Of a stretch of 64,000 bases of DNA, positions 1 through 64,000 are shown piece by piece; positions within the stretch are counted from its first letter, which is position 1; each line of letters opens with the position of its first letter. A model generated the notes under the pieces. The model ran no database searches, was not told the origin of the DNA, and worked only from the letters and a program-made list of their open reading frames with translations. The translations under genes and the position numbers were made by a program. Source of the stretch: Gammaproteobacteria bacterium RIFCSPHIGHO2_12_FULL_63_22 (GTDB lineage Bacteria > Pseudomonadota > Gammaproteobacteria > Xanthomonadales > Xanthomonadaceae); contig MGYJ01000019.1 of assembly GCA_001801685.1 (NCBI GenBank), positions 1 to 64,000 on the forward strand, in the 5' to 3' direction.

Positions 1-876
<876 letters not shown>

Positions 877-901
877 GAAGTGGATTTTAGCACTCGGGGG
901 C

Positions 902-929
902 TTAGAGGGCTAAAGGCCACGGGAGTTCC
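902..929 (-). promoter_or_regulatory. Candidate sigma-E (RpoE)-type promoter of rpoH
   Basis: Read on the minus strand, GGAACT (924-929) is followed after 17 nt by TCTAA (902-906). This is the extracytoplasmic-stress layout known from the E. coli rpoH P3 promoter (GAACTT, about 16 nt, TCTGA). It would start transcription about 20 nt upstream of the ATG at 876. A separate TAAAAT hexamer at 884-889 could be a sigma-70 -10 box, but it has a poor -35 partner. Confidence 0.45.
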
Positions 930-1020
930 GTTGTGTTGCGGTAGTGGAACGATCTTTCCTGAATGGATACGAACCGGGAGTTTTCAAGGGGCGGCCGCCA
1001 GATCAGGCAGCCGCCAAGGG

Positions 1021-2073
1021 TCACGGCTGCCTGGCCGGGCGCGAATCGTCCTGGCTCCGGGCCATCGCCAGGGCGCGTTCAAGCGCCTCGCCGGCCGGCA
1101 CCACCACGTCGGGACTCACGCCCTGGCCTTCTATCCGGCCGCCGTGGTGCGAGACGTAGTCGGCCACCGGCAAGGAAAGCTGAAGGCCGCCGGGCACGTC
1201 GTACATCTTCTGCGACAGCATCTGGCCGGCCGAGACCTCCCCGATCACCAGAGCCCGTCCCCGCGCCTGCAGCGCATCGGCCGCCAATTCTGCGGCGCTG
1301 GCGGTGCGTCGGCTGGTCAATACGTATACCGGGCCTGAAAAGGCGGGCGCGGCCGGCTCGAAGCGGATTCGCAGGATGCCCTGGCTCTCCACGTCTGCCC
1401 AGAACGCCTTCAGCGACCAACCCCGCCACGCCGGCAAGGCCTCCATTTCCTCCATCAGCGGCGACGGCCGCTTGCGCGCGAACCACCCCGAACCCAGGAA
1501 AACCCCTGCTTCCAGCGGCTCTGCCAACACGTGGGACACCAGGGGCACCACGGCGAAGGCCCCGCCTTCGTTGCCACGAAGATCGACCACCAGCGCCCGG
1601 GCCCCTCGTTCCGAGATGGATTGGTAGGCCGCCCCGATCTGCTCGATCGTGTCGACGCCCATCATCGTATTGACGGTGAGGATGGCAACGTCGCCCTGCC
1701 ATGCCAGTGACGCGCCACCGCCACCCACCCGCAGCTGGTCCAGGTAGTCAGCCGTCTGCGCTGCGTTGGCGCGCGCCACGGCGAGCCGGACATGGGAGAA
1801 CGGGCCTTCGCCCCAGGCCTGGTTGAATTCCTTCACGTAGGCCTCGCGATGGGGCTGGCTGCTTGCCAACACCTGCACGCGTTCCATCGTCTGCAGGTAG
1901 GCGGGACTGGCGGTCTGGGCTGGGTCGAAAACATGTCCGCGCAAAGTTTCACTGATCGCCGCGGTTACCTCGCTCGGGTTCCAGGCAGGCGCGTGCCCGG
2001 AATCGGATGCGGCCAAAGCGCCGGTGGCAAGCGTTGAGAGCCAGGCAAGGGCAAGGTATGCCGTGCGTTTCAT
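1021..2073 (-). CDS. Exported S41 family peptidase-like protein
   Basis: 350 residues with a Sec signal peptide (residues 1-21, ending ALAA) and a tail-specific-protease fold: strand-loop DLRGNEGG at 164-171 and the nucleophile loop TSRRTASAAE at 253-262, with Ser259 the predicted nucleophile. The Lys that forms the catalytic dyad in Prc/CtpA lies 25 residues after the Ser; here that residue is Gln284. It therefore resembles the IRBP/tricorn-like S41 branch more than CtpA. No PDZ domain is evident. A GAGGA ribosome site precedes the ATG at 2073. It is transcribed away from the fusion gene at 2303. Probably periplasmic; substrate unknown. Confidence 0.8.
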   Translation of the reverse strand: MKRTAYLALAWLSTLATGALAASDSGHAPAWNPSEVTAAISETLRGHVFDPAQTASPAYLQTMERVQVLASSQPHREAYVKEFNQAWGEGPFSHVRLAVARANAAQTADYLDQLRVGGGGASLAWQGDVAILTVNTMMGVDTIEQIGAAYQSISERGARALVVDLRGNEGGAFAVVPLVSHVLAEPLEAGVFLGSGWFARKRPSPLMEEMEALPAWRGWSLKAFWADVESQGILRIRFEPAAPAFSGPVYVLTSRRTASAAELAADALQARGRALVIGEVSAGQMLSQKMYDVPGGLQLSLPVADYVSHHGGRIEGQGVSPDVVVPAGEALERALAMARSQDDSRPARQP

Positions 2074-2302
2074 GGTGGTGTCCTCGGATACGGATGGCGC
2101 GGGGCGTGCCGACGATCAGCACGCCTGCCAATGGATCAGACACCGCGTGCGAAAGATCGGTTATGCCAATTGGTCACGCCGAACGTCGGTTTCGTCCCTC
2201 GGTTCAAACCTGTTTCCCTCGCGTGGCAACAACTACTGCAAAGAGGTCGAACGCCAGTCGAGCGACCAACTTCCTTGTCCGCCCATATGGATTTCCAAGT
2301 CA

Positions 2303-5300
2303 GTGAAGATACCCACCGAACGACTCTGCCTCGGGGCCGGCCTGCTACTGCTCGCCGCACAAGCACTGTGCCAGGAGGCGACGAGCACGCGCTATCAGGT
2401 GCAATACCTGGGTGATGACCGGTTCCACGTCGAGGCCCGATTCGCCCAACCCGTCACGCGGCTGGACCTCAGCGACCACGGCGCGACCGGGCGACCGACC
2501 GGGCAGTCCGCGTCGGTGCGCGAACTGCGCGCCTACGACGCCAAGGGCAAGCCGATTGCCATCGAGTTCATCGGCGACGGCACCTGGGTAATGAAGCAAG
2601 GCACTGCCGGTCGGGTCAGTTACGACCTGGTGGCCGACCATGACGCCGTTACCTGGCGGGCGGGAAAAGAAGAAGTGGCTTCGCGCTTCGACGACACGTT
2701 CTACTTCGTCGGTGATGCCTTCTTCCTGGTGGACTACCAAGGAGAAAAGTCCCCTATCGAACTGGAGTTCGATCTGCCCGCCGGATGGCAAGTCACTTCG
2801 CCGTGGTCGGGCGCGGGAAACAGATTCTTCGCCTCGAATCCGGATGCGCTTGGAAGCAATGCATTTGCCATGGGTCGCAACCTGCCAAGTACGGTCGACA
2901 TCGGCGGCCTGCGACTGACCTGGCTTGCGGACTCGCGCGTTGCCACGGCGAGCGCCAGGATGGCGCCACTATTCGAACGTCTTCCAGCAACCTACACCGA
3001 GTTCTGGGGTGGCACGCCGGGCGACCGGCTCAACATCTTCCTGCTGTCCGACCGGATGACCGACGGCGGCGCCTTCAAGAACAGTTTCGCGATGCGCCTG
3101 GATACGCCCTTGCGCGAGTCGGAGGCGGCGATCTGGTCGCACACGCTTGCGCACGAGTTGATGCACATCTGGATGAACCAGAGCAACGACGGTATTGGCC
3201 GTGCTCCCGGTGGAAGCCATGCCTGGTTCACCGAGGGCTTCACCGACTACCTGACCATCAAGTTGATGCGGCAGGCCGGGCTGATCGACCAGGCCATGGC
3301 GGCACAGCGCGTGGCGAACCTGATCCGGCGCTACCGGCTGGGCCAGCGCCTGTCTCCGGGTCTGGGACTATTCGCAGCCGGCGAGCGCAAGCATGACAAC
3401 TGGGAGCTGGTATACGGCGGTGGCGCCATGGTCGCGCTGCTGCTCGATGCCAGCCTCTCGAATGATTCGCCCTTGGCATTCCGCGACACCCTGCGCCGGC
3501 TCCAGCACCTGGGCGGCAAGCCGATGGATGGTGCTGCGATGTTGGCCGCCCTGGACCAGGGAAGCGCTGGCCGCGCGAGCGAGATCTTTCGTGCCCTCGA
3601 TGCGGGCCTGTCCCTGGAAGCACTTCGCCAACGCCTGGCCGCATCAGGTATCGGTGTGGAGGGCTTCGCCACCGACGAAGTCTACGTGGCGCTGCCGGCC
3701 TGCTCGAAAATCATGTGCCCGGAAACAGCCGCGTCTGCTTACGCCGACGCCATGCTGCTGCCACTGCAGCTTCGTACGCGCGAGGCCATGGCTTCGCTGC
3801 AGGCCATCGATGCGGTCGCGCTGGATCCGTCGATGCAAGCGACCCTGGCGTGCATGCGCGAGCGTTTCGGAAGTGTGTCGGTGGCGGCGGCGCCATCACG
3901 CCGCGAATCCGCTGCCTCCAAGCGGGCCGATGCCGTCATCCAGAGCTATCAACGCTATTGGCACGGTGCCCTGCTGGACGGCGCTGACCCGAAGGCACTG
4001 GAGGCGGCGTCCACGGCCTTGCTATCCGATCTGCGCCGTGTGCTTGGCGAAGCAGGAGATGCCGATTGGGATCGCATCGACGAGCGCGTCGGTCGGGAGT
4101 TCGACGCAGCAGGCTGGCACGTGCTACGCGGCATCACGCCGCCGTTGCGGGAGCTGATCGTGTGGGCGGACGAGCACATCGAGGACGAGCAGGCAGCTTT
4201 GCCGGACGGGCCGGAGGCGGTACGCGTCGTCTTCATGAGCGACTTCAAGAGCCGCGGCTGGGCGCACTACGCCACCTGCGGGCGCAGCTCGGCCGGCGGC
4301 TGGACCGGCACGGATCGCCTGCATGCCGTCGCCGACGCCTACGATCGCAGCAGCGAACACTACCGCGTCAGCTACCTGGCCCACGAAGGGCAGCACTTCC
4401 GCGATAAGCGGCGGTTCTCCGGCGCGCAGGCATTGCCGCCCTGGCAGCTGGAGTACCGGGCCAAGCTGGTTGAGCTGACGCTGGCGCGGGAGCGCCAGGC
4501 GGACCTGCTTGCCGTGTTCGCCGGCAACACCAGCGACGATTCGGCGCTTGCCCACAGCCACGCCAACCAGCGCGTGATGATGGCACTGGACAAGTCCTTG
4601 CCGGGCCACGGCCCCTGGCGCGCGGCTGCCACGTGGACGGAGGCCGAAGCCGACGCGCTACGCCGCGCGGCGCGAGCGATCCTGGCGCGCGACGAGCTCG
4701 AACTGACGGCTCCGGCGACCGGTCCGTCCGGCAACACTGGTCACGCGGACCGACCTAGCTCCCTCACTCAGCCCGTCGAAGTTGAAAGTGAACAAGGCAA
4801 TGTCGCTGTTGATGACACGAGCGCGGCTGGGAACGATGAAGTCGATGGATTCCTCCTTGGGAAGATGAAGGAGAGGCATATTCCGGGTTTGCAGGTCGCA
4901 GTAGTCCGGAACGGTCGAGTCGTCAAATCCGCCAGTTACGGCGTGGCCAACCTGCAAGACTCGGTTGCGGTCGATGACGACACGCTGTTCGCCATCAATT
5001 CGATGACCAAGGCTTTCACTGGCGTCGCCGTAATGCAGTTGGTGGAGCAAGGCAAGCTGCGCCTCACGGATAGGGTATCCAGGTTCGTGCCTGATCTTCC
5101 CGCGGACTGGGCCGAGGTGACCATTGCCCAGATGGTGTCGCACACATCGGGCTTGCCGAACATCATGAACAATAATACGGGCAGGCTTGTCGGAGGTGAC
5201 AGCGAGGAGGAATCCTGGAAGTGGGTGCAGCAACAGCCGATGGAGTTTTCTCCGAATGAGAAATTCTCCTACAACCAGACCAATTACCTGTTGCTTGGCA

Positions 5301-5899
5301 AGATCATCGCCAAGCAGAGCGGGAAGCCGTTCACGGATTTCATCGTCGAGAATCAGCTGCAAGCCGTCGGCATGCGTCGCACCATCGAAGGCGGGTTCGC
5401 CCACTACGACGAGGTGGTCCAGCACTCCGCGCGCGGCTACAGCACGATCAACAGCGACAAGGTGATCGGTGTCTACGAATCCTTCCCACCGTCGCTGCGT
5501 ACGGCAGCGGGTATGAGCACAACCGCTACGGAACTCGCCAGTTGGTTGATCGCGTTGCAGGAAGGAAAGCTTTTCTCGGAGCCAGGTAGCTTGCAGCGGT
5601 TGTGGACGCCGGCCATTCTCAACAATGGCCATACCGGCGGATTTGGAAGAATTTTCGATGGGTACGCGATGGGTTGGCCGACCGTGGGGCGTGCGCTACA
5701 CCCCGCGATCGCAGCGATAGGTGGCGGGCGCTCCGCGATGTTCGTCTATCCGCAGGACGATCTCTCGATCGTGGTGCTGACCAATCTGCAGGGCGCGTTT
5801 CCGGAGCGATTCATGGACGAGCTTGCCAGCTTCTACATTCCTGGCATCCAGGAGGCCAACCGCCCGGTCGTCTTGCCGCAGGCCAGGAAGGATCGATGA
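2303..5899 (+). CDS. Three-domain exported hydrolase: M61-like peptidase, second HExxH domain, beta-lactamase-type serine hydrolase
   Basis: 1198 residues from GTG 2303, chosen because it creates a clean signal peptide (KIPTERLCLGAGLLLLAAQA); a longer in-frame upstream reading has no leader. Part 1 (about 25-450) carries HELMH at 284-288 and a downstream WFTEGFTDY with Glu311, typical of M61/gluzincin peptidases. Part 2 (about 540-820) has HEGQH at 694-698 followed after exactly 18 residues by Glu717, the HExxH-x18-E gluzincin spacing. Part 3 (about 835-1180) is an S12 beta-lactamase/esterase domain with SMTK at 900-903, HTSG, and a YNQTN motif at 990-994. Export suggests periplasmic or surface action. 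Each domain type is known; I do not recognise this combination. No ribosome site is obvious before the GTG. Confidence 0.82.
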   Translation: MKIPTERLCLGAGLLLLAAQALCQEATSTRYQVQYLGDDRFHVEARFAQPVTRLDLSDHGATGRPTGQSASVRELRAYDAKGKPIAIEFIGDGTWVMKQGTAGRVSYDLVADHDAVTWRAGKEEVASRFDDTFYFVGDAFFLVDYQGEKSPIELEFDLPAGWQVTSPWSGAGNRFFASNPDALGSNAFAMGRNLPSTVDIGGLRLTWLADSRVATASARMAPLFERLPATYTEFWGGTPGDRLNIFLLSDRMTDGGAFKNSFAMRLDTPLRESEAAIWSHTLAHELMHIWMNQSNDGIGRAPGGSHAWFTEGFTDYLTIKLMRQAGLIDQAMAAQRVANLIRRYRLGQRLSPGLGLFAAGERKHDNWELVYGGGAMVALLLDASLSNDSPLAFRDTLRRLQHLGGKPMDGAAMLAALDQGSAGRASEIFRALDAGLSLEALRQRLAASGIGVEGFATDEVYVALPACSKIMCPETAASAYADAMLLPLQLRTREAMASLQAIDAVALDPSMQATLACMRERFGSVSVAAAPSRRESAASKRADAVIQSYQRYWHGALLDGADPKALEAASTALLSDLRRVLGEAGDADWDRIDERVGREFDAAGWHVLRGITPPLRELIVWADEHIEDEQAALPDGPEAVRVVFMSDFKSRGWAHYATCGRSSAGGWTGTDRLHAVADAYDRSSEHYRVSYLAHEGQHFRDKRRFSGAQALPPWQLEYRAKLVELTLARERQADLLAVFAGNTSDDSALAHSHANQRVMMALDKSLPGHGPWRAAATWTEAEADALRRAARAILARDELELTAPATGPSGNTGHADRPSSLTQPVEVESEQGNVAVDDTSAAGNDEVDGFLLGKMKERHIPGLQVAVVRNGRVVKSASYGVANLQDSVAVDDDTLFAINSMTKAFTGVAVMQLVEQGKLRLTDRVSRFVPDLPADWAEVTIAQMVSHTSGLPNIMNNNTGRLVGGDSEEESWKWVQQQPMEFSPNEKFSYNQTNYLLLGKIIAKQSGKPFTDFIVENQLQAVGMRRTIEGGFAHYDEVVQHSARGYSTINSDKVIGVYESFPPSLRTAAGMSTTATELASWLIALQEGKLFSEPGSLQRLWTPAILNNGHTGGFGRIFDGYAMGWPTVGRALHPAIAAIGGGRSAMFVYPQDDLSIVVLTNLQGAFPERFMDELASFYIPGIQEANRPVVLPQARKDR

Positions 5900-6118
5900 C
5901 TCCTTGAGGTTGGCGATATTCGAGGCCCCCGAACGCCCCGCCTTCGTGCTTCCGTCTCACCACGCACCCACCAAGGTACGAAACCCCGCAACGCCGTGAC
6001 CAAACCGGCGGAAGGCGCGCGACCACTGGCCTACCTTGGGCATCCATTGAATATCGGGTTTGCCGTCGCCAACGCGGTGGCTCCGATCTCCCCTTGGTGC
6101 AGAAGGAATCGCCTGGAA

Positions 6119-7657
6119 ATGAAGTTCCCGTCAATCGTGTTGAAGGCCATTCTCGGCGTCGCCGTGCTGGCCATTTCCGCTACCAGCTTTGCCAGTCCCG
6201 TACAGGAAGTTGATACGGCCCGCGCCCGCGAAACCTTCCCGGGCAAGGAGTGGCAACGCGTCGCATCGCCCGAGTCGGTGGGTTACTCCAGCCGGCGCCT
6301 GCAGGCGGTGACGGCCTATCTGCAATCGATCGACACCACGGCCGTGCATGTAAGCCTGGGCGGCAAGACGCTGTTCGAGTACGGCGACCTGGGCCACCAG
6401 AGTTACCTGGCGTCGGCACGCAAGTCGTTCCTGGCGGCGCTGTACGGCAAGTACGTTGCCAGTGGGCAGATCCGGCTGGATGCATCCCTTGCGGAGCTGG
6501 GCATCACTGACGTCGGTGGGCTGTTGCCGCGCGAAACCACGGCGACCATCGGGGATGTGCTGGGCGCGCGATCCGGCGTCTACCACCCGGCCTCCAATCC
6601 CGGCGACTCCACCGGCAGTGCGCCGCCGCGCGGCTCGCAGTCGCCGGGCGACTTCTACCTCTACAACAACTGGGACTTCAACGTCGCCGGCACGATCTTC
6701 GAGAAACTCAGCGGCAAGGAGCTGTTCGCGGCGCTGCAAGCCGACATCGCCGCGCCCATCGGCATGCAGGACTTCAAGCTGGACCTGCAGCAGAAGCTGG
6801 GCGATGCCTCGCGCTCCGAGCACATGGCGTACCACATGACGCTGTCGACGCGGGACATGGCGCGCTTCGGGTTGCTGATGCTGCGCGGCGGTCGCTGGAA
6901 CGGCGACCAGGTCATTCCGGAAGACTGGGTTCGCAAGTCGACCGGCCTGGTCACGCCGATGAACGAAATGAACCCGCCGAACTACCGCAGCCTGGCCACC
7001 GGCGATCGCTGGGGCTACGGCTACATGTGGTGGGTGTGGGACGCGCCCGCCAGCAAGGGCCCGTTCGCAGGCGCGTACAGCGCCATGGGCGCGGGCGGCC
7101 AGTACATCACCGTGCTGCCGGCGCTGGACATGGTGATCACCCACAAGACCGACCCTGATGGCGGAGAAGGACTGGATCCGGCGCAGGTCTCGTCCGGCCA
7201 GTTCGGTGCACTGGTGCGGATGCTGATCGCGGCCAAGATCGTGCCGGGCGAATCGCTCGCGCCGCGCGTGCCGCCGTCCGCCGCCGAATCCGCGGCGCTG
7301 AAGCAACTGCGGGAGGGCGAGGTCGCCGGCGGCATCAAGGCCATGCTCGCGGCGCATGCCGAGTCGCCGATCCCGCCTGCCCGCGAGGGGCGCCTGAACA
7401 TGATGGGTTACCAGTACAGCGCACAGAAGAAGCCGCAGGACGCGATCGCCATCTTCGAAATGGTGACGCAGCTGTTCCCGACGTCAGCCAATGCGTGGGA
7501 CAGCCTGGGCGAGGCGAAGCTGGCGGCAGGTGACAAGGCCGGCGCGAAGGCCTGCTACCAACGCAGTCTGGAGTTGGCGGAGCGCTCGACCGAGCTGATC
7601 CCGGAAACGCGCACGATGCTGCGCGACAATGCGCGCAAGGCGTTGGAGGACTTGTGA
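6119..7657 (+). CDS. Exported S12 serine hydrolase (beta-lactamase family) with TPR-like tail
   Basis: 512 residues from ATG 6119, which has AAGGAA about 11 nt upstream and a Sec signal peptide (MKFPSIVLKAILGVAVLAIS, cleavage near SFA). The serine beta-lactamase/esterase fold shows SARK at 99-102 (nucleophile Ser99, base Lys102), the YNN motif at 182-184 and a C-terminal GAGGQYITV strand. After about residue 420 a single TPR-like unit follows (QDAIAIFEMVTQLFPTSANA, then AWDSLGEA). The same layout recurs in the minus-strand gene ending at 25155. The stop overlaps the start of the next gene (GTGA), so the two are probably co-translated. Likely an esterase or D-aminopeptidase-like enzyme; substrate unknown. 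Confidence 0.85.
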   Translation: MKFPSIVLKAILGVAVLAISATSFASPVQEVDTARARETFPGKEWQRVASPESVGYSSRRLQAVTAYLQSIDTTAVHVSLGGKTLFEYGDLGHQSYLASARKSFLAALYGKYVASGQIRLDASLAELGITDVGGLLPRETTATIGDVLGARSGVYHPASNPGDSTGSAPPRGSQSPGDFYLYNNWDFNVAGTIFEKLSGKELFAALQADIAAPIGMQDFKLDLQQKLGDASRSEHMAYHMTLSTRDMARFGLLMLRGGRWNGDQVIPEDWVRKSTGLVTPMNEMNPPNYRSLATGDRWGYGYMWWVWDAPASKGPFAGAYSAMGAGGQYITVLPALDMVITHKTDPDGGEGLDPAQVSSGQFGALVRMLIAAKIVPGESLAPRVPPSAAESAALKQLREGEVAGGIKAMLAAHAESPIPPAREGRLNMMGYQYSAQKKPQDAIAIFEMVTQLFPTSANAWDSLGEAKLAAGDKAGAKACYQRSLELAERSTELIPETRTMLRDNARKALEDL

Positions 7658-8775
7658 GACGGGAAGACGGAGGGCGGGGCACTCTAGCCCATGCGGGGAT
7701 GACCGGCGCTTCGCGCGCGTTCGGAAAATTCCTGCTCGCGCTGACGCTGGTGTTCGCCTGTCTACCAGCCTTTGGCGCTACCGCGGAGTCTGGAACGCCG
7801 GCCAAGGGACAGGTGTCGGCGCCAGGCGATCCCGTCAGCGCGATCATCGAGGCATTCTCCGGAGCACGCGTGGTTGCGCTAGGCGAAAGTCATGGGCACC
7901 AGGAGTTTCATTCGCTGGTGATCGAGGTGCTTGAAAGTCCCAAAGCCCCGGGCGTGATCAATGACATCGCCGTGGAGTGGGGCAATGCCAAGTATCAGGA
8001 GGTGGCTGATCGGTACGTTTCGGGCCAAGACGTAAGCCGTGCCGAACTGGTCCAGGTATGGCGCAACACGATCGTGTCGCCAAATACTGTATGGGACGCG
8101 CCTGTCTACGAAGCGTTCTTCAGCGCAGTGAGGAGGATCAACGCGCATCTACCCGCAACGTCGCGGTACCGCGTGCTGCTGGCCGATTCTCCGGTGGACT
8201 GGGCCGAGGTCAGAACGGTGGCTGACCTGAAGCCCTACTTCGATCGGGCCATGTCGATGGCGGACGTGGTCCGGAGCGAATCGCTGGAACTGGGGCGCAA
8301 CTGCCTTTTCCTGGCCGGGGGACTGCATGTTTCGCACCGGTCGCGGACGTTCCTCAACAGGAATGGCGTTGTCACCGCCGAGCAGACTCCCGTGGGTTGG
8401 CTGGATTTCTACCATCCGGGCTCGACCTATTCGGTGCAGTCCATGGGCAGGGCCAGCGATCTTGGTCTGAACGAGCTGGTCGCTGCTGGCGCGCCTGAGT
8501 TCCATGCAATGGCGACAAGGAAGGATTTGGCGGGTATCCCTGCCAACAAGACCCACACCTTGCGCAAGAACGACGGTTCACCGGTCGATTCCTACCCGAA
8601 CGCGCGGTTGGGTGACCTGGTCGATGCGGTCATCACCTGGAACCAAGGCAGTCTTACCTTCCCCGACGCAGAGGCGGCGACGTATGCCGAAGAGGACTAT
8701 TGGCGGGAACTCAATCGACGCAGCCAGTTGCTGGGTCGGAGAGATATGGACCCTTCCTTGAGAAAGGCGAAATAG
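7654..8775 (+). CDS. Exported GExH-domain protein (erythromycin esterase / ChaN-like)
   Basis: 373 residues. GTG 7654 overlaps the preceding stop and has GGAGG just upstream; ATG 7699 would give a shorter, more typical signal peptide (hydrophobic core KFLLALTLVFACLPAFG). The conserved part begins VVALGESHGHQEFH (GESH at 77-80, H86), followed by an acidic strand VEWGNAKYQEVADRYV and a DSPVDWAEVRT segment. All three blocks recur in the N-half of the lipoprotein at 22650-24701. The GExH pattern resembles the EreA/ChaN/TIKI group of metal-dependent hydrolases or haem-binding proteins, but similarity is limited to motifs. Function unknown; probably periplasmic. Confidence 0.6.
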   Translation: MRREDGGRGTLAHAGMTGASRAFGKFLLALTLVFACLPAFGATAESGTPAKGQVSAPGDPVSAIIEAFSGARVVALGESHGHQEFHSLVIEVLESPKAPGVINDIAVEWGNAKYQEVADRYVSGQDVSRAELVQVWRNTIVSPNTVWDAPVYEAFFSAVRRINAHLPATSRYRVLLADSPVDWAEVRTVADLKPYFDRAMSMADVVRSESLELGRNCLFLAGGLHVSHRSRTFLNRNGVVTAEQTPVGWLDFYHPGSTYSVQSMGRASDLGLNELVAAGAPEFHAMATRKDLAGIPANKTHTLRKNDGSPVDSYPNARLGDLVDAVITWNQGSLTFPDAEAATYAEEDYWRELNRRSQLLGRRDMDPSLRKAK

Positions 8776-8871
8776 GGATCGGGAAGCACGCAAGGTGGAA
8801 GCCTGGTCAGGGCAAACCCCTCGCGGCAAGCAAGCCGATGCCTGCCATGGCCAGAAGGGGGCCGGGTCTGC

Positions 8872-9657
8872 TCAGATCTCCTCGAACACATTGATGCCGC
8901 TTCCCTCGCGACTATTCCAGGTGAAGTGCTCGACCAGGCGCAACTTGCCGTCGTCAAGAATGTCGATCTGGCATTGGGAACGTCCCGCATCAAGGCTTCC
9001 ATCGCGACCGCGCTGGGCGTATCGGAATATTAGCTGGCCGGAGACGAAGCGCCCGACCAGGTAGCCCACATCGATGGCGCCGCCTTCATATCGGCCGCAC
9101 ACCGTATCGCCGAACTGGGACAACTGCAGGATGGTGTCGGCGTTCACCACGCCGCCCGATCCGGTTTCAATCGCGCGCATGCGCGCTCCGTCAAGGCACG
9201 GGACATCGGCCGGCGTCCTTGCGCGCCGCTTGCGCAGGTCAACGAGAAGGCGCCGCACCTTGGCCTCCGCCGCAATCGGGCAGGCCCAGTAGTCGAACAC
9301 GCCGCCACGCTGGCTGTTGTAGCCGCAGACGACAAGCACGCCGCTTCCGGTGGCGCGCTTGATGTGCGTTGCAAGCCACCCGATGAATCCGCTGTTGTCG
9401 GCGCCTTCCGGGAAATGGAATGACCACACCGACATGCGCTCGATCGGCACGTCGTCGATACCCACCGGCACCAACTGGCTCCAACCATCGCCGTCCCTTG
9501 CCAGGGCGAGGGCATCCGGACGCAACTGCGTGGCGAGCTGCGCATGTCGAAACTCGTGGAAGAACCACTCGCCCGGCTCCCAACGCAGGTCGGCTGCATC
9601 GATGATCCGGCGCAGCCTGAAATCGGACTTCTCGGTGGTTTCTTGGCTGATCTGCAT
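8872..9657 (-). CDS. DUF6196-like domain fused to a small conserved domain often mislabelled N-acetylglutamate synthase
   Basis: 261 residues from ATG 9657, which has AGGAG 8 nt upstream; the reading frame extends to 9732 but without a ribosome site. The N-half (about 1-150: WFFHEFRHAQLA, ALARDGDGWSQLVPV, NSGFIGWLATHIK, VVCGYNSQRGGVFDYW) matches what I remember of DUF6196. The C-half (about 170-261: TILQLSQFGDTVCGRYEGG, then IDILDDGKLRLVEHFTW and INVFEEI) matches a short soluble family often annotated as n-acetylglutamate synthase without evidence. No signal peptide, so cytoplasmic. It faces away from the S41 gene at 9947. Biochemical role unknown. Confidence 0.6.
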   Translation of the reverse strand: MQISQETTEKSDFRLRRIIDAADLRWEPGEWFFHEFRHAQLATQLRPDALALARDGDGWSQLVPVGIDDVPIERMSVWSFHFPEGADNSGFIGWLATHIKRATGSGVLVVCGYNSQRGGVFDYWACPIAAEAKVRRLLVDLRKRRARTPADVPCLDGARMRAIETGSGGVVNADTILQLSQFGDTVCGRYEGGAIDVGYLVGRFVSGQLIFRYAQRGRDGSLDAGRSQCQIDILDDGKLRLVEHFTWNSREGSGINVFEEI

Positions 9658-9946
9658 GCCCTGCTCCTGCTGGAGCCCAGTATCCCAGCGGCACGCTGCG
9701 TCGGATGATCGGGTCGCCTCCATCCACACCATGGATGCCGGCCTTCGTCACTCGTTGGCGCGACTGCTGGCCCGTGGCTCGGAGACGCCAGCCATCCCGC
9801 GATATCTGCCAAGTGACGGCCCCGTTCCCGCCTCCGAGGGGGTTCATCACGCCGAACTGGAGCTTGGTCACCCGTGCCGGGATTGAAGGGGCATCCGGCT
9901 GGCGATTTCACGCACGATTGGGCGCATCAACACAAAGAGATACACC
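9658..9946. other. Divergent intergenic region, 289 bp, no gene supported
   Basis: This gap separates the divergent genes starting at 9657 (minus) and 9947 (plus). Open frames cross it on both strands, but none has a recognisable domain or good ribosome site. It presumably holds both promoters; I could not pick convincing -35/-10 pairs. Confidence 0.5.
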
Positions 9947-11317
9947 ATGACACACGTTCGCAAGCTCAGGCATGCCCTTCGGGAAAGGGTCTCGCGCCTC
10001 GTTTTTCCCTTGGTCCTGTGCCTGTCGGCTGGCCCGATTCTCGCAGCCGACCCGACGCTCACCGAGCAAGAACAGACCGCGATCGTGAACCGGCTCTCCG
10101 AACTGATCGCGCAGAACTATGCGAGGCCCGAACTCAGTGCAGGGATTGGCAAACAACTCCGTTCCTGGATGGAGGCCGGCGAGTTTCGCGACGCCCGCGA
10201 TCCGAACGACTTCGCCGGCGCGCTCAGCGCCAAGCTGGGCACGATCGACCGCCACTTCTTCGTGAGCTGGACCGCGCCGGGCGAAGTTCATCCCGTTGAT
10301 CCCATGCATGACTCCGACCCCAAGGCCCTCGCGGAGGTGATCGCCTGGGCAAGGCGGGACAACTTCGGCTTCAACAAGGTGCAGGTCCTGCCGGGAAATG
10401 TTGGCTACGTGGAGATCCAGACCTTCCACGACGCCTCCTACGCGGGCGACGCCGCAGTCGCCGCGATGAAGACCGTCTCCAATGCCGACGCGCTGATCTT
10501 CGATCTTCGCAACAACACCGGTGGCGAACCCTCGATGGTGCAGTTGCTGATCAGCTACCTGGTTCCGGCAACCCGGCCCGTCGAGCTCATGCGCATGATC
10601 CAGCGCAAAGGGGAAAGCAACGAAGTACGCCAGTCGTGGACTCTGCCCTACGTGCCTGGCCAGCGGATGCCGAAGGTCCCGGTGTTCGTGCTGACGTCCC
10701 GAAAGACCGGATCGGCGGCCGAAGCATTCGCCTACGACTTGCAGGCGATCGGCCGGGCACGGATCGTCGGCCAGGTAACCATCGGCGCGGCACTGCCGGT
10801 GGAAGAGTTCGAGATCGGCTCGGGCTTCTACGCGAATATTTCCAACAAGCGAACGGAGAACCCCATCACCGGCACGAACTGGCAGGACGTAGGCGTCAAG
10901 CCGGACGTCGAGCTTGGCCAGGGCAACGCTTTGCCGCATGCCCATCGCTTGGCCCTGCAGGCGTTGGCGAAACACGAAGCCGATCCACAACGGCAGAAGG
11001 AACTGTTGTGGGCCGAGGAGGAACTGTCAGCCGCCGAGCGGCCCCTGACGATGAAGCAGGCAGATGCCAAGGCCTATGTTGGCCGATTCGGCGACCGCAG
11101 GATCTGGTGGGAACACGACGGGCTCTATTACCAGCGGGCGAGCCGCAGCCCCAAGCGGATGCAGATGGTATCGCCCGACACGTTTGTCCACGAGGAGGTA
11201 TCCGGCTTTCGCACCCGTTTCGCGCGCGATGACAAGGGCAGGATCGTCCGCCTTGTGGACGAGTGGATCGTGGGACACACCGAGGCGTTCGCCCGTTCCG
11301 CTTCAAGCGCCAACTAG
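9947..11317 (+). CDS. Exported S41 family peptidase-like protein (IRBP/tricorn-like branch)
   Basis: 456 residues with a signal peptide (hydrophobic LVFPLVLCLSAGPILA, residues 18-33). After an N-terminal helical domain, the core has DLRNNTGG at 186-193 and TSRKTGSAAE at 250-259 with predicted nucleophile Ser256. The residue 25 positions downstream, where CtpA-type enzymes have Lys, is Ala281, so the catalytic base must differ, as in the gene at 1021. The last 90 residues (AYVGRFGDRRIWWEHDGLYY) form a small beta-rich domain like those following serine hydrolases. A PhoD-type gene follows after 12 nt, suggesting one operon from 9947 to 14658. Confidence 0.82.
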   Translation: MTHVRKLRHALRERVSRLVFPLVLCLSAGPILAADPTLTEQEQTAIVNRLSELIAQNYARPELSAGIGKQLRSWMEAGEFRDARDPNDFAGALSAKLGTIDRHFFVSWTAPGEVHPVDPMHDSDPKALAEVIAWARRDNFGFNKVQVLPGNVGYVEIQTFHDASYAGDAAVAAMKTVSNADALIFDLRNNTGGEPSMVQLLISYLVPATRPVELMRMIQRKGESNEVRQSWTLPYVPGQRMPKVPVFVLTSRKTGSAAEAFAYDLQAIGRARIVGQVTIGAALPVEEFEIGSGFYANISNKRTENPITGTNWQDVGVKPDVELGQGNALPHAHRLALQALAKHEADPQRQKELLWAEEELSAAERPLTMKQADAKAYVGRFGDRRIWWEHDGLYYQRASRSPKRMQMVSPDTFVHEEVSGFRTRFARDDKGRIVRLVDEWIVGHTEAFARSASSAN

Positions 11318-11329
11318 ATCGGGTCCCGC

Positions 11330-12394
11330 ATGAACAGACGTGATTTCCTGACCACGGTGAACACCGCGCTGGCCGCCGCGTGGGTCCGGCCGGTCGCCGG
11401 CGCGTCGGCTGGCAAGCCGCTTCCATATCCACCGCCGATGCCGTCAGCCGCGCTGGACGCCAGCGTTTCGCTGACACGGATCGCACTGGGCTCGTGTTAC
11501 GTCCCGCAGTTCGAAAAGGCAGACGTGTGGAATTCCGTTTCTCGGCAGGACCCGCAGTTGTTCCTCTACATGGGGGACAACGTCTACCAGAGCGAAGAAA
11601 ACGGTAGGCCACAACTGCGGGAGTTGCGGGATGCCTACACCGCGCTCGCCGCAGATCGCCCATTTGCCGCGTTGCGGGCCCGGACGCCGATCATGGTGAC
11701 CTGGGACGACCACGACTACGGCATGAACAATGCCGGCGCCGAGTTCCCCGCCAGGCTCGAATCCGAGGCCTTGTTCAAGCATGTCTGGGCCGTGGCCCCC
11801 GGTAACGCACGCGCGGAACGCAGCGGCGTGTACTACCGGGAGCAAATCGGTCCGGAGGGACAATGCACGCAAGTCATCATGCTGGACACGCGCTATTTCC
11901 GCACTGCGCAGACCATGCTGGGCGACGAGCAGTGGCGGTGGTTGGAGCAAGTTCTCAGTGAGCCTGCAGACTTGCGCTTGCTCGTCTCGTCCATCCCGGT
12001 GTTGATGGAAGCCGCTGATGGCGAAGGCTGGAGGCGCTGGCCGAAGGAGCGCGAGCGACTGTTCAAGCTCATCGGCGAGAGCGGCACGGGGAACCTGGTC
12101 ATCCTGTCGGGCGACAGCCACTTCGGAGCCTACTATCGCAATGACGCGGCGGCGCCCTGGCCGCTGTACGAGCTGACCGCCAGTTCGCTCAATTTCCCGA
12201 TGCCGGAAAAAGCCTGGGCCGCGGCGCGCCAGCCTGATCCGGCACGGCTGGGCGAGCCCTATTTCCCCGCCAACTTCGGCATGGTTCTCGTCGACTGGGA
12301 GGCTCGGGAGGTTGCCCTGTGCTTGCAAGACGCAAGCGGCCAGCGTGTGCGCGGTGAAACTTTGGCGCTGCCGTTGTCGAAGCCGAAACCATGA
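11330..12394 (+). CDS. PhoD-like alkaline phosphatase D family metallophosphatase
   Basis: 354 residues. The N-terminus MNRRDFLTTVNTALAAAW resembles a Tat or Sec leader (RRDFL). Metal-site motifs run in family order: IALGSCY near 50, MGDNVYQ near 83, TWDDHDYGMN near 125, and LSGDSHFGAYY near 265. PhoD-family enzymes are Ca/Fe-dependent phosphodi- or monoesterases acting outside the cytoplasm. At 354 residues it is shorter than classical PhoD (about 550) and lacks an obvious N-terminal beta domain. It sits between an S41 peptidase (12 nt upstream) and a barrel protein downstream. The substrate cannot be read from the sequence. Confidence 0.85.
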   Translation: MNRRDFLTTVNTALAAAWVRPVAGASAGKPLPYPPPMPSAALDASVSLTRIALGSCYVPQFEKADVWNSVSRQDPQLFLYMGDNVYQSEENGRPQLRELRDAYTALAADRPFAALRARTPIMVTWDDHDYGMNNAGAEFPARLESEALFKHVWAVAPGNARAERSGVYYREQIGPEGQCTQVIMLDTRYFRTAQTMLGDEQWRWLEQVLSEPADLRLLVSSIPVLMEAADGEGWRRWPKERERLFKLIGESGTGNLVILSGDSHFGAYYRNDAAAPWPLYELTASSLNFPMPEKAWAAARQPDPARLGEPYFPANFGMVLVDWEAREVALCLQDASGQRVRGETLALPLSKPKP

Positions 12395-12432
12395 ACGCTC
12401 TCAGCTTCCTGGCACTTCAAGGGTGGTACTTC

Positions 12433-14658
12433 ATGTTCCGAACTTCGATGCGGGCCCTCGCCTGTGCCAGCCTGCTGGCCATGTCCAGCAATGTGTCGGC
12501 ACAAGCCACATCCACGCTGCCGCCTGGGCAATTGGAGATTCCACGCGTGGAGGGCGCCATAAGCCTGGACGGTGCGCTTGACGAACCGGTATGGCAGCAG
12601 GCGGCGCAGATCGACCTGGCCTATGAAGTCGACCCGGCAGACAACACCCTCGCGCCGGTGAAGACCACGGCCTACATCGCCTATGCCGAGGATGCGCTGC
12701 TCATCGGATTCCGCGCGGAAGATCCGGATCCTGGCAGGATCCGCGCGTTCCTGCGCGACCGCGATGCATTGTATGCGGACGACTACGTTGGCCTGTTGCT
12801 GGACACGTTCGACGATGGGCGTCGTGCGTACGAGTTCTTCGTCAATCCGCTTGGCATCCAGGCGGACCTGATACGCGAGGAGGCAACCGGCGACGAGGAC
12901 GATTCCTGGGACGGAATCTGGAGCAGCGCAGGCCGGATGCATGCGCACGGCTACGACGTCGAGATCCGGATCCCGTTCGCCACCCTGCGCTTCGCGGACA
13001 CTGCCCAGGCGCGTCGTTGGTCCGCGACCTTCCGTCGCGTCCGCCCGCGGGAATTCCGCGCGGAGTACTCGAGCAACCGCATGGAGCGCGGCGCGGCTTG
13101 CATGCAATGCACGTTCACCAAGCTGGACGGGTTCTCCGGCATCCGCCAAGGAAGCAACCTGGAGATCGCGCCGACGTTGGCTCTTGGACTTTCCCAGTCC
13201 CGCGCCGCGCCGCGCAGCCCCTGGCAGGACGGGGAAACAGCCGTCGAGGCAGGCGTTGACGTGAGCTGGGCGCCATCGCCCAACATGACGCTGAACGCCA
13301 CCGTCAATCCGGACTTCTCGCAGGTCGAATCCGACCAGTTGCAGCTCAATCTCAACGACAACTTCGCCCTCTTCTCCCAGGAAAAGCGCCCGTTCTTCCT
13401 GGAGGGGTCGGACTACTTCAACACCCAGTTCAACGTCCTGTATACCCGCCAGATTGCCGAGCCGGACTTCGGCCTGCGCGTGACCGGGCGCAGCGGGGTC
13501 CAGACCTATGGCGCGATCGTGGCGCGCGATGCCACCACGCTGGTGCTTGTTCCCGGTGTGCTCGGCTCCAGCTTCATCGAACTTTCGCAGACGGCTAATG
13601 TTGCCGTCGGCCGCTACCGCCATGACGTAAACGAGCATGCCAGCGTCGGCGTGATCGGAACCTTTCGCGCCGGCAACGAGTACGCCAACAATGTCGCCGG
13701 GGTGGATGCGCGTTGGCAGAGCGGCGTGCACACCGCGACAGCGCAGTTTCTGCATAGCCAGTCCGAATACCCGGACTCGGTCGTCGATGTCTATAGGACT
13801 GAACTCGGAGATGATGCAACTCCGGCCGGCAGCGCCTGGCGCGGCAACTACGGATTCTCGAGCCGTAACTGGAAGTTCGATGTGTCGCACACGAACATCG
13901 ATGCCGGCTTCCGGGCGGACCTGGGCTTCATGGGCCAGGTGGGCTACGACCAGACGATCGTCGGCGGCGGGTACTCCTGGTACCGCGATGGCAAGTCCAT
14001 AAACCGCGTAACCGTCTATGCCGACTGGGATATCACCTACCGCTTCGATGGCCAGTTGCTGGAGCGCGAACTGGAGTTCAGCGTCAGCTTCCAGGGACCC
14101 AAGCAGAGCCGATTCGGCTTCAGCCCGCGCACGCACGTCCGCTATTGGCAAGGGGCGATGTTCAACGAACACAACCTCAACCTGTTCGGCGTCTTCCGCC
14201 CGTTTGCCAATCTGCAGCTGGGCGTCAATATGAATTTTGGCCAGCAGCTCGACCTGGGCGCGGCCAAGACAGGGCGACGCGCGCAGCTCGGCTTCTGGGG
14301 AAGCGCCAATATCGGGCGTGGACTGAGCCTGGACTGGGACATCAGCAATCCGCGCCTGCGTCGCGAAGGCGGCGATGCCGTTGATGCCGTCGTTCTGAAT
14401 ACCGGGGGTAGCTGGCAACTGGATCCGCGACAACGCCTGCGCCTGACCCTACAGGGCAGCGAACTGCGTCGCTTCGACGAGCTTGCAGACCGGAACTATG
14501 CGGCGCAGCTGGTGTACTCGTACAAGATCAACCCGCGTACTGCGCTGTACGCAGGTGGCTCCTATGGCGCGATGCTGGATATCGACACGCAGGAGCTGTA
14601 CGGGAACAGCAGAAACGTCTTCCTCAAGCTCAGTTACGGCTGGCAGCCAGTGCTTTGA
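12433..14658 (+). CDS. DUF5916 outer-membrane protein with CBM9-like N-terminal domain
   Basis: 741 residues from ATG 12433, preferred for its AAGGGTGG ribosome site and signal peptide (MFRTSMRALACASLLAMSSN, cleavage near VSAQA); an ATG at 12391 overlaps the previous stop but delays the leader. The N-terminal 200 residues are a CBM9/DOMON-like sandwich (SLDGALDEPVWQQA, DDYVGLLLDTFDDGRRAYEF). The rest alternates amphipathic strands and includes FALFSQEKRPFFLEGSDYF, characteristic of DUF5916, ending in a beta-barrel-like strand. These proteins are thought to be outer-membrane barrels in carbohydrate or peptide utilisation loci; direct functional evidence is scarce. Confidence 0.82.
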   Translation: MFRTSMRALACASLLAMSSNVSAQATSTLPPGQLEIPRVEGAISLDGALDEPVWQQAAQIDLAYEVDPADNTLAPVKTTAYIAYAEDALLIGFRAEDPDPGRIRAFLRDRDALYADDYVGLLLDTFDDGRRAYEFFVNPLGIQADLIREEATGDEDDSWDGIWSSAGRMHAHGYDVEIRIPFATLRFADTAQARRWSATFRRVRPREFRAEYSSNRMERGAACMQCTFTKLDGFSGIRQGSNLEIAPTLALGLSQSRAAPRSPWQDGETAVEAGVDVSWAPSPNMTLNATVNPDFSQVESDQLQLNLNDNFALFSQEKRPFFLEGSDYFNTQFNVLYTRQIAEPDFGLRVTGRSGVQTYGAIVARDATTLVLVPGVLGSSFIELSQTANVAVGRYRHDVNEHASVGVIGTFRAGNEYANNVAGVDARWQSGVHTATAQFLHSQSEYPDSVVDVYRTELGDDATPAGSAWRGNYGFSSRNWKFDVSHTNIDAGFRADLGFMGQVGYDQTIVGGGYSWYRDGKSINRVTVYADWDITYRFDGQLLERELEFSVSFQGPKQSRFGFSPRTHVRYWQGAMFNEHNLNLFGVFRPFANLQLGVNMNFGQQLDLGAAKTGRRAQLGFWGSANIGRGLSLDWDISNPRLRREGGDAVDAVVLNTGGSWQLDPRQRLRLTLQGSELRRFDELADRNYAAQLVYSYKINPRTALYAGGSYGAMLDIDTQELYGNSRNVFLKLSYGWQPVL

Positions 14659-14685
14659 GCGCAACCGGCTTTCGGCCGGGGCTCA
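14656..14685. terminator. Shared hairpin between convergent genes, built on both stop codons
   Basis: TGAGC (14656-14660, starting with the plus-strand stop TGA) pairs with GCTCA (14681-14685, which contains the minus-strand stop). Inside, CCGGC (14665-14669) pairs with GCCGG (14675-14679) around a TTTCG loop. No T-run follows on either side, so it is at best a weak or Rho-assisted bidirectional end. Confidence 0.5.
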
Positions 14686-15231
14686 ATCGTCGCCTGCTGC
14701 ATCCGCCGGCAACAGGTCCTTTGGCAGCGGCGACGTCGGCGTTTCCACGATGCCGACGTTGGACACGATCCACCAGCGTTCGCCGTCGTTGAGCAACTGG
14801 AAATGGTTCAATCCCCGCATCAATGGCTTTTCGTCGCTGCGGCGCAGGCGTATTTCGAAACTGCTCATCACCGAGGCCATCAGGCCGTGCCGCTCCACGC
14901 GCGTGACCAGCGGGATCTCGTGGAAGCCGGTGGCCGCGTAGGCGGTTTCGGTCTGGGTGACCAGGTCTTCGCTGCCCATGCCGATGATGCCGCTGCCGAT
15001 CTTTGAGTCCATCGCCAATGACATGCGCGCACCCTCCAGAAAAAGCGCGCGGTAGCGATCCCAGTTGCGTTTTGCGCCGGCATCGGCGGAGATGGTTTCG
15101 TAAAGCGCCTGCACGATGGCCTCGGGGGATTCCCAGTCCGAGCGGGCTGCATGGGCGGTGCCGGCCAGGCCAAGCATGAGGCCGGCGGCCAGCAGGCGAC
15201 GGGTCACGATGCGATGGAACGTCAGGTTCAT
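14683..15231 (-). CDS. Exported SnoaL/NTF2-like protein
   Basis: 182 residues from ATG 15231, with GGGAG about 8 nt upstream; a GTG at 15237 overlaps the preceding stop as an alternative. It has a signal peptide (RRLLAAGLMLGLAGTAHA) followed by an alpha+beta cone fold of about 150 residues (AIVQALYETISADAG, RYRALFLEGARMSL, a late WWIVSNVGIVE strand), typical of SnoaL-like proteins. No catalytic residues stand out. It lies downstream of, and is probably translationally coupled to, the amidohydrolase gene. Likely a periplasmic ligand-binding or small catalytic partner. Confidence 0.7.
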   Translation of the reverse strand: MNLTFHRIVTRRLLAAGLMLGLAGTAHAARSDWESPEAIVQALYETISADAGAKRNWDRYRALFLEGARMSLAMDSKIGSGIIGMGSEDLVTQTETAYAATGFHEIPLVTRVERHGLMASVMSSFEIRLRRSDEKPLMRGLNHFQLLNDGERWWIVSNVGIVETPTSPLPKDLLPADAAGDD

Positions 15232-15233
15232 GG

Positions 15234-16670
15234 TCACTCTCCCTTGAGTCGGTTGATCGCCTCGGTGGCGAGCAGTTGGCCGTCGAGCACGACCGCGTGG
15301 ATGCCGCGCGTGCGTTGGATGTCGTCCAGCGGATTGGCATCGAGCACCACGAGGTCGGCCTCGAAACCGGGGGCGATGCGGCCCAGGCGATCACCGGCGC
15401 CCAGCGCCTGCGCGGCATTACGGGTTGCGGCCAACAGGATCCGCGATGGCGGCACGCCGGCATCGGCCAGCAGCTGCATTTCGCGATGCAGGCTGATGCC
15501 GGGCGCAATCCACGGGTTGCTCATGTCCGTGCCCACGGTCATCCGCGCATCGGTGGCGTAAAGCCGCGCTGCCATGCGCTGCACCTTCGGCCACACGGCG
15601 CGGGCGCGCTGGAAGTCCTCGGACTTCCAGCCGATGGCGAAGGTGAACCACCCGGTCCAGTTGGCCAGCAGGCGCGGATGGGCATAGCGACGTGCGTCGT
15701 CCTGGTACGGGTTTTCCTGGTCCTGGACGAAGGCGGCGTGGAAGGCGACAAGGGTGGCGTCGAACACTGGACGGTGCTTTTGGAAGGCAGCCACGAGCCG
15801 ATCGGCCTGGGGGCCGTCGGGATCGAAGTGTTCCCACCATTCGAAGAACGAGTAGGTACCCGCGCGCGCTTTGCCCTGCCAGGCAGCGCGCTGTTCCGGC
15901 GCCAACAGGTCGGGGCTCAACGGCATCATGTGGACGATGCCGTCCAGCCCCATCGCCAGCGCATCGGGCCACGCAATATTGTCCAGGTGCGCGACGGCGG
16001 GGCGGCCATGCCGATGCGCGGCGTCGATGCCTGCTTTCAACAACTCCGGAGACAAACCGGCGTAGAGCTTGATCCAGGCGGCCCCGGCCTCGACCTGTGC
16101 GTTCACCACCTGCTCAATCTCCCCGGGGCTGCGCGCCGCCGTGGCCAATCCAGGCAAATCGGCGTTGTTGATCACCGGGCCGGCGTCGAACGATTCCGGC
16201 CCGACCCATTCCGCCGCATCCAGGCGTGCCTTGTAGCGGGCGGCCGCTTGCAGGTCGCCGCCGGGGTTACGCAGCGTGGTGACGCCAAATGCGACCAGGC
16301 GCTTGGCGTTGTGTTCGGCGATGCCGTCGTCGGCCAACGCCTGCATGGTGGCCCGACCGCGCTCGCGCTTGATTTCCAAAGGGCCCAGGGTGAGGTGGGC
16401 GTGCATGTCGATCAGGCCCGGCATCACGTAGCGGCCCTGCAGATCCACTGCGCGGGCATTGCGCAAGCAGGCCTTGTCGCCCGCCTTGGCGATGCGGGTG
16501 AGTCGCTTGCCTTCCATCCGCACGCAGCGGGGCGCGCTGACGCGATTGTGTTCGGCCTCGACGATGTGCACGTTGTTGAGGGCCAGCGCGCCCTCGGTGG
16601 GCTGGGCGTTCGCAAGCGCGGGCAAAAATGCAGCCAGAAGCAGTGGCCATACAGGGTTGGAGCGTCGCAT
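15234..16670 (-). CDS. Exported amidohydrolase (imidazolonepropionase/prolidase-like)
   Basis: 478 residues with a signal peptide (VWPLLLAAFLPALANAQ). This is an amidohydrolase-superfamily TIM barrel: metal motif HAH at 90-92 in GLIDMHAHLTLG, the WIKLYAGL segment (possible carboxylated Lys), VAHLDN, and the late metal Asp in TVGTDMSNP, followed by the family C-terminal strand PGFEADLVVLDANPLDDI. That ending recurs almost exactly in the fusion at 19482-22103. Exported members include Xaa-Pro and other dipeptidases. It is transcribed from one arm of the divergent ECF promoter at 16705-16732, with the SnoaL-like gene overlapping its end. Confidence 0.87.
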   Translation of the reverse strand: MRRSNPVWPLLLAAFLPALANAQPTEGALALNNVHIVEAEHNRVSAPRCVRMEGKRLTRIAKAGDKACLRNARAVDLQGRYVMPGLIDMHAHLTLGPLEIKRERGRATMQALADDGIAEHNAKRLVAFGVTTLRNPGGDLQAAARYKARLDAAEWVGPESFDAGPVINNADLPGLATAARSPGEIEQVVNAQVEAGAAWIKLYAGLSPELLKAGIDAAHRHGRPAVAHLDNIAWPDALAMGLDGIVHMMPLSPDLLAPEQRAAWQGKARAGTYSFFEWWEHFDPDGPQADRLVAAFQKHRPVFDATLVAFHAAFVQDQENPYQDDARRYAHPRLLANWTGWFTFAIGWKSEDFQRARAVWPKVQRMAARLYATDARMTVGTDMSNPWIAPGISLHREMQLLADAGVPPSRILLAATRNAAQALGAGDRLGRIAPGFEADLVVLDANPLDDIQRTRGIHAVVLDGQLLATEAINRLKGE

Positions 16671-16704
16671 CGTCGATGCGTCCTTTTGAGTGGGTTCGCC
16701 TCCT

Positions 16705-16732
16705 TAGTCAGCAGTGCGGGGGGATTTCTTAC
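16705..16732 (-). promoter_or_regulatory. ECF-type promoter of the amidohydrolase operon
   Basis: On the minus strand GTAAGAAA (16725-16732) is followed by 15 nt and GACTA (16705-16709). The identical bipartite element, in both halves and in spacing, is repeated on the plus strand at 16757-16784 in front of the ECF sigma gene. It lies 35 nt upstream of the ATG at 16670. The -35/-10 assignment is inference from ECF promoter architecture. Confidence 0.65.
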
Positions 16733-16756
16733 GCAAAAAGAATATTCTCCCCCGGT

Positions 16757-16784
16757 GTAAGAAACGTTTCCCTGGCAGCGACTA
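16757..16784 (+). promoter_or_regulatory. Autoregulatory ECF-type promoter of the sigma/anti-sigma pair
   Basis: GTAAGAAA (16757-16764), 15 nt, then GACTA (16780-16784), mirroring the element at 16705-16732. The GTAAGAAA boxes are the inner elements of a large inverted arrangement centred near 16745. ECF sigma genes usually transcribe themselves, so the match with the neighbouring operon suggests a shared regulon. The ATG of the sigma gene lies 54 nt downstream. Confidence 0.65.
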
Positions 16785-16838
16785 GGGTTCACAGGCGGCC
16801 CTTTGGCCGGTCCCTTCCCCACCTATCCAGAACGCCGC

Positions 16839-17318
16839 ATGCATCCACTCTGGCCAAACGTCCAAGCCTTCCATCCGCAGCTCTGGCGCGCGGTGTGCGG
16901 CTATGAGCTCAATCCCGCCGTGCGCGAGGAGTTGCTGCAGGACGTGCTGCTGGCGATCTGGGAGAGCCTGCCGCGGCTTCGCGATCCGGCCTTGCTACTT
17001 CCCTTCGTGCTGCGCATCGCCCACAACCTGGGCGCCAGCCACGTGCGTTCTGAAACACGCATGCCCCTGCCAGTGCCGTTTGACGAGAATTTGCACGACG
17101 TAGCGGACTCCGGTGGCGGCAGTGCACACACGCAGTGGCTGTTCGAGGCGATGACAACGCTTCCTCTCAACCTCCGGCAGGCGCTGATGCTGCAATTGGA
17201 GGGTTTCGACTACCAGGAAATCGCCGACATGCTGGGAATCAGCGCCGAGAACGTGGGCGTACGCCTGCATCGCGCCCGCCAACGCCTGAAGGCGCTGTCC
17301 ACGCAGGAGAACACCTGA
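16839..17318 (+). CDS. ECF-type RNA polymerase sigma factor
   Basis: 159 residues from ATG 16839. Sigma region 2 is visible at about 20-75 (REELLQDVLLAIWESLPRLR, then FVLRIAHNLGASHVRSE), and region 4 at about 110-150 (LPLNLRQALMLQLEGFDYQE, IADMLGISAENVGVRLHRAR). There is no region 1 or 3, as expected of the ECF class. The stop overlaps the start of the next gene (TGATG), which encodes a membrane protein likely to hold the factor inactive. Its probable targets are its own promoter and the divergent amidohydrolase operon. The inducing signal is unknown. Confidence 0.88.
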   Translation: MHPLWPNVQAFHPQLWRAVCGYELNPAVREELLQDVLLAIWESLPRLRDPALLLPFVLRIAHNLGASHVRSETRMPLPVPFDENLHDVADSGGGSAHTQWLFEAMTTLPLNLRQALMLQLEGFDYQEIADMLGISAENVGVRLHRARQRLKALSTQENT

Positions 17319-17884
17319 TGAAATTCGACGAGCTGCTGAAAGAAGCATGGCTGGCCGAGAGCCGCCCACCCTCGCCGCCTCAGGACCTTACACGTCGCGC
17401 ACGACGGCAGCAGTACGGTCATCGCCTGCAGCGTGCCGCGGAAGTGGCATTGACCCTGGTGGCGGTGCTGCTCTTCGGCCAGGCGCTGGTCAGCGAACGC
17501 ATCGATCCTTCGCATTGGTTGCTGATGCCGTTCTTCGTGGTGTTCCTGCCCATCGCCTGGGCCATCGTGCTGCGCGCGCCGCGACGACATCTGCGGGACG
17601 CCAGCGAGCGGGCCAGCACCTACGCCAGGCTGAGGTTGTCGCAGCTACGCACGGGACTGCGCGACCTCTGGCTTGCGCGCGCAACCGCGTGGGCGCTGCT
17701 CGCCTATGCGTTGGCCGCCAACGTCGTGGCGTGGCTGCTGGCCGGCCCGGACTGGCACAACGCGGGACTGTTCCTGCTGGCATCCGCCGTTGTGTGGTTC
17801 GGCGCCACGCTATGGCTGAGCGGCAGGCTGCGTCGCCAATGGCTGCGGGAATACCGCGCGGTGCGACGCCTGGTCAGTGGATGA
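17318..17884 (+). CDS. Membrane protein, probable anti-sigma factor
   Basis: 188 residues from ATG 17318, with AGGAG upstream and overlapping the sigma gene stop. A cytoplasmic N-terminal stretch of about 45 residues (KFDELLKEAWLAESRPPSPP) precedes four hydrophobic segments: near 46-66, 70-88, 125-145 and 150-167. The C-terminus is basic. No zinc-binding HxxxCxxC motif is visible. The anti-sigma role rests on position and overlap with the ECF gene, not on recognised sequence. Its last 75 bp overlap the 3' end of the convergent peptidase gene. Confidence 0.6.
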   Translation: MKFDELLKEAWLAESRPPSPPQDLTRRARRQQYGHRLQRAAEVALTLVAVLLFGQALVSERIDPSHWLLMPFFVVFLPIAWAIVLRAPRRHLRDASERASTYARLRLSQLRTGLRDLWLARATAWALLAYALAANVVAWLLAGPDWHNAGLFLLASAVVWFGATLWLSGRLRRQWLREYRAVRRLVSG

Positions 17885-19321
17885 CGTCCTGCGATACCGC
17901 TCCGCCAGCTCGGCTGCAGACTCGCGTCCCAGCATGAACTCAGTGGATGCCTTGCCATTCCCGAACCAATCGCGAAGGAACGCATCGCATACGCCCCGGC
18001 AGCGGGCGCGAACCTCGTCTTCAAGTGCGTCGAACGAAGCCACCTTATCCCTCGCGAGAAGCCCGCGAAGCACCTGATCGACCGCCGCCTCTCCCATCAA
18101 TTGCTCCATGACGAGGAGGGACCACGCGCCCTTGCTGTAGCTGGCGTCGCCCAGCTCCAGCGTGCCGTACTCCCGGAACGAGGCGCCGCCCAGCTCTGGT
18201 CGTTTCGAGAGCACCTTGGCGAATCGCGCTCGCAGGCCGTTGGCCAGGGCCGTGGCCGCTTCGTCTCCCTGGAGCGCGCGAGTGGCTCCCAGCTCGAGAT
18301 AGGTGGCGACGGCCTCGTCGAACCAGCGCGTACGCGCGAGGTCGCTCGAAGTGGAGATCCTCCAGCCATGCGCCAACTCGTGGAACAGTTCGTGCAGGCT
18401 GGCAGCGTCGGTGAACGCGGCACTCTCCTGGAGCAGGTAGCCGTCGCCGGCTTGTGATCCAAAGCCCGCGGGAACCTCGATGACCTGGAACTCGCCGCCC
18501 GCCACGTCGCCGAGGCGTGATTGGAAGTAGTGTCGGGCAGCGCCCAGCTGGACCGCCAGTCGGCGCGCACCGGCAGCGTGGCCGGGCAACACATGCACCA
18601 GCAGGCCTTCCTGCTCGACCTGCTCGAAGGGCGCGACGGCAATGTCCATACGCGAGGACTTGCCGCGGGATGCGAACCGGTGGATGACACGCTCGCCCAC
18701 CGGACCGGATTCCAACCGCCGGCCGCCGCTCGCCACCGCAAGTCCGGCAGGAGCGTCCACCGACAAGGTGTAGTCCACCGGCTGCGCCTGGGCGGCGAGA
18801 TATTCCGCCCAGCGATTCCCTCCCACCAGCGGATAGTAGGCCGTCTCCGGGCGAAACAAGGTGTAGCCAGGGTCAATAGAGTCCTTCAGGTATGGCAGTA
18901 CCTCCGCATAACCCCGGAGGGCGATGGTGTACTTGATGTCGAGCACGATGGCCTGGCCTGGCCTGACAGGCTCCCGTGGCGAGACTTGGAGTCTCCGGAA
19001 CTGGAAGTTCGGGAATTCCCGAAGCCCAACCAGTTGGTCCGAGAAGCTGGCCTCGCTGCCCGGCACCGTCAGCGACTCGACGCTGCTGAGCCGATACAGC
19101 AGCAGGCTGATGCTCGATATTGGTGATATGCCAGGATTGCGGATCGTTACCCGGGCGCGCACCCTCGCCTCGCCTTCCTTTGGTTCGATCACAATGGAAA
19201 GGTCGTAGCGCAAAGGGACGGCCATCGTTTGCGGGTCCTCCGTCATGGCTTCAGCCGCGGGTTGTCCGCAGGCCACCCACAGCACCAGCAGATGGGCCAA
19301 GATCAGGGTGTGGTGTCTCAA
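17810..19321 (-). CDS. Exported M1/M61-like zinc peptidase
   Basis: 503 residues from TTG 19321, supported by AGGAG 8 nt upstream. It has a signal peptide (LILAHLLVLWVACGQPAAEA; the Cys is in a poor lipobox). The N-domain (about 30-230) resembles the beta-saddle of M1 aminopeptidases. The catalytic centre is HELFHELAHGW at 310-320: H314ELAH318 with Glu336 in RWFDEAVATYLE, a 17-residue spacing against the usual 18; HELFH at 310-314 is a second overlapping HExxH. A helical C-domain follows. Likely a periplasmic aminopeptidase or remnant. It is convergent with the anti-sigma gene and overlaps it by 75 bp. Confidence 0.78.
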   Translation of the reverse strand: MRHHTLILAHLLVLWVACGQPAAEAMTEDPQTMAVPLRYDLSIVIEPKEGEARVRARVTIRNPGISPISSISLLLYRLSSVESLTVPGSEASFSDQLVGLREFPNFQFRRLQVSPREPVRPGQAIVLDIKYTIALRGYAEVLPYLKDSIDPGYTLFRPETAYYPLVGGNRWAEYLAAQAQPVDYTLSVDAPAGLAVASGGRRLESGPVGERVIHRFASRGKSSRMDIAVAPFEQVEQEGLLVHVLPGHAAGARRLAVQLGAARHYFQSRLGDVAGGEFQVIEVPAGFGSQAGDGYLLQESAAFTDAASLHELFHELAHGWRISTSSDLARTRWFDEAVATYLELGATRALQGDEAATALANGLRARFAKVLSKRPELGGASFREYGTLELGDASYSKGAWSLLVMEQLMGEAAVDQVLRGLLARDKVASFDALEDEVRARCRGVCDAFLRDWFGNGKASTEFMLGRESAAELAERYRRTSSTDQASHRAVFPQPLATQPAAQP

Positions 19322-19481
19322 GGGGCTCTCCTCTCGTTGCGGCGCTCCGCGTGGTACATCGAACTACCCGCATCGACTCGGCCGCGCTGGCGGAAGCGCT
19401 GCATCGTGTTCGCATCGACAACGCCGATGGCGCAGTTCGCGCGAACGCACAGGGTCATGCCGACCAGCTGTGCCACTGCCG

Positions 19482-22103
19482 TCAGTCACCGCCCTCTTGC
19501 GCCCGCATCGCCGCTTCAAGCATCGCATCGAGGCGCATTCGACCCAGGTATCGGCCCCTGACAAAAACAGCATTGATCGACTTGGTATTGCGGATGTCGT
19601 CGAGCGGATTGGCATCCAGGATAATCAGGCTGCTGGCCTGGCCGGTTTCTACCTTGCCAAATTCATCCGCTTTCCCCATGAACAAGGCGGGATTCAGCGT
19701 GGCAGTCTTCAAGGCTTCCGAAGGCGTCATTCCGCCTTTCACCATCGACTGCATTTCATCGTGCAAGCTGAAGCCGGGGTAGCAGAAGGGGTTGAGTGCG
19801 TCGGTTCCCGCCAGCAATTTCACCTGGCGCTTCGACAACTCTCCCAGCAGCGAGAGTTGCAGTTCGAACAGTCGCTCATGGGCTTCGTAGTATTCCGGAC
19901 TCCTGCCCGCACCCGGGTTCCACATCTTCCGAACGGAATCCGGCAGGTATCGCATGCGCGTGTCCGCCAGGTCGGTGGTCCCTTTTCGGTGGGAGACGCT
20001 ATCCAGTACGGTGAGTGTCGGTGAAACCCACGTGTTGCTCTGCGCCAGCGCGTCAGCCACGGCCTCGAACTTCTTCCTGTCGAATGTATCGACCAGGAAT
20101 CGCGCTTTCTCGATGCGCTGGTCCCTGGTGAATTTGGCGAGATCCTGCGGCTTGCTGCTGGACGCCTCCAGGATGCCGCCGAGGTGCTCGATGCTCGCTT
20201 GCCCGGATTCGATGGCGTCCCAGATGGAAACCGAGTCTGGCAGATGCCCGGCGAACGGAACCCCGAGTTCCTTGCTCGTGCTTGCAATTGCCTTGTAGCT
20301 ATCGCGTGACAGGCGGCTATAGACCTTGATGAAATCCACGCCCTGACTGGCTTGTTCAGCGACCTCCAGTCGGGCTTCCTCGGCGTTCTTGACGCCTGAA
20401 GCCCACGGCCAACTGGGCGGACTGCCATCGACGATGTTCCCGGACGCGTAGAGGTCTGGGGCGATCAGCGATTCGGACGCGATCTTGGCCCTGATCTCCT
20501 CGATCGTGCTGGGGACGCCCCACATTTCGCGGATGCCGGTGACGCCGTTTGCAATCAGCAGCGGGTTGGAGAATTGGTGATTGAGGCTGTAGTGGAAATG
20601 CATGTCCCAAAGACCGGGGATGAGGTACTTGCGCGACCCATCAATGGTCTGCCCGCCGCCGCGAAGGGACACCTTGTGATCGTAGATGCCGACAATCCGG
20701 CTCCCGGCGATGGCCACGTATCTGCCGGATTGGATTGCACCTTTTTCAACATCGACGATGCTGATGTTTTCGATGAGGTAGTCGGCCGAAATGGCACTCG
20801 ACGTGCCGTGGCCTCCGGCGCCCTTGACGAAGCCGGCCTGCACATCGAACAGGTCCGAGGGCAGTTGCGGCCAACGCAGGCTGCTGCCATCCGGGCCGAG
20901 CCGCCGCAGCGAGTGGTCGTGGCCGTCGTACCGCTTGACGCGGATCTCGCGCCCGGCAGCAATCTCCTGCCCGAGCAGCGCGGCGGTCTCGATCGCGTCG
21001 ATGCTTTCGTCGTCCTTGCTCAATATCCACAGGGCAGGCGCCTGCATGCGGTGCAAAGCGGGCAGCGGGTCGTAGTCGTGATCGGGCAGGATGACGGCGG
21101 CGGTTGTCGCATCGGGGTGCTCGGCGAAGTCGCCCAGGCCGGAGGCCGGGAACCACGCTTCGCGGCGCACGGCCTGCATCGCCTGGTCGAAGCCTGACCA
21201 CTCGTTCGACCGCATCGCGGCGTACCACTCGGCGATGATGCCGCGCGCACGTACGACCTGCGCCTCGCTCGCACCGGCGACGCGCATCCTGCGCACCACC
21301 TCCCATTGCGATTCGCGCATCGGGCTGACCAGCGGGGCGGAGCTCGCGATGACAAAGGCCGTGTCCGGCCAACGGCTCGCCGCCAATGGGCCGATCCAGC
21401 CGCCCTGGCTATGGCCGTAGAAGCCGACCCGTGCGATGGCGGGCTGAGCGCGCAGCCAAGACGCGGCTGCGGTGGCATCGGCTGCCAGGTCGTCGAACGT
21501 GGGTGGCTTCGGCGTACTGGTAGATTCGCCGACGCCGCGTTTGTCGTAGATGAGGGCCGCGATGCCGCGCTCGGCCAAGGCACGGGCGTTGAAGCGATTG
21601 GCGTCGCGCGGTTGCGGGCCAGAGCCGTGCAGGAAGACCACGCCGGGAAACGGACCGGGTCCCTCGGGCAGCAGCAGCGAGGCACCCAGCTGCCCCGCCG
21701 CGCTCGCGATCATGACGCGCTGTTCCCGGAGCGCCGGCGCGGGATCCACCCGCGTCATCGCCATCGATGCGTCCTCGCCGAACCGGGGATCCGACCAGGC
21801 GCCAGCGAGCCTGCCATCGCGGTATGCCAGCGTCATCCGTTGCGTGCCGGAATCGGACTGGAACTCCAGCACGATCCGCTCGCCATCGACGCTGACAGAT
21901 CTTGCCGGCCAGTCGAGCACGCCGACCTGCGGCAGGCTCAGGCTGGCGCCGTCCTGCTTCAGTTCGATGGCGACTGCAGTACTTTCGGTTGCACTGCGCG
22001 CGGCGCCGGACCATCGGCCTTGGGGCGGCTCCGCGGCATTGGCAGGCCCTGCTGCGGCGAGCATGGAGGTGACGATCAGGGTCAGGGTGTGAAGACGATT
22101 CAT
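19482..22103 (-). CDS. Fusion of an alpha/beta hydrolase and an amidohydrolase, exported
   Basis: 873 residues from ATG 22103, which overlaps the GNAT stop (ATGA); ATG 22115 is an alternative. The signal peptide spans 1-23 (LHTLTLIVTSMLAAAGPANA). The first enzyme (about 125-440) is an alpha/beta hydrolase with oxyanion loop FLHGSGPQ, nucleophile GHSQG at 230-234 (Ser232) and a late SKDDE/DGHDH region for Asp and His. The second (about 455-873) is a metal amidohydrolase with HFH at 502-504 in GLWDMHFHYS, a FIKVYSRL Lys, GHLPDS, LAGTDALNP, and the closing ILDANPLDDI seen in the gene at 15234. Both halves have intact catalytic motifs, so a two-step hydrolysis is plausible. Confidence 0.83.
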   Translation of the reverse strand: MNRLHTLTLIVTSMLAAAGPANAAEPPQGRWSGAARSATESTAVAIELKQDGASLSLPQVGVLDWPARSVSVDGERIVLEFQSDSGTQRMTLAYRDGRLAGAWSDPRFGEDASMAMTRVDPAPALREQRVMIASAAGQLGASLLLPEGPGPFPGVVFLHGSGPQPRDANRFNARALAERGIAALIYDKRGVGESTSTPKPPTFDDLAADATAAASWLRAQPAIARVGFYGHSQGGWIGPLAASRWPDTAFVIASSAPLVSPMRESQWEVVRRMRVAGASEAQVVRARGIIAEWYAAMRSNEWSGFDQAMQAVRREAWFPASGLGDFAEHPDATTAAVILPDHDYDPLPALHRMQAPALWILSKDDESIDAIETAALLGQEIAAGREIRVKRYDGHDHSLRRLGPDGSSLRWPQLPSDLFDVQAGFVKGAGGHGTSSAISADYLIENISIVDVEKGAIQSGRYVAIAGSRIVGIYDHKVSLRGGGQTIDGSRKYLIPGLWDMHFHYSLNHQFSNPLLIANGVTGIREMWGVPSTIEEIRAKIASESLIAPDLYASGNIVDGSPPSWPWASGVKNAEEARLEVAEQASQGVDFIKVYSRLSRDSYKAIASTSKELGVPFAGHLPDSVSIWDAIESGQASIEHLGGILEASSSKPQDLAKFTRDQRIEKARFLVDTFDRKKFEAVADALAQSNTWVSPTLTVLDSVSHRKGTTDLADTRMRYLPDSVRKMWNPGAGRSPEYYEAHERLFELQLSLLGELSKRQVKLLAGTDALNPFCYPGFSLHDEMQSMVKGGMTPSEALKTATLNPALFMGKADEFGKVETGQASSLIILDANPLDDIRNTKSINAVFVRGRYLGRMRLDAMLEAAMRAQEGGD

Positions 22104-22564
22104 CGGTTCCGCCATTCGTCATCAAGGGGCTGGTGGGGGTCCGCAGCGAGGGTCAGCCGGAGCACCTCGAAGCCGGTCTGGTCATGCGTGCTCCGGGAAA
22201 GTTGTTCGAATCCGAGACGCGCGTAGAAGGCCCGGCCCTGGTGGTTGCGCTCGAACACGTCCACCTCCAGTGCACCACATCTCGCCTGGGCGTGCCGGAC
22301 GAGGGCGCGGCCAATCCCGCGCTGTTGAAACCGGAAATCTACGAAGAGGGCGCCAATCTCGTTTCCGAGCAGCGACATAAAGGCCACGACGCGCCCATCT
22401 TCATCCCACACCCACGACTCCGCGACGGGCAGGTAGACCTTGGGGATGTTCACGCGCTCTGCTTCCAGAAAGGCTCGCGGCAGGAACGCATGCGCCCGCG
22501 CCGCAGCGTGGGCCCAGACATCGAGCAGGCCTTCGCAGTCGGAAGGGGTGTATGGGCGAATCAC
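22100..22564 (-). CDS. GNAT family N-acetyltransferase (YjaB-like)
   Basis: 154 residues, a complete GNAT fold: IRPYTPSDCEGLLDVW at the N-terminus, motif A FVDFRFQQRGIGRALVRHAQ (the Q-x-x-G-x-G acetyl-CoA loop), and motif B FYARLGFEQ. It resembles E. coli YjaB in its opening and in the ALFVD strand. Substrate unknown. No leader, so cytoplasmic, unlike its neighbours. It follows the lipoprotein gene after 85 bp and overlaps the next gene by 4 nt, placing it in the 26678-to-19482 minus-strand operon. Confidence 0.85.
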   Translation of the reverse strand: MIRPYTPSDCEGLLDVWAHAAARAHAFLPRAFLEAERVNIPKVYLPVAESWVWDEDGRVVAFMSLLGNEIGALFVDFRFQQRGIGRALVRHAQARCGALEVDVFERNHQGRAFYARLGFEQLSRSTHDQTGFEVLRLTLAADPHQPLDDEWRNR

Positions 22565-22649
22565 GAGTGTTTCCCTTCACCACAATCCGGTGGCAGCCCT
22601 TCGAAAGAATGGCTGTAGTTGCGGATACGGATCCTGACCAGAAACCAAG

Positions 22650-24701
22650 TCATGGTGCACTGGCTCGCGTCTCGCCATGGCCGGCGATCTGTTGCAGGCG
22701 ACTCAAGAACGTTTCCGTCCACCGCGGCAGCCCCGTCACGTCGATGCCCCGAACCTCACGTTGCCGTAGGGCGTCGTCGTAGTCCAGAAGCAAGCGTTCG
22801 GGCGCGCAAGTGCTGGCAACCAGACGATCCCTGCCAAATTCCTGCTCAACCGTAGCGGCCATCAACCACCCGACGGTGTAGAACGGCCCCTGCGGTCTTT
22901 CCTTGTCGTTGATGAAGGTCATGCCCTGGCGCGTGGCCGCATCTTCAGCAAGGCTATCGTCCATCAACGCGGTAAAGAAGGCCTCCAAGCCTGGCGCGTC
23001 GCCGGACGCCTTCTTCAGGTCGCGCTCCCACTGGCCAATGGCGTCGGCCGAACTGGTCACATGCGGGTGAGAATCCGGGCCACCTGCGGCAGCAAGCATG
23101 GCGCGCCCCTCCGAGAACGCGCTCAACCATTTCAGGACCGTTTCGGATCGCCCTCTTGTAGTGACTTCTTCGTCTCCGGCGCACGCTGCGGCGACGCCGA
23201 CGTGATGCAGCTCATGTGCGAGCGTGTTGGTGAACGCAAACGCGGTCTCCGAAGTGTCGATCGAAAAGAAGATCGCAGGATCTCCATGCAGGTCGTAGAC
23301 GAATGTGTTCTTGCTCGCCTTTATCAGCGGGTAGACGGTCGCCCGTAGCCGCGCGCCCGCGGGAAGGTAGGCTGCCGCCATGGCTCCCGCCGTGGATGGA
23401 TCGAGGGCGGACCACTCTCCTACCTTGGCGCGCAAGGGCTCGAGTTGATCGCGTAGGTCCGCGGACTGGACGAAGTTCCTAAAGGCCGCCTTGTCCACCG
23501 GATATCCGATGCCTCGTTGTCGTTCCGTCCATCGGAGATACGCTGGACTCGTCTCAAGGCGCTGCCAGTCGTCGGCACCTATGTGGCCGCCTCGCATGGA
23601 TGCATCCGCGAGCGCCAGCACGGCTTGGGCCTGACCGTCATCGACCTTCAAGTGCAGCAGTCCCGCCTGCGACTCTGCTCCAAGCAGTGCTTCGAGATCG
23701 GAAAGGAAATCGAAGCCATAGAAGGCCTCCAGCACCCTGCCGCGCCGCCGAAGCTCGGCCTGGTAGGCCGGGTCACGATAGATTGCAGGATCAGGATCGA
23801 CGCCATCGTCGCTGTCCTGCAGCACGAGCAATGCATCGACAGTCTCGGCAATGCTTCGCCACGGCAAATCGCGTATGGGCATCCACATTTTCTCGCCATC
23901 GCGCGTGACCTGTACGGCGGTGCGCGGCGAGATCAGGACCGAGAACGAGCGCTGCGCTGATGGAAGGTCGCGGACGCGCACCAGGTGCGGTGTCGCGCCC
24001 GCATCGATGCCAAGTTCGGTGGCCGCCGTCGCGCTGACGGGAGTGACCGTGCTGACCGTGCCTGGGAACTTCGCTTCCACTCGTTCCACCAGCGTCTGCG
24101 GCCGGTCTTCTGGCTGATGGCGATAGGTGTGAGCAGAGCCGACGATGATCAGTGCGCGCCTGTCCTGCGCCAGTACGTGCTTTTGCAGCACGTTCGCGAA
24201 ATGGTCGTCCCGCTCGGAGTAAGGCTCGTACTGGACCGGCGTCCGTACCATGGACCAGTCGATTGGCGGATCGCCGAGCAGCACCCGCACGCTGTGGTCG
24301 CAATACCCCAGGGCATTCATGTCGCGGACAGTGGACAGCAACTGGGCATAAACCGGCGAGTCCCACACCAGCCACTGCGTGGTGTCGCGCCACACGCGCC
24401 GCAATGATTCGGCAGGGATGTCCTCTCCGATGACGTAACGGTCGACCAGTTCCTGATGTCGCGCATTGCCAAACTCGACGACGACATCATCCAGCGCGCA
24501 GAACAGCATCGGATCCTGCAGCAGTCGATTTACCTGGACATGCCACTCGCGATCGCGATGGCGCTCGCCAAGTACCAGCAGCGGCCGTTCCGACAGCAGT
24601 CCGACCAGCGATCTGGAAACCTGCGATGGGGCACGCGGGGGCACGGAAGCGCAGGCGCTTATCACAACGACGATCAGTGCCAACACACAGATGCGTTTCA
24701 T
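22650..24701 (-). CDS. Lipoprotein: GExH (Ere/ChaN-like) domain plus HExxH putative metallopeptidase domain
   Basis: 683 residues. The lipobox VISAC (Cys17) predicts a lipid-anchored periplasmic protein. The N-half (about 38-250) carries VLGERHRDREWH (GERH at 45-48, H54), VVEFGNARHQELVDRYV and DPPIDWSMVRT, matching the three blocks of the protein at 7654 in the same order. The C-half (about 430-680) holds TLAHELHHVG with HELHH at 496-500 and an acidic FSEGRAML stretch about 32 residues later, suggesting a zinc peptidase-like domain of unknown family. The gene overlaps the SRPBCC gene by 4 nt. I do not recognise a named family for the whole protein. Confidence 0.7.
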   Translation of the reverse strand: MKRICVLALIVVVISACASVPPRAPSQVSRSLVGLLSERPLLVLGERHRDREWHVQVNRLLQDPMLFCALDDVVVEFGNARHQELVDRYVIGEDIPAESLRRVWRDTTQWLVWDSPVYAQLLSTVRDMNALGYCDHSVRVLLGDPPIDWSMVRTPVQYEPYSERDDHFANVLQKHVLAQDRRALIIVGSAHTYRHQPEDRPQTLVERVEAKFPGTVSTVTPVSATAATELGIDAGATPHLVRVRDLPSAQRSFSVLISPRTAVQVTRDGEKMWMPIRDLPWRSIAETVDALLVLQDSDDGVDPDPAIYRDPAYQAELRRRGRVLEAFYGFDFLSDLEALLGAESQAGLLHLKVDDGQAQAVLALADASMRGGHIGADDWQRLETSPAYLRWTERQRGIGYPVDKAAFRNFVQSADLRDQLEPLRAKVGEWSALDPSTAGAMAAAYLPAGARLRATVYPLIKASKNTFVYDLHGDPAIFFSIDTSETAFAFTNTLAHELHHVGVAAACAGDEEVTTRGRSETVLKWLSAFSEGRAMLAAAGGPDSHPHVTSSADAIGQWERDLKKASGDAPGLEAFFTALMDDSLAEDAATRQGMTFINDKERPQGPFYTVGWLMAATVEQEFGRDRLVASTCAPERLLLDYDDALRQREVRGIDVTGLPRWTETFLSRLQQIAGHGETRASAP

Positions 24702-25162
24702 GCAGGCGACCCTCGCTCCGCCGCCGCCTTCAGGTCGCGTGCGAACTGGCCGAAGGACTCATCGAAAGACGGGATCATTCGTTCGAACAGTGGGAACAGC
24801 GGCCCCCCGATGGTTTCCGACATCGTGAAGCAGGTACCGCCCCGTGCATTCGCTTTCAGGTCGAACACCCGTGTGCCCATGGCATCACCCCAGCACAGGC
24901 GCGATGACCCCTCGAACACCTTCACCTTCAGCTTGAACGTCCGGGTCGGCGCCAGCGACGAACGCAGGCGGATTCGTTCGCCCAGGGCGATGCGACCCGA
25001 GAGTTCAAGCACGGTGGAGTTCCAGGAGGGGTAGCTGTCTGAATCCACCAGCAATCCCCAGATTTTTTCTGCAGGTGCATCGATATCGATGGCGACTCTG
25101 GTCCGCCGGCTGAAGAACTGCTTGACGGTATTGGCTTGACCGGTGGCCATCGGACTACTCAT
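24698..25162 (-). CDS. SRPBCC (START-like) domain protein
   Basis: 154 residues, ATG 25162 with AAGGA upstream, overlapping the end of the serine hydrolase gene by 8 nt and the lipoprotein gene by 4 nt. One SRPBCC domain fills the protein: VAIDIDAPAEKIWGLLVDSD, SYPSWNS, SGRIALGERIRLRS and the long closing helix ESFGQFARDLKAAAE. These domains bind hydrophobic ligands in a deep cavity. No signal peptide, so probably cytoplasmic. Its place inside an operon for exported hydrolases is unexplained. Confidence 0.82.
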   Translation of the reverse strand: MSSPMATGQANTVKQFFSRRTRVAIDIDAPAEKIWGLLVDSDSYPSWNSTVLELSGRIALGERIRLRSSLAPTRTFKLKVKVFEGSSRLCWGDAMGTRVFDLKANARGGTCFTMSETIGGPLFPLFERMIPSFDESFGQFARDLKAAAERGSPA

Positions 25163-26678
25163 CTGGTTTTCCTTCCATCACACGGATGGCCCTGATCGCG
25201 GTGGGGTGGCCGGGATTGATTTCAAGCACCCGCCGATAAGTTGCCAGTGCAAGTTCGGATTGATCGTTTGCGAGATAGGCCTCGCCAAGGCTGTCGTGCG
25301 CGTTCGCCGAGTCCGGGTGCAGAAGCGTATTCAGTCGGAACACCGCGATCGCGTCGGCGACCCTGCCTGCCCCCAGCAGGTTGTATCCCATGCGGTTGGT
25401 CTCACCTTCGCTCGGCGCCGATGCGCCCTCCGTCGATGCGCGGTTCTGCGCAATGGCAGCCTCGGGACCCAATGCGATGGCCTGCTTGAACCACGGCAGG
25501 TTCGAGTGGACCTCGGGAAGCGCATCGAAGCCAAGCATCGCGTTGCCGAGGGCATTGAACAAACTGGCCGCCGGGAACGGGCTGTGATTGCCCAGGACCA
25601 CGATTGAAACATCGTGGTCGAGGAAACGACCGAACGCCGATTCGTACCCCGGGGCGCTGCCGCCGTGCATCACCACCCTCCCCCGCCGCGGCTCAAGCCC
25701 ACTGCTGTCGGAGACCTTGTATTCCCAGGTCACTAGGCCGTGCGAGCGGTTCTTCGCGGCTTCGGTCAGATACAGCCCGCGAGTCTCAGCGGAAAATCCG
25801 GGATGGCTTTCCATCGCGTCGAGGAAACGGATCATGTCGCCCGCGGTGGACGTGAGCGAGCCCGCGCCGAGCACATGCGATTTGTCTTCCAGGCTCGCGT
25901 CCGCGAGTCCATCCGGAAGCAGGAAGTAGCCACTTGCCAGGTGGGGCAAGGGCCGGAGTGACGGCTCGTTGAACGTTTCGCCGAGGGACATCGGATCGAG
26001 CACGAGCGTGCGGAGTGATACCTCGTAGGGCTGCCCGGTCGCGGCCTCGATCGCCGCCGCAAGCAGCGAATACCCCATGTTGGAATACGCGTAGTCCGTG
26101 CCGGGTTCGAACGCCAGCGTCGAGCGCGCCGCGATTCCGGCGATCTCCGCGAGCGTGAAGCGCGACGTGATGCCCTTGTCCGACAGGTCAGTCGGGTCGC
26201 GCGCAAGGCCGGAACGATGCAGGAGCAGATGCCGGATGGTGATGCGCGGGTCCTGGCCGGGAACGAGGTGGCTGATCGGGCTGTCAAGGTCCAGCCGTTG
26301 CTCCTGATGCAGCTTGAGCACCGCGAGCGCGGTGAATGCCTTCGTCATCGAGGCGATGCGATAGCGGGTGTCGGGGGCATTGGGGATTCTCCACCCCTCA
26401 TCAGCCATCCCATGCGATCGGGAAAACTCGACTCGGCCGCGATGTGAAACCACCACCGTGCCACTGAACGCGTGCTCCTTGACATAGGCGTCGAGCGTGC
26501 GCGTCAGGCGCGCAGCAAGAAATTCTGCAGGCGCGTCGCCCTGCGCGAGGGGCTTCGAGGCTCCTTCCCCGCTGACGGGTGCGCGGGACCTGGATTCCCT
26601 CGGTGCCTGGCTGGCGCCAACTGCGCTGACGGACGGATCCGATCCGACCAGCAGGAGCAGGATGGCCGTGCGTGTCAT
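25155..26678 (-). CDS. Exported S12 serine hydrolase (beta-lactamase family) with TPR-like tail
   Basis: 507 residues from ATG 26678, chosen to start at the signal peptide (MTRTAILLLLVGSDPSVSA); the frame is open from ATG 26720 with a weak AGGCGG site. Catalytic motifs are SMTK at 110-113, YSN in DYAYSNMGY, and a C-terminal VVMHGGSAPG. The last 70 residues form a TPR-like unit (DAIAVFRLNTLLHPDSANAH, DSLGEAYL). Domain order and tail match the gene at 6119, so the two are paralogues at opposite ends of the accessory block. First gene of a run continuing through SRPBCC, lipoprotein, GNAT and the hydrolase fusion. Confidence 0.85.
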   Translation of the reverse strand: MTRTAILLLLVGSDPSVSAVGASQAPRESRSRAPVSGEGASKPLAQGDAPAEFLAARLTRTLDAYVKEHAFSGTVVVSHRGRVEFSRSHGMADEGWRIPNAPDTRYRIASMTKAFTALAVLKLHQEQRLDLDSPISHLVPGQDPRITIRHLLLHRSGLARDPTDLSDKGITSRFTLAEIAGIAARSTLAFEPGTDYAYSNMGYSLLAAAIEAATGQPYEVSLRTLVLDPMSLGETFNEPSLRPLPHLASGYFLLPDGLADASLEDKSHVLGAGSLTSTAGDMIRFLDAMESHPGFSAETRGLYLTEAAKNRSHGLVTWEYKVSDSSGLEPRRGRVVMHGGSAPGYESAFGRFLDHDVSIVVLGNHSPFPAASLFNALGNAMLGFDALPEVHSNLPWFKQAIALGPEAAIAQNRASTEGASAPSEGETNRMGYNLLGAGRVADAIAVFRLNTLLHPDSANAHDSLGEAYLANDQSELALATYRRVLEINPGHPTAIRAIRVMEGKPDE

Positions 26679-26736
26679 ACGGCTCACCACGTGATGCCAC
26701 TGCGCGCGCGATTCCCGCATCCGCCTGCCTCGGCTT

Positions 26737-26907
26737 TCACTGTACTGAGGGAGGCTGCAGGCGCAGCAACAGGCCTACCGCCGCGATCAGCAGCAGCGCG
26801 TTGCCAATGTCCGAGTACATCTCGCTGCGGGCCGTTCCGATCGAGGTCAGTGCGGCGATGTAGGCGAGCAGCCCGAGTGCGAACAACACCAGCGCAGCGC
26901 GTTTCAT
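26737..26907 (-). CDS. Small membrane protein, 56 residues
   Basis: ATG 26907 has AAGGAG 9-10 nt upstream and reads 56 codons to TGA at 26737-26739. The product has two hydrophobic helices (LVLFALGLLAYIAAL near 6-20 and ALLLIAAVGLLLRL near 37-50) joined by a short polar loop TSIGTARSEMYSDIGN. No family recognised. It lies between the methyltransferase gene (64 nt upstream) and the serine hydrolase operon (59 nt downstream), all on the same strand. The clean ribosome site and two-helix pattern argue for a real gene. Confidence 0.6.
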   Translation of the reverse strand: MKRAALVLFALGLLAYIAALTSIGTARSEMYSDIGNALLLIAAVGLLLRLQPPSVQ

Positions 26908-26970
26908 TGGATCAGGCTCCTTGACGGCATGTTGGCGACGAAAGGGCGCGGGGCAAGAGGACGTCGCGCT

Positions 26971-27576
26971 TCAAGCCCGCTGGGCGATGAGATAGGCATG
27001 CTTGTCGCTTGGGCCGTGATCGAACTCGAAATGGCGGCACTGGCAGTTCGCTGCTTCCAGCGTCCTGAGGATCGCGGGGATGCCGGGGGCGGCGTGGTAG
27101 AGCGATTGACCGTAGCAGGTTGCGGTGACCTCTTCGGGCTGGTCGACTCCGCCTGTCGAGAAGATGAGCACCCCGCGTGCGGAAAGCGCGTCGCACAACT
27201 TCCGGATGACCGCGAGCTGCCGGTCCAGCGGCACGTGCCAGATGCTGTCCCACGCAGAGATGAAGTCGTACGGGCGAGGGATTTCCCAGGTGCAAATGTC
27301 CACCTGGTGAAAAGTCGCTGCCGGATTGTGCTGGCGGGCGCGCCGAAGCATCTCCGCGGACAGATCCAGGGCGGTGACCTCGAAGCCGTGCTGCAGCAGC
27401 AGGGAGACGATGCGTCCGTTCGGGCCACAGCCCACGTCCAACGCCGAACCGTCGGTCGACGCGAACGCTAGCGCGCGCTGGTGCTGCGCCATTCCGTTCG
27501 AGTGATCGAAGCCGGGATGGTCCCAGTGTTCGGCAATCTTGTCGTACACGGCGGCCGTAAGCCATGGACTCACCAT
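26971..27576 (-). CDS. Class I SAM-dependent methyltransferase
   Basis: 201 residues. The Rossmann methyltransferase core has motif I ALDVGCGPNGR near 45-55, the acidic end of strand 2 in VTALDLSAEML, an ATFHQVDICTWE strand 3, and SAWDSIWHVP at motif IV. It fits the Methyltransf_11/25 small-molecule group; substrate unknown. No export signal. The small membrane-protein gene follows on the same strand. Confidence 0.85.
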   Translation of the reverse strand: MVSPWLTAAVYDKIAEHWDHPGFDHSNGMAQHQRALAFASTDGSALDVGCGPNGRIVSLLLQHGFEVTALDLSAEMLRRARQHNPAATFHQVDICTWEIPRPYDFISAWDSIWHVPLDRQLAVIRKLCDALSARGVLIFSTGGVDQPEEVTATCYGQSLYHAAPGIPAILRTLEAANCQCRHFEFDHGPSDKHAYLIAQRA

Positions 27577-27685
27577 GCTAGACGTCAGAATGTCCGGTGT
27601 TCACTCAAGCGCGAGGCTCGGCCTGGGTGATCTGATACACCGGGTATCGCGCGAGCAAGGCACTGCCATGGATAAAAACACTGCG

Positions 27686-27868
27686 CTAATCGTTGTCGTC
27701 CGGCGAGACCACATTTCCCTTTTCATCGATATAGCAGGTGCCCGGGGCACCACAGATTGCGCCAGTAAGATCGACGATGAAAATTACGCGCGAGGCGTAC
27801 GCCGAGGACGCAAAGAGAGCGCCGCACAAAAGCAGGATTAAGGTCGATTTGCGTGGTTTACTGGACAT
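27686..27868 (-). CDS. Small exported protein, 60 residues
   Basis: ATG 27868, with GAGGG about 12 nt upstream. The product is a signal peptide (KSTLILLLCGALFASSAYA, residues 7-25) plus about 35 mature residues containing two Cys (AICGAPGTCYID) that could form a disulfide, and an acidic DDND end. No family recognised. It follows the sensor/regulator pair on the same strand. Confidence 0.5.
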   Translation of the reverse strand: MSSKPRKSTLILLLCGALFASSAYASRVIFIVDLTGAICGAPGTCYIDEKGNVVSPDDND

Positions 27869-27893
27869 CGATATAGGCCCTCGTTCCGTTCAA

Positions 27894-28094
27894 CTATGTT
27901 GCCAATCGGTTGGGATGTTGGGTGCGCAAGAGGTTGGCACCGTCAGATGACATTAGCAGCAGCTCGTGACCCTGTGCCTGCATCCCGTCACGTGGATTCC
28001 GGTGTTTGTCACTTCGCGTCATCGACTGCTTGCCCGCATCGACGAGGGACGCCTGGGCGAGAAAGACGAGGCCGAGCAGCAGTCGGCCTATCAA
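27894..28094 (-). CDS. Possible small exported protein with TTG start
   Basis: 66 residues from TTG 28094. The preceding LytTR regulator ends 11 nt upstream, and the ribosome-site-like GAGGCG overlaps that stop codon. The N-terminus MIGRLLLGLVFLAQASLVDA is a convincing signal peptide; the remaining 45 residues are basic and featureless. The rare start codon and lack of a family keep confidence low. Confidence 0.38.
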   Translation of the reverse strand: MIGRLLLGLVFLAQASLVDAGKQSMTRSDKHRNPRDGMQAQGHELLLMSSDGANLLRTQHPNRLAT

Positions 28095-28105
28095 GTGCTT
28101 TCGCC

Positions 28106-28951
28106 TCAGGCAACGCCTCGTGACATCTGCTCGCGAACCGCAGCCACATGGCGCAGGCTCACCGGTACGCAGGCGCCACAGCGAAGCTTGGCCAGGTAGG
28201 ACCCATCCGAGACCACCTGCAGTTCGCGCAATTGCTCGCGACGAACGATGGCCGTTCGGTGCGTGCGCAGGAACTCCGCGGGGTCCAGGCGCGGTTCCAG
28301 CCTGGACAGGGGAATTCGATGGAGCACGCTACGACTGCCGACCTGCAACTCGACGTAGTTGCCCGCGGATGCCACCCAGTCCACGTCGGCCAGGTCGATC
28401 ACCTCGAGCTTGCCGACGGAGCGCACGCTGAAGCGCCTGAGGAACGGCAAGTGCCGGCCGGCCTCACTGTCTGCCGCATCCTCCATGCAGGCACGCACGG
28501 CGGCGGCATAGCCACTGCGTTGCTGCAGTCCCAGCAGGGCCTCGGCCCGGCGCAGGGTCTGCGCCAGGCGTTCGTCGTCCAGCGGCTTGAGCAGGTAGTC
28601 CAATGCGTGGACGTCGAAGGCGTCGATGGCGTAGTGGCTGTGGGCGGTGACAAACACCAGCAAGGGCGGGTCCGGCATCGCGCACAACAGGCGCGCAAGG
28701 TCGAGTCCGGACTGCACCGGCATCTGCACGTCGATGAACACCACATCGACTGCCTGGCGCTCCAGCAGGGACAGCGCCGACAACGCACTGTCACATTCGG
28801 CAACGATCTGCCAACCCGTGAAGGGCGCCAGGGCCATGCGTAGGTTGGCGCGCCCGGGGGCCTCGTCGTCCACGATGGCGACGCGTACGGCCGGGGGCTC
28901 GCCGCCTCCCTCCGCGGACTGTGCAGCCTCGTCCGGGCTATTCGCCTGCAT
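28106..28951 (-). CDS. LytTR-family response regulator
   Basis: 281 residues from ATG 28951, overlapping the kinase gene by 14 nt. The receiver domain (about 20-140) has the acidic pair in AIVDDEA, phosphoacceptor Asp in VVFIDVQMP and Lys in DYLLKPLD. The C-terminal LytTR DNA-binding domain (about 180-280) includes EVIDLADVDWVASAGNYVEL and FLRTHRTAIV. Such regulators bind paired imperfect direct repeats. Cognate partner of the kinase encoded immediately upstream. Targets cannot be named from the sequence. Confidence 0.92.
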   Translation of the reverse strand: MQANSPDEAAQSAEGGGEPPAVRVAIVDDEAPGRANLRMALAPFTGWQIVAECDSALSALSLLERQAVDVVFIDVQMPVQSGLDLARLLCAMPDPPLLVFVTAHSHYAIDAFDVHALDYLLKPLDDERLAQTLRRAEALLGLQQRSGYAAAVRACMEDAADSEAGRHLPFLRRFSVRSVGKLEVIDLADVDWVASAGNYVELQVGSRSVLHRIPLSRLEPRLDPAEFLRTHRTAIVRREQLRELQVVSDGSYLAKLRCGACVPVSLRHVAAVREQMSRGVA

Positions 28952-30107
28952 GACGGGGAATCCGCAGTTCGACGACGAAACGGCCATCCACGGCGCGGGT
29001 GGAAAGCAGGGCGCGGTCCCCATACACCAGCGCAAGGCGGCCGCGGGTATTGCGCAGGCCGATGCCCGTGCCACCGTTGCTGCCGGGCCCAGCATGGATC
29101 GGATTACTCAGGGTGATGCCGATCACCTGTTCGCCGGCATCGATGACCATGCGGATGTCGGAACGCCCGCCACCCGCCTCCAGGTCGTGCCGCAATCCAT
29201 TCTCCACCAGCGGCTGAATCATGAATGGCGGGCAGTCGACCTTGCGCAGCGAGTCATCGACGCCTTGCACACTCCACTGCAAGCTATCGCCGTAGCGGAT
29301 CTTCTGCAGGCTGATGTAGTCCTGGGCGAAGGTAACTTCGTCGGCCAGGGTAGTCCAGTCCCGGTCGCTGGCCGCGATCGCATAGCGAAGCAGCTCGCTC
29401 AATTTCTGGATCGCGGACAACGCCTTCGACTGTTCGCCGCCTCGCACCAGGGCGCTGATTGCATTCAGCGCATTGAAGAGGAAATGCGGCTCAAGCTGGC
29501 CCTTCAGCGCAACCATCTTCGCCTCTTCCACTTGCAGGCGCAGCGACAGGTTTTCCGCCTGGATCTGCCGTCTCACACGCTCGTCGCGAAGTGCGCGCTG
29601 GAAGACCACCAGCGCATAGATGAACGCGAAGCCGCCCAGGAAGAGCACGTAATCGATGAAGACGAACATCGCCGGATGCCGGGATAGCTGCGTGGCGAAG
29701 TCCGAAAGGGGTAGACCCCGGTCGAGCATCCCGAGCAGCACCAGGTACATCTCGTACGGCACCATGAAGCCGACCGACGCCACCGCCAGGATCGCCGCGA
29801 ACACCGACGGCCGGGTAAGCGTGAGGGATGTCTTGCTCAGCCACAGGTACGACACGTAGCTGAATAGCACCCAAGGCAGGTAGAGCCGCGAGGTCTCCAG
29901 CAAGACAAGAAGCAGATCCGGGCGGGAACCCGCGCGGGCCATGTCGTTGTACGAAGCCAAGGACTGGAATAGGCAAACAGCGGTCCAGGCGAGCGCTGAA
30001 ACGGCCAGCACCCGACCACGACCCCTGGCCGCTGTGCCAGCGGCAGACAGGCCCGCCGCCGGCATCGTTGCCGGCGGAGTGTGGGTCACAGCATGAATGG
30101 TAGCCAT
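28938..30107 (-). CDS. LytS-type membrane sensor histidine kinase
   Basis: 389 residues from ATG 30107. About four hydrophobic segments lie in residues 33-170 (VLAVSALAWTAVCLFQSL, YLPWVLFSYVSYLWL, VFAAILAVASVGFMV, FVFIDYVLFLGGFAFIYALV). A short coiled region leads into the His_kinase domain with LEPHFLFNALNAIS (His208) and an HATPase with LVENGLRHDLEAG and GTGIGLRNTRGRL. No periplasmic sensor domain is apparent, so the membrane segments probably sense the signal. Downstream, the LytTR regulator overlaps by 14 nt. It diverges from the MBL-fold gene at 30290. Confidence 0.9.
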   Translation of the reverse strand: MATIHAVTHTPPATMPAAGLSAAGTAARGRGRVLAVSALAWTAVCLFQSLASYNDMARAGSRPDLLLVLLETSRLYLPWVLFSYVSYLWLSKTSLTLTRPSVFAAILAVASVGFMVPYEMYLVLLGMLDRGLPLSDFATQLSRHPAMFVFIDYVLFLGGFAFIYALVVFQRALRDERVRRQIQAENLSLRLQVEEAKMVALKGQLEPHFLFNALNAISALVRGGEQSKALSAIQKLSELLRYAIAASDRDWTTLADEVTFAQDYISLQKIRYGDSLQWSVQGVDDSLRKVDCPPFMIQPLVENGLRHDLEAGGGRSDIRMVIDAGEQVIGITLSNPIHAGPGSNGGTGIGLRNTRGRLALVYGDRALLSTRAVDGRFVVELRIPRHAGE

Positions 30108-30289
30108 GGTTGAATCATAGGCCCCGTCAGGGGCCGCCGCCTTCCCGTTGCTCACATCGCGGCGGCTTTTCGTCCCTCGGTGCTCGCTCGTCGTCCCACT
30201 CACGTCCTGCCGGGCACGACTCGTCCCACCAAGCTTGTCCCCCGGCGGCCGCGCGGGAACCATGCTGGTTTCAGCCACTGGAGTCGCCC

Positions 30290-31264
30290 GTGCTTCGCAA
30301 GAATCTACTCGCTTCCCTTCTGGTCGCGGCTCTCGCGGCCAGCACTTCGACACTAGCCGATCCCGAGGGGCCGGCCGTGCGCATCCACCGCTACGCCACG
30401 ACCGACCACAGCTGGGGCGTCAACGCCTACTGGCTGGAGTCCGACCAGGGCATCGTGCTGGTGGACGCATTGCTACTCGGCTCGGACGTGCGTCCACTTA
30501 TCGGCGCGATCCGCAGCACGGGCAAACCCCTGGCGGGCATCCTTATCACCCATCCACATGTGGACCATTTTGGTGGAGTGCCGCTTCTGCGCGAGGCGTT
30601 CGGCCCGGTGCCCGTCTACTCGACTGGAGAGACGGCTACGCGCATCGAACGCGTCCTGAGCCAGGCCCGGGCAGGCGCGTGGTCCAAGCCCTTTGGCGAT
30701 GAGTTTCCGACTGTTGCGGTGGTCCCGGACCACCAACCAGCTTCGGGCGAGGAGTTCAGCCTGGCGGGCATGCGGTTCCGCTTCCGGGACCTGGGCCCGA
30801 TGGAGGCGGGAGACAACGCCGTGGTGGAGAACCTGGACACCGGCGCGCTATTCACGGGCGATGCCACGGTGTTCCGCGCAATGGTCTTCGTCGGCGAAGG
30901 TCGTTCCTGCCGGGTGCTGAAGGGACTGGCCGTGCTCGGGCGGGACTATCCGGCGTCGACCATCGCCTATTCGGGCCACTACGACCCGGCACCGCTGCAC
31001 ACAGTGCTTGAAGGCAACATCGCGCAAGTGCGCGCGATGCGGAAGTTGATGGCCGAATCCCTAGCCGCTAGCGATAGCCGTGCGGCCGATGGGGCCCTGA
31101 AGGAAACCGTTCGAGCTGACCTCGCCGCCCGCATGGCGAACTTGCTCCAGGGTCACCTCACCTACGGGTTCGGTGCCCAGGTTGCGGCCTACGAACTCAA
31201 CATGCCTGGGCTGGAGTCGGAGTTGGCAAAGGAATCCTCGACAGGCGAGGCCTGCCAGGACTAG
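30290..31264 (+). CDS. Exported metallo-beta-lactamase-fold hydrolase
   Basis: 324 residues from GTG 30290, which has GGAG 7 nt upstream and yields a signal peptide (RKNLLASLLVAALAASTS). The metal motif HPHVDH (H88, H90, D92, H93) is intact and the late His is in SGHYDP. The position that usually holds the third His is replaced in LGPMEAGDN, as in some uncharacterised MBL groups. A helical C-terminal extension (about 250-324) is specific to this protein and recurs as a lone fragment at 31485-31739. Beta-lactamase activity should not be assumed. Confidence 0.82.
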   Translation: MLRKNLLASLLVAALAASTSTLADPEGPAVRIHRYATTDHSWGVNAYWLESDQGIVLVDALLLGSDVRPLIGAIRSTGKPLAGILITHPHVDHFGGVPLLREAFGPVPVYSTGETATRIERVLSQARAGAWSKPFGDEFPTVAVVPDHQPASGEEFSLAGMRFRFRDLGPMEAGDNAVVENLDTGALFTGDATVFRAMVFVGEGRSCRVLKGLAVLGRDYPASTIAYSGHYDPAPLHTVLEGNIAQVRAMRKLMAESLAASDSRAADGALKETVRADLAARMANLLQGHLTYGFGAQVAAYELNMPGLESELAKESSTGEACQD

Positions 31265-31312
31265 TCGACCAGGGTACCGAGATCGTTCTCCAGCGAGACC
31301 GACTCCCAGGCG

Positions 31313-31366
31313 AAAAGCAGCCCCGTCGTGGGGTTCGTGGAAAAGTCCACGGCGACGGGGCCGGAA
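31313..31366. repeat. 54-bp structured intergenic repeat, copy 1
   Basis: Identical over 54 bp to 32356-32409, with similarity continuing past its right edge (GGACTCG and CCGGGCG). Outer arms GCCCCGTCG and CGACGGGGC enclose an inner CGTGGA/TCCACG stem with an AAAG loop. It starts 48 nt after the MBL gene stop. Possibly a REP-like element or stabilising/terminating hairpin. Confidence 0.8.
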
Positions 31367-31484
31367 AGTGGGACTCGAGTGCCGGGCGAATCTTTGCACC
31401 TGTGAGATGAGCACGTCTCAGCGCTTAGGAAACGCCATTCCAAACCCTCGAGCCTTCGGCGGAGGCAACTGGATTTTTGAACGA

Positions 31485-31739
31485 ATGGCGCGCGATCAGA
31501 CCGGCAGCCGCAAGTTGATGGCCGACGCACTGGCCGATCCAGCCAATCGGGATGCAGAAGGCGGGCTGAAGGAATCGGTGAGATCGGACCTAACCGCACG
31601 CGCGGCAAGATTGCTGGCGGACCAACCGACTTACGGCTTCGGCGCCCAAGCCGCTGCCTCGGATCTCAGCCTTCCAGGGCTGGAAGGTGAAATGCGCCTG
31701 GAGCTGAAGGACGGCAAAGGCTGCTCCATCCAGGAGTAG
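31485..31739 (+). pseudogene. Remnant of a second MBL-fold gene (C-terminal extension only)
   Basis: From ATG 31485 the frame encodes 84 residues. By eye, 37 of 62 positions match the C-terminal extension of the preceding MBL-fold protein, including the shared RKLMA start and the TYGFGAQ and PGLE motifs. The catalytic domain is absent: the sequence upstream runs into the 54-bp repeat. GGAGG occurs about 20 nt before the ATG, too far for normal initiation. Most simply a decayed tandem duplicate, though a stand-alone small protein cannot be excluded. The stop abuts the end of the convergent acetyltransferase gene. Confidence 0.65.
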
Positions 31740-32318
31740 TCATCCCGCCAGTGTTGGCGTCGGTACCGCCGCCAGGCGCTTGCGAAACAGTACGCGGTGC
31801 TGCCCGGGCCCGGCGTAGTCTGCAAACACGGCGATGCCGTGGGCGAACCCTCCCCCATCAACCACCTCGAATCCGATCTGGCGGTGAAAGGCAATCAGGG
31901 AACTGCTGACGGGCGAAGCGATGGAATGTACCTCGGTGCAACCCATCGACCCGGCAAGGTCGAAGAAGTGTGAAAACAGGGTTCGCCCGAGTCCCCGCCG
32001 GCGGCATGCCCGCGAGATGGAAACGTAGTGGATGTAGGCGATCTCTGCAGAAGTCTGCGATCTGAAACCAACCAATACCCCTACCGGCTGCGTATCTTCC
32101 AGCAGCAGCAGGCTGGTGTCGGCGAAGTGCTGCAGGAAGGAGCGTGGCAGCGCCACGCCCAGGAAACGACCGCCCGACCAGGCATCGACGCGCTCGGCAA
32201 CCATGGGGTAATCGTCAGGTTGCATCCGCCGGACCGACACCCGTTCGGGATGTGGCCCGGGACGAGAACCAGGGCGCATCCGACCGGTGGCAGGAACCAT
32301 CTGGACGGCGTTCAACAT
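31740..32318 (-). CDS. GNAT family N-acetyltransferase
   Basis: 192 residues. A GNAT core at about 28-165 shows VRRMQPDDYPMVAERVDAW, the acetyl-CoA loop SRACRRRGLGRTLFSHF (RRRGLG) and FHRQIGFEVVDGGG. The C-terminal VLFRKRL closes the fold. Substrate unknown; cytoplasmic. The gene lies between the two copies of the 54-bp repeat and meets the MBL remnant tail to tail without a spacer. Confidence 0.83.
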   Translation of the reverse strand: MLNAVQMVPATGRMRPGSRPGPHPERVSVRRMQPDDYPMVAERVDAWSGGRFLGVALPRSFLQHFADTSLLLLEDTQPVGVLVGFRSQTSAEIAYIHYVSISRACRRRGLGRTLFSHFFDLAGSMGCTEVHSIASPVSSSLIAFHRQIGFEVVDGGGFAHGIAVFADYAGPGQHRVLFRKRLAAVPTPTLAG

Positions 32319-32355
32319 GGGTCACTTCCTCCAACCCGTCTTCGAGCCCGAAACA

Positions 32356-32409
32356 AAAAGCAGCCCCGTCGTGGGGTTCGTGGAAAAGTCCACGGCGACG
32401 GGGCCGGAA
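32356..32409. repeat. 54-bp structured intergenic repeat, copy 2
   Basis: Identical to 31313-31366 and in the same orientation. It lies between the start of the GNAT gene and the 3' end of the TonB receptor gene, about 1.04 kb from copy 1. The two copies bracket the MBL remnant and the GNAT gene. Confidence 0.8.
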
Positions 32410-32418
32410 GGGGGACTC

Positions 32419-32445
32419 GGGCGCCGGGCGTGTCGCCCGGCGCCC
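32419..32445 (-). terminator. 12-bp perfect hairpin after the TonB receptor gene
   Basis: GGGCGCCGGGCG (32419-32430) and its exact complement (32434-32445) flank a 3-nt TGT loop, 7 nt beyond the receptor stop codon. There is no T-run, so termination would need Rho or the hairpin may protect the 3' end. Confidence 0.55.
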
Positions 32446-32452
32446 ACCTGCA

Positions 32453-35400
32453 TCAGAAGTCGTACTGGACCATGAAGCGGAAGGACCTCGGCGCCTGGAA
32501 CGCCGTTGGCGTGCGATAGGTCGTAGAGGTGATCGGCTGGCCGACGCCGTTCTCGCCAAGCTCGGAGACCTCGGTCACGGCATGCTCGTTGAAAACATTG
32601 AACACGTCCGCCTTCAGGGTCAGGTGACCGTCAGCCCAATTGGGCTGGTAGGACAGGTTCAAGTCGACGGTGCGACTCCAGTCGGTTCGACCAACGCTGC
32701 CGCGCGGCACGATCGTAGTGCCGTTGTCGTAGCGGGTAAGCGGCCCGCGGAACGTGTCCACCCAATCACCCTCCTGGCCGCAGGAGAAGTAGCCCGCACC
32801 GTAGCCCGGATCATTACCCAGCACACCGAGGCAACTGATCGGGCGGCCGGATTGAATGAGAAGGTTGGCGCCGATCGCCCATTCGTCGGTGATCTCGTAG
32901 TTGCCGAACAGCTTGAAGCTGTGGCGACGATCGTTCGGCAGGTAGCCGAGCGAACCCAGGGTGAGCTCCGGATAGTCGAAGTCCGTGGTCTGGTTGGTAT
33001 CGGTCTGGCCGTTGTCGGACTTCACGCCGCCTTCGGTGTTGCCGTAGCTCTTGGACCACGTGTAGGAGCCCTGGAGGAAGAACTTGTCCCAGCTGCCCTC
33101 GACGAAGAACTCCAATGCCTTGTAGGTCCGCTCCACGTCCGGACCGAGGGTATCGGCGTCGAGTTGCACGGTCTCCAGCGTGCCGTCCCCATCCACGTCG
33201 ACGAGAAACGTCGCGTCGCTGCCCGGATTGTAGAGGTGGCAGAAGGCAAAGCCCGGCGTATACGGGTTGTAGGGCAAGCCATTGTCGTGGGCGTACGCAT
33301 AGATCGGTCGGTAATCGCACTGATCGTCAATGGCCGACTTCAGGTCGCGGTAGATACCACGCACGCCACCCGTGAGGTTATCTGTCAACTTGCCCTGGAC
33401 ACCGAAGATAAACTCGTCCTGGTACATCGGCTTTAGATTCTGGTCAGCGATGGTACTGGCGTCCTTGGTAACGCCGAACTCGTTGTTCAGATAGCGCAGC
33501 GAACCGCAACCACTCACTCCCGTCGGTGCGCCGGTGATGGGATCCACGCCCGTGTAGCGACAGGTCTGGGTGTCGAACAGCGAGGCGCTGGCGCCGCGTA
33601 CTGCCACCGTGGCGGACAGCGGCAACGCGTATCGTCCTGCGTTGCCATAGACCTTCAGGCTCGAATCGCCATTGACATCCCAGGAAAAGCCGAGACGCGG
33701 GCCGAACTGGTTCTTGATCTCGACAATCTTGCCGCCATCGCCGTTGATGTTCTCGAAGTTGTCCCAGCGAAGGCCGACGTAGCCCAGGAAATTGTCCGTG
33801 ACCTGCCAGCGGTCCTCGATGTAGTACGCGCTTGAGTTCACTTGTACTTCGGCGCCGGTCATGAAATGCCGGCGAGTCACGCGCAAGGTGCTCGGGCTGC
33901 TCGGGGTGCCGGTATAGATGTATCGGATGCCGCCCTCGTAGGTAGTGGCGTCGAAGCTGGTGAAGTCGTCGAGGTCGATGCCGAAGCGAAGACTGTGGTC
34001 GCCCAGCTGCCAGTCGGCGTCAATGCGGAACTGCTCGCGCTCATCGACTGCAGCAAGACTACCAATGGCGCTAAGGAACCCGCAGCCGCGGATCGGGGCC
34101 ACGGTACCCTGGGCCACACCGACGCGCGAGTCGATGACGTCCGGGCAGCCGAGCGACGGGTTGTTGAAGTCGCCGACCACGCCGTTGTACGACTCGGTCA
34201 CACCACCGGCAGTCACGCCATAGTTTTTGCGCTTGGACTCGGCCTGGCCGTACAGAGCCGAAAGTGTGAAGTTGTCAGTCAGGTAGCCCGTGTATTTGAG
34301 TGCCTTGCCGACGCCGCCGGTCTCGGTGAAGCTGGTTCCGAGCAACGCGCCCCGCCCCAGGCCATTGCTGCCAGGCAGACTGCTATAAACGTCGAACTCG
34401 TTCTTGTTCGTGTCATTGAAGGCCGTGAGTTCGAGCAGGTGGTCGTCGCTGATGTTCCAGTCGAGCTTCACCAGCCAGGTCGGGTCGCGGTCGGAGCTGG
34501 AAATGTTGGTGACGGACTGCGTGGTGCCATACACCTCGTTGCCGGTGCGACGACCATACTGCAGCAAGGCGTAGCCGAACAGGCGATCCTTCACCAGGGC
34601 GCCGCTGGCCCAGACGGCCGCAGAAGTCTGCGTCCCCGCCTCGTCCTGGCTGTTGTCAGCACGCAGCGCAACCGGATCAATTGCACCCGTGCTCACGTTA
34701 TAGCCGCCGTTCAAGTAGACGTTCGGGTTGCTGCCGCGCAGGGACTGTGGCGTCAAGAAGAGGTTTGCGCCAGCCTTGAAATCATTGGAGCCACGCTTGG
34801 TGACGACGTTGATGATGCCGCCTGTGGCGCGACCGAACTCGGCGCCATAGCCGCCAGTCTTCACCTGCTGCTCGGCGATCGCCTCGAACGGGATCTGGGC
34901 GAAATTGATGCTCTGGAACGAGTTGGAAATGTTGAAGCCGTTGACGAAGTACTGGTTTTCGGAAACAGCACCGCCGCCGAAGGAAGCGAGGTTGCCGAAT
35001 GCGGCGTCCCCCTTCACGGTACCCGGGGCCAACAAGGCCACGGCGGTAATGTCGCGCGGCACCGGGATCTTGGCGATTTGCTCGGCGGTCAGGATGGTGG
35101 TGGATTCGACTGAAGCCACGTCGATGGCATTGATCTGCGCACCACGGACTTGCACCACGTCCAGAGTGGTAGTGCCCTCGGCGGTACCGCCGATAGTCAC
35201 GGTTACGGTGCGGGACTTGCCGCCGGAAGTAACCGTGTAGCTTCCGGTGGGAAGCGAGCCGATGCGGTAGCTCCCGTCCGCGCCGGCGGTGATTTCACGG
35301 CGAAAACCCGTCGCCGGATTTTCCACCACTACCGCGGCGCCGGCATCCGTCGTGCCGGCGATCGATCCGGTCGAGTTGGATTGCGCCTGGACCTGGCCCG

Positions 35401-35467
35401 CCAGGCCCATGGTGAGCGCAAGTGCGAGAGCGCTCTTGCGCAACTGGTTGCTTCTGATTTCTTTCAT
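32453..35467 (-). CDS. TonB-dependent receptor, carboxypeptidase-regulatory (Oar-like) type
   Basis: 1004 residues, ATG 35467 with GGAG 10 nt upstream. After the signal peptide (ALALALTMGLAGQVQA) comes a CarboxypepD_reg-like fold (GSIAGTTDAGAAVVVENPAT, GSYRIGSLPTGSYTV) and then a plug (ILTAEQIAKIPVPRDITAVA, EQQVKTGGYGAEFGRATGG). The remainder is a 22-strand-type barrel ending in an aromatic signature (FRFMVQYDF). No canonical TonB box could be pinned down. Such receptors in Xanthomonadales import peptides, glycans or siderophores; the ligand is not evident. Its promoter region carries two GTGTGACGAA repeats. It fits as the uptake partner of the neighbouring hydrolases. Confidence 0.92.
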   Translation of the reverse strand: MKEIRSNQLRKSALALALTMGLAGQVQAQSNSTGSIAGTTDAGAAVVVENPATGFRREITAGADGSYRIGSLPTGSYTVTSGGKSRTVTVTIGGTAEGTTTLDVVQVRGAQINAIDVASVESTTILTAEQIAKIPVPRDITAVALLAPGTVKGDAAFGNLASFGGGAVSENQYFVNGFNISNSFQSINFAQIPFEAIAEQQVKTGGYGAEFGRATGGIINVVTKRGSNDFKAGANLFLTPQSLRGSNPNVYLNGGYNVSTGAIDPVALRADNSQDEAGTQTSAAVWASGALVKDRLFGYALLQYGRRTGNEVYGTTQSVTNISSSDRDPTWLVKLDWNISDDHLLELTAFNDTNKNEFDVYSSLPGSNGLGRGALLGTSFTETGGVGKALKYTGYLTDNFTLSALYGQAESKRKNYGVTAGGVTESYNGVVGDFNNPSLGCPDVIDSRVGVAQGTVAPIRGCGFLSAIGSLAAVDEREQFRIDADWQLGDHSLRFGIDLDDFTSFDATTYEGGIRYIYTGTPSSPSTLRVTRRHFMTGAEVQVNSSAYYIEDRWQVTDNFLGYVGLRWDNFENINGDGGKIVEIKNQFGPRLGFSWDVNGDSSLKVYGNAGRYALPLSATVAVRGASASLFDTQTCRYTGVDPITGAPTGVSGCGSLRYLNNEFGVTKDASTIADQNLKPMYQDEFIFGVQGKLTDNLTGGVRGIYRDLKSAIDDQCDYRPIYAYAHDNGLPYNPYTPGFAFCHLYNPGSDATFLVDVDGDGTLETVQLDADTLGPDVERTYKALEFFVEGSWDKFFLQGSYTWSKSYGNTEGGVKSDNGQTDTNQTTDFDYPELTLGSLGYLPNDRRHSFKLFGNYEITDEWAIGANLLIQSGRPISCLGVLGNDPGYGAGYFSCGQEGDWVDTFRGPLTRYDNGTTIVPRGSVGRTDWSRTVDLNLSYQPNWADGHLTLKADVFNVFNEHAVTEVSELGENGVGQPITSTTYRTPTAFQAPRSFRFMVQYDF

Positions 35468-35543
35468 TTGCGGCGATCTCCGTCACGTTAAGGTGATTCG
35501 AGGCGCCACGCTAAGGGAGTGTTAATTGGCCGACAAACGTCGT

Positions 35544-35574
35544 GTGACGAAGTTGTAGGCCTGTGTGACGAAAG
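35544..35574 (-). promoter_or_regulatory. Paired direct repeats upstream of the TonB receptor, possible operator
   Basis: The decamer GTGTGACGAA occurs at 35544-35553 and 35565-35574, 21 bp apart (two helical turns), in the 118-bp gap before the receptor gene. A same-face dimer, as used by LytTR-type or other direct-repeat regulators, is plausible. The gap also contains the end of ung. Confidence 0.45.
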
Positions 35575-35585
35575 CTAGCAATCGC

Positions 35586-36290
35586 TTAACAATTGACTGC
35601 CGCCAACTCGGGAAGGCGCCAGTCGATAGGGGCCAGCTGGCGCCCGGCCAACCAGCGGTTGGCCGCCGAGAAGTGGCCGCAGCCGATGAAACCCCGGTGG
35701 GCAGACAGGGGCGAGGGATGCGGGGCCCGCAGCACGCAGTGGCGGCGGGCATCGATGATCTTGCCCTTGGCCTGGGCGTAGCTGCCCCAGAGCATGAAGA
35801 CCAGGCCGTCCTTTTCCCGGTCCAGGGTCTGCACCACGTGGTCGGTGAAGCCCTCCCAGCCCCGGCCCTGGTGCGACCCGGCCTGCCCGGCCTCCACGGT
35901 CAGCACCGCATTCAACAACAGCACGCCCTGCTTCGCCCAGGACTCCAGGCAGCCATGCCGGGGCCTGGCGAAGCCAAGGTCGCGCTCGATTTCCTTGAAG
36001 ATGTTCAGCAGCGACGGCGGGATGTCCACGCCCGGCGGCACCGAGAAGGACAGGCCGTGCGCCTGGCCGGGGCCGTGGTACGGGTCCTGGCCGAGGATCA
36101 CCACCTTCGCCTGGTCGAAGGGCGTGGCGTCGAGCGCGGCAAAGATGCGGTTGCCGGGCGGGTAGATGCGCTTGCCCCTGGCCTTTTCCTCGCGAAGGAA
36201 TTCGGCGAGCGCCTGCATCGGCGGGGCCAGCAGGTAGTCGCCGACCTTGTCGCGCCAGGACGGATCCAGGTTGATCTGCGCGGCCGGCAC
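35586..36290 (-). CDS. ung: Uracil-DNA glycosylase
   Basis: 234 residues, near the family norm. It removes uracil from DNA in base-excision repair. Diagnostic motifs are complete: [11 protein letters not shown] at 63-73 (catalytic Asp69 and Tyr71), [11 protein letters not shown], and the leucine loop [11 protein letters not shown] from His191. It follows the response-regulator gene by 10 nt and is likely co-transcribed from the ftsE side. Confidence 0.97.
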
Positions 36291-36300
36291 TCAGCCAGGC

Positions 36301-37167
36301 TTACGCGGCGCCGCGCTTGCGCGCGGGGACACCGACTTTTTCGCGCATCAGCCGGCCGACCCGAAGCTGGAACAGCAGCTTGGTCACCAGCAGGCGTTCT
36401 TCGATGGGCTTCTGCACCAGGTCGTTGGCACCGGCGCGCAACAGGTCGGTCTGGTTGGCGGGATTGGCGTCGCCAGTCATCACCAGCACGGGCAGCAGGC
36501 CCTTCGGATAACCGAAGGTATTGCGGATGGACTGCACCAGGTCTTTGCCGGTGAGGTCGCCTTTCAGGTACACGTCGGTCAGCACCACGTCGGGGCCGGG
36601 GATGCGCTGCTGCGCCTTCATCGTTTCCAGGTGCGCGACGGCGTCTTCGACGCAAGTGCAATGGATGACCTGCAGGCCGTGTTTTTCCAGCATGCGCCGG
36701 GTCGCCAATGCGACGACGCGGCTGTCTTCCACGTACAACACTTCGCCGCCCGGTTCCGATTCGGGCGCCACGTAGCCCTTGATGAAGGCAGCCAACGCGT
36801 TGAAGCCGAGCGACTTGTCGAAATAGTCGGTGACGATGTCGTTGAAGCTGCGGCTTTCCAGGCGTTCCTGCACGTCGCCGGAAACAACAATAATGGGGAT
36901 GTAGGCCTGCGGCGTGTGCTCACGCAGGTAACGCGCCAGCGCGAGGCCGTCCATGTCGGGCAATCGAAGCGCGGTGGTGACCAGGCTGAAGGCGCCGGTA
37001 AGCAACGCGGTCTTGGCTTCCTCGCCGGTCTCGCAACCGATGAACTCCATGCTCGGCAACTGTTGCCGCAGCACGCCCTCGATCATCTTGCGGACAACCT
37101 TCGACCCATCCACCACCATGATGCGTGGGGTTGTCGTCTCGGATAGTCGGAAGCCGGGGGTGCTCAT
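36301..37167 (-). CDS. Tandem receiver-domain response regulator with degenerate first REC
   Basis: 288 residues from ATG 37167. REC1 (about 14-130) keeps the fold and Lys118 but has DG at 20-21 instead of an acidic pair, and Ala66 where the phosphoacceptor Asp belongs (TTALRLPDMDG). REC2 (about 140-265) is intact: E147-D148, acceptor Asp198 in LTDVYLKGDLTG, and Lys in DLVQKPIE. There is no DNA-binding or enzymatic output domain; the basic C-tail (VPARKRGAA) is short. Likely a signalling adaptor in a phosphorelay. It lies 8 nt after ftsX and 10 nt before ung. Confidence 0.85.
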   Translation of the reverse strand: MSTPGFRLSETTTPRIMVVDGSKVVRKMIEGVLRQQLPSMEFIGCETGEEAKTALLTGAFSLVTTALRLPDMDGLALARYLREHTPQAYIPIIVVSGDVQERLESRSFNDIVTDYFDKSLGFNALAAFIKGYVAPESEPGGEVLYVEDSRVVALATRRMLEKHGLQVIHCTCVEDAVAHLETMKAQQRIPGPDVVLTDVYLKGDLTGKDLVQSIRNTFGYPKGLLPVLVMTGDANPANQTDLLRAGANDLVQKPIEERLLVTKLLFQLRVGRLMREKVGVPARKRGAA

Positions 37168-37175
37168 CAATACGC

Positions 37176-38156
37176 TCAAATGTCGGTTGGACGAGTCTGC
37201 CTCAGATGGTGACCGCTGGCGAGCCACGCACCCAGCCATCCAAGCATCGTTGTAGTGAACACGATCACAACTACCCACTTCCAACCCGGTCCGGTGAACT
37301 GGAAGCGACTGCCGTAGCTGCCCACCAGCGACGCCAGGCTCGGCTGTAATAACGCAGCGGCGATAGCCAGCAGGCCAAGCGCGGCGAGTCCTGCGGCCAG
37401 TCCGTACCATGCCCCCAGGTAAATGAACGGCCTGCGAACGAAGCCGTCGGTGGCGCCCAACTGTTGCAGCACCGCGATCTCGTCGCGACGTGCGCCGATC
37501 TCCAGGCGCACCGTGTTGCCGACCACCAACAGCACGCCAAGGCTGAGCAACCCGGCTACGACCAGGGTCAGTTGCTTGCCGAATCCGAGCCACGCGGAGA
37601 GTCGTTGCCGCCACACGGCGTCGTGTTGCACGAGCTCGATTTCGGGCCGCGTCGTCAGGTCGGCCGCCAGCTTCGCGCCATCATCGTTTGGCTGCACCAC
37701 CAGCACGGTGGGCAGCGGGTTTTCATCAAGCAATTCCAGCGCGCCGGCCAGGTCGCTCAACTCGCGAAACTCGGCCATGCCCTGTTCCGGCGTCTTCAGC
37801 GTCACCGAAGCGACGTCGGTGCGTTCGCGCAGTTGCGCTGCCAACTGTTCGGCGGCCCGCGCATCCACCTCGGCCTTGAGGAACACGCCGATCTCTCGCG
37901 ACTCGCGCACGCTGCCCGACAATCGCTCGACGTTGGCCAGTGCCAGGGCGAGCCCGAGTGGCAGCGCCATTGCCACGGCCATCACGCCGACGGTCAGCAG
38001 GGTAGAGAACGGGCGCTGGAAGAAACGGCCGAGGCTCGACACCAGGGAATACGCGTGTTGCTCGCGCCAGGCGCGGAAGCGCTTGCCGACGCCACCCCGG
38101 GTTACCCGGGCGGCGGTGGGGGCGGCGCGGGTGTCGCCTTTGGCGGGCGACCTCAT
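37176..38156 (-). CDS. ftsX: Cell division protein FtsX
   Basis: 326 residues, overlapping ftsE by 4 nt. Membrane subunit of the FtsEX complex, which activates peptidoglycan hydrolases at the septum. One transmembrane helix near 55-75 (TVGVMAVAMALPLGLALALA) precedes the periplasmic FtsX domain (about 80-175), followed by three C-terminal helices (LVVAGLLSLGVLLVVG, YGLAAGLAALGLLAIAAALL, WKWVVVIVFTTTMLGWLGAW). The N-terminus is a basic cytoplasmic tail typical of the group. Confidence 0.95.
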   Translation of the reverse strand: MRSPAKGDTRAAPTAARVTRGGVGKRFRAWREQHAYSLVSSLGRFFQRPFSTLLTVGVMAVAMALPLGLALALANVERLSGSVRESREIGVFLKAEVDARAAEQLAAQLRERTDVASVTLKTPEQGMAEFRELSDLAGALELLDENPLPTVLVVQPNDDGAKLAADLTTRPEIELVQHDAVWRQRLSAWLGFGKQLTLVVAGLLSLGVLLVVGNTVRLEIGARRDEIAVLQQLGATDGFVRRPFIYLGAWYGLAAGLAALGLLAIAAALLQPSLASLVGSYGSRFQFTGPGWKWVVVIVFTTTMLGWLGAWLASGHHLRQTRPTDI

Positions 38157-38839
38157 GCCGCCAGGTCCTCGGGCGAGATGTCGTCGGTCAGGCGGCCATG
38201 GTCGAGCACCAGCACGCGCTTGCGCAGTCGGCGCACCAGGCCCAGGTCGTGGCTGGCCACCAGCACGGCCGTGCCCTGCGCCTGCATCGCGACGAACAAC
38301 TGCATGATCTCGGCGGCGAGGGTCGGATCGAGATTGCCGGTGGGTTCGTCGGCCAGCAACACCAGCGGTTGCGCCACCATCGCCCGGGCGATGCCGACAC
38401 GCTGTTGTTCACCGGTGGAAAGTTCGAACGGCCTCGCACGTTCACGCGCGCCCAGCCCCACCTTGTCGAGCATGGAGCGCACGCGCTTGCCGATTTCAGG
38501 CGACGGCGTGCCGCTGATCAACAGGGGCAGCGCGACGTTTTCGAAGACGGTGCGCTCGAGGATCAGGCGATGGTCCTGGTGCACCACGCCGACCTGGCGA
38601 CGATGCATCGCCACCTGCCGACCGCGCACTTTCGCAAGATTGCGATCCGACACCAGCACGGTGCCGCGCGTGGGCCTTTCGCTGAGATGGATCAGGCGTA
38701 GCAGGGTGCTCTTGCCGGCACCCGAATGGCCGGTGATGAATACCATCTCGCCGGCGTCGACCGAAAATCCGACATCGGTCAACGCGGCATGGCCGCCCGG
38801 ATAGTTCTTGCTGACAGCATCGAAACGCAGCAGTGCCAT
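38153..38839 (-). CDS. ftsE: Cell division ATP-binding protein FtsE
   Basis: 228 residues; GGAGTT precedes the ATG. ABC ATPase with Walker A GHSGAGKST at 37-45, a Q-loop VGVVHQDHR, signature LSTGEQQR (Thr in place of the first Gly of LSGGQ) and Walker B VLLADEPTGNLD. It powers the FtsX membrane partner in divisome control. The gene order ftsE-ftsX matches other gammaproteobacteria, though rpoH no longer follows directly. Confidence 0.97.
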   Translation of the reverse strand: MALLRFDAVSKNYPGGHAALTDVGFSVDAGEMVFITGHSGAGKSTLLRLIHLSERPTRGTVLVSDRNLAKVRGRQVAMHRRQVGVVHQDHRLILERTVFENVALPLLISGTPSPEIGKRVRSMLDKVGLGARERARPFELSTGEQQRVGIARAMVAQPLVLLADEPTGNLDPTLAAEIMQLFVAMQAQGTAVLVASHDLGLVRRLRKRVLVLDHGRLTDDISPEDLAA

Positions 38840-38858
38840 GCCAACTCCAGCGGATGGA

Positions 38859-40574
38859 TCAGGGCTTGGCGGGAACGACCAGTGACTTGACCTGGCGCGC
38901 GAATCGCTTGAAGAAACTTTCCTTCGACACGGTTTGCGCGGGTGCGGGAGCGGCCGGCGCCTGTTTCGCGGCGATGTTCACCGAGGCAGGCGCGGAACCT
39001 TCCGGACGCGGGCCGCGTTCGCGACGCGGCCGATCGCCTTCCGCACGCGGTGGGCGCGGCGGTGCATTCGGATCGCGTGGCGGACGCGGGGGACGCGGCG
39101 GCGCGTTGGGATCACGCGGCGGACGCGCGGCGCCTTCGGCAGACGACGAGCCGCCGGCATGCGGGCGACGCTCGCCCTCAGGACGACGCGGACCACTGGA
39201 CGAACCGCTGCCACTGCGCGAACCACCGGGGCCGCTGCGCGAGCCACCCGGACCGCCACGGCTGCCGCCGGTTTTCGGGCCGCGGCCGCTGGCCAGTGCT
39301 TCGGCGCGGGCTTCGCGGAAAATGTCGGCGATGCTTTCGTTGGCTTCGCCATCGGCGCTGGCCACGTGCGCACGCGGCGTACGTGGAATCGGCGTCAGCA
39401 ATTCGGCGGTAACGGCTTCCACCGGAATCTTCTGTTCGATGTAGGCCTCGATCTCCGGCAGCGACTGCGCATAGATCTCGCAGGCGAAACTGATCGCGTC
39501 GCCTTCCAGGCCCAGGCGCGCGGTACGGCCGATGCGATGCACGTAGTCTTCGGCATCGAAGGGAAGGTCGAAGTTGTACACGTGGCTGACCGCATCGATG
39601 TGCAGGCCGCGGGCGGCGACATCGGTGGCCACCAGTATTTCCAGCTCGGCGCGCTGGAACTTCGCGAGCAAGCTCTGGCGCTTCTTCTGCGGCACGTCGC
39701 CGGACAACACGCCCACGCGATAACCGGCCTTTTCCAAGGCACGGCCCACGCGCTCGACCCAGGCCTTGGTATTGACGAACACCATGGTGCGGTTGGCGTC
39801 GGTGCGCGACAGCAGGCTGATCAGCAACGGCAGCTTTTCTTCGTTGGACGGGAAGTACACGACCTGGCGCACGCGCGAGGCGGTGATGGTCTCGGTTTCG
39901 ACGATGACTTTTTCCGGCTCGTTCATGTGCTCATACGCCAGCTCGAGCACGCGATGGCTGAGGGTGGCGGAGAACATCAGGGTCTGGCGCTCTTCGCGGC
40001 GCGGCAGCTTGCGCAGCAGGAAGCGCAGGTCCTTGATGAAGCCCAGGTCGAACATGCGGTCGGCTTCATCGAGGATGCAGACTTCGCAGGCGTGCAGGTG
40101 CACGACGCCTTGGCGCACATAGTCGATCAGGCGGCCCGGGGTGGCGATGATGACGTCGCAACCCTGGGTCAGCTGGGCGCGCTGCTTGTCGTAATCGACG
40201 CCGCCGTAGATCAGCGCGAATTTCAGGCCGAGGCCGGCGCAGAATTTTTCGGCGTCCTTGTGGATCTGGATGGCGAGTTCGCGAGTCGGCGCCAGGATCA
40301 TGGCGCGCGGGTCGGCCGGACCGCGGTTGGCGAGCGCCGGACGGGTCATCAGGCGCTGGACCAAGGTGATCAGGAAGGCGAGGGTCTTGCCGGTGCCGGT
40401 CTGGGCCTGGCCGGCGACATCGCGCCCGGTCAGGGAGATCGGCAGGGTCAGCGCCTGAATGGGAGTACAGCGGGTGAAACCGGCGGATTCCAGGCCGGCG
40501 AGCATGGCCGGATGCAGGTCAAAGCTGGAAAAAGCGATATCAGTCAGGGGTTTATCAGACATTTTGTCGGTCAT
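38859..40574 (-). CDS. rhlB: ATP-dependent DEAD-box RNA helicase RhlB with long disordered C-tail
   Basis: 571 residues. The helicase core (about 15-395) has the Q motif FTRCTPIQ, Walker A AQTGTGKT at 57-64, DEAD in [14 protein letters not shown] in MFSATLSHR, and [10 protein letters not shown]. RhlB unwinds structured mRNA in the degradosome. From about 395 on, the protein is Gly/Arg/Pro/Ser-rich with [14 protein letters not shown]-type repeats, about 150 residues beyond E. coli RhlB (421). This basic tail probably binds RNA or partners. The gene is divergent from trxA. A second ATG at 40562 is an alternative start. Confidence 0.94.
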
Positions 40575-40747
40575 GGGGTCTCTTGTCCGCGGTCTGGCCG
40601 CGCTTGCGCGTCTTGCCCGGGGGTCGCAAACTGCGCCGGTGCTTCGGGCTGGTTGCCGGGTTGTCTTCGGCAGGGTCAGCCCCCAGTTTACCGTAATCCG
40701 CGGCCTTCCCGGCCCCGCGCATCATTAGACAAATCAGGAGTTTGCCC

Positions 40748-41074
40748 GTGAGTGACCAGGTGCTGCATGTTGGCGACGACGACTTTGACGCCCAGGTGTT
40801 GAAGTCCGATACCCCGGTCCTGGTGGACTTCTGGGCCGAGTGGTGCGGGCCGTGCAAGATGATCGGGCCGATGGTCGACGAACTGGCCGGCACCTACGCG
40901 GGCCGCGTAAAGGTCGTGAAGATCAATATCGACAACAACCCGAAAATCCCGCGCCAGTACGCGGTGCGCGGCATCCCGACCCTGATGATGTTCAAGAACG
41001 GCGCCGTGCATTCGACCCAGGTCGGTGCGGTCGGCAAGTCGCAGCTGACTTCGTTCGTCGACAAGGCGGTCTGA
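40748..41074 (+). CDS. trxA: Thioredoxin 1
   Basis: 108 residues from GTG 40748, which has AGGAG at 7 nt; a TTG at 40742 is too close to that site. Cytoplasmic disulfide reductase with active site WCGPC (C33, C36), the FWAEWCGPCKMIGP strand-helix, and cis-Pro in GIPTLMMF. The length matches E. coli TrxA. It is followed by a REP-type palindrome and rho. Confidence 0.98.
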   Translation: MSDQVLHVGDDDFDAQVLKSDTPVLVDFWAEWCGPCKMIGPMVDELAGTYAGRVKVVKINIDNNPKIPRQYAVRGIPTLMMFKNGAVHSTQVGAVGKSQLTSFVDKAV

Positions 41075-41102
41075 TCTCCCCTGCTTTGTGTGGGAGCAGC
41101 TT

Positions 41103-41171
41103 TTGTGGGAGCGGCCTTGGCCGCGACTCCTGACCCGGCGAGAGTCATCGCGGCCAAGGCCGCTCCCACAA
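41103..41171. repeat. REP-type palindrome between trxA and rho
   Basis: Two perfect 24-bp inverted arms (41103-41126 and 41148-41171), with the core GTGGGAGCGGCC, surround a 21-bp loop; an extra partial copy TGTGGGAGCAGC lies at 41089-41100. Palindromes with this core are known as dispersed repeats in Xanthomonadaceae and some pseudomonads. It begins 29 nt after the trxA stop and could form a terminating or attenuating stem ahead of rho. Confidence 0.85.
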
Positions 41172-41315
41172 CCATCGACTGAACTGAACCAATGCGCACC
41201 GCCCCGCTTGTGAATTGCCGGCCGGCAGTGTTAGCGTAGTCGCCAGCCAGGTGCCCCGCGCACCGCTCTATCTGCAACATCCCTCTTCCCCTCACTCGCA
41301 TTCGCGAGGAACTCC

Positions 41316-43136
41316 GTGTCCGAAAACGAAACTGAAACCGGCAGCCTTGCCGAGAAACGTCCGCGCAAGCCGCGTGCTCCCAATAAACCCCGCGGCGACG
41401 CCGCAGACGCTCCTGCTTCCGCACCGGCTGCTTCGGTGGCCGAGCGTGCGCCTGAAGCTCGCGCAGAACGTGCCCCGGCACCCGAGCGCGCAGCGCCCGC
41501 CGCCGAGCGGCAGCCCGAATCGCGTCCCGCCGATGGCAACAACGGCAACCAGGGCCGCGATGACGGTGGGCAAGCCCCGCAGGCAGATGCCGGCCAGGCG
41601 GCGAATCGCAATCCGGGCGGCGCCGACAACAGCGAGCCACGCGATGGCGGCCAGAACGCCGGCCAAAACCCGAATCAAAACCAGAACCAGGGCGGCGAAG
41701 GCGACTTCCAGAGCCGCAACCGGCATCGCCGCGACCGTTTCCGCGATCGCGACCGCAATCGCGGTGGCGGTGGTGGTGGCGGTGGACGTCCCGATGACGG
41801 TGGCGAACAAGGCGAGCGCGACAACCGCCCGCCGCAGGGTTTCCAGCAGCCGCAGCTGCCGCCGGATTTCCCCAGCTACACGCTGACCGAACTCAAGCGC
41901 ATGCCCGCGCACAAACTGCTGGAAATGGCGGAAACGCTGGGCCTGCATGAAGGCGTGGCGCGCATGCGCAAGCAGGACGTCACCTTCGCATTGCTGAAGG
42001 TGCTGACCCGCCACCCGAACGGCGTTGCCGGCGACGGCGTGCTGGAAATCCTGCCCGACGGTTATGGCTTCCTTCGTTCCGCCGACGCCAGTTACCTGGC
42101 CGGCCCCGACGATGTCTACATTTCGCCGAGCCAGATCCGCCGCTTCAACCTGCGCACCGGTGATGAAATCTCCGGCCGCATCCGCAGCCCGAAGGATGGC
42201 GAGCGCTACGTTGCACTGAACGTGCTCGACACGCTCAACGGCGAACCGCTGGAAGCGTCCAAGGGCAAAGTGCTGTTCGAAAACCTCACCCCCTTGTTCC
42301 CGCGCAAGCGCTTCACGCTGGAACGCGGCAACGGATCGAGCGAAGACATCACCGGCCGCATCATGGATCTGATGGCGCCGCAGGGCAAAGGCCAGCGCGC
42401 GTTGATCGTGTCGCCGCCGAAAGCCGGCAAGACGATGCTGATGCAGAATGTGGCGCAAGCCATCGTGCACAACCATCCCGACGTGCACCTGATCGTGCTG
42501 CTGATCGACGAGCGCCCGGAAGAAGTGACCGACATGCAGCGCACCGTGCGCGGCGAAGTCATTTCCTCCACCTTTGACGAGCCTGCGGCACGCCACGTGC
42601 AGGTTGCCGAAATGGTGATCGAGCGCGCCAAGCGCCTGGTCGAACACAAGCGCGATGTCGTGATCCTGCTCGACTCCATCACCCGCCTGGCCCGCGCCTA
42701 CAACATGGTCGTGCCGAGTTCCGGCAAGGTCCTGTCCGGCGGCGTCGACGCCAACGCCCTGCATCGCCCGAAGCGTTTCTTCGGCGCGGCCCGCAACGTG
42801 GAAGAAGGCGGCTCGCTGACGATTATTGCTACCGCCCTCGTGGACACCGGCAGCAAGATGGACGAGGTGATCTACGAAGAGTTCAAGGGCACCGGTAATT
42901 CGGAAGTGCACCTGGACCGTCGCATCGCCGAAAAGCGCGTCTATCCGGCCATCAACATCAATCGCTCGGGTACCCGCCGCGAAGAATTGCTGATCGACCC
43001 GGACCTGCTGCAGAAGATCTGGATCCTGCGCAAGCTCCTGCATCCGATGGACGAGTTGTCGGCCATGGAATTCCTGCTCGACAAGATGAAGACCACCAAG
43101 TCGAACGACGAGTTCTTCAGTTCGATGAAGCGCTGA
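41316..43136 (+). CDS. rho: Transcription termination factor Rho with N-terminal disordered extension
   Basis: 606 residues from GTG 41316, with GAGGA upstream. The hexameric RNA-dependent ATPase core starts near residue 185 ([20 protein letters not shown]), followed by the cold-shock RNA-binding fold, Walker A PPKAGKT at 367-373, [13 protein letters not shown], and the Q/R loops ending [14 protein letters not shown]. coli Rho has 419 residues; here about 185 extra N-terminal residues are Ala/Pro/Glu-rich, then Asn/Gln/Gly-rich and Arg/Asp-rich ([10 protein letters not shown]). Such inserts are known in high-GC bacteria and may modulate RNA binding or condensation. A hairpin terminator follows. 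Confidence 0.97.
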
Positions 43137-43154
43137 GTCCCCGGCGCCATGATG

Positions 43155-43183
43155 AAAAAGCCCCGAATTGCGGGGCTTTTTTT
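43155..43183. terminator. Intrinsic terminator of rho, probably bidirectional
   Basis: An 11-bp stem (43155-43165 with 43171-43181, AAAAAGCCCCG and its complement) has a 5-nt AATTG loop and a T-run to 43183. The opposite strand also gives a T-run, serving the convergent gene that ends at 43193. Confidence 0.93.
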
Positions 43184-43192
43184 GTTGCGCGC

Positions 43193-43975
43193 CTAGTTGG
43201 TAAACAACGGCTTGAAGGGTGAATCCAGCGCGACCTGCCGGTCCGCCTTGTCACGCAAGCCCATGGCGATCTCGCAGGACTCATTGCGGGCGGCCCTTTG
43301 CCGCTGCTGTTCCTTGGCCAGGGCAATGGATTCGGCCTTGGAATTGACCTTGAACTTCTCGCCGGCGACAAATTCAACGGGCAAGGCAAGGCGCGTCACC
43401 ACTGGCCGGCCGTCCAGTTGCTCGGGCCGATAGCTACCCGACATCAACCACGTTTCGATCGATTGCCGGTACTGCCCCTGGTAGGACTTGCTGCCCCGCT
43501 CGAACTGCATGTCGTCGATGACCGCGGTGCCATCGGGCATCACCCGAAACTCGACTTTCACGAGCGCCGAGTCGCCACGCATCAACGGCTTTTGCGGAAA
43601 CACGGGGAATTTTTGGCCGTCATGGGCCGGACCATTGCCGCGGTACCTGACCGCAAGCCGGTACTGGCCATCCGCCGGCGCGGCGCAGGCATCGATCATC
43701 GCGTAGGTAACGCCCGCCACCGGGCGACCTTCGAGTGAGGGCGCAGCGAAGCGCCAACGCCTGGCGGTGGCTTCGATCGCATCGCGCACAGCCGCGGGAA
43801 GCGCGGGGTCGGCGCCAACCTTCACCACCTGGCCACTGCTGTCGACATCCAGGCGTGCCTGGGTGCTGAACAACATGAGCTCGGGCTTGTCTGCCGGGTT
43901 TGCGCCGGCGGTGCCCGCAACGAGCACAGCTGCCAGCACGGCGACGGCCAGCAAACGACGTCTCGAACGATACAT
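43193..43975 (-). CDS. Exported TonB-C-like protein
   Basis: 260 residues with a signal peptide (LLAVAVLAAVLVAGTAGA). Two short repeated alpha/beta units are visible: about 40-80 (ARLDVDSSGQVVKVGADPAL, AIEATARRWRFAAPSLEG) and about 140-205 (VKVEFRVMPDGTAVIDDMQF, SIETWLMSGSYRPEQLDG), similar to the C-terminal fold of TonB-family transducers. There is no proline-rich spacer or transmembrane anchor, so it is a periplasmic TonB-C-like protein rather than a true TonB. The C-terminal 50 residues are charged. It pairs with the similar gene 28 nt upstream. Confidence 0.65.
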   Translation of the reverse strand: MYRSRRRLLAVAVLAAVLVAGTAGANPADKPELMLFSTQARLDVDSSGQVVKVGADPALPAAVRDAIEATARRWRFAAPSLEGRPVAGVTYAMIDACAAPADGQYRLAVRYRGNGPAHDGQKFPVFPQKPLMRGDSALVKVEFRVMPDGTAVIDDMQFERGSKSYQGQYRQSIETWLMSGSYRPEQLDGRPVVTRLALPVEFVAGEKFKVNSKAESIALAKEQQRQRAARNESCEIAMGLRDKADRQVALDSPFKPLFTN

Positions 43976-44002
43976 GATGTTCTCCTTGGGCAGTGGAGCA
44001 GC

Positions 44003-44899
44003 CTATAACAGCGGCGCGCCCACCACATTTGACTTGAGTGCGACTGCGCTAGTCAGCGGAATGATTTCGCCTTGTGCTACGTCCGAAACGCCGATGTGCT
44101 GGGCGCCTTCATCCTGCTGCTGCCAGCTGATTGGCCGCATGGGCCCGCGGATGAAGGTGTGCCACTTGCCATCCACCTCGACTTCCCCCGGCTTGTGGTC
44201 GCTGCCCCCGAACACCACCGGCACGATGACCGTTCGTTCCGCGCCAGGCATGCGCGCGCGCTCCGGGGTGATATTGAAGTTCCAACCTTTCGCAGCGAAG
44301 ATCGAGGCAGCTTCGAACGCCCGCAAGGCCTGTTTCATCAGCCTCGGCTGTCCCCGCACATCCACCAGCATGGATTGGGTAACGGCCACCTCTTCCGTCT
44401 TGCCCTCCGCGCTGATCATGATCGCCAAAAGCACCGTGCCCCTCACGTTGGCCACGGCAAGCTCCTGCGGATAGTACGGAGGGGAAAGCTTGCGACCGCT
44501 CATGGAACCTTCAACTGCCTTGGCATCGTCTGCAAGCACGCCTTCCGTGCCCGGAAACAACACATTGTCGACGTCGATGCGAAATCCCCCCTCCACCGGC
44601 CGAGCCGCAAGCATCACTCGCATCTCGGTGCGGATTTCACGCGGCACGCCGTCGATCAGCACAGGCTCGAAAGCCCACTTTCCAATGGCAAGCTCGAGCA
44701 TGCCCCGCAACTCGTCGGTGACCTTCGTGGACACCGAGTAGTTGACCACGCCGCCCTTCGGGTCGAGCACGAGGCTGCCATCAACTCGCATGATGACAAC
44801 CGACTCCAGCTCCGGCCCGACGGAAGCTGCCTGCTTGGCGTTGCACAGCCCCGCGGCCAGGCACAGCAGCAACGACGCGATGAGGGAGCGAACGTGCAT
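44003..44899 (-). CDS. Exported TonB C-terminal-domain family protein
   Basis: 298 residues from ATG 44899, with GGGGAAG upstream and a signal peptide (RSLIASLLLCLAAGLCNA). A TonB-C-like unit at about 140-215 reads SPPYYPQELAVANVRGTVLL, AIMISAEGKTEEVAVTQSML, LMKQALRAFEAASIFAAKGW; a related N-terminal unit (LVLDPKGGVVNYSVSTKVTD) shares its plan with the neighbouring gene. Function unknown. It diverges from the antiporter gene at 45001. Confidence 0.68.
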   Translation of the reverse strand: MHVRSLIASLLLCLAAGLCNAKQAASVGPELESVVIMRVDGSLVLDPKGGVVNYSVSTKVTDELRGMLELAIGKWAFEPVLIDGVPREIRTEMRVMLAARPVEGGFRIDVDNVLFPGTEGVLADDAKAVEGSMSGRKLSPPYYPQELAVANVRGTVLLAIMISAEGKTEEVAVTQSMLVDVRGQPRLMKQALRAFEAASIFAAKGWNFNITPERARMPGAERTVIVPVVFGGSDHKPGEVEVDGKWHTFIRGPMRPISWQQQDEGAQHIGVSDVAQGEIIPLTSAVALKSNVVGAPLL

Positions 44900-45000
44900 G
44901 GCTGGAACTTCCCCATTGCTGATTGGATTCAAGTCTAACCGCGCCGCTCCTCGAAAATGGATGGCGCAGGGCATAATCTGCCTTAACGCGGAGACCCCCC

Positions 45001-46779
45001 ATGCACGGACAAGGCAATCTCGAACTCTTCCTGATCTTCCTGATCGCGGCCGTGGTCGCGGTGCCCTTGTTCAGGCGCCTGGGCCTCGGTGCCGTACTCG
45101 GTTATCTGGTGGCGGGCGTCGCAATGGGCCCGTTCGGATGGCGCCTGGTGAAAGACCCTGCCAGCGTGCTGACCTTCTCCGAGTTGGGCGTGGTGATGCT
45201 GCTGTTCGTTATCGGCCTGGAACTGTCGCCTTCGCGTTTGTGGGTGATGCGTCGCCAGGTGTTCGGCATCGGCGGATTGCAGGTGGCGATTACCGCGCTC
45301 GCGATCGGCGCAGCGACGGCGATGATGGGCTTGGGATGGAAGACCAACCTGGTCGTCGGTCTCGGCCTCGCCCTGTCGTCCACCGCAGTGGGCTTGCAGT
45401 TGCTGGCCGAGCGCAAGGACCTGACTTCGCGTTACGGGCGCATGGCGTTTGCGATCCTGTTGTTCCAGGATCTGGCCGCCATTCCGCTGCTCGCGCTGAT
45501 TCCGTTGCTGGGCGAAGCAAAGGCCGCTGCGCAATCGGCGCCGCCGCTGGACGCCGTGGTGCGCGCGGTCGGCATGATCGCCCTCGTGGTTATCGGAGGC
45601 CGGCTGCTGCTGCGACAACTCTTTCGCGCCGTCGCCTGGACCAAGATGGGCGAAGTATTCACCGCCACTTCCCTGCTGGTGGTGGTCGGTACGGCCTGGC
45701 TGATGCAATGGGGCGGCCTGTCGATGGGCCTGGGCGCGTTCCTGGCCGGCGTGCTGCTGGCCGACTCGGAATTCCGGCACGAACTCGAGGCGCAAATCGA
45801 ACCCTTCAAGGGCCTGCTGCTCGGTTTGTTCTTCATCGCGGTCGGCATGAGCATCGACCTGAACCGGGTGATGGCCGAGCCGGCGCTGATCGCCGCAGGC
45901 GTGGTCGCCTTGCTCGCACTGAAAGGCGTGATCCTGTTCGGCATCGGCATGCGCCCGGGAAAATTGCCCGCGCGTGAGGCGCTTATGCTGGGCTCGGTAT
46001 TGGCGCTGGGTGGCGAGTTTGCCTTCGTGGTATTCAGCGATGCGTTCCGCGTTGGATTGATCGACGCGGTGTTGCGCGACCGACTGGTAGCCGTCATCGG
46101 CCTGAGCATGGCCGCCACGCCCTTGCTGGTGATGGCCGCGTCGAACTGGTTGCAGGAACATCCCGAGAAGAAGGTGGAGCGGGAAGCCGACCCGATCGAC
46201 CATGAGAATCCGCGCGTCATCATCGCCGGCTTCGGCCGCATGGGACAGATCGTCGGCCGCATGCTGCGCGCGCAGGGCGTGCCGTTCACCGCTCTTGAAC
46301 ACAGCGTCGAACAAGTCGAACAATCGCGCCGCTTCGGCACGATGATTTATTTCGGCGACCCGACCCGCGCCGACCTATTGCGCGCAGCGCATGCCGACCA
46401 GGCTGAGGTTTTCGTACTCACCACCGACGATGCCGAAACCACTATTCGCACCGCGCGCCTGCTCAAGCGCCTCTACCCGCATTTGAGGGTGTTTGCCCGC
46501 GCGCGCAATCGCCAGCACGCTTTCAAACTGATGGATCTCGGCGTGGAAGTGATCGTGCGCGAGACCTTCCATTCCAGCCTGGACATGGGCCAACAGGTAC
46601 TGGAAGCCTTGGGCGTGCCGCCGGACGTGGCGGCGGAACGCCGCGAGCGCTTCCGCAAGCACGACGAACAGATGCTGCGCGAACAGCACCTGGTCTATGA
46701 CGATGAAGCGGCGTTGATCGCCTCGTCGCAGCAGGCGCGGCAGGACCTGGAAAAACTGTTCGAAGCCGACAGGAAATAG
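45001..46779 (+). CDS. CPA2 family cation:proton antiporter with RCK domain (KefB/KefC-like)
   Basis: 592 residues. Residues about 5-385 form 12-13 membrane helices of the CPA2 fold (LGAVLGYLVAGVAMGPFGWR, GLALSSTAVGLQLL, ILLFQDLAAIPLLALIPLLG). The cytoplasmic RCK-N domain begins near 400 with NPRVIIAGFGRMGQIVGRML (GxGxxG nucleotide loop) and YFGDPTRADLLRAA. Kef systems exchange K+ for H+ and are gated by glutathione adducts in protection from electrophiles; whether glutathione gates this one is not shown. No KefF/KefG partner gene is adjacent. A small hairpin follows. Confidence 0.9.
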   Translation: MHGQGNLELFLIFLIAAVVAVPLFRRLGLGAVLGYLVAGVAMGPFGWRLVKDPASVLTFSELGVVMLLFVIGLELSPSRLWVMRRQVFGIGGLQVAITALAIGAATAMMGLGWKTNLVVGLGLALSSTAVGLQLLAERKDLTSRYGRMAFAILLFQDLAAIPLLALIPLLGEAKAAAQSAPPLDAVVRAVGMIALVVIGGRLLLRQLFRAVAWTKMGEVFTATSLLVVVGTAWLMQWGGLSMGLGAFLAGVLLADSEFRHELEAQIEPFKGLLLGLFFIAVGMSIDLNRVMAEPALIAAGVVALLALKGVILFGIGMRPGKLPAREALMLGSVLALGGEFAFVVFSDAFRVGLIDAVLRDRLVAVIGLSMAATPLLVMAASNWLQEHPEKKVEREADPIDHENPRVIIAGFGRMGQIVGRMLRAQGVPFTALEHSVEQVEQSRRFGTMIYFGDPTRADLLRAAHADQAEVFVLTTDDAETTIRTARLLKRLYPHLRVFARARNRQHAFKLMDLGVEVIVRETFHSSLDMGQQVLEALGVPPDVAAERRERFRKHDEQMLREQHLVYDDEAALIASSQQARQDLEKLFEADRK

Positions 46780-46783
46780 CCAG

Positions 46784-46800
46784 ATCGGCGGTTGGCCGAT
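46784..46800. terminator. Small hairpin between convergent antiporter and ankyrin genes
   Basis: ATCGGC (46784-46789) and GCCGAT (46795-46800) pair around a 5-nt GGTTG loop, within the 28-bp gap between two convergent stop codons. No T-run, so a weak or Rho-assisted end. Confidence 0.45.
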
Positions 46801-46807
46801 GCGAAGC

Positions 46808-49800
46808 TCAGCGCGGCTCGCGCAGGAAACGCGCCAGCGACGGCGGGGGCCGCGCCGGCTCGAACTCGGACGCGATGTCCACGTAACCACGCAGCAAAGC
46901 CAAGTCGTACGGCGTACGCCCCAGCGAATCGCGCAGGCCGCGGTTGGCGCCTTCGCGCAGCAAGCGCTGCACCACCGACAACAGTCCGTGCATCGCCGCC
47001 AGGTGTAGCGCGCAGAGGCCGCGCTGGTCCTGCGCGTCCAGCGATACGCCTTCGTTGAACAGGCGCTCGAGCACGGCCAGCAACACTTCCTCGTCGCAGG
47101 CAGCGCCGGCTTCGGCGCGCGCACCCAACACCAGCAGCAGCGGCGTGTGGCCACTGGCGTTGGCGGCATCGGCCGGCAGGTCCGCGAGCAACAACAAATC
47201 GAACAAGGCCAGCACGCGCTGCCGGTCGCGTGCGGTGAAGGCATGCAAGGCGGCGCAATGCAGTGCGCTCAATCCCTGCTCGTCCACGGTATCCACCGCC
47301 GCGCCCTGGGTAAGCAGGCGACCGGCGATTTCCGGCAAGCCGAGCGCCGCGGCCAGCATCAAGGGCGTCACGCCACCGGGCAAGGCCTGGTCGGGATCGG
47401 CACCAGCCTGCAACAGCGATTCGACGACGGGCGCATGGCGCATGCTGATCGCCGCCGACAAGGGCGTCGCACCGGTTCGCGCGCGCGCGCTGGCGTCGGC
47501 GCCACGTTCGAGCAGGCGACGGACGATTTCGGCCTGGCCGCCGCCTGCGGCGCGCAACAAGGCGGTGCAACCCTGCGGGTCCATCGAATCGACCGGCAGG
47601 CCCAGGTCGAGCAGTCGCTGCACGGCATCGGCATCGCCAGCCATCGCAGCGGCGGGCAAATCCATCGGCAACAGCGGTCGGCCCGGCAAACTCCAGTTGC
47701 GCCATTCCAGCCAATAAGTCAGGTCGCTTCGACCGCCCGCCAACGCCATTCCGAGCGCGGTCTGGCCGTCAGGCGATCGCGCCTGCGGCAAGGCGCCGGC
47801 GCGGATCAGGGAACGCAATGCATTTTCGCGGCCAAGCGACGCAGCGATATGGATTGCGCCATGGCCGCGCGCGTCACGGACGTTCGGATCAACGCCCTGC
47901 GCCAGTAGCGCATCCACCAGCCGCTGCCAGCCGAGCCGGATCGCAGTGACCAGTGGTGCGTCCTGCCCGGCGGCGGCCGCGAAGGCATCGGCGCCGCGCT
48001 CGAGCAAGGCCAGCGCAATCTGCTCAGCACCACGTCGGGTCTGCTCGCCACTCAGGCAGGCGCCGAGGAATCGCGACAGTCCGCCGCGTCCGGACACGGC
48101 GACGCCGCGTTCCAGCAGGCGAAGCAAGGGCGCGGGGCGGGCCGCGCCACCGTCGAACAGGCGGAATACCACACTGTCGTTTCCGGAACTCGTGCGATCG
48201 GCGGGCGCGCCGTGGCGGCACAACCACTCGAAGGCCCACAGGTCTTCTTCCACGGAAAATTCAAGCAGCAATTCGACCAGCACGTCGGGGCCGATGCCAC
48301 CGCCCAAGGCCAGCGCCGCGCTCGCGGCATCTGGATCGTGTGCCGCCAATGCGTCCTGCAACAGTTGCCGCGGCGTGCGCCCGGCCTCGCCGTCGGCCAG
48401 GCCTTCCGCCACGCTGGCCGGCAACACGTAATCGGGATCGAGCACCGATACCTGCGGCCAGCGACCGTGTTCGATGGCGATATCGATCGGCCGCTTGCCA
48501 TCGGCATCGCGGCGCGATGGGTCCACGCCCATCTGGATCAACTGCCGCAACAGGCCAGGTTCCGCACCGGCGATACAAGCGAGCATCAACGCGTTGCGTT
48601 GCTGGCTGTCGACGGCGGCCACATCGGGTTTCGCTGCGGCCAGGCGTTGCACGACTGCGGTATGGCCGTGGCCCGCGGCTTCCAGCAGCGGCGTCAGGCC
48701 ATGGGCGTCGTGCGCGTTCCGGTCCGCGCCCGAATCGAGCAGGAGAGCGACCACTTCGGCATTGCCGGCGGCGCAGGCCTGCATCAACGCGGTGCGCTGG
48801 TCCTGGCCGCGCGCATCCACGCGCGCCTTGTGCCGAAGCAGCAACTGCGCGCCACCCGGGTCGTCGTCGCCGGCGACCGCCGCCAGCAAGGCGGGTTGCC
48901 CACCGGCGGGTTCGGGACGCGCGCCATGTTCGATCAGGAAACGCGCCAGTCGCCAATTGCCCGAAGCACAGGCGATGGCAAGCGGGCTGAAGCCTTCGCT
49001 GTTCAAAGCATCCACTTGCGCGCCGGCATCGAGCAGCAGCGCCGCCACCGCAGGGTCGGTGCTGCGCGCGGCGTGGTGCAAGGGCGTATTGCCCTCGTTG
49101 TCGGCGCTGCGCGCGTCGGCGCCATTGGCCAGCAGCGTCATCACCGCCTCGGGCCGGCCATGCCAGCTGTCGCGCGTGGCGGCGAGCAAGGCAGTGAGGC
49201 CGCCGTGGCGATGGTTCAGGTCAACGCCGCGGCCAATCAGCTGGCGCAGCAGGCGCAGGTCACCCTGCAAGGCCGCGAGCATGGGCAGGGTGCGCTGGTC
49301 GCGGTCTTCGTCGGCCGGCAGGGCATGCGCGTCGGCACCCGCGTCCAGCGCTTCCAGCGCGGCGTCGATGCGGCCCGCGCGCAAGGCGGCGTAAAGGCGC
49401 TCGTCGGGCGTGCCGGCAATGGGTTCGGCGGGCGGGCTCGGTGTTCCCGTCGCTTCTTCGATGGGCAGCGAATCCAGCACCGATGAGCTGGACTGAATCT
49501 GGCGATCCGCACGGCGATGGATCTCCATGTGCGCCAGCAGGCTCAGCCCCGGGAACGCGAGCAACAGGGGCATGCGCCACGCCTCGGGCACGACACCCGG
49601 CCAGATCAGCGCCAGTCCCAGCGACAGCAGGCCGAACACCAGCGCGGTGATGACCAGCCCGCGACCGGGATCCGCACTGGCCGTCCGCGTTGCCGCTGCC
49701 AGCACGCCAGCCAGGCTCTGGCCATGGCGCGCGGCCTGCGCGAAGCTCGGCCACAGGCGCCACAGTCCCAGCACCACGAAGCCCGCACACAGGCTCAGCA

Positions 49801-50107
49801 CCAGCGCCGGCACCAGCGCGCCATTGTCCAGCAGGGCCCGAAGCGGCCAGGCCACGATCAGTGCTTCCAGCCCGAAGGCCAGCAACCACAGGGCCGTGAC
49901 GGCCACGATGTCGGCGACCAGGGGGCTGCGCGGTTGGCGCAGGTCCCGACTGCCGCGCCAACCGCTCCAGGCCAGCACCATCAGTGGCTGCGCCAGCAGC
50001 AGGCCGGCAAGGGCCAGCCGCGAGGCGGACATCAGCGGCAGCCAGGCCAGGGCAACGGCCAGGGCCAGCAGCGCGGCTGGGCGGAGCAAGTTGGTGCGTT
50101 CAGCCAT
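46808..50107 (-). CDS. Membrane-anchored giant ankyrin-repeat protein
   Basis: 1099 residues from ATG 50107, overlapping ycgL by 8 nt. Residues about 8-215 contain five to six hydrophobic helices (LLALAVALAWLPLM, IVAVTALWLLAFGLEALIVA, LVITALVFGLLSLGLALIWP). The rest is a nearly continuous series of about 20 ankyrin repeats, with clear units such as EGNTPLHHAARSTDPAVAAL and QGCTALLRAAGGGQAEIVRR, interrupted near 580-680 by a less regular stretch. Repeats probably face the cytoplasm as a binding scaffold. No enzyme domain seen. A similar large ankyrin gene beside ycgL is, as I recall, found in Xanthomonads. Confidence 0.85.
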   Translation of the reverse strand: MAERTNLLRPAALLALAVALAWLPLMSASRLALAGLLLAQPLMVLAWSGWRGSRDLRQPRSPLVADIVAVTALWLLAFGLEALIVAWPLRALLDNGALVPALVLSLCAGFVVLGLWRLWPSFAQAARHGQSLAGVLAAATRTASADPGRGLVITALVFGLLSLGLALIWPGVVPEAWRMPLLLAFPGLSLLAHMEIHRRADRQIQSSSSVLDSLPIEEATGTPSPPAEPIAGTPDERLYAALRAGRIDAALEALDAGADAHALPADEDRDQRTLPMLAALQGDLRLLRQLIGRGVDLNHRHGGLTALLAATRDSWHGRPEAVMTLLANGADARSADNEGNTPLHHAARSTDPAVAALLLDAGAQVDALNSEGFSPLAIACASGNWRLARFLIEHGARPEPAGGQPALLAAVAGDDDPGGAQLLLRHKARVDARGQDQRTALMQACAAGNAEVVALLLDSGADRNAHDAHGLTPLLEAAGHGHTAVVQRLAAAKPDVAAVDSQQRNALMLACIAGAEPGLLRQLIQMGVDPSRRDADGKRPIDIAIEHGRWPQVSVLDPDYVLPASVAEGLADGEAGRTPRQLLQDALAAHDPDAASAALALGGGIGPDVLVELLLEFSVEEDLWAFEWLCRHGAPADRTSSGNDSVVFRLFDGGAARPAPLLRLLERGVAVSGRGGLSRFLGACLSGEQTRRGAEQIALALLERGADAFAAAAGQDAPLVTAIRLGWQRLVDALLAQGVDPNVRDARGHGAIHIAASLGRENALRSLIRAGALPQARSPDGQTALGMALAGGRSDLTYWLEWRNWSLPGRPLLPMDLPAAAMAGDADAVQRLLDLGLPVDSMDPQGCTALLRAAGGGQAEIVRRLLERGADASARARTGATPLSAAISMRHAPVVESLLQAGADPDQALPGGVTPLMLAAALGLPEIAGRLLTQGAAVDTVDEQGLSALHCAALHAFTARDRQRVLALFDLLLLADLPADAANASGHTPLLLVLGARAEAGAACDEEVLLAVLERLFNEGVSLDAQDQRGLCALHLAAMHGLLSVVQRLLREGANRGLRDSLGRTPYDLALLRGYVDIASEFEPARPPPSLARFLREPR

Positions 50108-50369
50108 CGCCGACACCGCCTTCCACCAGCGGATCCAGGACGGTTTCAGGGCCCTGCAAATAAAAGCCACGACTGGCGAGGTTGGCCCGAACCACCTCGG
50201 CATCGGCGCGGGCGAGACGACGGCCCGGCTCCAGCGCCACGTCCAGCACGAAGCTCAGCACCCCAAGCGGCAGGCGCACGCCCTCGGGCACCAGGCCGAA
50301 GGCATCCTTCTCGCGCAGGTACAGGTAGGTGTCGGGTTTGCGCAATGACTTATAGACGTAGGCGTGCAT
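50100..50369 (-). CDS. YcgL domain-containing protein
   Basis: 89 residues. Matches the YcgL family (DUF709) throughout: MHAYVYKSLRKPDTYLYLRE, FGLVPEGVRLPLGVLSFVLD, GRRLARADAEVVRANLASRG and the end FYLQGPE. It is a small alpha/beta protein conserved in gammaproteobacteria with no settled function. The 3' end overlaps the ankyrin gene by 8 nt, implying translational coupling. Confidence 0.9.
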   Translation of the reverse strand: MHAYVYKSLRKPDTYLYLREKDAFGLVPEGVRLPLGVLSFVLDVALEPGRRLARADAEVVRANLASRGFYLQGPETVLDPLVEGGVGDG

Positions 50370-50502
50370 GGTGCGCGCGTGCTGGAATTGCCCGATTGTC
50401 GCCGCAAAACCGAAGCGGGGAAAGCGCCGGTGGCTTTGTTACGCTAGCCAGCCGGTTTTTCCGCAACCCATTCACGCCTGATCCATTCACGTTGGAGTCC
50501 GC

Positions 50503-52887
50503 ATGCGCCTTCGTTCCGCCCTCGCCACCGCCTTGTTCACGACACTTGCACTGTCAAGCCTGCAAGCGCGTGCGCAAACTCCGATCACGCTCGACCAGGC
50601 GATGGCGCACCCAGACTGGATCGGACCGCCGGTCAACACCGCCTGGTGGTCCTGGAACAGCCAACACGTGCTGTATGAACTCAAGCGCCCCGCCTCGCCC
50701 CTGCAGGACACTTACCAGCAATCCGTCACGGGTGGCGCCGCCAACCGCGTTGACGAAGCCGCGCAAGCGGGCATGGACGCCGCATCGCCGGTTTACGACG
50801 CCGCGCGTACGCGCCTTGCCTTCGTGCGCCATGGCGACATCTTCGAACGCGACCTGCGCAGCGGCGCGCTGACGCAGGTCACGCGCAGCGTGGACGCCGA
50901 AGCCGATCCGCAGTATTCCGCCGACGGCCGGTCGCTGCAGTTCCGCCAGGGCGACAGCTGGTTCGCCTGGAATTCGCGCGACCGCCTGGTCAGCACCGTC
51001 GCCATTGCGGTCGCGGCCAAGGACCCGGCCGAGAAGCCCAAGGCCGACGCGCAGCGCGACATGCAACTGCGCCTGATCGCTACGCTGAAGCGACAGGCCG
51101 AGGACCGCGATGCGCAGCGCGTGCAGGGCCAGCTCCTGCGCAAGCTCGACGCCACGCACGCCCCCGCGCCCGCCTACCTGGGCGACAGCGTGAAGATCGA
51201 CGGCACGTCCCTGTCGCCGAACGGACGCTGGTTGCTGGTGGTGACCTCGCCGAAAGACGCCGAGGTCGGTCGCATCGGCAAACTGCCGCGTTATGTCACC
51301 GAATCGGGTTACGAGGAATTCGAGGACCAGCGCACGCGGGTCGGCCGCAACTGGCCGATCGCACAAACACTGAAGCTGGTGGAGCTGGCGACCGGCAAGG
51401 TGACGGACCTGGCCTTCGATTCCCTGTCCGGCATCAACGTCGATCCGCTGGCCGAAATGCGCAAGGCACAGAAGCTCGATGCGCTGAAGGGCAACCGCGC
51501 GGTGCGCGTGTTGAACGAAGGCGACAACAGCGGCGCTGCCACCATTCGCTGGAGCAGCAACGGTTCGCAACTTGCCGTGCAGATCCGCGCCATCGACAAC
51601 AAGGACCGCTGGATCGCGACAGTGGACTTCGGCAACGGCACGCTGCGCAACGCGCATCGCATGACCGACCCGGCCTGGATCAACTGGAACTTCAACGATT
51701 TCGGCTGGCTGCCTGACAACCGCACGCTGTGGTACCTGTCGGAAGAAACCGGTTATTCCCACCTGTACACGCTCGCCGACGGCACGGCGCGCGCGCTGAC
51801 CCAGGGCAACTGGGAAGCGTCGTCGGTGCAATGGACCGCAGACGGCCGCACGGCGTATTTCGTCTGCAACCGCAAGCGTCCGGGTGACTACGAAGTGTGT
51901 TCCGCACCGGCCGCGGGCGGCGACGTGCGCGAAGTGACCGCGCTAGATGGCATCGAGAGTTTCGTGTTGTCGCCCGATGATTCCAAGCTGCTGCTGCGTT
52001 ATTCGGCAAGCTACCTGCCGCCGCAACTGGCGGTCGTAGCCAGCGCCGGTGGCGAACCGGTGAAGCTCACCGACACGCGCACCGCCGAATTCCGTGCCCG
52101 CACGTGGATCGAGCCGCAGACAGTGCAAGTGCCGTCCAGCAAAGGCGCCGGAACCATTTGGGCGAAACTTTATCGCCCCGCGCAACTCGAACCGGGCAAG
52201 AAATATCCGGTGGTGATGTTCGTGCATGGCGCCGGCTACCTGCAGAACGTCAGTGACCGCTATCCGAATTACTACCGCGAACAGATGTTCCACAACCTGT
52301 TGGTGCAGCAGGGCTACATCGTGCTGGACATGGACTATCGGGCATCGGAAGGTTATGGCCGCGCCTGGCGCACGGCGATCTACCGGCAGATGGGCCATCC
52401 CGAACTCGACGACTACCTCGACGGCGTGAACTGGATGGTCGCCAACCAGCAAGGCGACGCCGGCAAGGTCGGCATCTACGGCGGCAGCTATGGCGGCTTC
52501 ATGGCCTTCATGGCGCTGTTCCGCACGCCGGATGTGTTCGTGTCGGGCGCCGCGTTGCGCCCGGTGACGGACTGGACCACGTACAACCACGAGTACACGT
52601 CCAACATCCTCAACACGCCCGAGATCGATCCCGAGGCCTACAAGAAATCGTCACCGATCGAATTCGCCGAGGGCCTGCGCGGCCACCTGCTGATCGCGCA
52701 CGGCATGATCGACGACAACGTGTTCTTCCAGGACTCGGTGCGCCTGTCGCAGCGCCTGATCGAGTTGAAGAAGGACCATTGGGAATTGGCGGCGTATCCG
52801 CTGGAACGGCATGCCTTCACGCAGCCCGAAAGCTGGTACGACGAGTATCGCCGCATCTACCAGTTGTTCGAGCGCACCCTCAAGTAA
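50503..52887 (+). CDS. Exported S9 family (prolyl oligopeptidase / DPP IV-like) peptidase
   Basis: 794 residues with a signal peptide (TALFTTLALSSLQARAQ); GGAG lies about 6 nt before the ATG. The N-terminal beta-propeller-like region (about 25-530) precedes an alpha/beta hydrolase catalytic domain with GGSYGGF (Ser662), HGMIDDN (Asp737) and ERHAF (His770), the complete triad in order. The layout fits dipeptidyl-peptidase-IV-like or acylaminoacyl peptidases that clip peptides in the periplasm. It diverges from ycgL and converges with an SDR gene. Confidence 0.92.
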   Translation: MRLRSALATALFTTLALSSLQARAQTPITLDQAMAHPDWIGPPVNTAWWSWNSQHVLYELKRPASPLQDTYQQSVTGGAANRVDEAAQAGMDAASPVYDAARTRLAFVRHGDIFERDLRSGALTQVTRSVDAEADPQYSADGRSLQFRQGDSWFAWNSRDRLVSTVAIAVAAKDPAEKPKADAQRDMQLRLIATLKRQAEDRDAQRVQGQLLRKLDATHAPAPAYLGDSVKIDGTSLSPNGRWLLVVTSPKDAEVGRIGKLPRYVTESGYEEFEDQRTRVGRNWPIAQTLKLVELATGKVTDLAFDSLSGINVDPLAEMRKAQKLDALKGNRAVRVLNEGDNSGAATIRWSSNGSQLAVQIRAIDNKDRWIATVDFGNGTLRNAHRMTDPAWINWNFNDFGWLPDNRTLWYLSEETGYSHLYTLADGTARALTQGNWEASSVQWTADGRTAYFVCNRKRPGDYEVCSAPAAGGDVREVTALDGIESFVLSPDDSKLLLRYSASYLPPQLAVVASAGGEPVKLTDTRTAEFRARTWIEPQTVQVPSSKGAGTIWAKLYRPAQLEPGKKYPVVMFVHGAGYLQNVSDRYPNYYREQMFHNLLVQQGYIVLDMDYRASEGYGRAWRTAIYRQMGHPELDDYLDGVNWMVANQQGDAGKVGIYGGSYGGFMAFMALFRTPDVFVSGAALRPVTDWTTYNHEYTSNILNTPEIDPEAYKKSSPIEFAEGLRGHLLIAHGMIDDNVFFQDSVRLSQRLIELKKDHWELAAYPLERHAFTQPESWYDEYRRIYQLFERTLK

Positions 52888-52914
52888 GCGCGCGCGATCA
52901 GCACATGGCGGCTG

Positions 52915-53676
52915 TCAGGACAGGTAGCCGCCATCCACCGCCAGCACGCTGCCGGTGACGTAACTGCTGGCCGCGCTGCTGAGGTAGAGCACGGCCGGCG
53001 CGATTTCATCGGGCTGCGCGACACGTGCAAGCGGAATCATCTGCATCATCATGCCGAGGATCTTCGGATTGCCGGTGAGTGCCGATGCAAACTTCGTATC
53101 GGTCAGGCCGGGCAGCACCGCATTGACACGAATGCCGTGCACGGCCAGTTCCTTGGCGAAGCCTTCGGTCATGTTGACGATGCCGGCCTTGGTCATCGAG
53201 TACACCCCCTGCCCCGGCGCCGCGCGGCGCGCATTCACCGACGCGATGTTGACGATGCAGCCGCCCTTGCCGCGCATGCGCCTGGCCGCCTGCACGGTGG
53301 TCCAGAAATAGCCGCGCAGGTTCACTTCCACGGTCTTGTCGAAGCTGCCCAGGTCCATGTCGATCATCGGGCCGAAATACGGATTGGCCGCGGCGTTGTT
53401 GACCAGGATGTCCACGGTCCGGCCTTCCGCGTCCAGCGCGGCGAAGGCAGCCTCGATCGCGGCGATGTCGCCGACATGCATCGCCAGCGCCTGCGCGGAC
53501 CCGCCGTCGGCACGAATGGCCTCGACCACTTTCTCGCAACTTTCCAGCTTGCGACTCGTGCACACGACATGGGCGCCGTTCGCCGCGAGCAGGCGGGCAA
53601 TGCTCTCGCCGATGCCGCGCGAAGCGCCGCTGACCAAGGCTGTCTTGCCGGTCAAATCAAACAACGACTGCGTCAC
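52915..53676 (-). CDS. SDR family oxidoreductase
   Basis: 253 residues from GTG 53676, which has AGGAG about 9 nt upstream; the frame extends further without a ribosome site. Classical SDR: cofactor loop GASRGIG at 17-23, NNAA at 93-96, catalytic Ser146, Tyr159 and Lys163 (YSMTK), and the C-terminal YVTGSVLAVDGGYLS. Arg20 and the CTSRK segment suggest NADP preference. It resembles carbonyl or 3-oxoacyl reductases; substrate unknown. Divergent from the SDR gene at 53756. Confidence 0.9.
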   Translation of the reverse strand: MTQSLFDLTGKTALVSGASRGIGESIARLLAANGAHVVCTSRKLESCEKVVEAIRADGGSAQALAMHVGDIAAIEAAFAALDAEGRTVDILVNNAAANPYFGPMIDMDLGSFDKTVEVNLRGYFWTTVQAARRMRGKGGCIVNIASVNARRAAPGQGVYSMTKAGIVNMTEGFAKELAVHGIRVNAVLPGLTDTKFASALTGNPKILGMMMQMIPLARVAQPDEIAPAVLYLSSAASSYVTGSVLAVDGGYLS

Positions 53677-53755
53677 AAAATGCTCTCCTGTTTCGGAACC
53701 GTCACGGCCGCTTGCTATGCTCGAAAGCCTAGCACAGCGCACCCCGGAGCCCTTG

Positions 53756-54559
53756 ATGACGCAGCAGCGGAGAGTCCTGGTGACGGGCGCGGGCAGCGGC
53801 CTGGGACAGGCGCTGGCGCTGCGCTACGCGGCCAGCGGCGCGCGCGTGGCTTGCGTGGACCTGAGCGTGGAACGCAGCGAGGTCACCCGCAAGCGACTGA
53901 AGGGTGAAGGCCACCTCGCGCTGGCCGCGAATGTCGGCAGCGACGATGAGATGGAACAACTGCAGGAAACCATCTTGCGTGAGTGGGGCGGCGTGGATGT
54001 GCTGGTCAACAACGCCGGCATCGCCTCCGGCGGGCAGATGGTGGAAACCACCATGGCCGAATGGCGGCAGATCCTGGAAGTCAACCTGCTCAGCGTCGTG
54101 CGCGGGTGTCGGCTGTTCCTGCCGGGCATGCTCGCCAATGGCGGCGGCCAGGTAATCAATACGGCGAGTTTCGCCGGACTGGCGGCAGCGCCCGGCGCGA
54201 TGACCTACGGCGTGGCCAAGGCCGGCGTGGTCGCGCTGTCGGAACAACTGCGCGCCGAAGTCGAGTTGCGCGGCGTCAAGGTCAGCGTCATCTGCCCGAG
54301 TTTCTTCCGCACCAACCTGTGCGACACCGTGATCGGCAGTCCCGCCACCAAGGCGCTCGCGCTGAAAATGATGGATTCCGCGCCCGATACCATCGACAGT
54401 GTCGCCGACAGGGTGTTCGCCGATGCCGAGAAGGGTCGCTTCCTGATCCTGCCGACGAAACGCGAGCCGATGCGCTGGCGCCTCAAACGCTGGTTCCCGG
54501 GGTTATATTTCCGCATGTTGCTGAAGCTGTCAGCCAAGATGATGCGAGCCCCGCGATGA
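53756..54559 (+). CDS. SDR family oxidoreductase
   Basis: 267 residues from ATG 53756, with GGAG 8 nt upstream. SDR cofactor loop GAGSGLG at 11-17, acidic Asp35 at the end of strand 2 (VACVDLS, suggesting NAD), NNAG at 85-88, and catalytic Ser138, Tyr151 and Lys155. The C-terminal extension is basic and includes LKRWFPGLYFRMLLKLSAK, possibly a membrane-associating helix. The stop overlaps the next gene by 4 nt (ATGA); the two probably act on the same lipid-like substrate. Confidence 0.9.
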   Translation: MTQQRRVLVTGAGSGLGQALALRYAASGARVACVDLSVERSEVTRKRLKGEGHLALAANVGSDDEMEQLQETILREWGGVDVLVNNAGIASGGQMVETTMAEWRQILEVNLLSVVRGCRLFLPGMLANGGGQVINTASFAGLAAAPGAMTYGVAKAGVVALSEQLRAEVELRGVKVSVICPSFFRTNLCDTVIGSPATKALALKMMDSAPDTIDSVADRVFADAEKGRFLILPTKREPMRWRLKRWFPGLYFRMLLKLSAKMMRAPR

Positions 54560-55599
54560 AGTGGATGGTTTACGGCGCCAATGGCTACACCGGCAGGCTG
54601 ATCGCCGAAGAGGCCGCGCGCCGCGGCCTGCGGCCGATACTGGCCGGACGCAACGCCGGCGCTATCGAACCCCTGGCCAAGAAACTGAAACTGCCGGTGC
54701 GCGCCTTTGCGCTCGACAATCCGGCCGCCGTACGTGCGGGCCTGAAGGACATCGGCCTGGTGCTGCATTGCGCGGGCCCGTTTTCCGCTACCAGCGCGCC
54801 GATGGTGGCAGCCTGCCTCGATGTCGGCGCGCACTACCTGGACATCACCGGCGAGATCGACATCTTCGCCGCCTGCCATGCGCTCGATGCAGTGGCGCGC
54901 AAACGCGGCATCGTGCTGATGCCGGGCACCGGCTTCGACGTGGTACCGACCGACTGCCTGGCCGCGCAACTCAAGCGTGAATTGCCGTCGGCCACCTCGC
55001 TGGTGCTGGCCTTCGACGCCACCGGCGGGCCGAGCCCGGGCACGGCGCTTACCGGCGTGGAAGGCCTGGGCAAGGGCGGTCGCGCGCGTATCGACGGCAA
55101 GATGACCCGGGTGCCGCTGGCGTGGAAGACGCGCAGCTTCGATCGGGATGGCGAGGCCCGCTTCGCGATGACGATTCCCTGGGGCGACGTGTATACGGCC
55201 TTCATCAGCACGGGCATTCCCAATATCGAGGTCTACATGGGCGTGCCGCCCGCGTCGGCCACGCGGCTGCGCCGCATCCGCTGGCTGGGTCCACTGCTCG
55301 GCACAGCGCCCGTGCAAGCCTGGCTGAAATCACAAGTCGCCAAGCGCGTCCGCGGCCCGTCCGAAAAAGGTCGCGCCAGCAGCGACACCCGCGTGTGGGC
55401 CGAAGTGCGCGATGACTCCGGGCAGGAACTGAAGGCGCAGCTGAGCACGCCCAACGGCTACGAGCTTACCGTCACCGCGTCATTGGGCATCGTCCAGCGA
55501 TTGCTGAACGGGGCGCGCCCCGCAGGCGGCTACTACACGCCATCACAACTGATGGGCGCCGATTACGTGCTCGACCTGCCGGGCGTAAAGCGACTCTGA
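54556..55599 (+). CDS. Saccharopine dehydrogenase-like oxidoreductase (trans-acting enoyl reductase type)
   Basis: 347 residues. The N-terminal Rossmann fold has VYGANGYTGRLIAEEA (GxxGxxG) and the ILAGRN strand; further conserved segments are LHCAGPFSATSAPMVAACLD, YLDITGEIDIF and LMPGTGFDVVPTDCLA. This is the saccharopine-dehydrogenase-related family that includes mycobacterial trans-acting enoyl reductases; it is not a lysine-pathway enzyme on this evidence. It overlaps the upstream SDR gene, supporting a two-gene lipid or polyketide-type reduction unit. Confidence 0.82.
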   Translation: MKWMVYGANGYTGRLIAEEAARRGLRPILAGRNAGAIEPLAKKLKLPVRAFALDNPAAVRAGLKDIGLVLHCAGPFSATSAPMVAACLDVGAHYLDITGEIDIFAACHALDAVARKRGIVLMPGTGFDVVPTDCLAAQLKRELPSATSLVLAFDATGGPSPGTALTGVEGLGKGGRARIDGKMTRVPLAWKTRSFDRDGEARFAMTIPWGDVYTAFISTGIPNIEVYMGVPPASATRLRRIRWLGPLLGTAPVQAWLKSQVAKRVRGPSEKGRASSDTRVWAEVRDDSGQELKAQLSTPNGYELTVTASLGIVQRLLNGARPAGGYYTPSQLMGADYVLDLPGVKRL

Positions 55600-55637
55600 G
55601 CATTGAGTCACGCTGCGCTGAGACAACAGTGAGCGAT

Positions 55638-55666
55638 TTGTCGGTCGGGTCACAACGTCATCCTAT
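55638..55666 (+). promoter_or_regulatory. Candidate sigma-70 promoter of the EAL operon
   Basis: TTGTCG (55638-55643), 17 nt, then TCCTAT (55661-55666), about 50 nt before the ATG at 55718. Spacing is ideal; each hexamer matches consensus only partly. Confidence 0.4.
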
Positions 55667-55717
55667 CGTTCTGGTCTGTAATGGTTCGACGTGCCCGTTA
55701 CCCAGGATGGAATACCA

Positions 55718-56494
55718 ATGAGCGACCGCGACGAACTCGTCACCCGACTGGGCGAGGCCATGGACAACGGCGAGTTCGAGATGTTCTTCCAACCGGAGTT
55801 CGATGCCACGGGCAAGCCGGTCGCCGTCGAAAGCCTGATTCGCTGGCGCCATCCGGAACGCGGGCTGATCCCACCGGTGGTGTTCCTGGCCATCTGCGAG
55901 GACAGCGGATTGATCCTGCCGCTGGGCCGTTGGGTGCTGGGTGAAGCCTGCGCCTACCACTTCCGGCTGATCGAGGCGGGCTGGCCCGGCGTCACCGTGT
56001 CGGTGAACATGTCCACCGCGCAATTCGAAGACGCGGGCATGGTGGATTACCTGCGCAAGCTGGTCACCGAATTCAACATTCCCGCCGGCGCCATCGAACT
56101 TGAACTGTCCGAAAGCACGGTCATGCACAACCCCAATCGTTCGGTCGAGATCCTGACCGCAGTACGCGCATTGGGCGTCGGCATCGCCATCGGCGAATTC
56201 GGCACCGGTTATTCCAGCATGTCCACCCTGCACCGGGTGCCCGCCGACAAGATCAAGATCGATCGCAGTGTCGTGCGCGGCGTGCACGAGGACGGCAACA
56301 ATGCCGCGATCTGTCGATCGATCATTTCGCTGGCCCATGGCAAGGACCTGATTGTCTTCGCCGAGGGCGTCGAACTCAGCGAGGAACACGCGTGGCTGCG
56401 CGCCAACGGTTGCGACGGCGTGCAGGGTTACCTGTTCGCGAGGCCGGCGCCGTTCGAAGACATGCTCAGGGCACTCGGCTCGCTGCCTGCATGA
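55718..56494 (+). CDS. EAL-domain protein, probably catalytically inactive
   Basis: 258 residues from ATG 55718, with AGGA upstream. A single EAL domain without sensor or membrane parts. The signature is ESL at 38-40 in [34 protein letters not shown] and VQGYLFARP are present. The metal-binding pair that is DD in DDFGTG reads GE (Gly159-Glu160, IGEFGTG), so two-metal c-di-GMP hydrolysis should be impaired. It may serve as a c-di-GMP receptor or partner of the phosphodiesterase encoded next, whose gene overlaps by 4 nt. Confidence 0.88.
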
Positions 56495-59400
56495 ATGGTC
56501 CGACGCTCGGCAAGCCCGTCGCCTATGGGCTTGCGCTGAGCTTCGCACTGCTGTCGATCCTGCTCTACGTCTTGTGGCGCGACCACGAGGCGCGGCTCGC
56601 CGCCGCCGAACGGCGCGTCGCCGCCATCGCCATGGGCAGCGACCGACTGCTGACCTTGCAGATGCGCAACCTGGAACGGGCGATGGTTGGCATCGCGATA
56701 GATTCCAGCAAACTGTCGGAGCACGTGCCCGAGGAAGCGCGCCGGCTGCGCCGGGAAATGGTGGAAGGCGTGGACTCGCGCCATGCCGAACTGCGCGAGG
56801 TGGCGTTGGTCGACGAGGCCGGCATTGACCTCGATGGCGACAGCGGGCAGGTGGACGTTGCCTGGGCCCGCGACCCGGCCAATCGAATCGACATGAAGGG
56901 ACTGCGCATCGGGCCGCCGGTTCGCGAGGTCGACGGCGAGTGGGTGGCGCCGCTGGCGATGCCCGCGTTGATCGACCACAGCGGCCGACGGGGATGGGTG
57001 TTGGCCGACTTGCGGCTGACCGCCCTGGCCGACCTCGCCAGCGGACTCGATACCGGCCCCAAAGGCGTCACCAACGTGATGCACCACCGCGGCAAGATGC
57101 TTGCGCGGGCTCCCCTGGACGGGCATTCCATCGGCGAGGACCTGTCCAACGCCGCCGTCTTCAGCGAACTCCTGCCGGTTGCCGCGCATGGCCCGGGCGA
57201 CCTGGTCAGCCCGCTGGACGGCGTCCGCCGGTTGGTGGCGTATCGGTCGCTGGAACGCTATCCGCTGGTGGTTACCGTCGGCGTATCACGCGCCGAGGTA
57301 CTGGGAACCTGGTACGGCTTCGCCGCGGCTGCGGCGCTGGTATGCATGATCTATGCGCTGGGCTGGATGCTGCTCTTGCGTACCTTGCTCAATGCCAATC
57401 GGCGCCAGGCCCTGCTGCTGGGCGAACTGGGTGCAAGTCGCGAAACCCTGCTCGAAGCGCAGGCGATTTCGGGACTGGGTTCGTACAACCTCGACCTCGA
57501 ATCCAATTGGGTCGAGTTTTCTGCGGAGGCGCGCGCCATCTACGCCTTCACCGCCGAAGACAATCCGCTGACGCTGCAGACCTGCATCGACCGTATCCAT
57601 CCGGACGACCGCGAGGCGACAGTGGAAGCACACCAACGTCATATCCGCGAGGATTCCTTCCCGGACACGCCCTACCGCGTCCAGCGTCCGGATGGCAGCG
57701 TGCGTTCGGTCGTCGCGCGCGGCCGCATCGTCCGGGCCGACGGCCGGCGCATCATGGTCGGCACCATCCACGACATCACCGAACTGGCCGACACGCACCG
57801 CCGTTTGCAGGAAGCCGAATCCCAATACCGTTTGCTGTTCGAGCAAAATCCGCTGCCGTTCTGGGTATTCCATCGCGAGACGTTTCAATTGCTCGAGGCG
57901 AACGAGGCGGCCGTCGCGCAGTACGGATACACACTCGAGGAATTCAGGCAGCTCACCCTGTTCGATATCCGGCCGCCTGAGGACGTCGAGGAAGCACGCC
58001 GCGTCGCCAGCGAGGGCAGGCCGGAGAATCGACGCGGCCGGGTCTGGCGCCACGTCACCAAGGATGGCCGCGTCCTACAAGTCGCCATCCACTCGGCCGA
58101 CATCGTCTTTCGCGGCGAGCCGGCGCGCCTGGTGCTTTCCATGGATGTCAGCCGCCAGCACCAGGACGAAGCGGAACTGAGGCTGCTGCGCCGGGCGATC
58201 GAGTCCACCGAAAACGGCATCGCGGTGGTGGACGCAAGGGAAGACGAGATGCCCCTGGTGTACGTCAATGCCGCCTTCGAAAAGATCACCGGCTACTCCG
58301 AGGCCGAGTCGCTGGGCCGCAATTGCCGTTTCCTGCAAGGCAGCGACCGCTACCAGGCCGGCCTGGATGCCGTCCGCACCGCCATCCACGGCAACTACGA
58401 AAACCAGTCGCTGCTGCGCAACTACCGCAAGAACGGCGAGATGTTCTACAACCAGTTGTCGATATCGCCGGTGCGCGACGACAACGGCCAGCTCACCCAT
58501 TTCGTCGGCGTGCTGAACGACGTCAGCGACCGGCAACGCTACGAAGCGCAGCTGGCCTACCAGGCCACCCACGACGAACTGACCGGCCTGCTCAACCGCA
58601 CTGCCCTGCTCGCCGGCCTGGAGCGCCTGATCGCCGCCGCCGGCGACAGCACCGTCACCCTGCTGTACCTGGACATCAACAACTTCAAGCTGATCAACGA
58701 CAGCCTGGGCCACGAAGTGGGCGATGAGGTGCTTCGCATCATCGCCAAGCGCCTGCGCACCGCGCTGGGTGACGCGGACCGGATCGGCCGCATGGGCAGC
58801 AACGAATTCCTGCTGGTGCTGGCGCGGCCCGATGCGGATGAACTGATCACGCGCGTGCTGGCCGTGCTGGCCGAGCCGATCGAGGCCCTGTCGACATTGC
58901 ACTACCTCAGCCTCAACGCCGGCGTCGCCCGCTTTCCCGACCACGGCCGCTCGCCCGACCTGTTGTTCAAGAAGGCGGGATTGGCGACCCATGAAGCCAA
59001 GCGTCGCGGGCACAACCAGCGCGTGGAATACACGACCGAGTTCGAACGCGCGGTCACCGACCGCCAGCATCTGGTATCACGCCTGCACGAGGCGATGGAG
59101 CGCGAAGAGTTCGAACTTCATTTCCAGCCCCTGTTCAACACGCTGCGCGAAGAACCCATCGGCCTGGAAGCGCTGATCCGCTGGCGCCATCCGGACCGGG
59201 GCCTCGTGCCGCCCGGGGAATTCATTCCCGTGTGCGAGGACAGCGGCCTGATCGTGCCGCTGGGACGCTGGGTATTGCGCGAAGCGTGCCGCCACCATCG
59301 CAAGCTCGTGGAAGCCGGCTGGGCCCATCTGACCATCGCCGTCAACGTGTCGGCCATGCAGTTCCTGAGCGGCGAACTGGAGCACGACGTGCCGGCCCTG

Positions 59401-59853
59401 CTGCGCGAATTCAAGGTACCGCCTGGCATCCTGGAGCTCGAACTGACCGAAAGCCTGGTGATGGAAAACCCCGAGTCCGTGATCACGGTGATGCGCGAAC
59501 TTCGCCAGCATGGCGTATTGCTGTCCATCGACGATTTCGGCACCGGTTATTCCAGCATGGCTTACCTGCACCGCCTGCCGGTGGACAAGCTGAAGATCGA
59601 TCGCAGTTTCGTCAGCCGCGTGGAAAACGACGGCCACAACGCGGCGATCTGCGAATCGATCCTCGCGCTCGCGCGCAGCTTCGACCTGAAGGTGATCGCC
59701 GAAGGCGTGGAAACCCAGGGACAACTCGGCTGGCTGCGCAGCAAGGGCTGTGATGAAGTCCAGGGCTACCTGCTGGCGCGGCCGCTGCCCTTCCTGGAAA
59801 CCGTGGCCGCGCTCGACCGGCGCAATGCAGAGCCGATTTCCCACGGCAAATAG
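56491..59853 (+). CDS. Membrane sensor PAS-PAS-LOV-GGDEF(degenerate)-EAL phosphodiesterase
   Basis: 1120 residues. TM1 (about 12-29) and TM2 (about 275-295) enclose a Cache-like periplasmic domain. Cytoplasmic PAS1 (about 325-440) and PAS2 (about 445-560) precede a LOV-type PAS (about 570-685) with GRNCRFLQG, photoactive-type Cys612 and [11 protein letters not shown]; the usual late Gln is Leu675 (FVGVLND). The GGDEF site reads GSNEF (769-773), so cyclase activity is unlikely. The EAL domain has EAL at 893-895, VNVS, ELTES, DDFGTG at 1014-1019 and VQGYLLARP, all intact. It probably hydrolyses c-di-GMP under light, redox or ligand control. Confidence 0.9.
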
Positions 59854-59899
59854 CCTGTTTCGGGCTGCCGGATGCGCCAGTGGCGATGATCGGCCACGT

Positions 59900-59905
59900 T
59901 ACAAT
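59900..59905 (+). promoter_or_regulatory. Candidate -10 box of uvrD, implying a leaderless transcript
   Basis: TACAAT ends 5 nt before the ATG at 59911, so transcription from it would begin at or next to the start codon. No ribosome site precedes the ATG. The -35 region is poor. Confidence 0.3.
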
Positions 59906-59910
59906 GGCGC

Positions 59911-62079
59911 ATGGATGTTTCGCACCTGCTCGATGAACTCAACCCCGCCCAACGCGAAGTAGTGTCCGCCCCACCCGGCCATTACCTGGTCCTGGCCGGT
60001 GCCGGGTCGGGAAAGACCCGCGTGCTGACCCATCGCATCGGCTGGCTCAATGAAGTGATCGGCGTGCCCACGCACGGCATCCTGGCCGTCACCTTCACCA
60101 ACAAGGCCGCTGCGGAGATGCGCCACCGCGTCGAGGCGCTGCTGCAGCACGGCATGCGCGGCATGTGGGTGGGCACCTTCCATGGCCTGGCGCATCGCTT
60201 GCTGCGCATGCACTGGCAGGAAGCGGGCCTGCCCGAGTCCTTCCAGGTGCTCGATTCCGACGACCAGTTGCGCCTGGTCAAGCGCATCGCCGCGGCGCTC
60301 GAACTCGAGGAAGGGAAGTTTCCGCCACGACAGATCGTCTGGTGGATCAACACGCAGAAGGACGAGGGCCGTCGGCCGAAAAACATCCAGGTGCCCGGTG
60401 GGGATTTCTTCACCAAGACCCTGCTGCGCGTGTACGAGGAATACGAAATCCGCTGCCAGCGCGCCGGGCTGGTGGACTTCGCCGAAATCCTCCTGCGCGC
60501 GCACGAACTGTGGCTCGAACATCCGGCCCTGTTGCACCACTACCAGCAGCGCTTCGGCCAGATCCTGGTGGACGAATTCCAGGACACCAACACCATCCAG
60601 TACGCCTTCATCCGCGTGCTGGCCGGTGATACCGGGCAGGTGTTCGTGGTCGGCGACGACGACCAGGCCATCTACGGCTGGCGCGGCGCGAAAGTGGAAA
60701 ACGTGCAGCGCTTCCTGCGCGATTATCCGGGCGCGAAGACCTTCAAGCTCGAGCAGAACTATCGGTCCACGGGCAACATCCTGGCGGCGGCCAATGCGGT
60801 CATCGCGCACAACCCCGAACGCCTCGGCAAGCAACTGTGGACCAGCGACGCCGACGGCGACCCGATCGATCTTTATTGCGCCTACAACGAGGTGGACGAG
60901 GCGCGCTTCGTGGTCGAGCGCATCCGCGCACACATCGACCAGGGCGGTTCCGCCGGCGACAACGCCTTGCTCTACCGCAGCAACGCGCAATCACGCGCCT
61001 TTGAAGAACAACTCGGCCAGGCGCGCCTGCCCTATCGCGTTTACGGCGGCCAGCGCTTCTTCGAGCGGATGGAAATCAAGGACGCGATGTCCTACCTGCG
61101 CCTGGTCGCCAATCGCGACGACGATGCGGCCTTCGAGCGCGCGGTGAATACGCCGCCGCGCGGCATCGGCGAACGCACGCTGGATGAAGTGCGGCGGCTG
61201 GCACGCGGCAGCGCGCAATCCCTGTGGCGCGCCGCGTCGCAGGCCAGCGAAAGCGGGCCATTGGCCGGCCGCGCGCGCAATGCGCTGAAGGGCTTCATCG
61301 ACCTGGTCGAAACGCTCGCCGCACAAACGCCGGAAATGCCACTGCACGAACAGTTCGACCACGTGCTGGAACGATCGGGCCTGCGCGTGCATTACACGGC
61401 CGAGTCCAAGGGCCAGCTCGATTCACGCGTGGACAACCTGGACGAACTGGTTTCCGTGGCCAGTCGTTTCGAACGCCGCGACGACGAAGAGTCGAACGAG
61501 AACATGACCGAGCTGGTGGCCTTCCTCGCTTACGCAGCGCTGGAGGCCGGCGAGGGCCAGGCGCAAGTGGGCGAAGACGGCGTGCAATTGATGACGCTGC
61601 ACAGCGCCAAGGGACTGGAATTTCCCAATGTCTTCCTGGTCGGGCTCGAAGAAGGCCTGTTCCCCAGTTCGCGGTCGAGCGAAGAAAGCGGGCGACTGGA
61701 AGAGGAACGAAGGCTCGCGTATGTGGGACTGACCCGCGCGAGGCAGCACCTGACCCTGAGCTACGCTGAATCGCGGCGCCTGCATGGCATGGAGATGCTC
61801 GGCACGCCGTCCAGGTTCCTGCGCGAAATCCCCGCCGCCCTGCTGCGCGAGGTGCGACCCCGCGCCAACGCCAGCCGCCCGGTCTATCCGCCTTCATTCG
61901 CCAGCGCCGCGCCGGCCGGCGGCCTGCGCCTGGGCCAGCGAGTCAGCCACGCCACCTTTGGCGCGGGTGTGGTGATGGACAGCGAGGGCAGCGGTCCACA
62001 TGCGCGCGTGCAGGTGAACTTCGAAGACGCGGGCGCGAAATGGCTGGTGCTGGCTTACGCCAACCTGTCACCGCTGTAG
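59911..62079 (+). CDS. uvrD: DNA helicase II UvrD
   Basis: 722 residues, as in E. coli (720). Superfamily 1A 3'-to-5' helicase for nucleotide-excision and mismatch repair. Motifs in order: Walker A AGAGSGKT at 29-36, TFTNKAAAEMRHR (Ia), DEFQDTN (II), GDDDQAIYGWRGA (III), LEQNYRST (IV), TLHSAKGLEFPNVFLVGLEE (V) and YVGLTRAR (VI). The C-terminal 60 residues contain the GQRVSHATFGAGVV Tudor-like module of UvrD. Convergent with the kinase gene. Confidence 0.97.
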   Translation: MDVSHLLDELNPAQREVVSAPPGHYLVLAGAGSGKTRVLTHRIGWLNEVIGVPTHGILAVTFTNKAAAEMRHRVEALLQHGMRGMWVGTFHGLAHRLLRMHWQEAGLPESFQVLDSDDQLRLVKRIAAALELEEGKFPPRQIVWWINTQKDEGRRPKNIQVPGGDFFTKTLLRVYEEYEIRCQRAGLVDFAEILLRAHELWLEHPALLHHYQQRFGQILVDEFQDTNTIQYAFIRVLAGDTGQVFVVGDDDQAIYGWRGAKVENVQRFLRDYPGAKTFKLEQNYRSTGNILAAANAVIAHNPERLGKQLWTSDADGDPIDLYCAYNEVDEARFVVERIRAHIDQGGSAGDNALLYRSNAQSRAFEEQLGQARLPYRVYGGQRFFERMEIKDAMSYLRLVANRDDDAAFERAVNTPPRGIGERTLDEVRRLARGSAQSLWRAASQASESGPLAGRARNALKGFIDLVETLAAQTPEMPLHEQFDHVLERSGLRVHYTAESKGQLDSRVDNLDELVSVASRFERRDDEESNENMTELVAFLAYAALEAGEGQAQVGEDGVQLMTLHSAKGLEFPNVFLVGLEEGLFPSSRSSEESGRLEEERRLAYVGLTRARQHLTLSYAESRRLHGMEMLGTPSRFLREIPAALLREVRPRANASRPVYPPSFASAAPAGGLRLGQRVSHATFGAGVVMDSEGSGPHARVQVNFEDAGAKWLVLAYANLSPL

Positions 62080-62097
62080 GGACTTGCCACCAACCGC

Positions 62098-63747
62098 TCA
62101 GGGCGTGTTGGTGGTTTCCGGCTGGGTAGTTGCGGGCTCGGCCTGGCGTTGGTTGCGAAGCTTGCGCTTGGGCGGATCGCATTTCTTGAAGACGCGACAG
62201 GCGAAGCTGCGCTTGGCCTTGGCAACTGCCGGATCCTCTGCTTGCGCGACCGGCGCAGCAGCGGCTGCCGCCTCGGCCGCCTGCTGTTGCTCGAGTGCCA
62301 GGCGCGCGGCTTCTTCCTCCTGCTTGCGCGCCGCTTCGCGCGCGATTTCTTCCGGGCTCGGTTCCTTCGCGGCGCGCACCCGGATCCGGTTGCGTTCCTC
62401 GTTGGGGCCGCCGTGGCCATAGCGAATCGTGCCCACCGTGCCGTCGGCCAGCGGATCAGCGCCGTTCGCATCGGCCGGCTCGCCGGTGGCGGCATCGGTT
62501 GCGGTCGGCACTTCGTCGGTGGCCGGGGTCGCGGGCGTGGCCGGCGTCGGCGGAACGCCGGGCGTGGTGGCGGCGGGGTCGGTTGCAGCGACCGCAGGCG
62601 CGGCCGGCAACTCCGCATCCTTCCTGAATCCGTAGCCCTTGCCCAGCACCATCCAGCCGGCAGCGCCCAGCATCAGCACGCCGGCCAGCACCAGCACGTT
62701 GCGCATGGTGTTGTTCTTGGCGGCGGGCGCGGCCACTTCGGCGGTAATCCGCCCCGTGATCGGCTGTTGGCTGGACAGGCTCGGGCCGCGCGACGACACC
62801 ACCGGCGGCGCCGACGCGACGCGCGGCGGCGCACCGGGGGTAAGCGGGGTGGGCGCGCCGACCAGGGTCGGGTTCGAGGCATTGGCGCCGGCCCAGGGTG
62901 CCGGGCGCAGTTTCAGCTGCCCGTCCTGGATGACCAGCGGATGCTTCTTGAGGTCGTTGTTTAGGTCTTCGCAGCTCTGGTAGCGGTCGGCCGGGTCTTT
63001 CGCCAGCATCTTGTTCAGGATGCGCGCAATTTCTTCGTCGACGTCCGGGTTCAATTCGCGGATGTCGGGCGTATCGGCCTGCACGACGTCCAGCATCAGC
63101 TTCAGCGGACTGTCGTCGTGGAAGGGCATGCGCCCGCTGAGCATTTCGAACAGGACGATACCCAGCGCGAAGATGTCGGAACGCTGGTCCACCATCTTGC
63201 CCAGGCAGACTTCGGGCGACAGGTAGCCGGGCGTGCCGACGAAGGCGCCGGTGTTGGTGAGCTTGCTCGACACATCGTGGTTGGCCAGCGCGATGCCGAA
63301 GTCGGCCACCTTCACCTGGCCGCGCGAGGTGATCATGATGTTGCCGGGCTTGATGTCGCGGTGGATCACGCCCTGCGCGTGCGCCGCGGCCAGACCCTGC
63401 GAGGCATGCAGCAGGATCTTCAATGCATCGCCGGGCACCAGGCGGATTTCGCGCTTCAGGCAGGTCGACAGCGACTCGCCGTCGATGTATTCCATCACGA
63501 AGAAGGTTTGTTCTTCGTCCTGGCCGATGAAGTAGATCTGGATGATGTGCGCGTCGTTGAGCGTCGCCATCGCGCGCGCTTCGCGCAGGAAGCGTTCGAC
63601 GAACACCTTGTCGTGCGCCATGGATGCGGACAGCACCTTGATGGCCACGTAGCGACCCAAGGATGACTCATAGCCCTTGTACACGACGCCCATGCCGCCG
63701 CGGCCAAGTTCCTCGACAATGTCGTAGTGCCCGAGGCGAGTATTCAT
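62098..63747 (-). CDS. PknB-type membrane serine/threonine protein kinase
   Basis: 549 residues from ATG 63747, where the kinase domain begins at once; an upstream in-frame ATG at 63828 adds no recognisable sequence. Kinase motifs: glycine loop GRGGMG at 15-20, Lys37, HRDIKPGN from His129, DFG at 149-151, and PGYLSPEV. A Pro/Ala-rich linker leads to one transmembrane helix near 345-366 (VLVLAGVLMLGAAGWMVLG). The extracytoplasmic part is a low-complexity Pro/Thr segment, then a charged coiled stretch and a tail with two Cys (FACRVFKKCD). No PASTA domains. Targets unknown. Confidence 0.9.
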   Translation of the reverse strand: MNTRLGHYDIVEELGRGGMGVVYKGYESSLGRYVAIKVLSASMAHDKVFVERFLREARAMATLNDAHIIQIYFIGQDEEQTFFVMEYIDGESLSTCLKREIRLVPGDALKILLHASQGLAAAHAQGVIHRDIKPGNIMITSRGQVKVADFGIALANHDVSSKLTNTGAFVGTPGYLSPEVCLGKMVDQRSDIFALGIVLFEMLSGRMPFHDDSPLKLMLDVVQADTPDIRELNPDVDEEIARILNKMLAKDPADRYQSCEDLNNDLKKHPLVIQDGQLKLRPAPWAGANASNPTLVGAPTPLTPGAPPRVASAPPVVSSRGPSLSSQQPITGRITAEVAAPAAKNNTMRNVLVLAGVLMLGAAGWMVLGKGYGFRKDAELPAAPAVAATDPAATTPGVPPTPATPATPATDEVPTATDAATGEPADANGADPLADGTVGTIRYGHGGPNEERNRIRVRAAKEPSPEEIAREAARKQEEEAARLALEQQQAAEAAAAAAPVAQAEDPAVAKAKRSFACRVFKKCDPPKRKLRNQRQAEPATTQPETTNTP

Positions 63748-63846
63748 CAAGTCCGCCGAACCCTTTGTGTTCAGCATACTAACCGCGACTCGCGCTATTC
63801 GGAAGCACCGGTTGCTAGACTTGGGCAAACCCTGGGGAGGGCCTCG

Positions 63847-64000
63847 ATGAAACGACGTGAAATCCTGCGTGGCGCTGGCCTCGCGACGGCGATTGCCGGA
63901 CTCGCCGCGTGCGGCGGCAAGACCGGGCCGGCGGCGCAGTCGGGCCCCGACCTGAAGCTGAAGTGGAAAATGGCCACGGCCTGGCCGACCAACTTCCCCG
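63847..64000 (+). CDS. TRAP transporter substrate-binding protein (DctP family), 5' part only
   Basis: The first 51 codons are present; the gene leaves the window at 64000. GGGAGGG precedes the ATG. The leader RREILRGAGLATAIAGLAAC combines a Tat-like RRE motif with a lipobox (GLAAC), and the mature start KLKWKMATAWPTNF is typical of DctP/TAXI-like periplasmic binding proteins of TRAP carriers. Ligand and transporter genes lie beyond the window. Confidence 0.72.
   Translation, partial: MKRREILRGAGLATAIAGLAACGGKTGPAAQSGPDLKLKWKMATAWPTNFP

Follow-up and report, generated by a model that had tools for sequence, protein, structure and literature searches.

Sigma factors of group IV, the ECF type, are now defined by the domains sigma2 and sigma4 alone, and their classical promoter carries AAC at -35 and CGT at -10, according to PMC8103513. 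For the -35 box, PMC6713349 describes, from the SigW and RpoE structures, contacts of R172 and R175 of SigW with G-35 and of K170 of SigW, or R171 of RpoE, with the base opposite the C of AAC. An autoregulated ECF sigma factor with a divergent target is an already known kind of system. ECF sigma factors were reportedly reclassified in 2021. Current ECF group models aside, the promoter sequence, the partner family and the closed two-promoter regulon described below were not recognized among the titles and abstract openings that represented the literature.

Here, the locus of interest lies within a window of 64,000 nucleotides, the whole stretch of DNA that was analyzed, and consists of an ECF sigma gene and a gene for a putative membrane-bound anti-sigma factor on one side and a gene pair for an amidohydrolase and a small protein on the other (Table 1). 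The 80-bp region between them is very probably a bidirectional promoter of the adjacent ECF sigma factor that governs a local regulon of two promoters and one output operon.

Results

Two copies of one motif in the window

An initial annotation had placed a single motif twice, once on each strand, within 80 bp, and this was confirmed exactly: the window holds GTAAGAAA-N15-GACTA once per strand, the plus-strand copy at positions 16757 to 16784, whereas dinucleotide shuffling of the window, repeated 100 times, never gave two matches. The genome-wide search proposed with that annotation returned these as the sole exact copies in 4,256,130 bases, and the reversed pattern, taken as a control, had no exact match in the whole genome (4.26 Mb). 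The reported identity of both halves and of the spacing stood for the core, which is exact in the window, but the sites differ outside it: the divergent copy has C, not T, before GTAAGAAA, and its -10 side reads TGACT, not CGACT. The final A of GACTA had to be dropped from the motif, as it is present in only 5/23 sigma-side and 4/23 divergent sites of the comparison set described below.

Table 1. Features of the sigma locus and its divergent operon (positions in the window)
Feature	Positions	Strand	Description
Small protein, signal-peptide-like start, second gene of divergent operon	14683..15231	-	predicted NTF2/SnoaL-like fold
Amidohydrolase, signal-peptide-like start	15234..16670	-	PF01979, 4e-23
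Divergent promoter (predicted) of amidohydrolase operon	16705..16732	-	C-GTAAGAAA-N15-GACTA
24-bp core between the two GTAAGAAA -35 boxes	16733..16756	none	
Autoregulatory promoter (predicted), sigma/putative anti-sigma operon	16756..16784	+	TGTAAGAAA-N14-CGACT(A)
ECF sigma factor, 159 aa, start MHPLWP	16839..17318	+	Sigma70_r4_2 1.3e-14, Sigma70_r2 3.6e-8
Putative anti-sigma factor, 188 aa, four predicted membrane helices after short N-terminus	17318..17884	+	

Conservation of both sites upstream of orthologous sigma genes

The comparison set comprised 23 sigma-bearing loci, namely the window and 22 others at 54 to 85% protein identity. A protein search had yielded 41 loci, 18 of them close (L029 to L046, 54 to 84% identity; hereafter the named orthologs). 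The 247 family genomes searched included 16 with a sigma ortholog at ≥58%, the rest stepping down clearly to ≤42%; these 16 were the window genome, 11 already among the named loci and 4 extra ones (L108, L109, L110, and L112). In the phylogenetic tree, the 23 loci formed one side of a branch with an SH-aLRT value of 100.

When the best match per strand was taken in the 170 bp that precede each sigma gene, a site was found on both strands in 23/23 loci. The sigma-side consensus, TGTAAGAAA-N14-CGACT, was exact in 22 loci and had one mismatch in the remaining one (L038), with CGACT invariant throughout. The divergent side was weaker and is better written GTAAGAAA-N15-[GC]ACT: GTAAGAAA-N15-GACT was exact in 10/23 loci, within one mismatch in 20/23, and within three in all, and the G of GACT was kept in 16/23 loci versus 23/23 on the sigma side. 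Of 11,500 shuffled versions of these 23 regions (dinucleotide shuffling), none reached ≤1 mismatch to either pattern, while ≤3 mismatches were reached by 38 for the sigma-side pattern and by 363 for the divergent one, so that the divergent sites with three mismatches (L040, L044, and L045) are individually weak. When spacings of 14 to 16 were compared (window and L029 to L054), a spacing of 15 gave the best fit for either strand of the named orthologs, the one exception being the divergent site of L044, with 16. The 14 bases between the boxes were only 35% identical in locus pairs with sigma identity below 70%, against which the boxes stand out as constrained. The proposal of an ECF promoter pair for this sigma factor was thereby borne out for the sites and for their strand, spacing, and position ahead of the sigma gene, all of which were kept in 23/23 loci.

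It is improbable that the sigma-side site alone works for this sigma factor, the divergent copy being no more than a relic, weak or decaying, with the amidohydrolase under other control. The lower conservation of the divergent side, with its three poorly matching loci, would fit such a relic, as would the Tahibacter loci that have a divergent site without an amidohydrolase, but GTAAG is invariant on the divergent side in 23/23 loci, the window's own divergent core is exact, and the distance from the site to the amidohydrolase start is 30 to 39 nt in 17/17 measured loci.

The gap between the two GTAAGAAA boxes measured 23, 24, and 25 bp in 7, 8, and 8 loci, respectively. Across 34 equal-length pairs with sigma identity below 70%, the core was 28% identical versus 24% expected by composition; its length is thus kept where its sequence is not. 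The case for a special length constraint on the core is moderate and suggestive only, because the divergent leader is also fairly constant and because the core sequence is 46 to 53% identical in closer pairs; the sigma-side leader ranged from 31 to 56. The core had a mean A+T of 0.55, compared with 0.23 for the promoter spacer. An A/T-rich UP element common to the cores was considered and set aside as not universal, since five loci (L043, L045, L046, L109, and L110) reach an A+T of only 0.24 to 0.40.

Sister and distant sigma/membrane protein pairs

At least 48 further sister matches at 31 to 42% identity occurred among the family genomes, and the promoter comparison covered 14 of the 48 listed (L113 to L126, 36 to 42%, some of them near-duplicates). 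A single TGTCAGG-N-G[AT]CT promoter in the same layout lay upstream in 12 of these 14, no site was found in the other 2, and an opposite-strand match to the pattern within 390 bp occurred in 0/14.

These sisters bear on a further explanation, that the inverted pair TTTCTTAC ... GTAAGAAA serves some other, dimeric regulator as its operator and does not consist of two -35 boxes. Its arms do form an inverted repeat 23 to 25 bp apart in 23/23 loci. Yet GACT or a close variant follows 15 bp after each arm, with the sigma-side CGACT never varying, the sister sigma genes having such a site carry it on the sigma strand only, and a non-systematic look at the loci brought no conserved regulator gene to notice besides sigma; we therefore regard the operator as very unlikely and keep to two promoters.

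Eight more distant loci (L047 to L054) extended the picture. TGTTAGG-N-GACT was present in three deltaproteobacterial or myxococcal ones, and no site was found in L049, L052, or L053. The gammaproteobacterial MAG L047, whose sigma factor is 42% identical, keeps all four genes and carries GTAATAAA-N14-GACTA on both strands, 14 bp apart, with TGTAATAAA as the -35 box on both. The Gemmatimonadetes MAG L054 has GTAAGAAA-N14-GACTA ahead of its sigma gene, with TGTAAGAAA at -35, and a second GTAAGAAA-N14-GACTA at 7058 to 7084 (+) starts 101 bp before a downstream ORF; this ORF (7159 to 7668), near the sigma gene, encodes 169 aa with a signal-peptide-like start and had no Pfam match. The layouts of L047 and L054 hint at a common scheme in which the sigma factor serves itself plus an exported protein. 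L058 was rejected as a further member: it is a fragment, 57% identical over 46 residues, of the L053 type and without such a site. L148 proved to be the same locus as L053.

Distribution of the motif and extent of the regulon

The motif also tracked the sigma gene across genomes, as expected if the initial annotation had assigned it to the right sigma factor. GTAAGAAA-N15-GACT was found in 20 of the 247 family genomes, of which 15 belong to the 16 that have a sigma ortholog and 5 to the 231 that lack it. The 27 matches included 21 in ortholog genomes, all 21 at the sigma locus; the other six look like background, given that the reversed control produced 21 matches over all 247 genomes. With one mismatch to the sigma-side pattern allowed, 20 of 21 matches in the 16 ortholog genomes lay at the locus, while the control gave 3. 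The single off-locus match (G141:C287) was therefore not taken as a sign of a wider regulon in the relatives. A wider regulon in the window genome was rejected as well: at ≤2 mismatches, the whole genome contained 9 matches, fewer than the 32 of the reversed control, and in the lack of any excess the pair stands alone. By close matches, which would miss weaker targets with looser motifs, the regulon is likely local and would comprise the sigma/membrane-protein operon and the divergent amidohydrolase/NTF2-fold operon.

The window genome contained no second match to this sigma factor at E≤1e-15, although it surely has less similar ECF sigma factors. That one of the latter recognizes the sites, with the adjacent sigma factor acting elsewhere, is hardly credible, for although related ECF sigma factors of the family use similar promoters (TGTCAGG-N-G[AT]CT), the motif follows this ortholog in the proportions just given and no second match at that threshold occurs in the window genome. 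The sigma ortholog was found in none of 12 sampled congeners of the window genome, 8 of which have a sister ECF of lower similarity at E≤1e-15; within the genus, the module therefore occurs sporadically.

Sigma factor and -35 recognition

Assignment of the regulator to the ECF sigma factors was upheld by Sigma70 region 2 and region 4 of ECF type, with Sigma70_r2 and Sigma70_r4_2 above their Pfam cutoffs and TIGR02937 at 48.7 bits versus a cutoff of 42.9. The recognition helix reads NVGVRxHRAR in the 23 loci, NVAVRL[SG]RAR where the promoter carries TGTTAGG, and mostly NTV[ADT]QRLSRAR where it carries TGTCAGG (L118, which could not be aligned, was left out). The helix may thus covary with the -35 box, which we put forward as a hypothesis and not as a statistic because the tree needs only 2 changes of -35 class. 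Residues were mapped by eye onto the SigW helix: arginines of this sigma factor appear to match R172 and R175 of SigW, and at the position of SigW K170 (RpoE R171) a glycine seems to stand, which would fit the absence of AAC.

The membrane partner

The start of the partner gene overlaps the sigma stop (ATGA) in the window, and the partner was present in 18/18 named orthologs; a co-encoded membrane protein, as expected of a membrane anti-sigma factor, is thus found here with four hydrophobic stretches. It is probably an anti-sigma factor, as first proposed, judging from its conserved downstream position and membrane topology, which hold up, while a known domain is missing: no Pfam or NCBIfam domain was detected at E 0.01, two Pfam matches at a cutoff of 1 were far below the curated scores, and a structure search with the partner returned no match at E≤0.001. 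The zinc-binding (ZAS) His/Cys motif is absent as well, the window partner having no cysteine and 19 sequences no invariant one. In the N-terminus, ahead of the membrane region, helices are predicted at 3-15 and 21-59. Arg and Lys abound in the three longer stretches that link or end the membrane helices, and the other two loops have only about 5 residues; by the positive-inside rule, almost nothing of the partner would therefore face outwards. In a profile comparison, 19 aligned partners (those of the 14 sisters and of L047, L048, L049, L052, and L053; L050, L051, and L054 were not counted) matched the window partner family at 98.7% (E 1.4e-16), versus at most 0.56% in 20 column-shuffled controls. 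A 503-aa ORF at 17810 to 19321 (-), M1-peptidase-like by eye and without a Pfam match, runs tail to tail into the putative anti-sigma gene, the two sharing 75 bp (17810 to 17884) at the 3' end of the latter.

The divergent operon

The initial annotation had an exported amidohydrolase here, of which the amidohydrolase stands by its PF01979 match, and export is suggested by a signal-peptide-like N-terminus recognized by eye. H90, H92, K201, H228, H247, and D382, presumably metal ligands from what is generally known of the superfamily, were invariant in 18 sequences. The top NCBIfam model was NF051886 (Xaa-Pro dipeptidase), at 106 bits versus a cutoff of 500, and the best solved relatives were 9kov (trum-mut, 8.9e-22) and 9l6p (LlADH, 1.4e-18), with 3mtw (6e-13) also matching. 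For the small protein, described at first as SnoaL-like, Pfam gave no match to the window sequence up to E 1, and weak SnoaL-family matches came from no more than a few of 13 relatives; the likeness survives in the predicted fold, a model from a 13-sequence alignment (pLDDT 75) that matched NTF2/cystatin-like folds (best E 3.2e-6; 168 matches at E≤0.001).

Among the 18 named loci, the amidohydrolase was divergent from sigma in 16 and the small protein was present in 12. The amidohydrolase was missing in the two Tahibacter loci (L045 and L046), and since these keep the divergent site, the output gene is not universal. The site persists there in altered form (GTAAGGTTT and GTAAGGAA), and a KDO transferase ORF occurs further along in L045. 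Near the sigma locus of the window, an 877-aa ORF at 19482 to 22115 (-) combines two domains, an alpha/beta hydrolase and a second, divergent amidohydrolase.

Discussion

The interpretation of the 80-bp region as a promoter pair is strongly supported by sequence comparison, in which paired conserved sites, their co-occurrence with the sigma gene, a recurring operon order, and no other close ortholog-linked matches were established. In the mechanism that we infer, recognition and the start sites would depend on this sigma factor: once free, it would bind RNA polymerase and read TGTAAGAAA-N14-CGACT on the plus strand, raising its own operon, that is, the sigma factor and the four-helix partner. 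It would also read the slightly weaker minus-strand copy and thereby turn on the amidohydrolase, presumably exported, and the NTF2-fold protein. The partner, acting as an anti-sigma factor, would hold the sigma factor until a cue arrives, and this cue might come from the membrane, given how little of the partner is exposed outside. The switch would probably serve mainly itself and one neighboring operon.

Beyond the initial annotation, the comparison adds the constant gap of 23 to 25 bp and a wider family of ECF sigma/four-helix pairs with related promoters (TGTCAGG and TGTTAGG). We also offer a broader conjecture, of which we are rather doubtful. These pairs might form an undescribed family whose partner, with a helical N-terminus of the W..Q type and hardly any part outside the membrane, may respond to the membrane itself and not to a periplasmic ligand; promoter reading might shift among TGTCAGG, TGTTAGG, and TGTAAGAAA with the recognition helix; and the divergent promoters of this branch might be a composite unit whose -35-to--35 distance of 23 to 25 bp is under selection, the polymerases sharing upstream contacts or excluding each other.

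The locus offers a compact sigma/promoter pair whose recognition sequence can be specified base by base, together with a conserved output enzyme suitable for assays. Its rare motif and seemingly closed regulon suggest it as a candidate for an orthogonal switch, and the sister families, with their related but distinct -35 boxes, provide a natural series for changes in ECF recognition-helix specificity.

Comparison with known systems

The amidohydrolase resembles enzymes of the imidazolonepropionase/Xaa-Pro-dipeptidase type through 9kov, 9l6p, 3mtw, and NF051886, far below the cutoff of the last. A SnoaL/NTF2-like fold in the locus recalls ECF41 (SigJ) with its fused SnoaL_2 domain; here, however, the sigma factor stops after region 4 without a C-terminal SnoaL extension, and the NTF2-like protein is separate, with a signal-peptide-like start of its own. 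The sigma profile matched CnrH (4cxf, 4.4e-15) among 30 sigma chains, and a predicted helical N-terminus before the membrane is shared by the partner and CnrY, a class II anti-sigma factor; unlike CnrY, the partner has four membrane helices. As in the class I pairs RpoE/RseA of E. coli and SigW/RsiW of B. subtilis, sigma factor and membrane partner are encoded in one operon, yet the partner here has no Pfam anti-sigma domain and almost no predicted part outside the membrane, and the glycine aligned by eye with K170/R171 is what would be expected for a promoter without AAC.

In layout, the locus resembles the positively autoregulated group IV (ECF) sigma factors as described in PMC8103513, which have short regions 2 and 4, a membrane partner downstream, and their own promoter. 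The 159-aa sigma factor likewise consists of regions 2 and 4 only, joined by a short linker, and a predicted autoregulatory promoter common to its targets was found at the sequence level in 23/23 loci. In contrast to the classical members, AAC and CGT are absent, the sites of the 23 loci reading TGTAAGAAA and CGACT instead, and the apparent regulon is the sigma operon itself plus one divergent operon.
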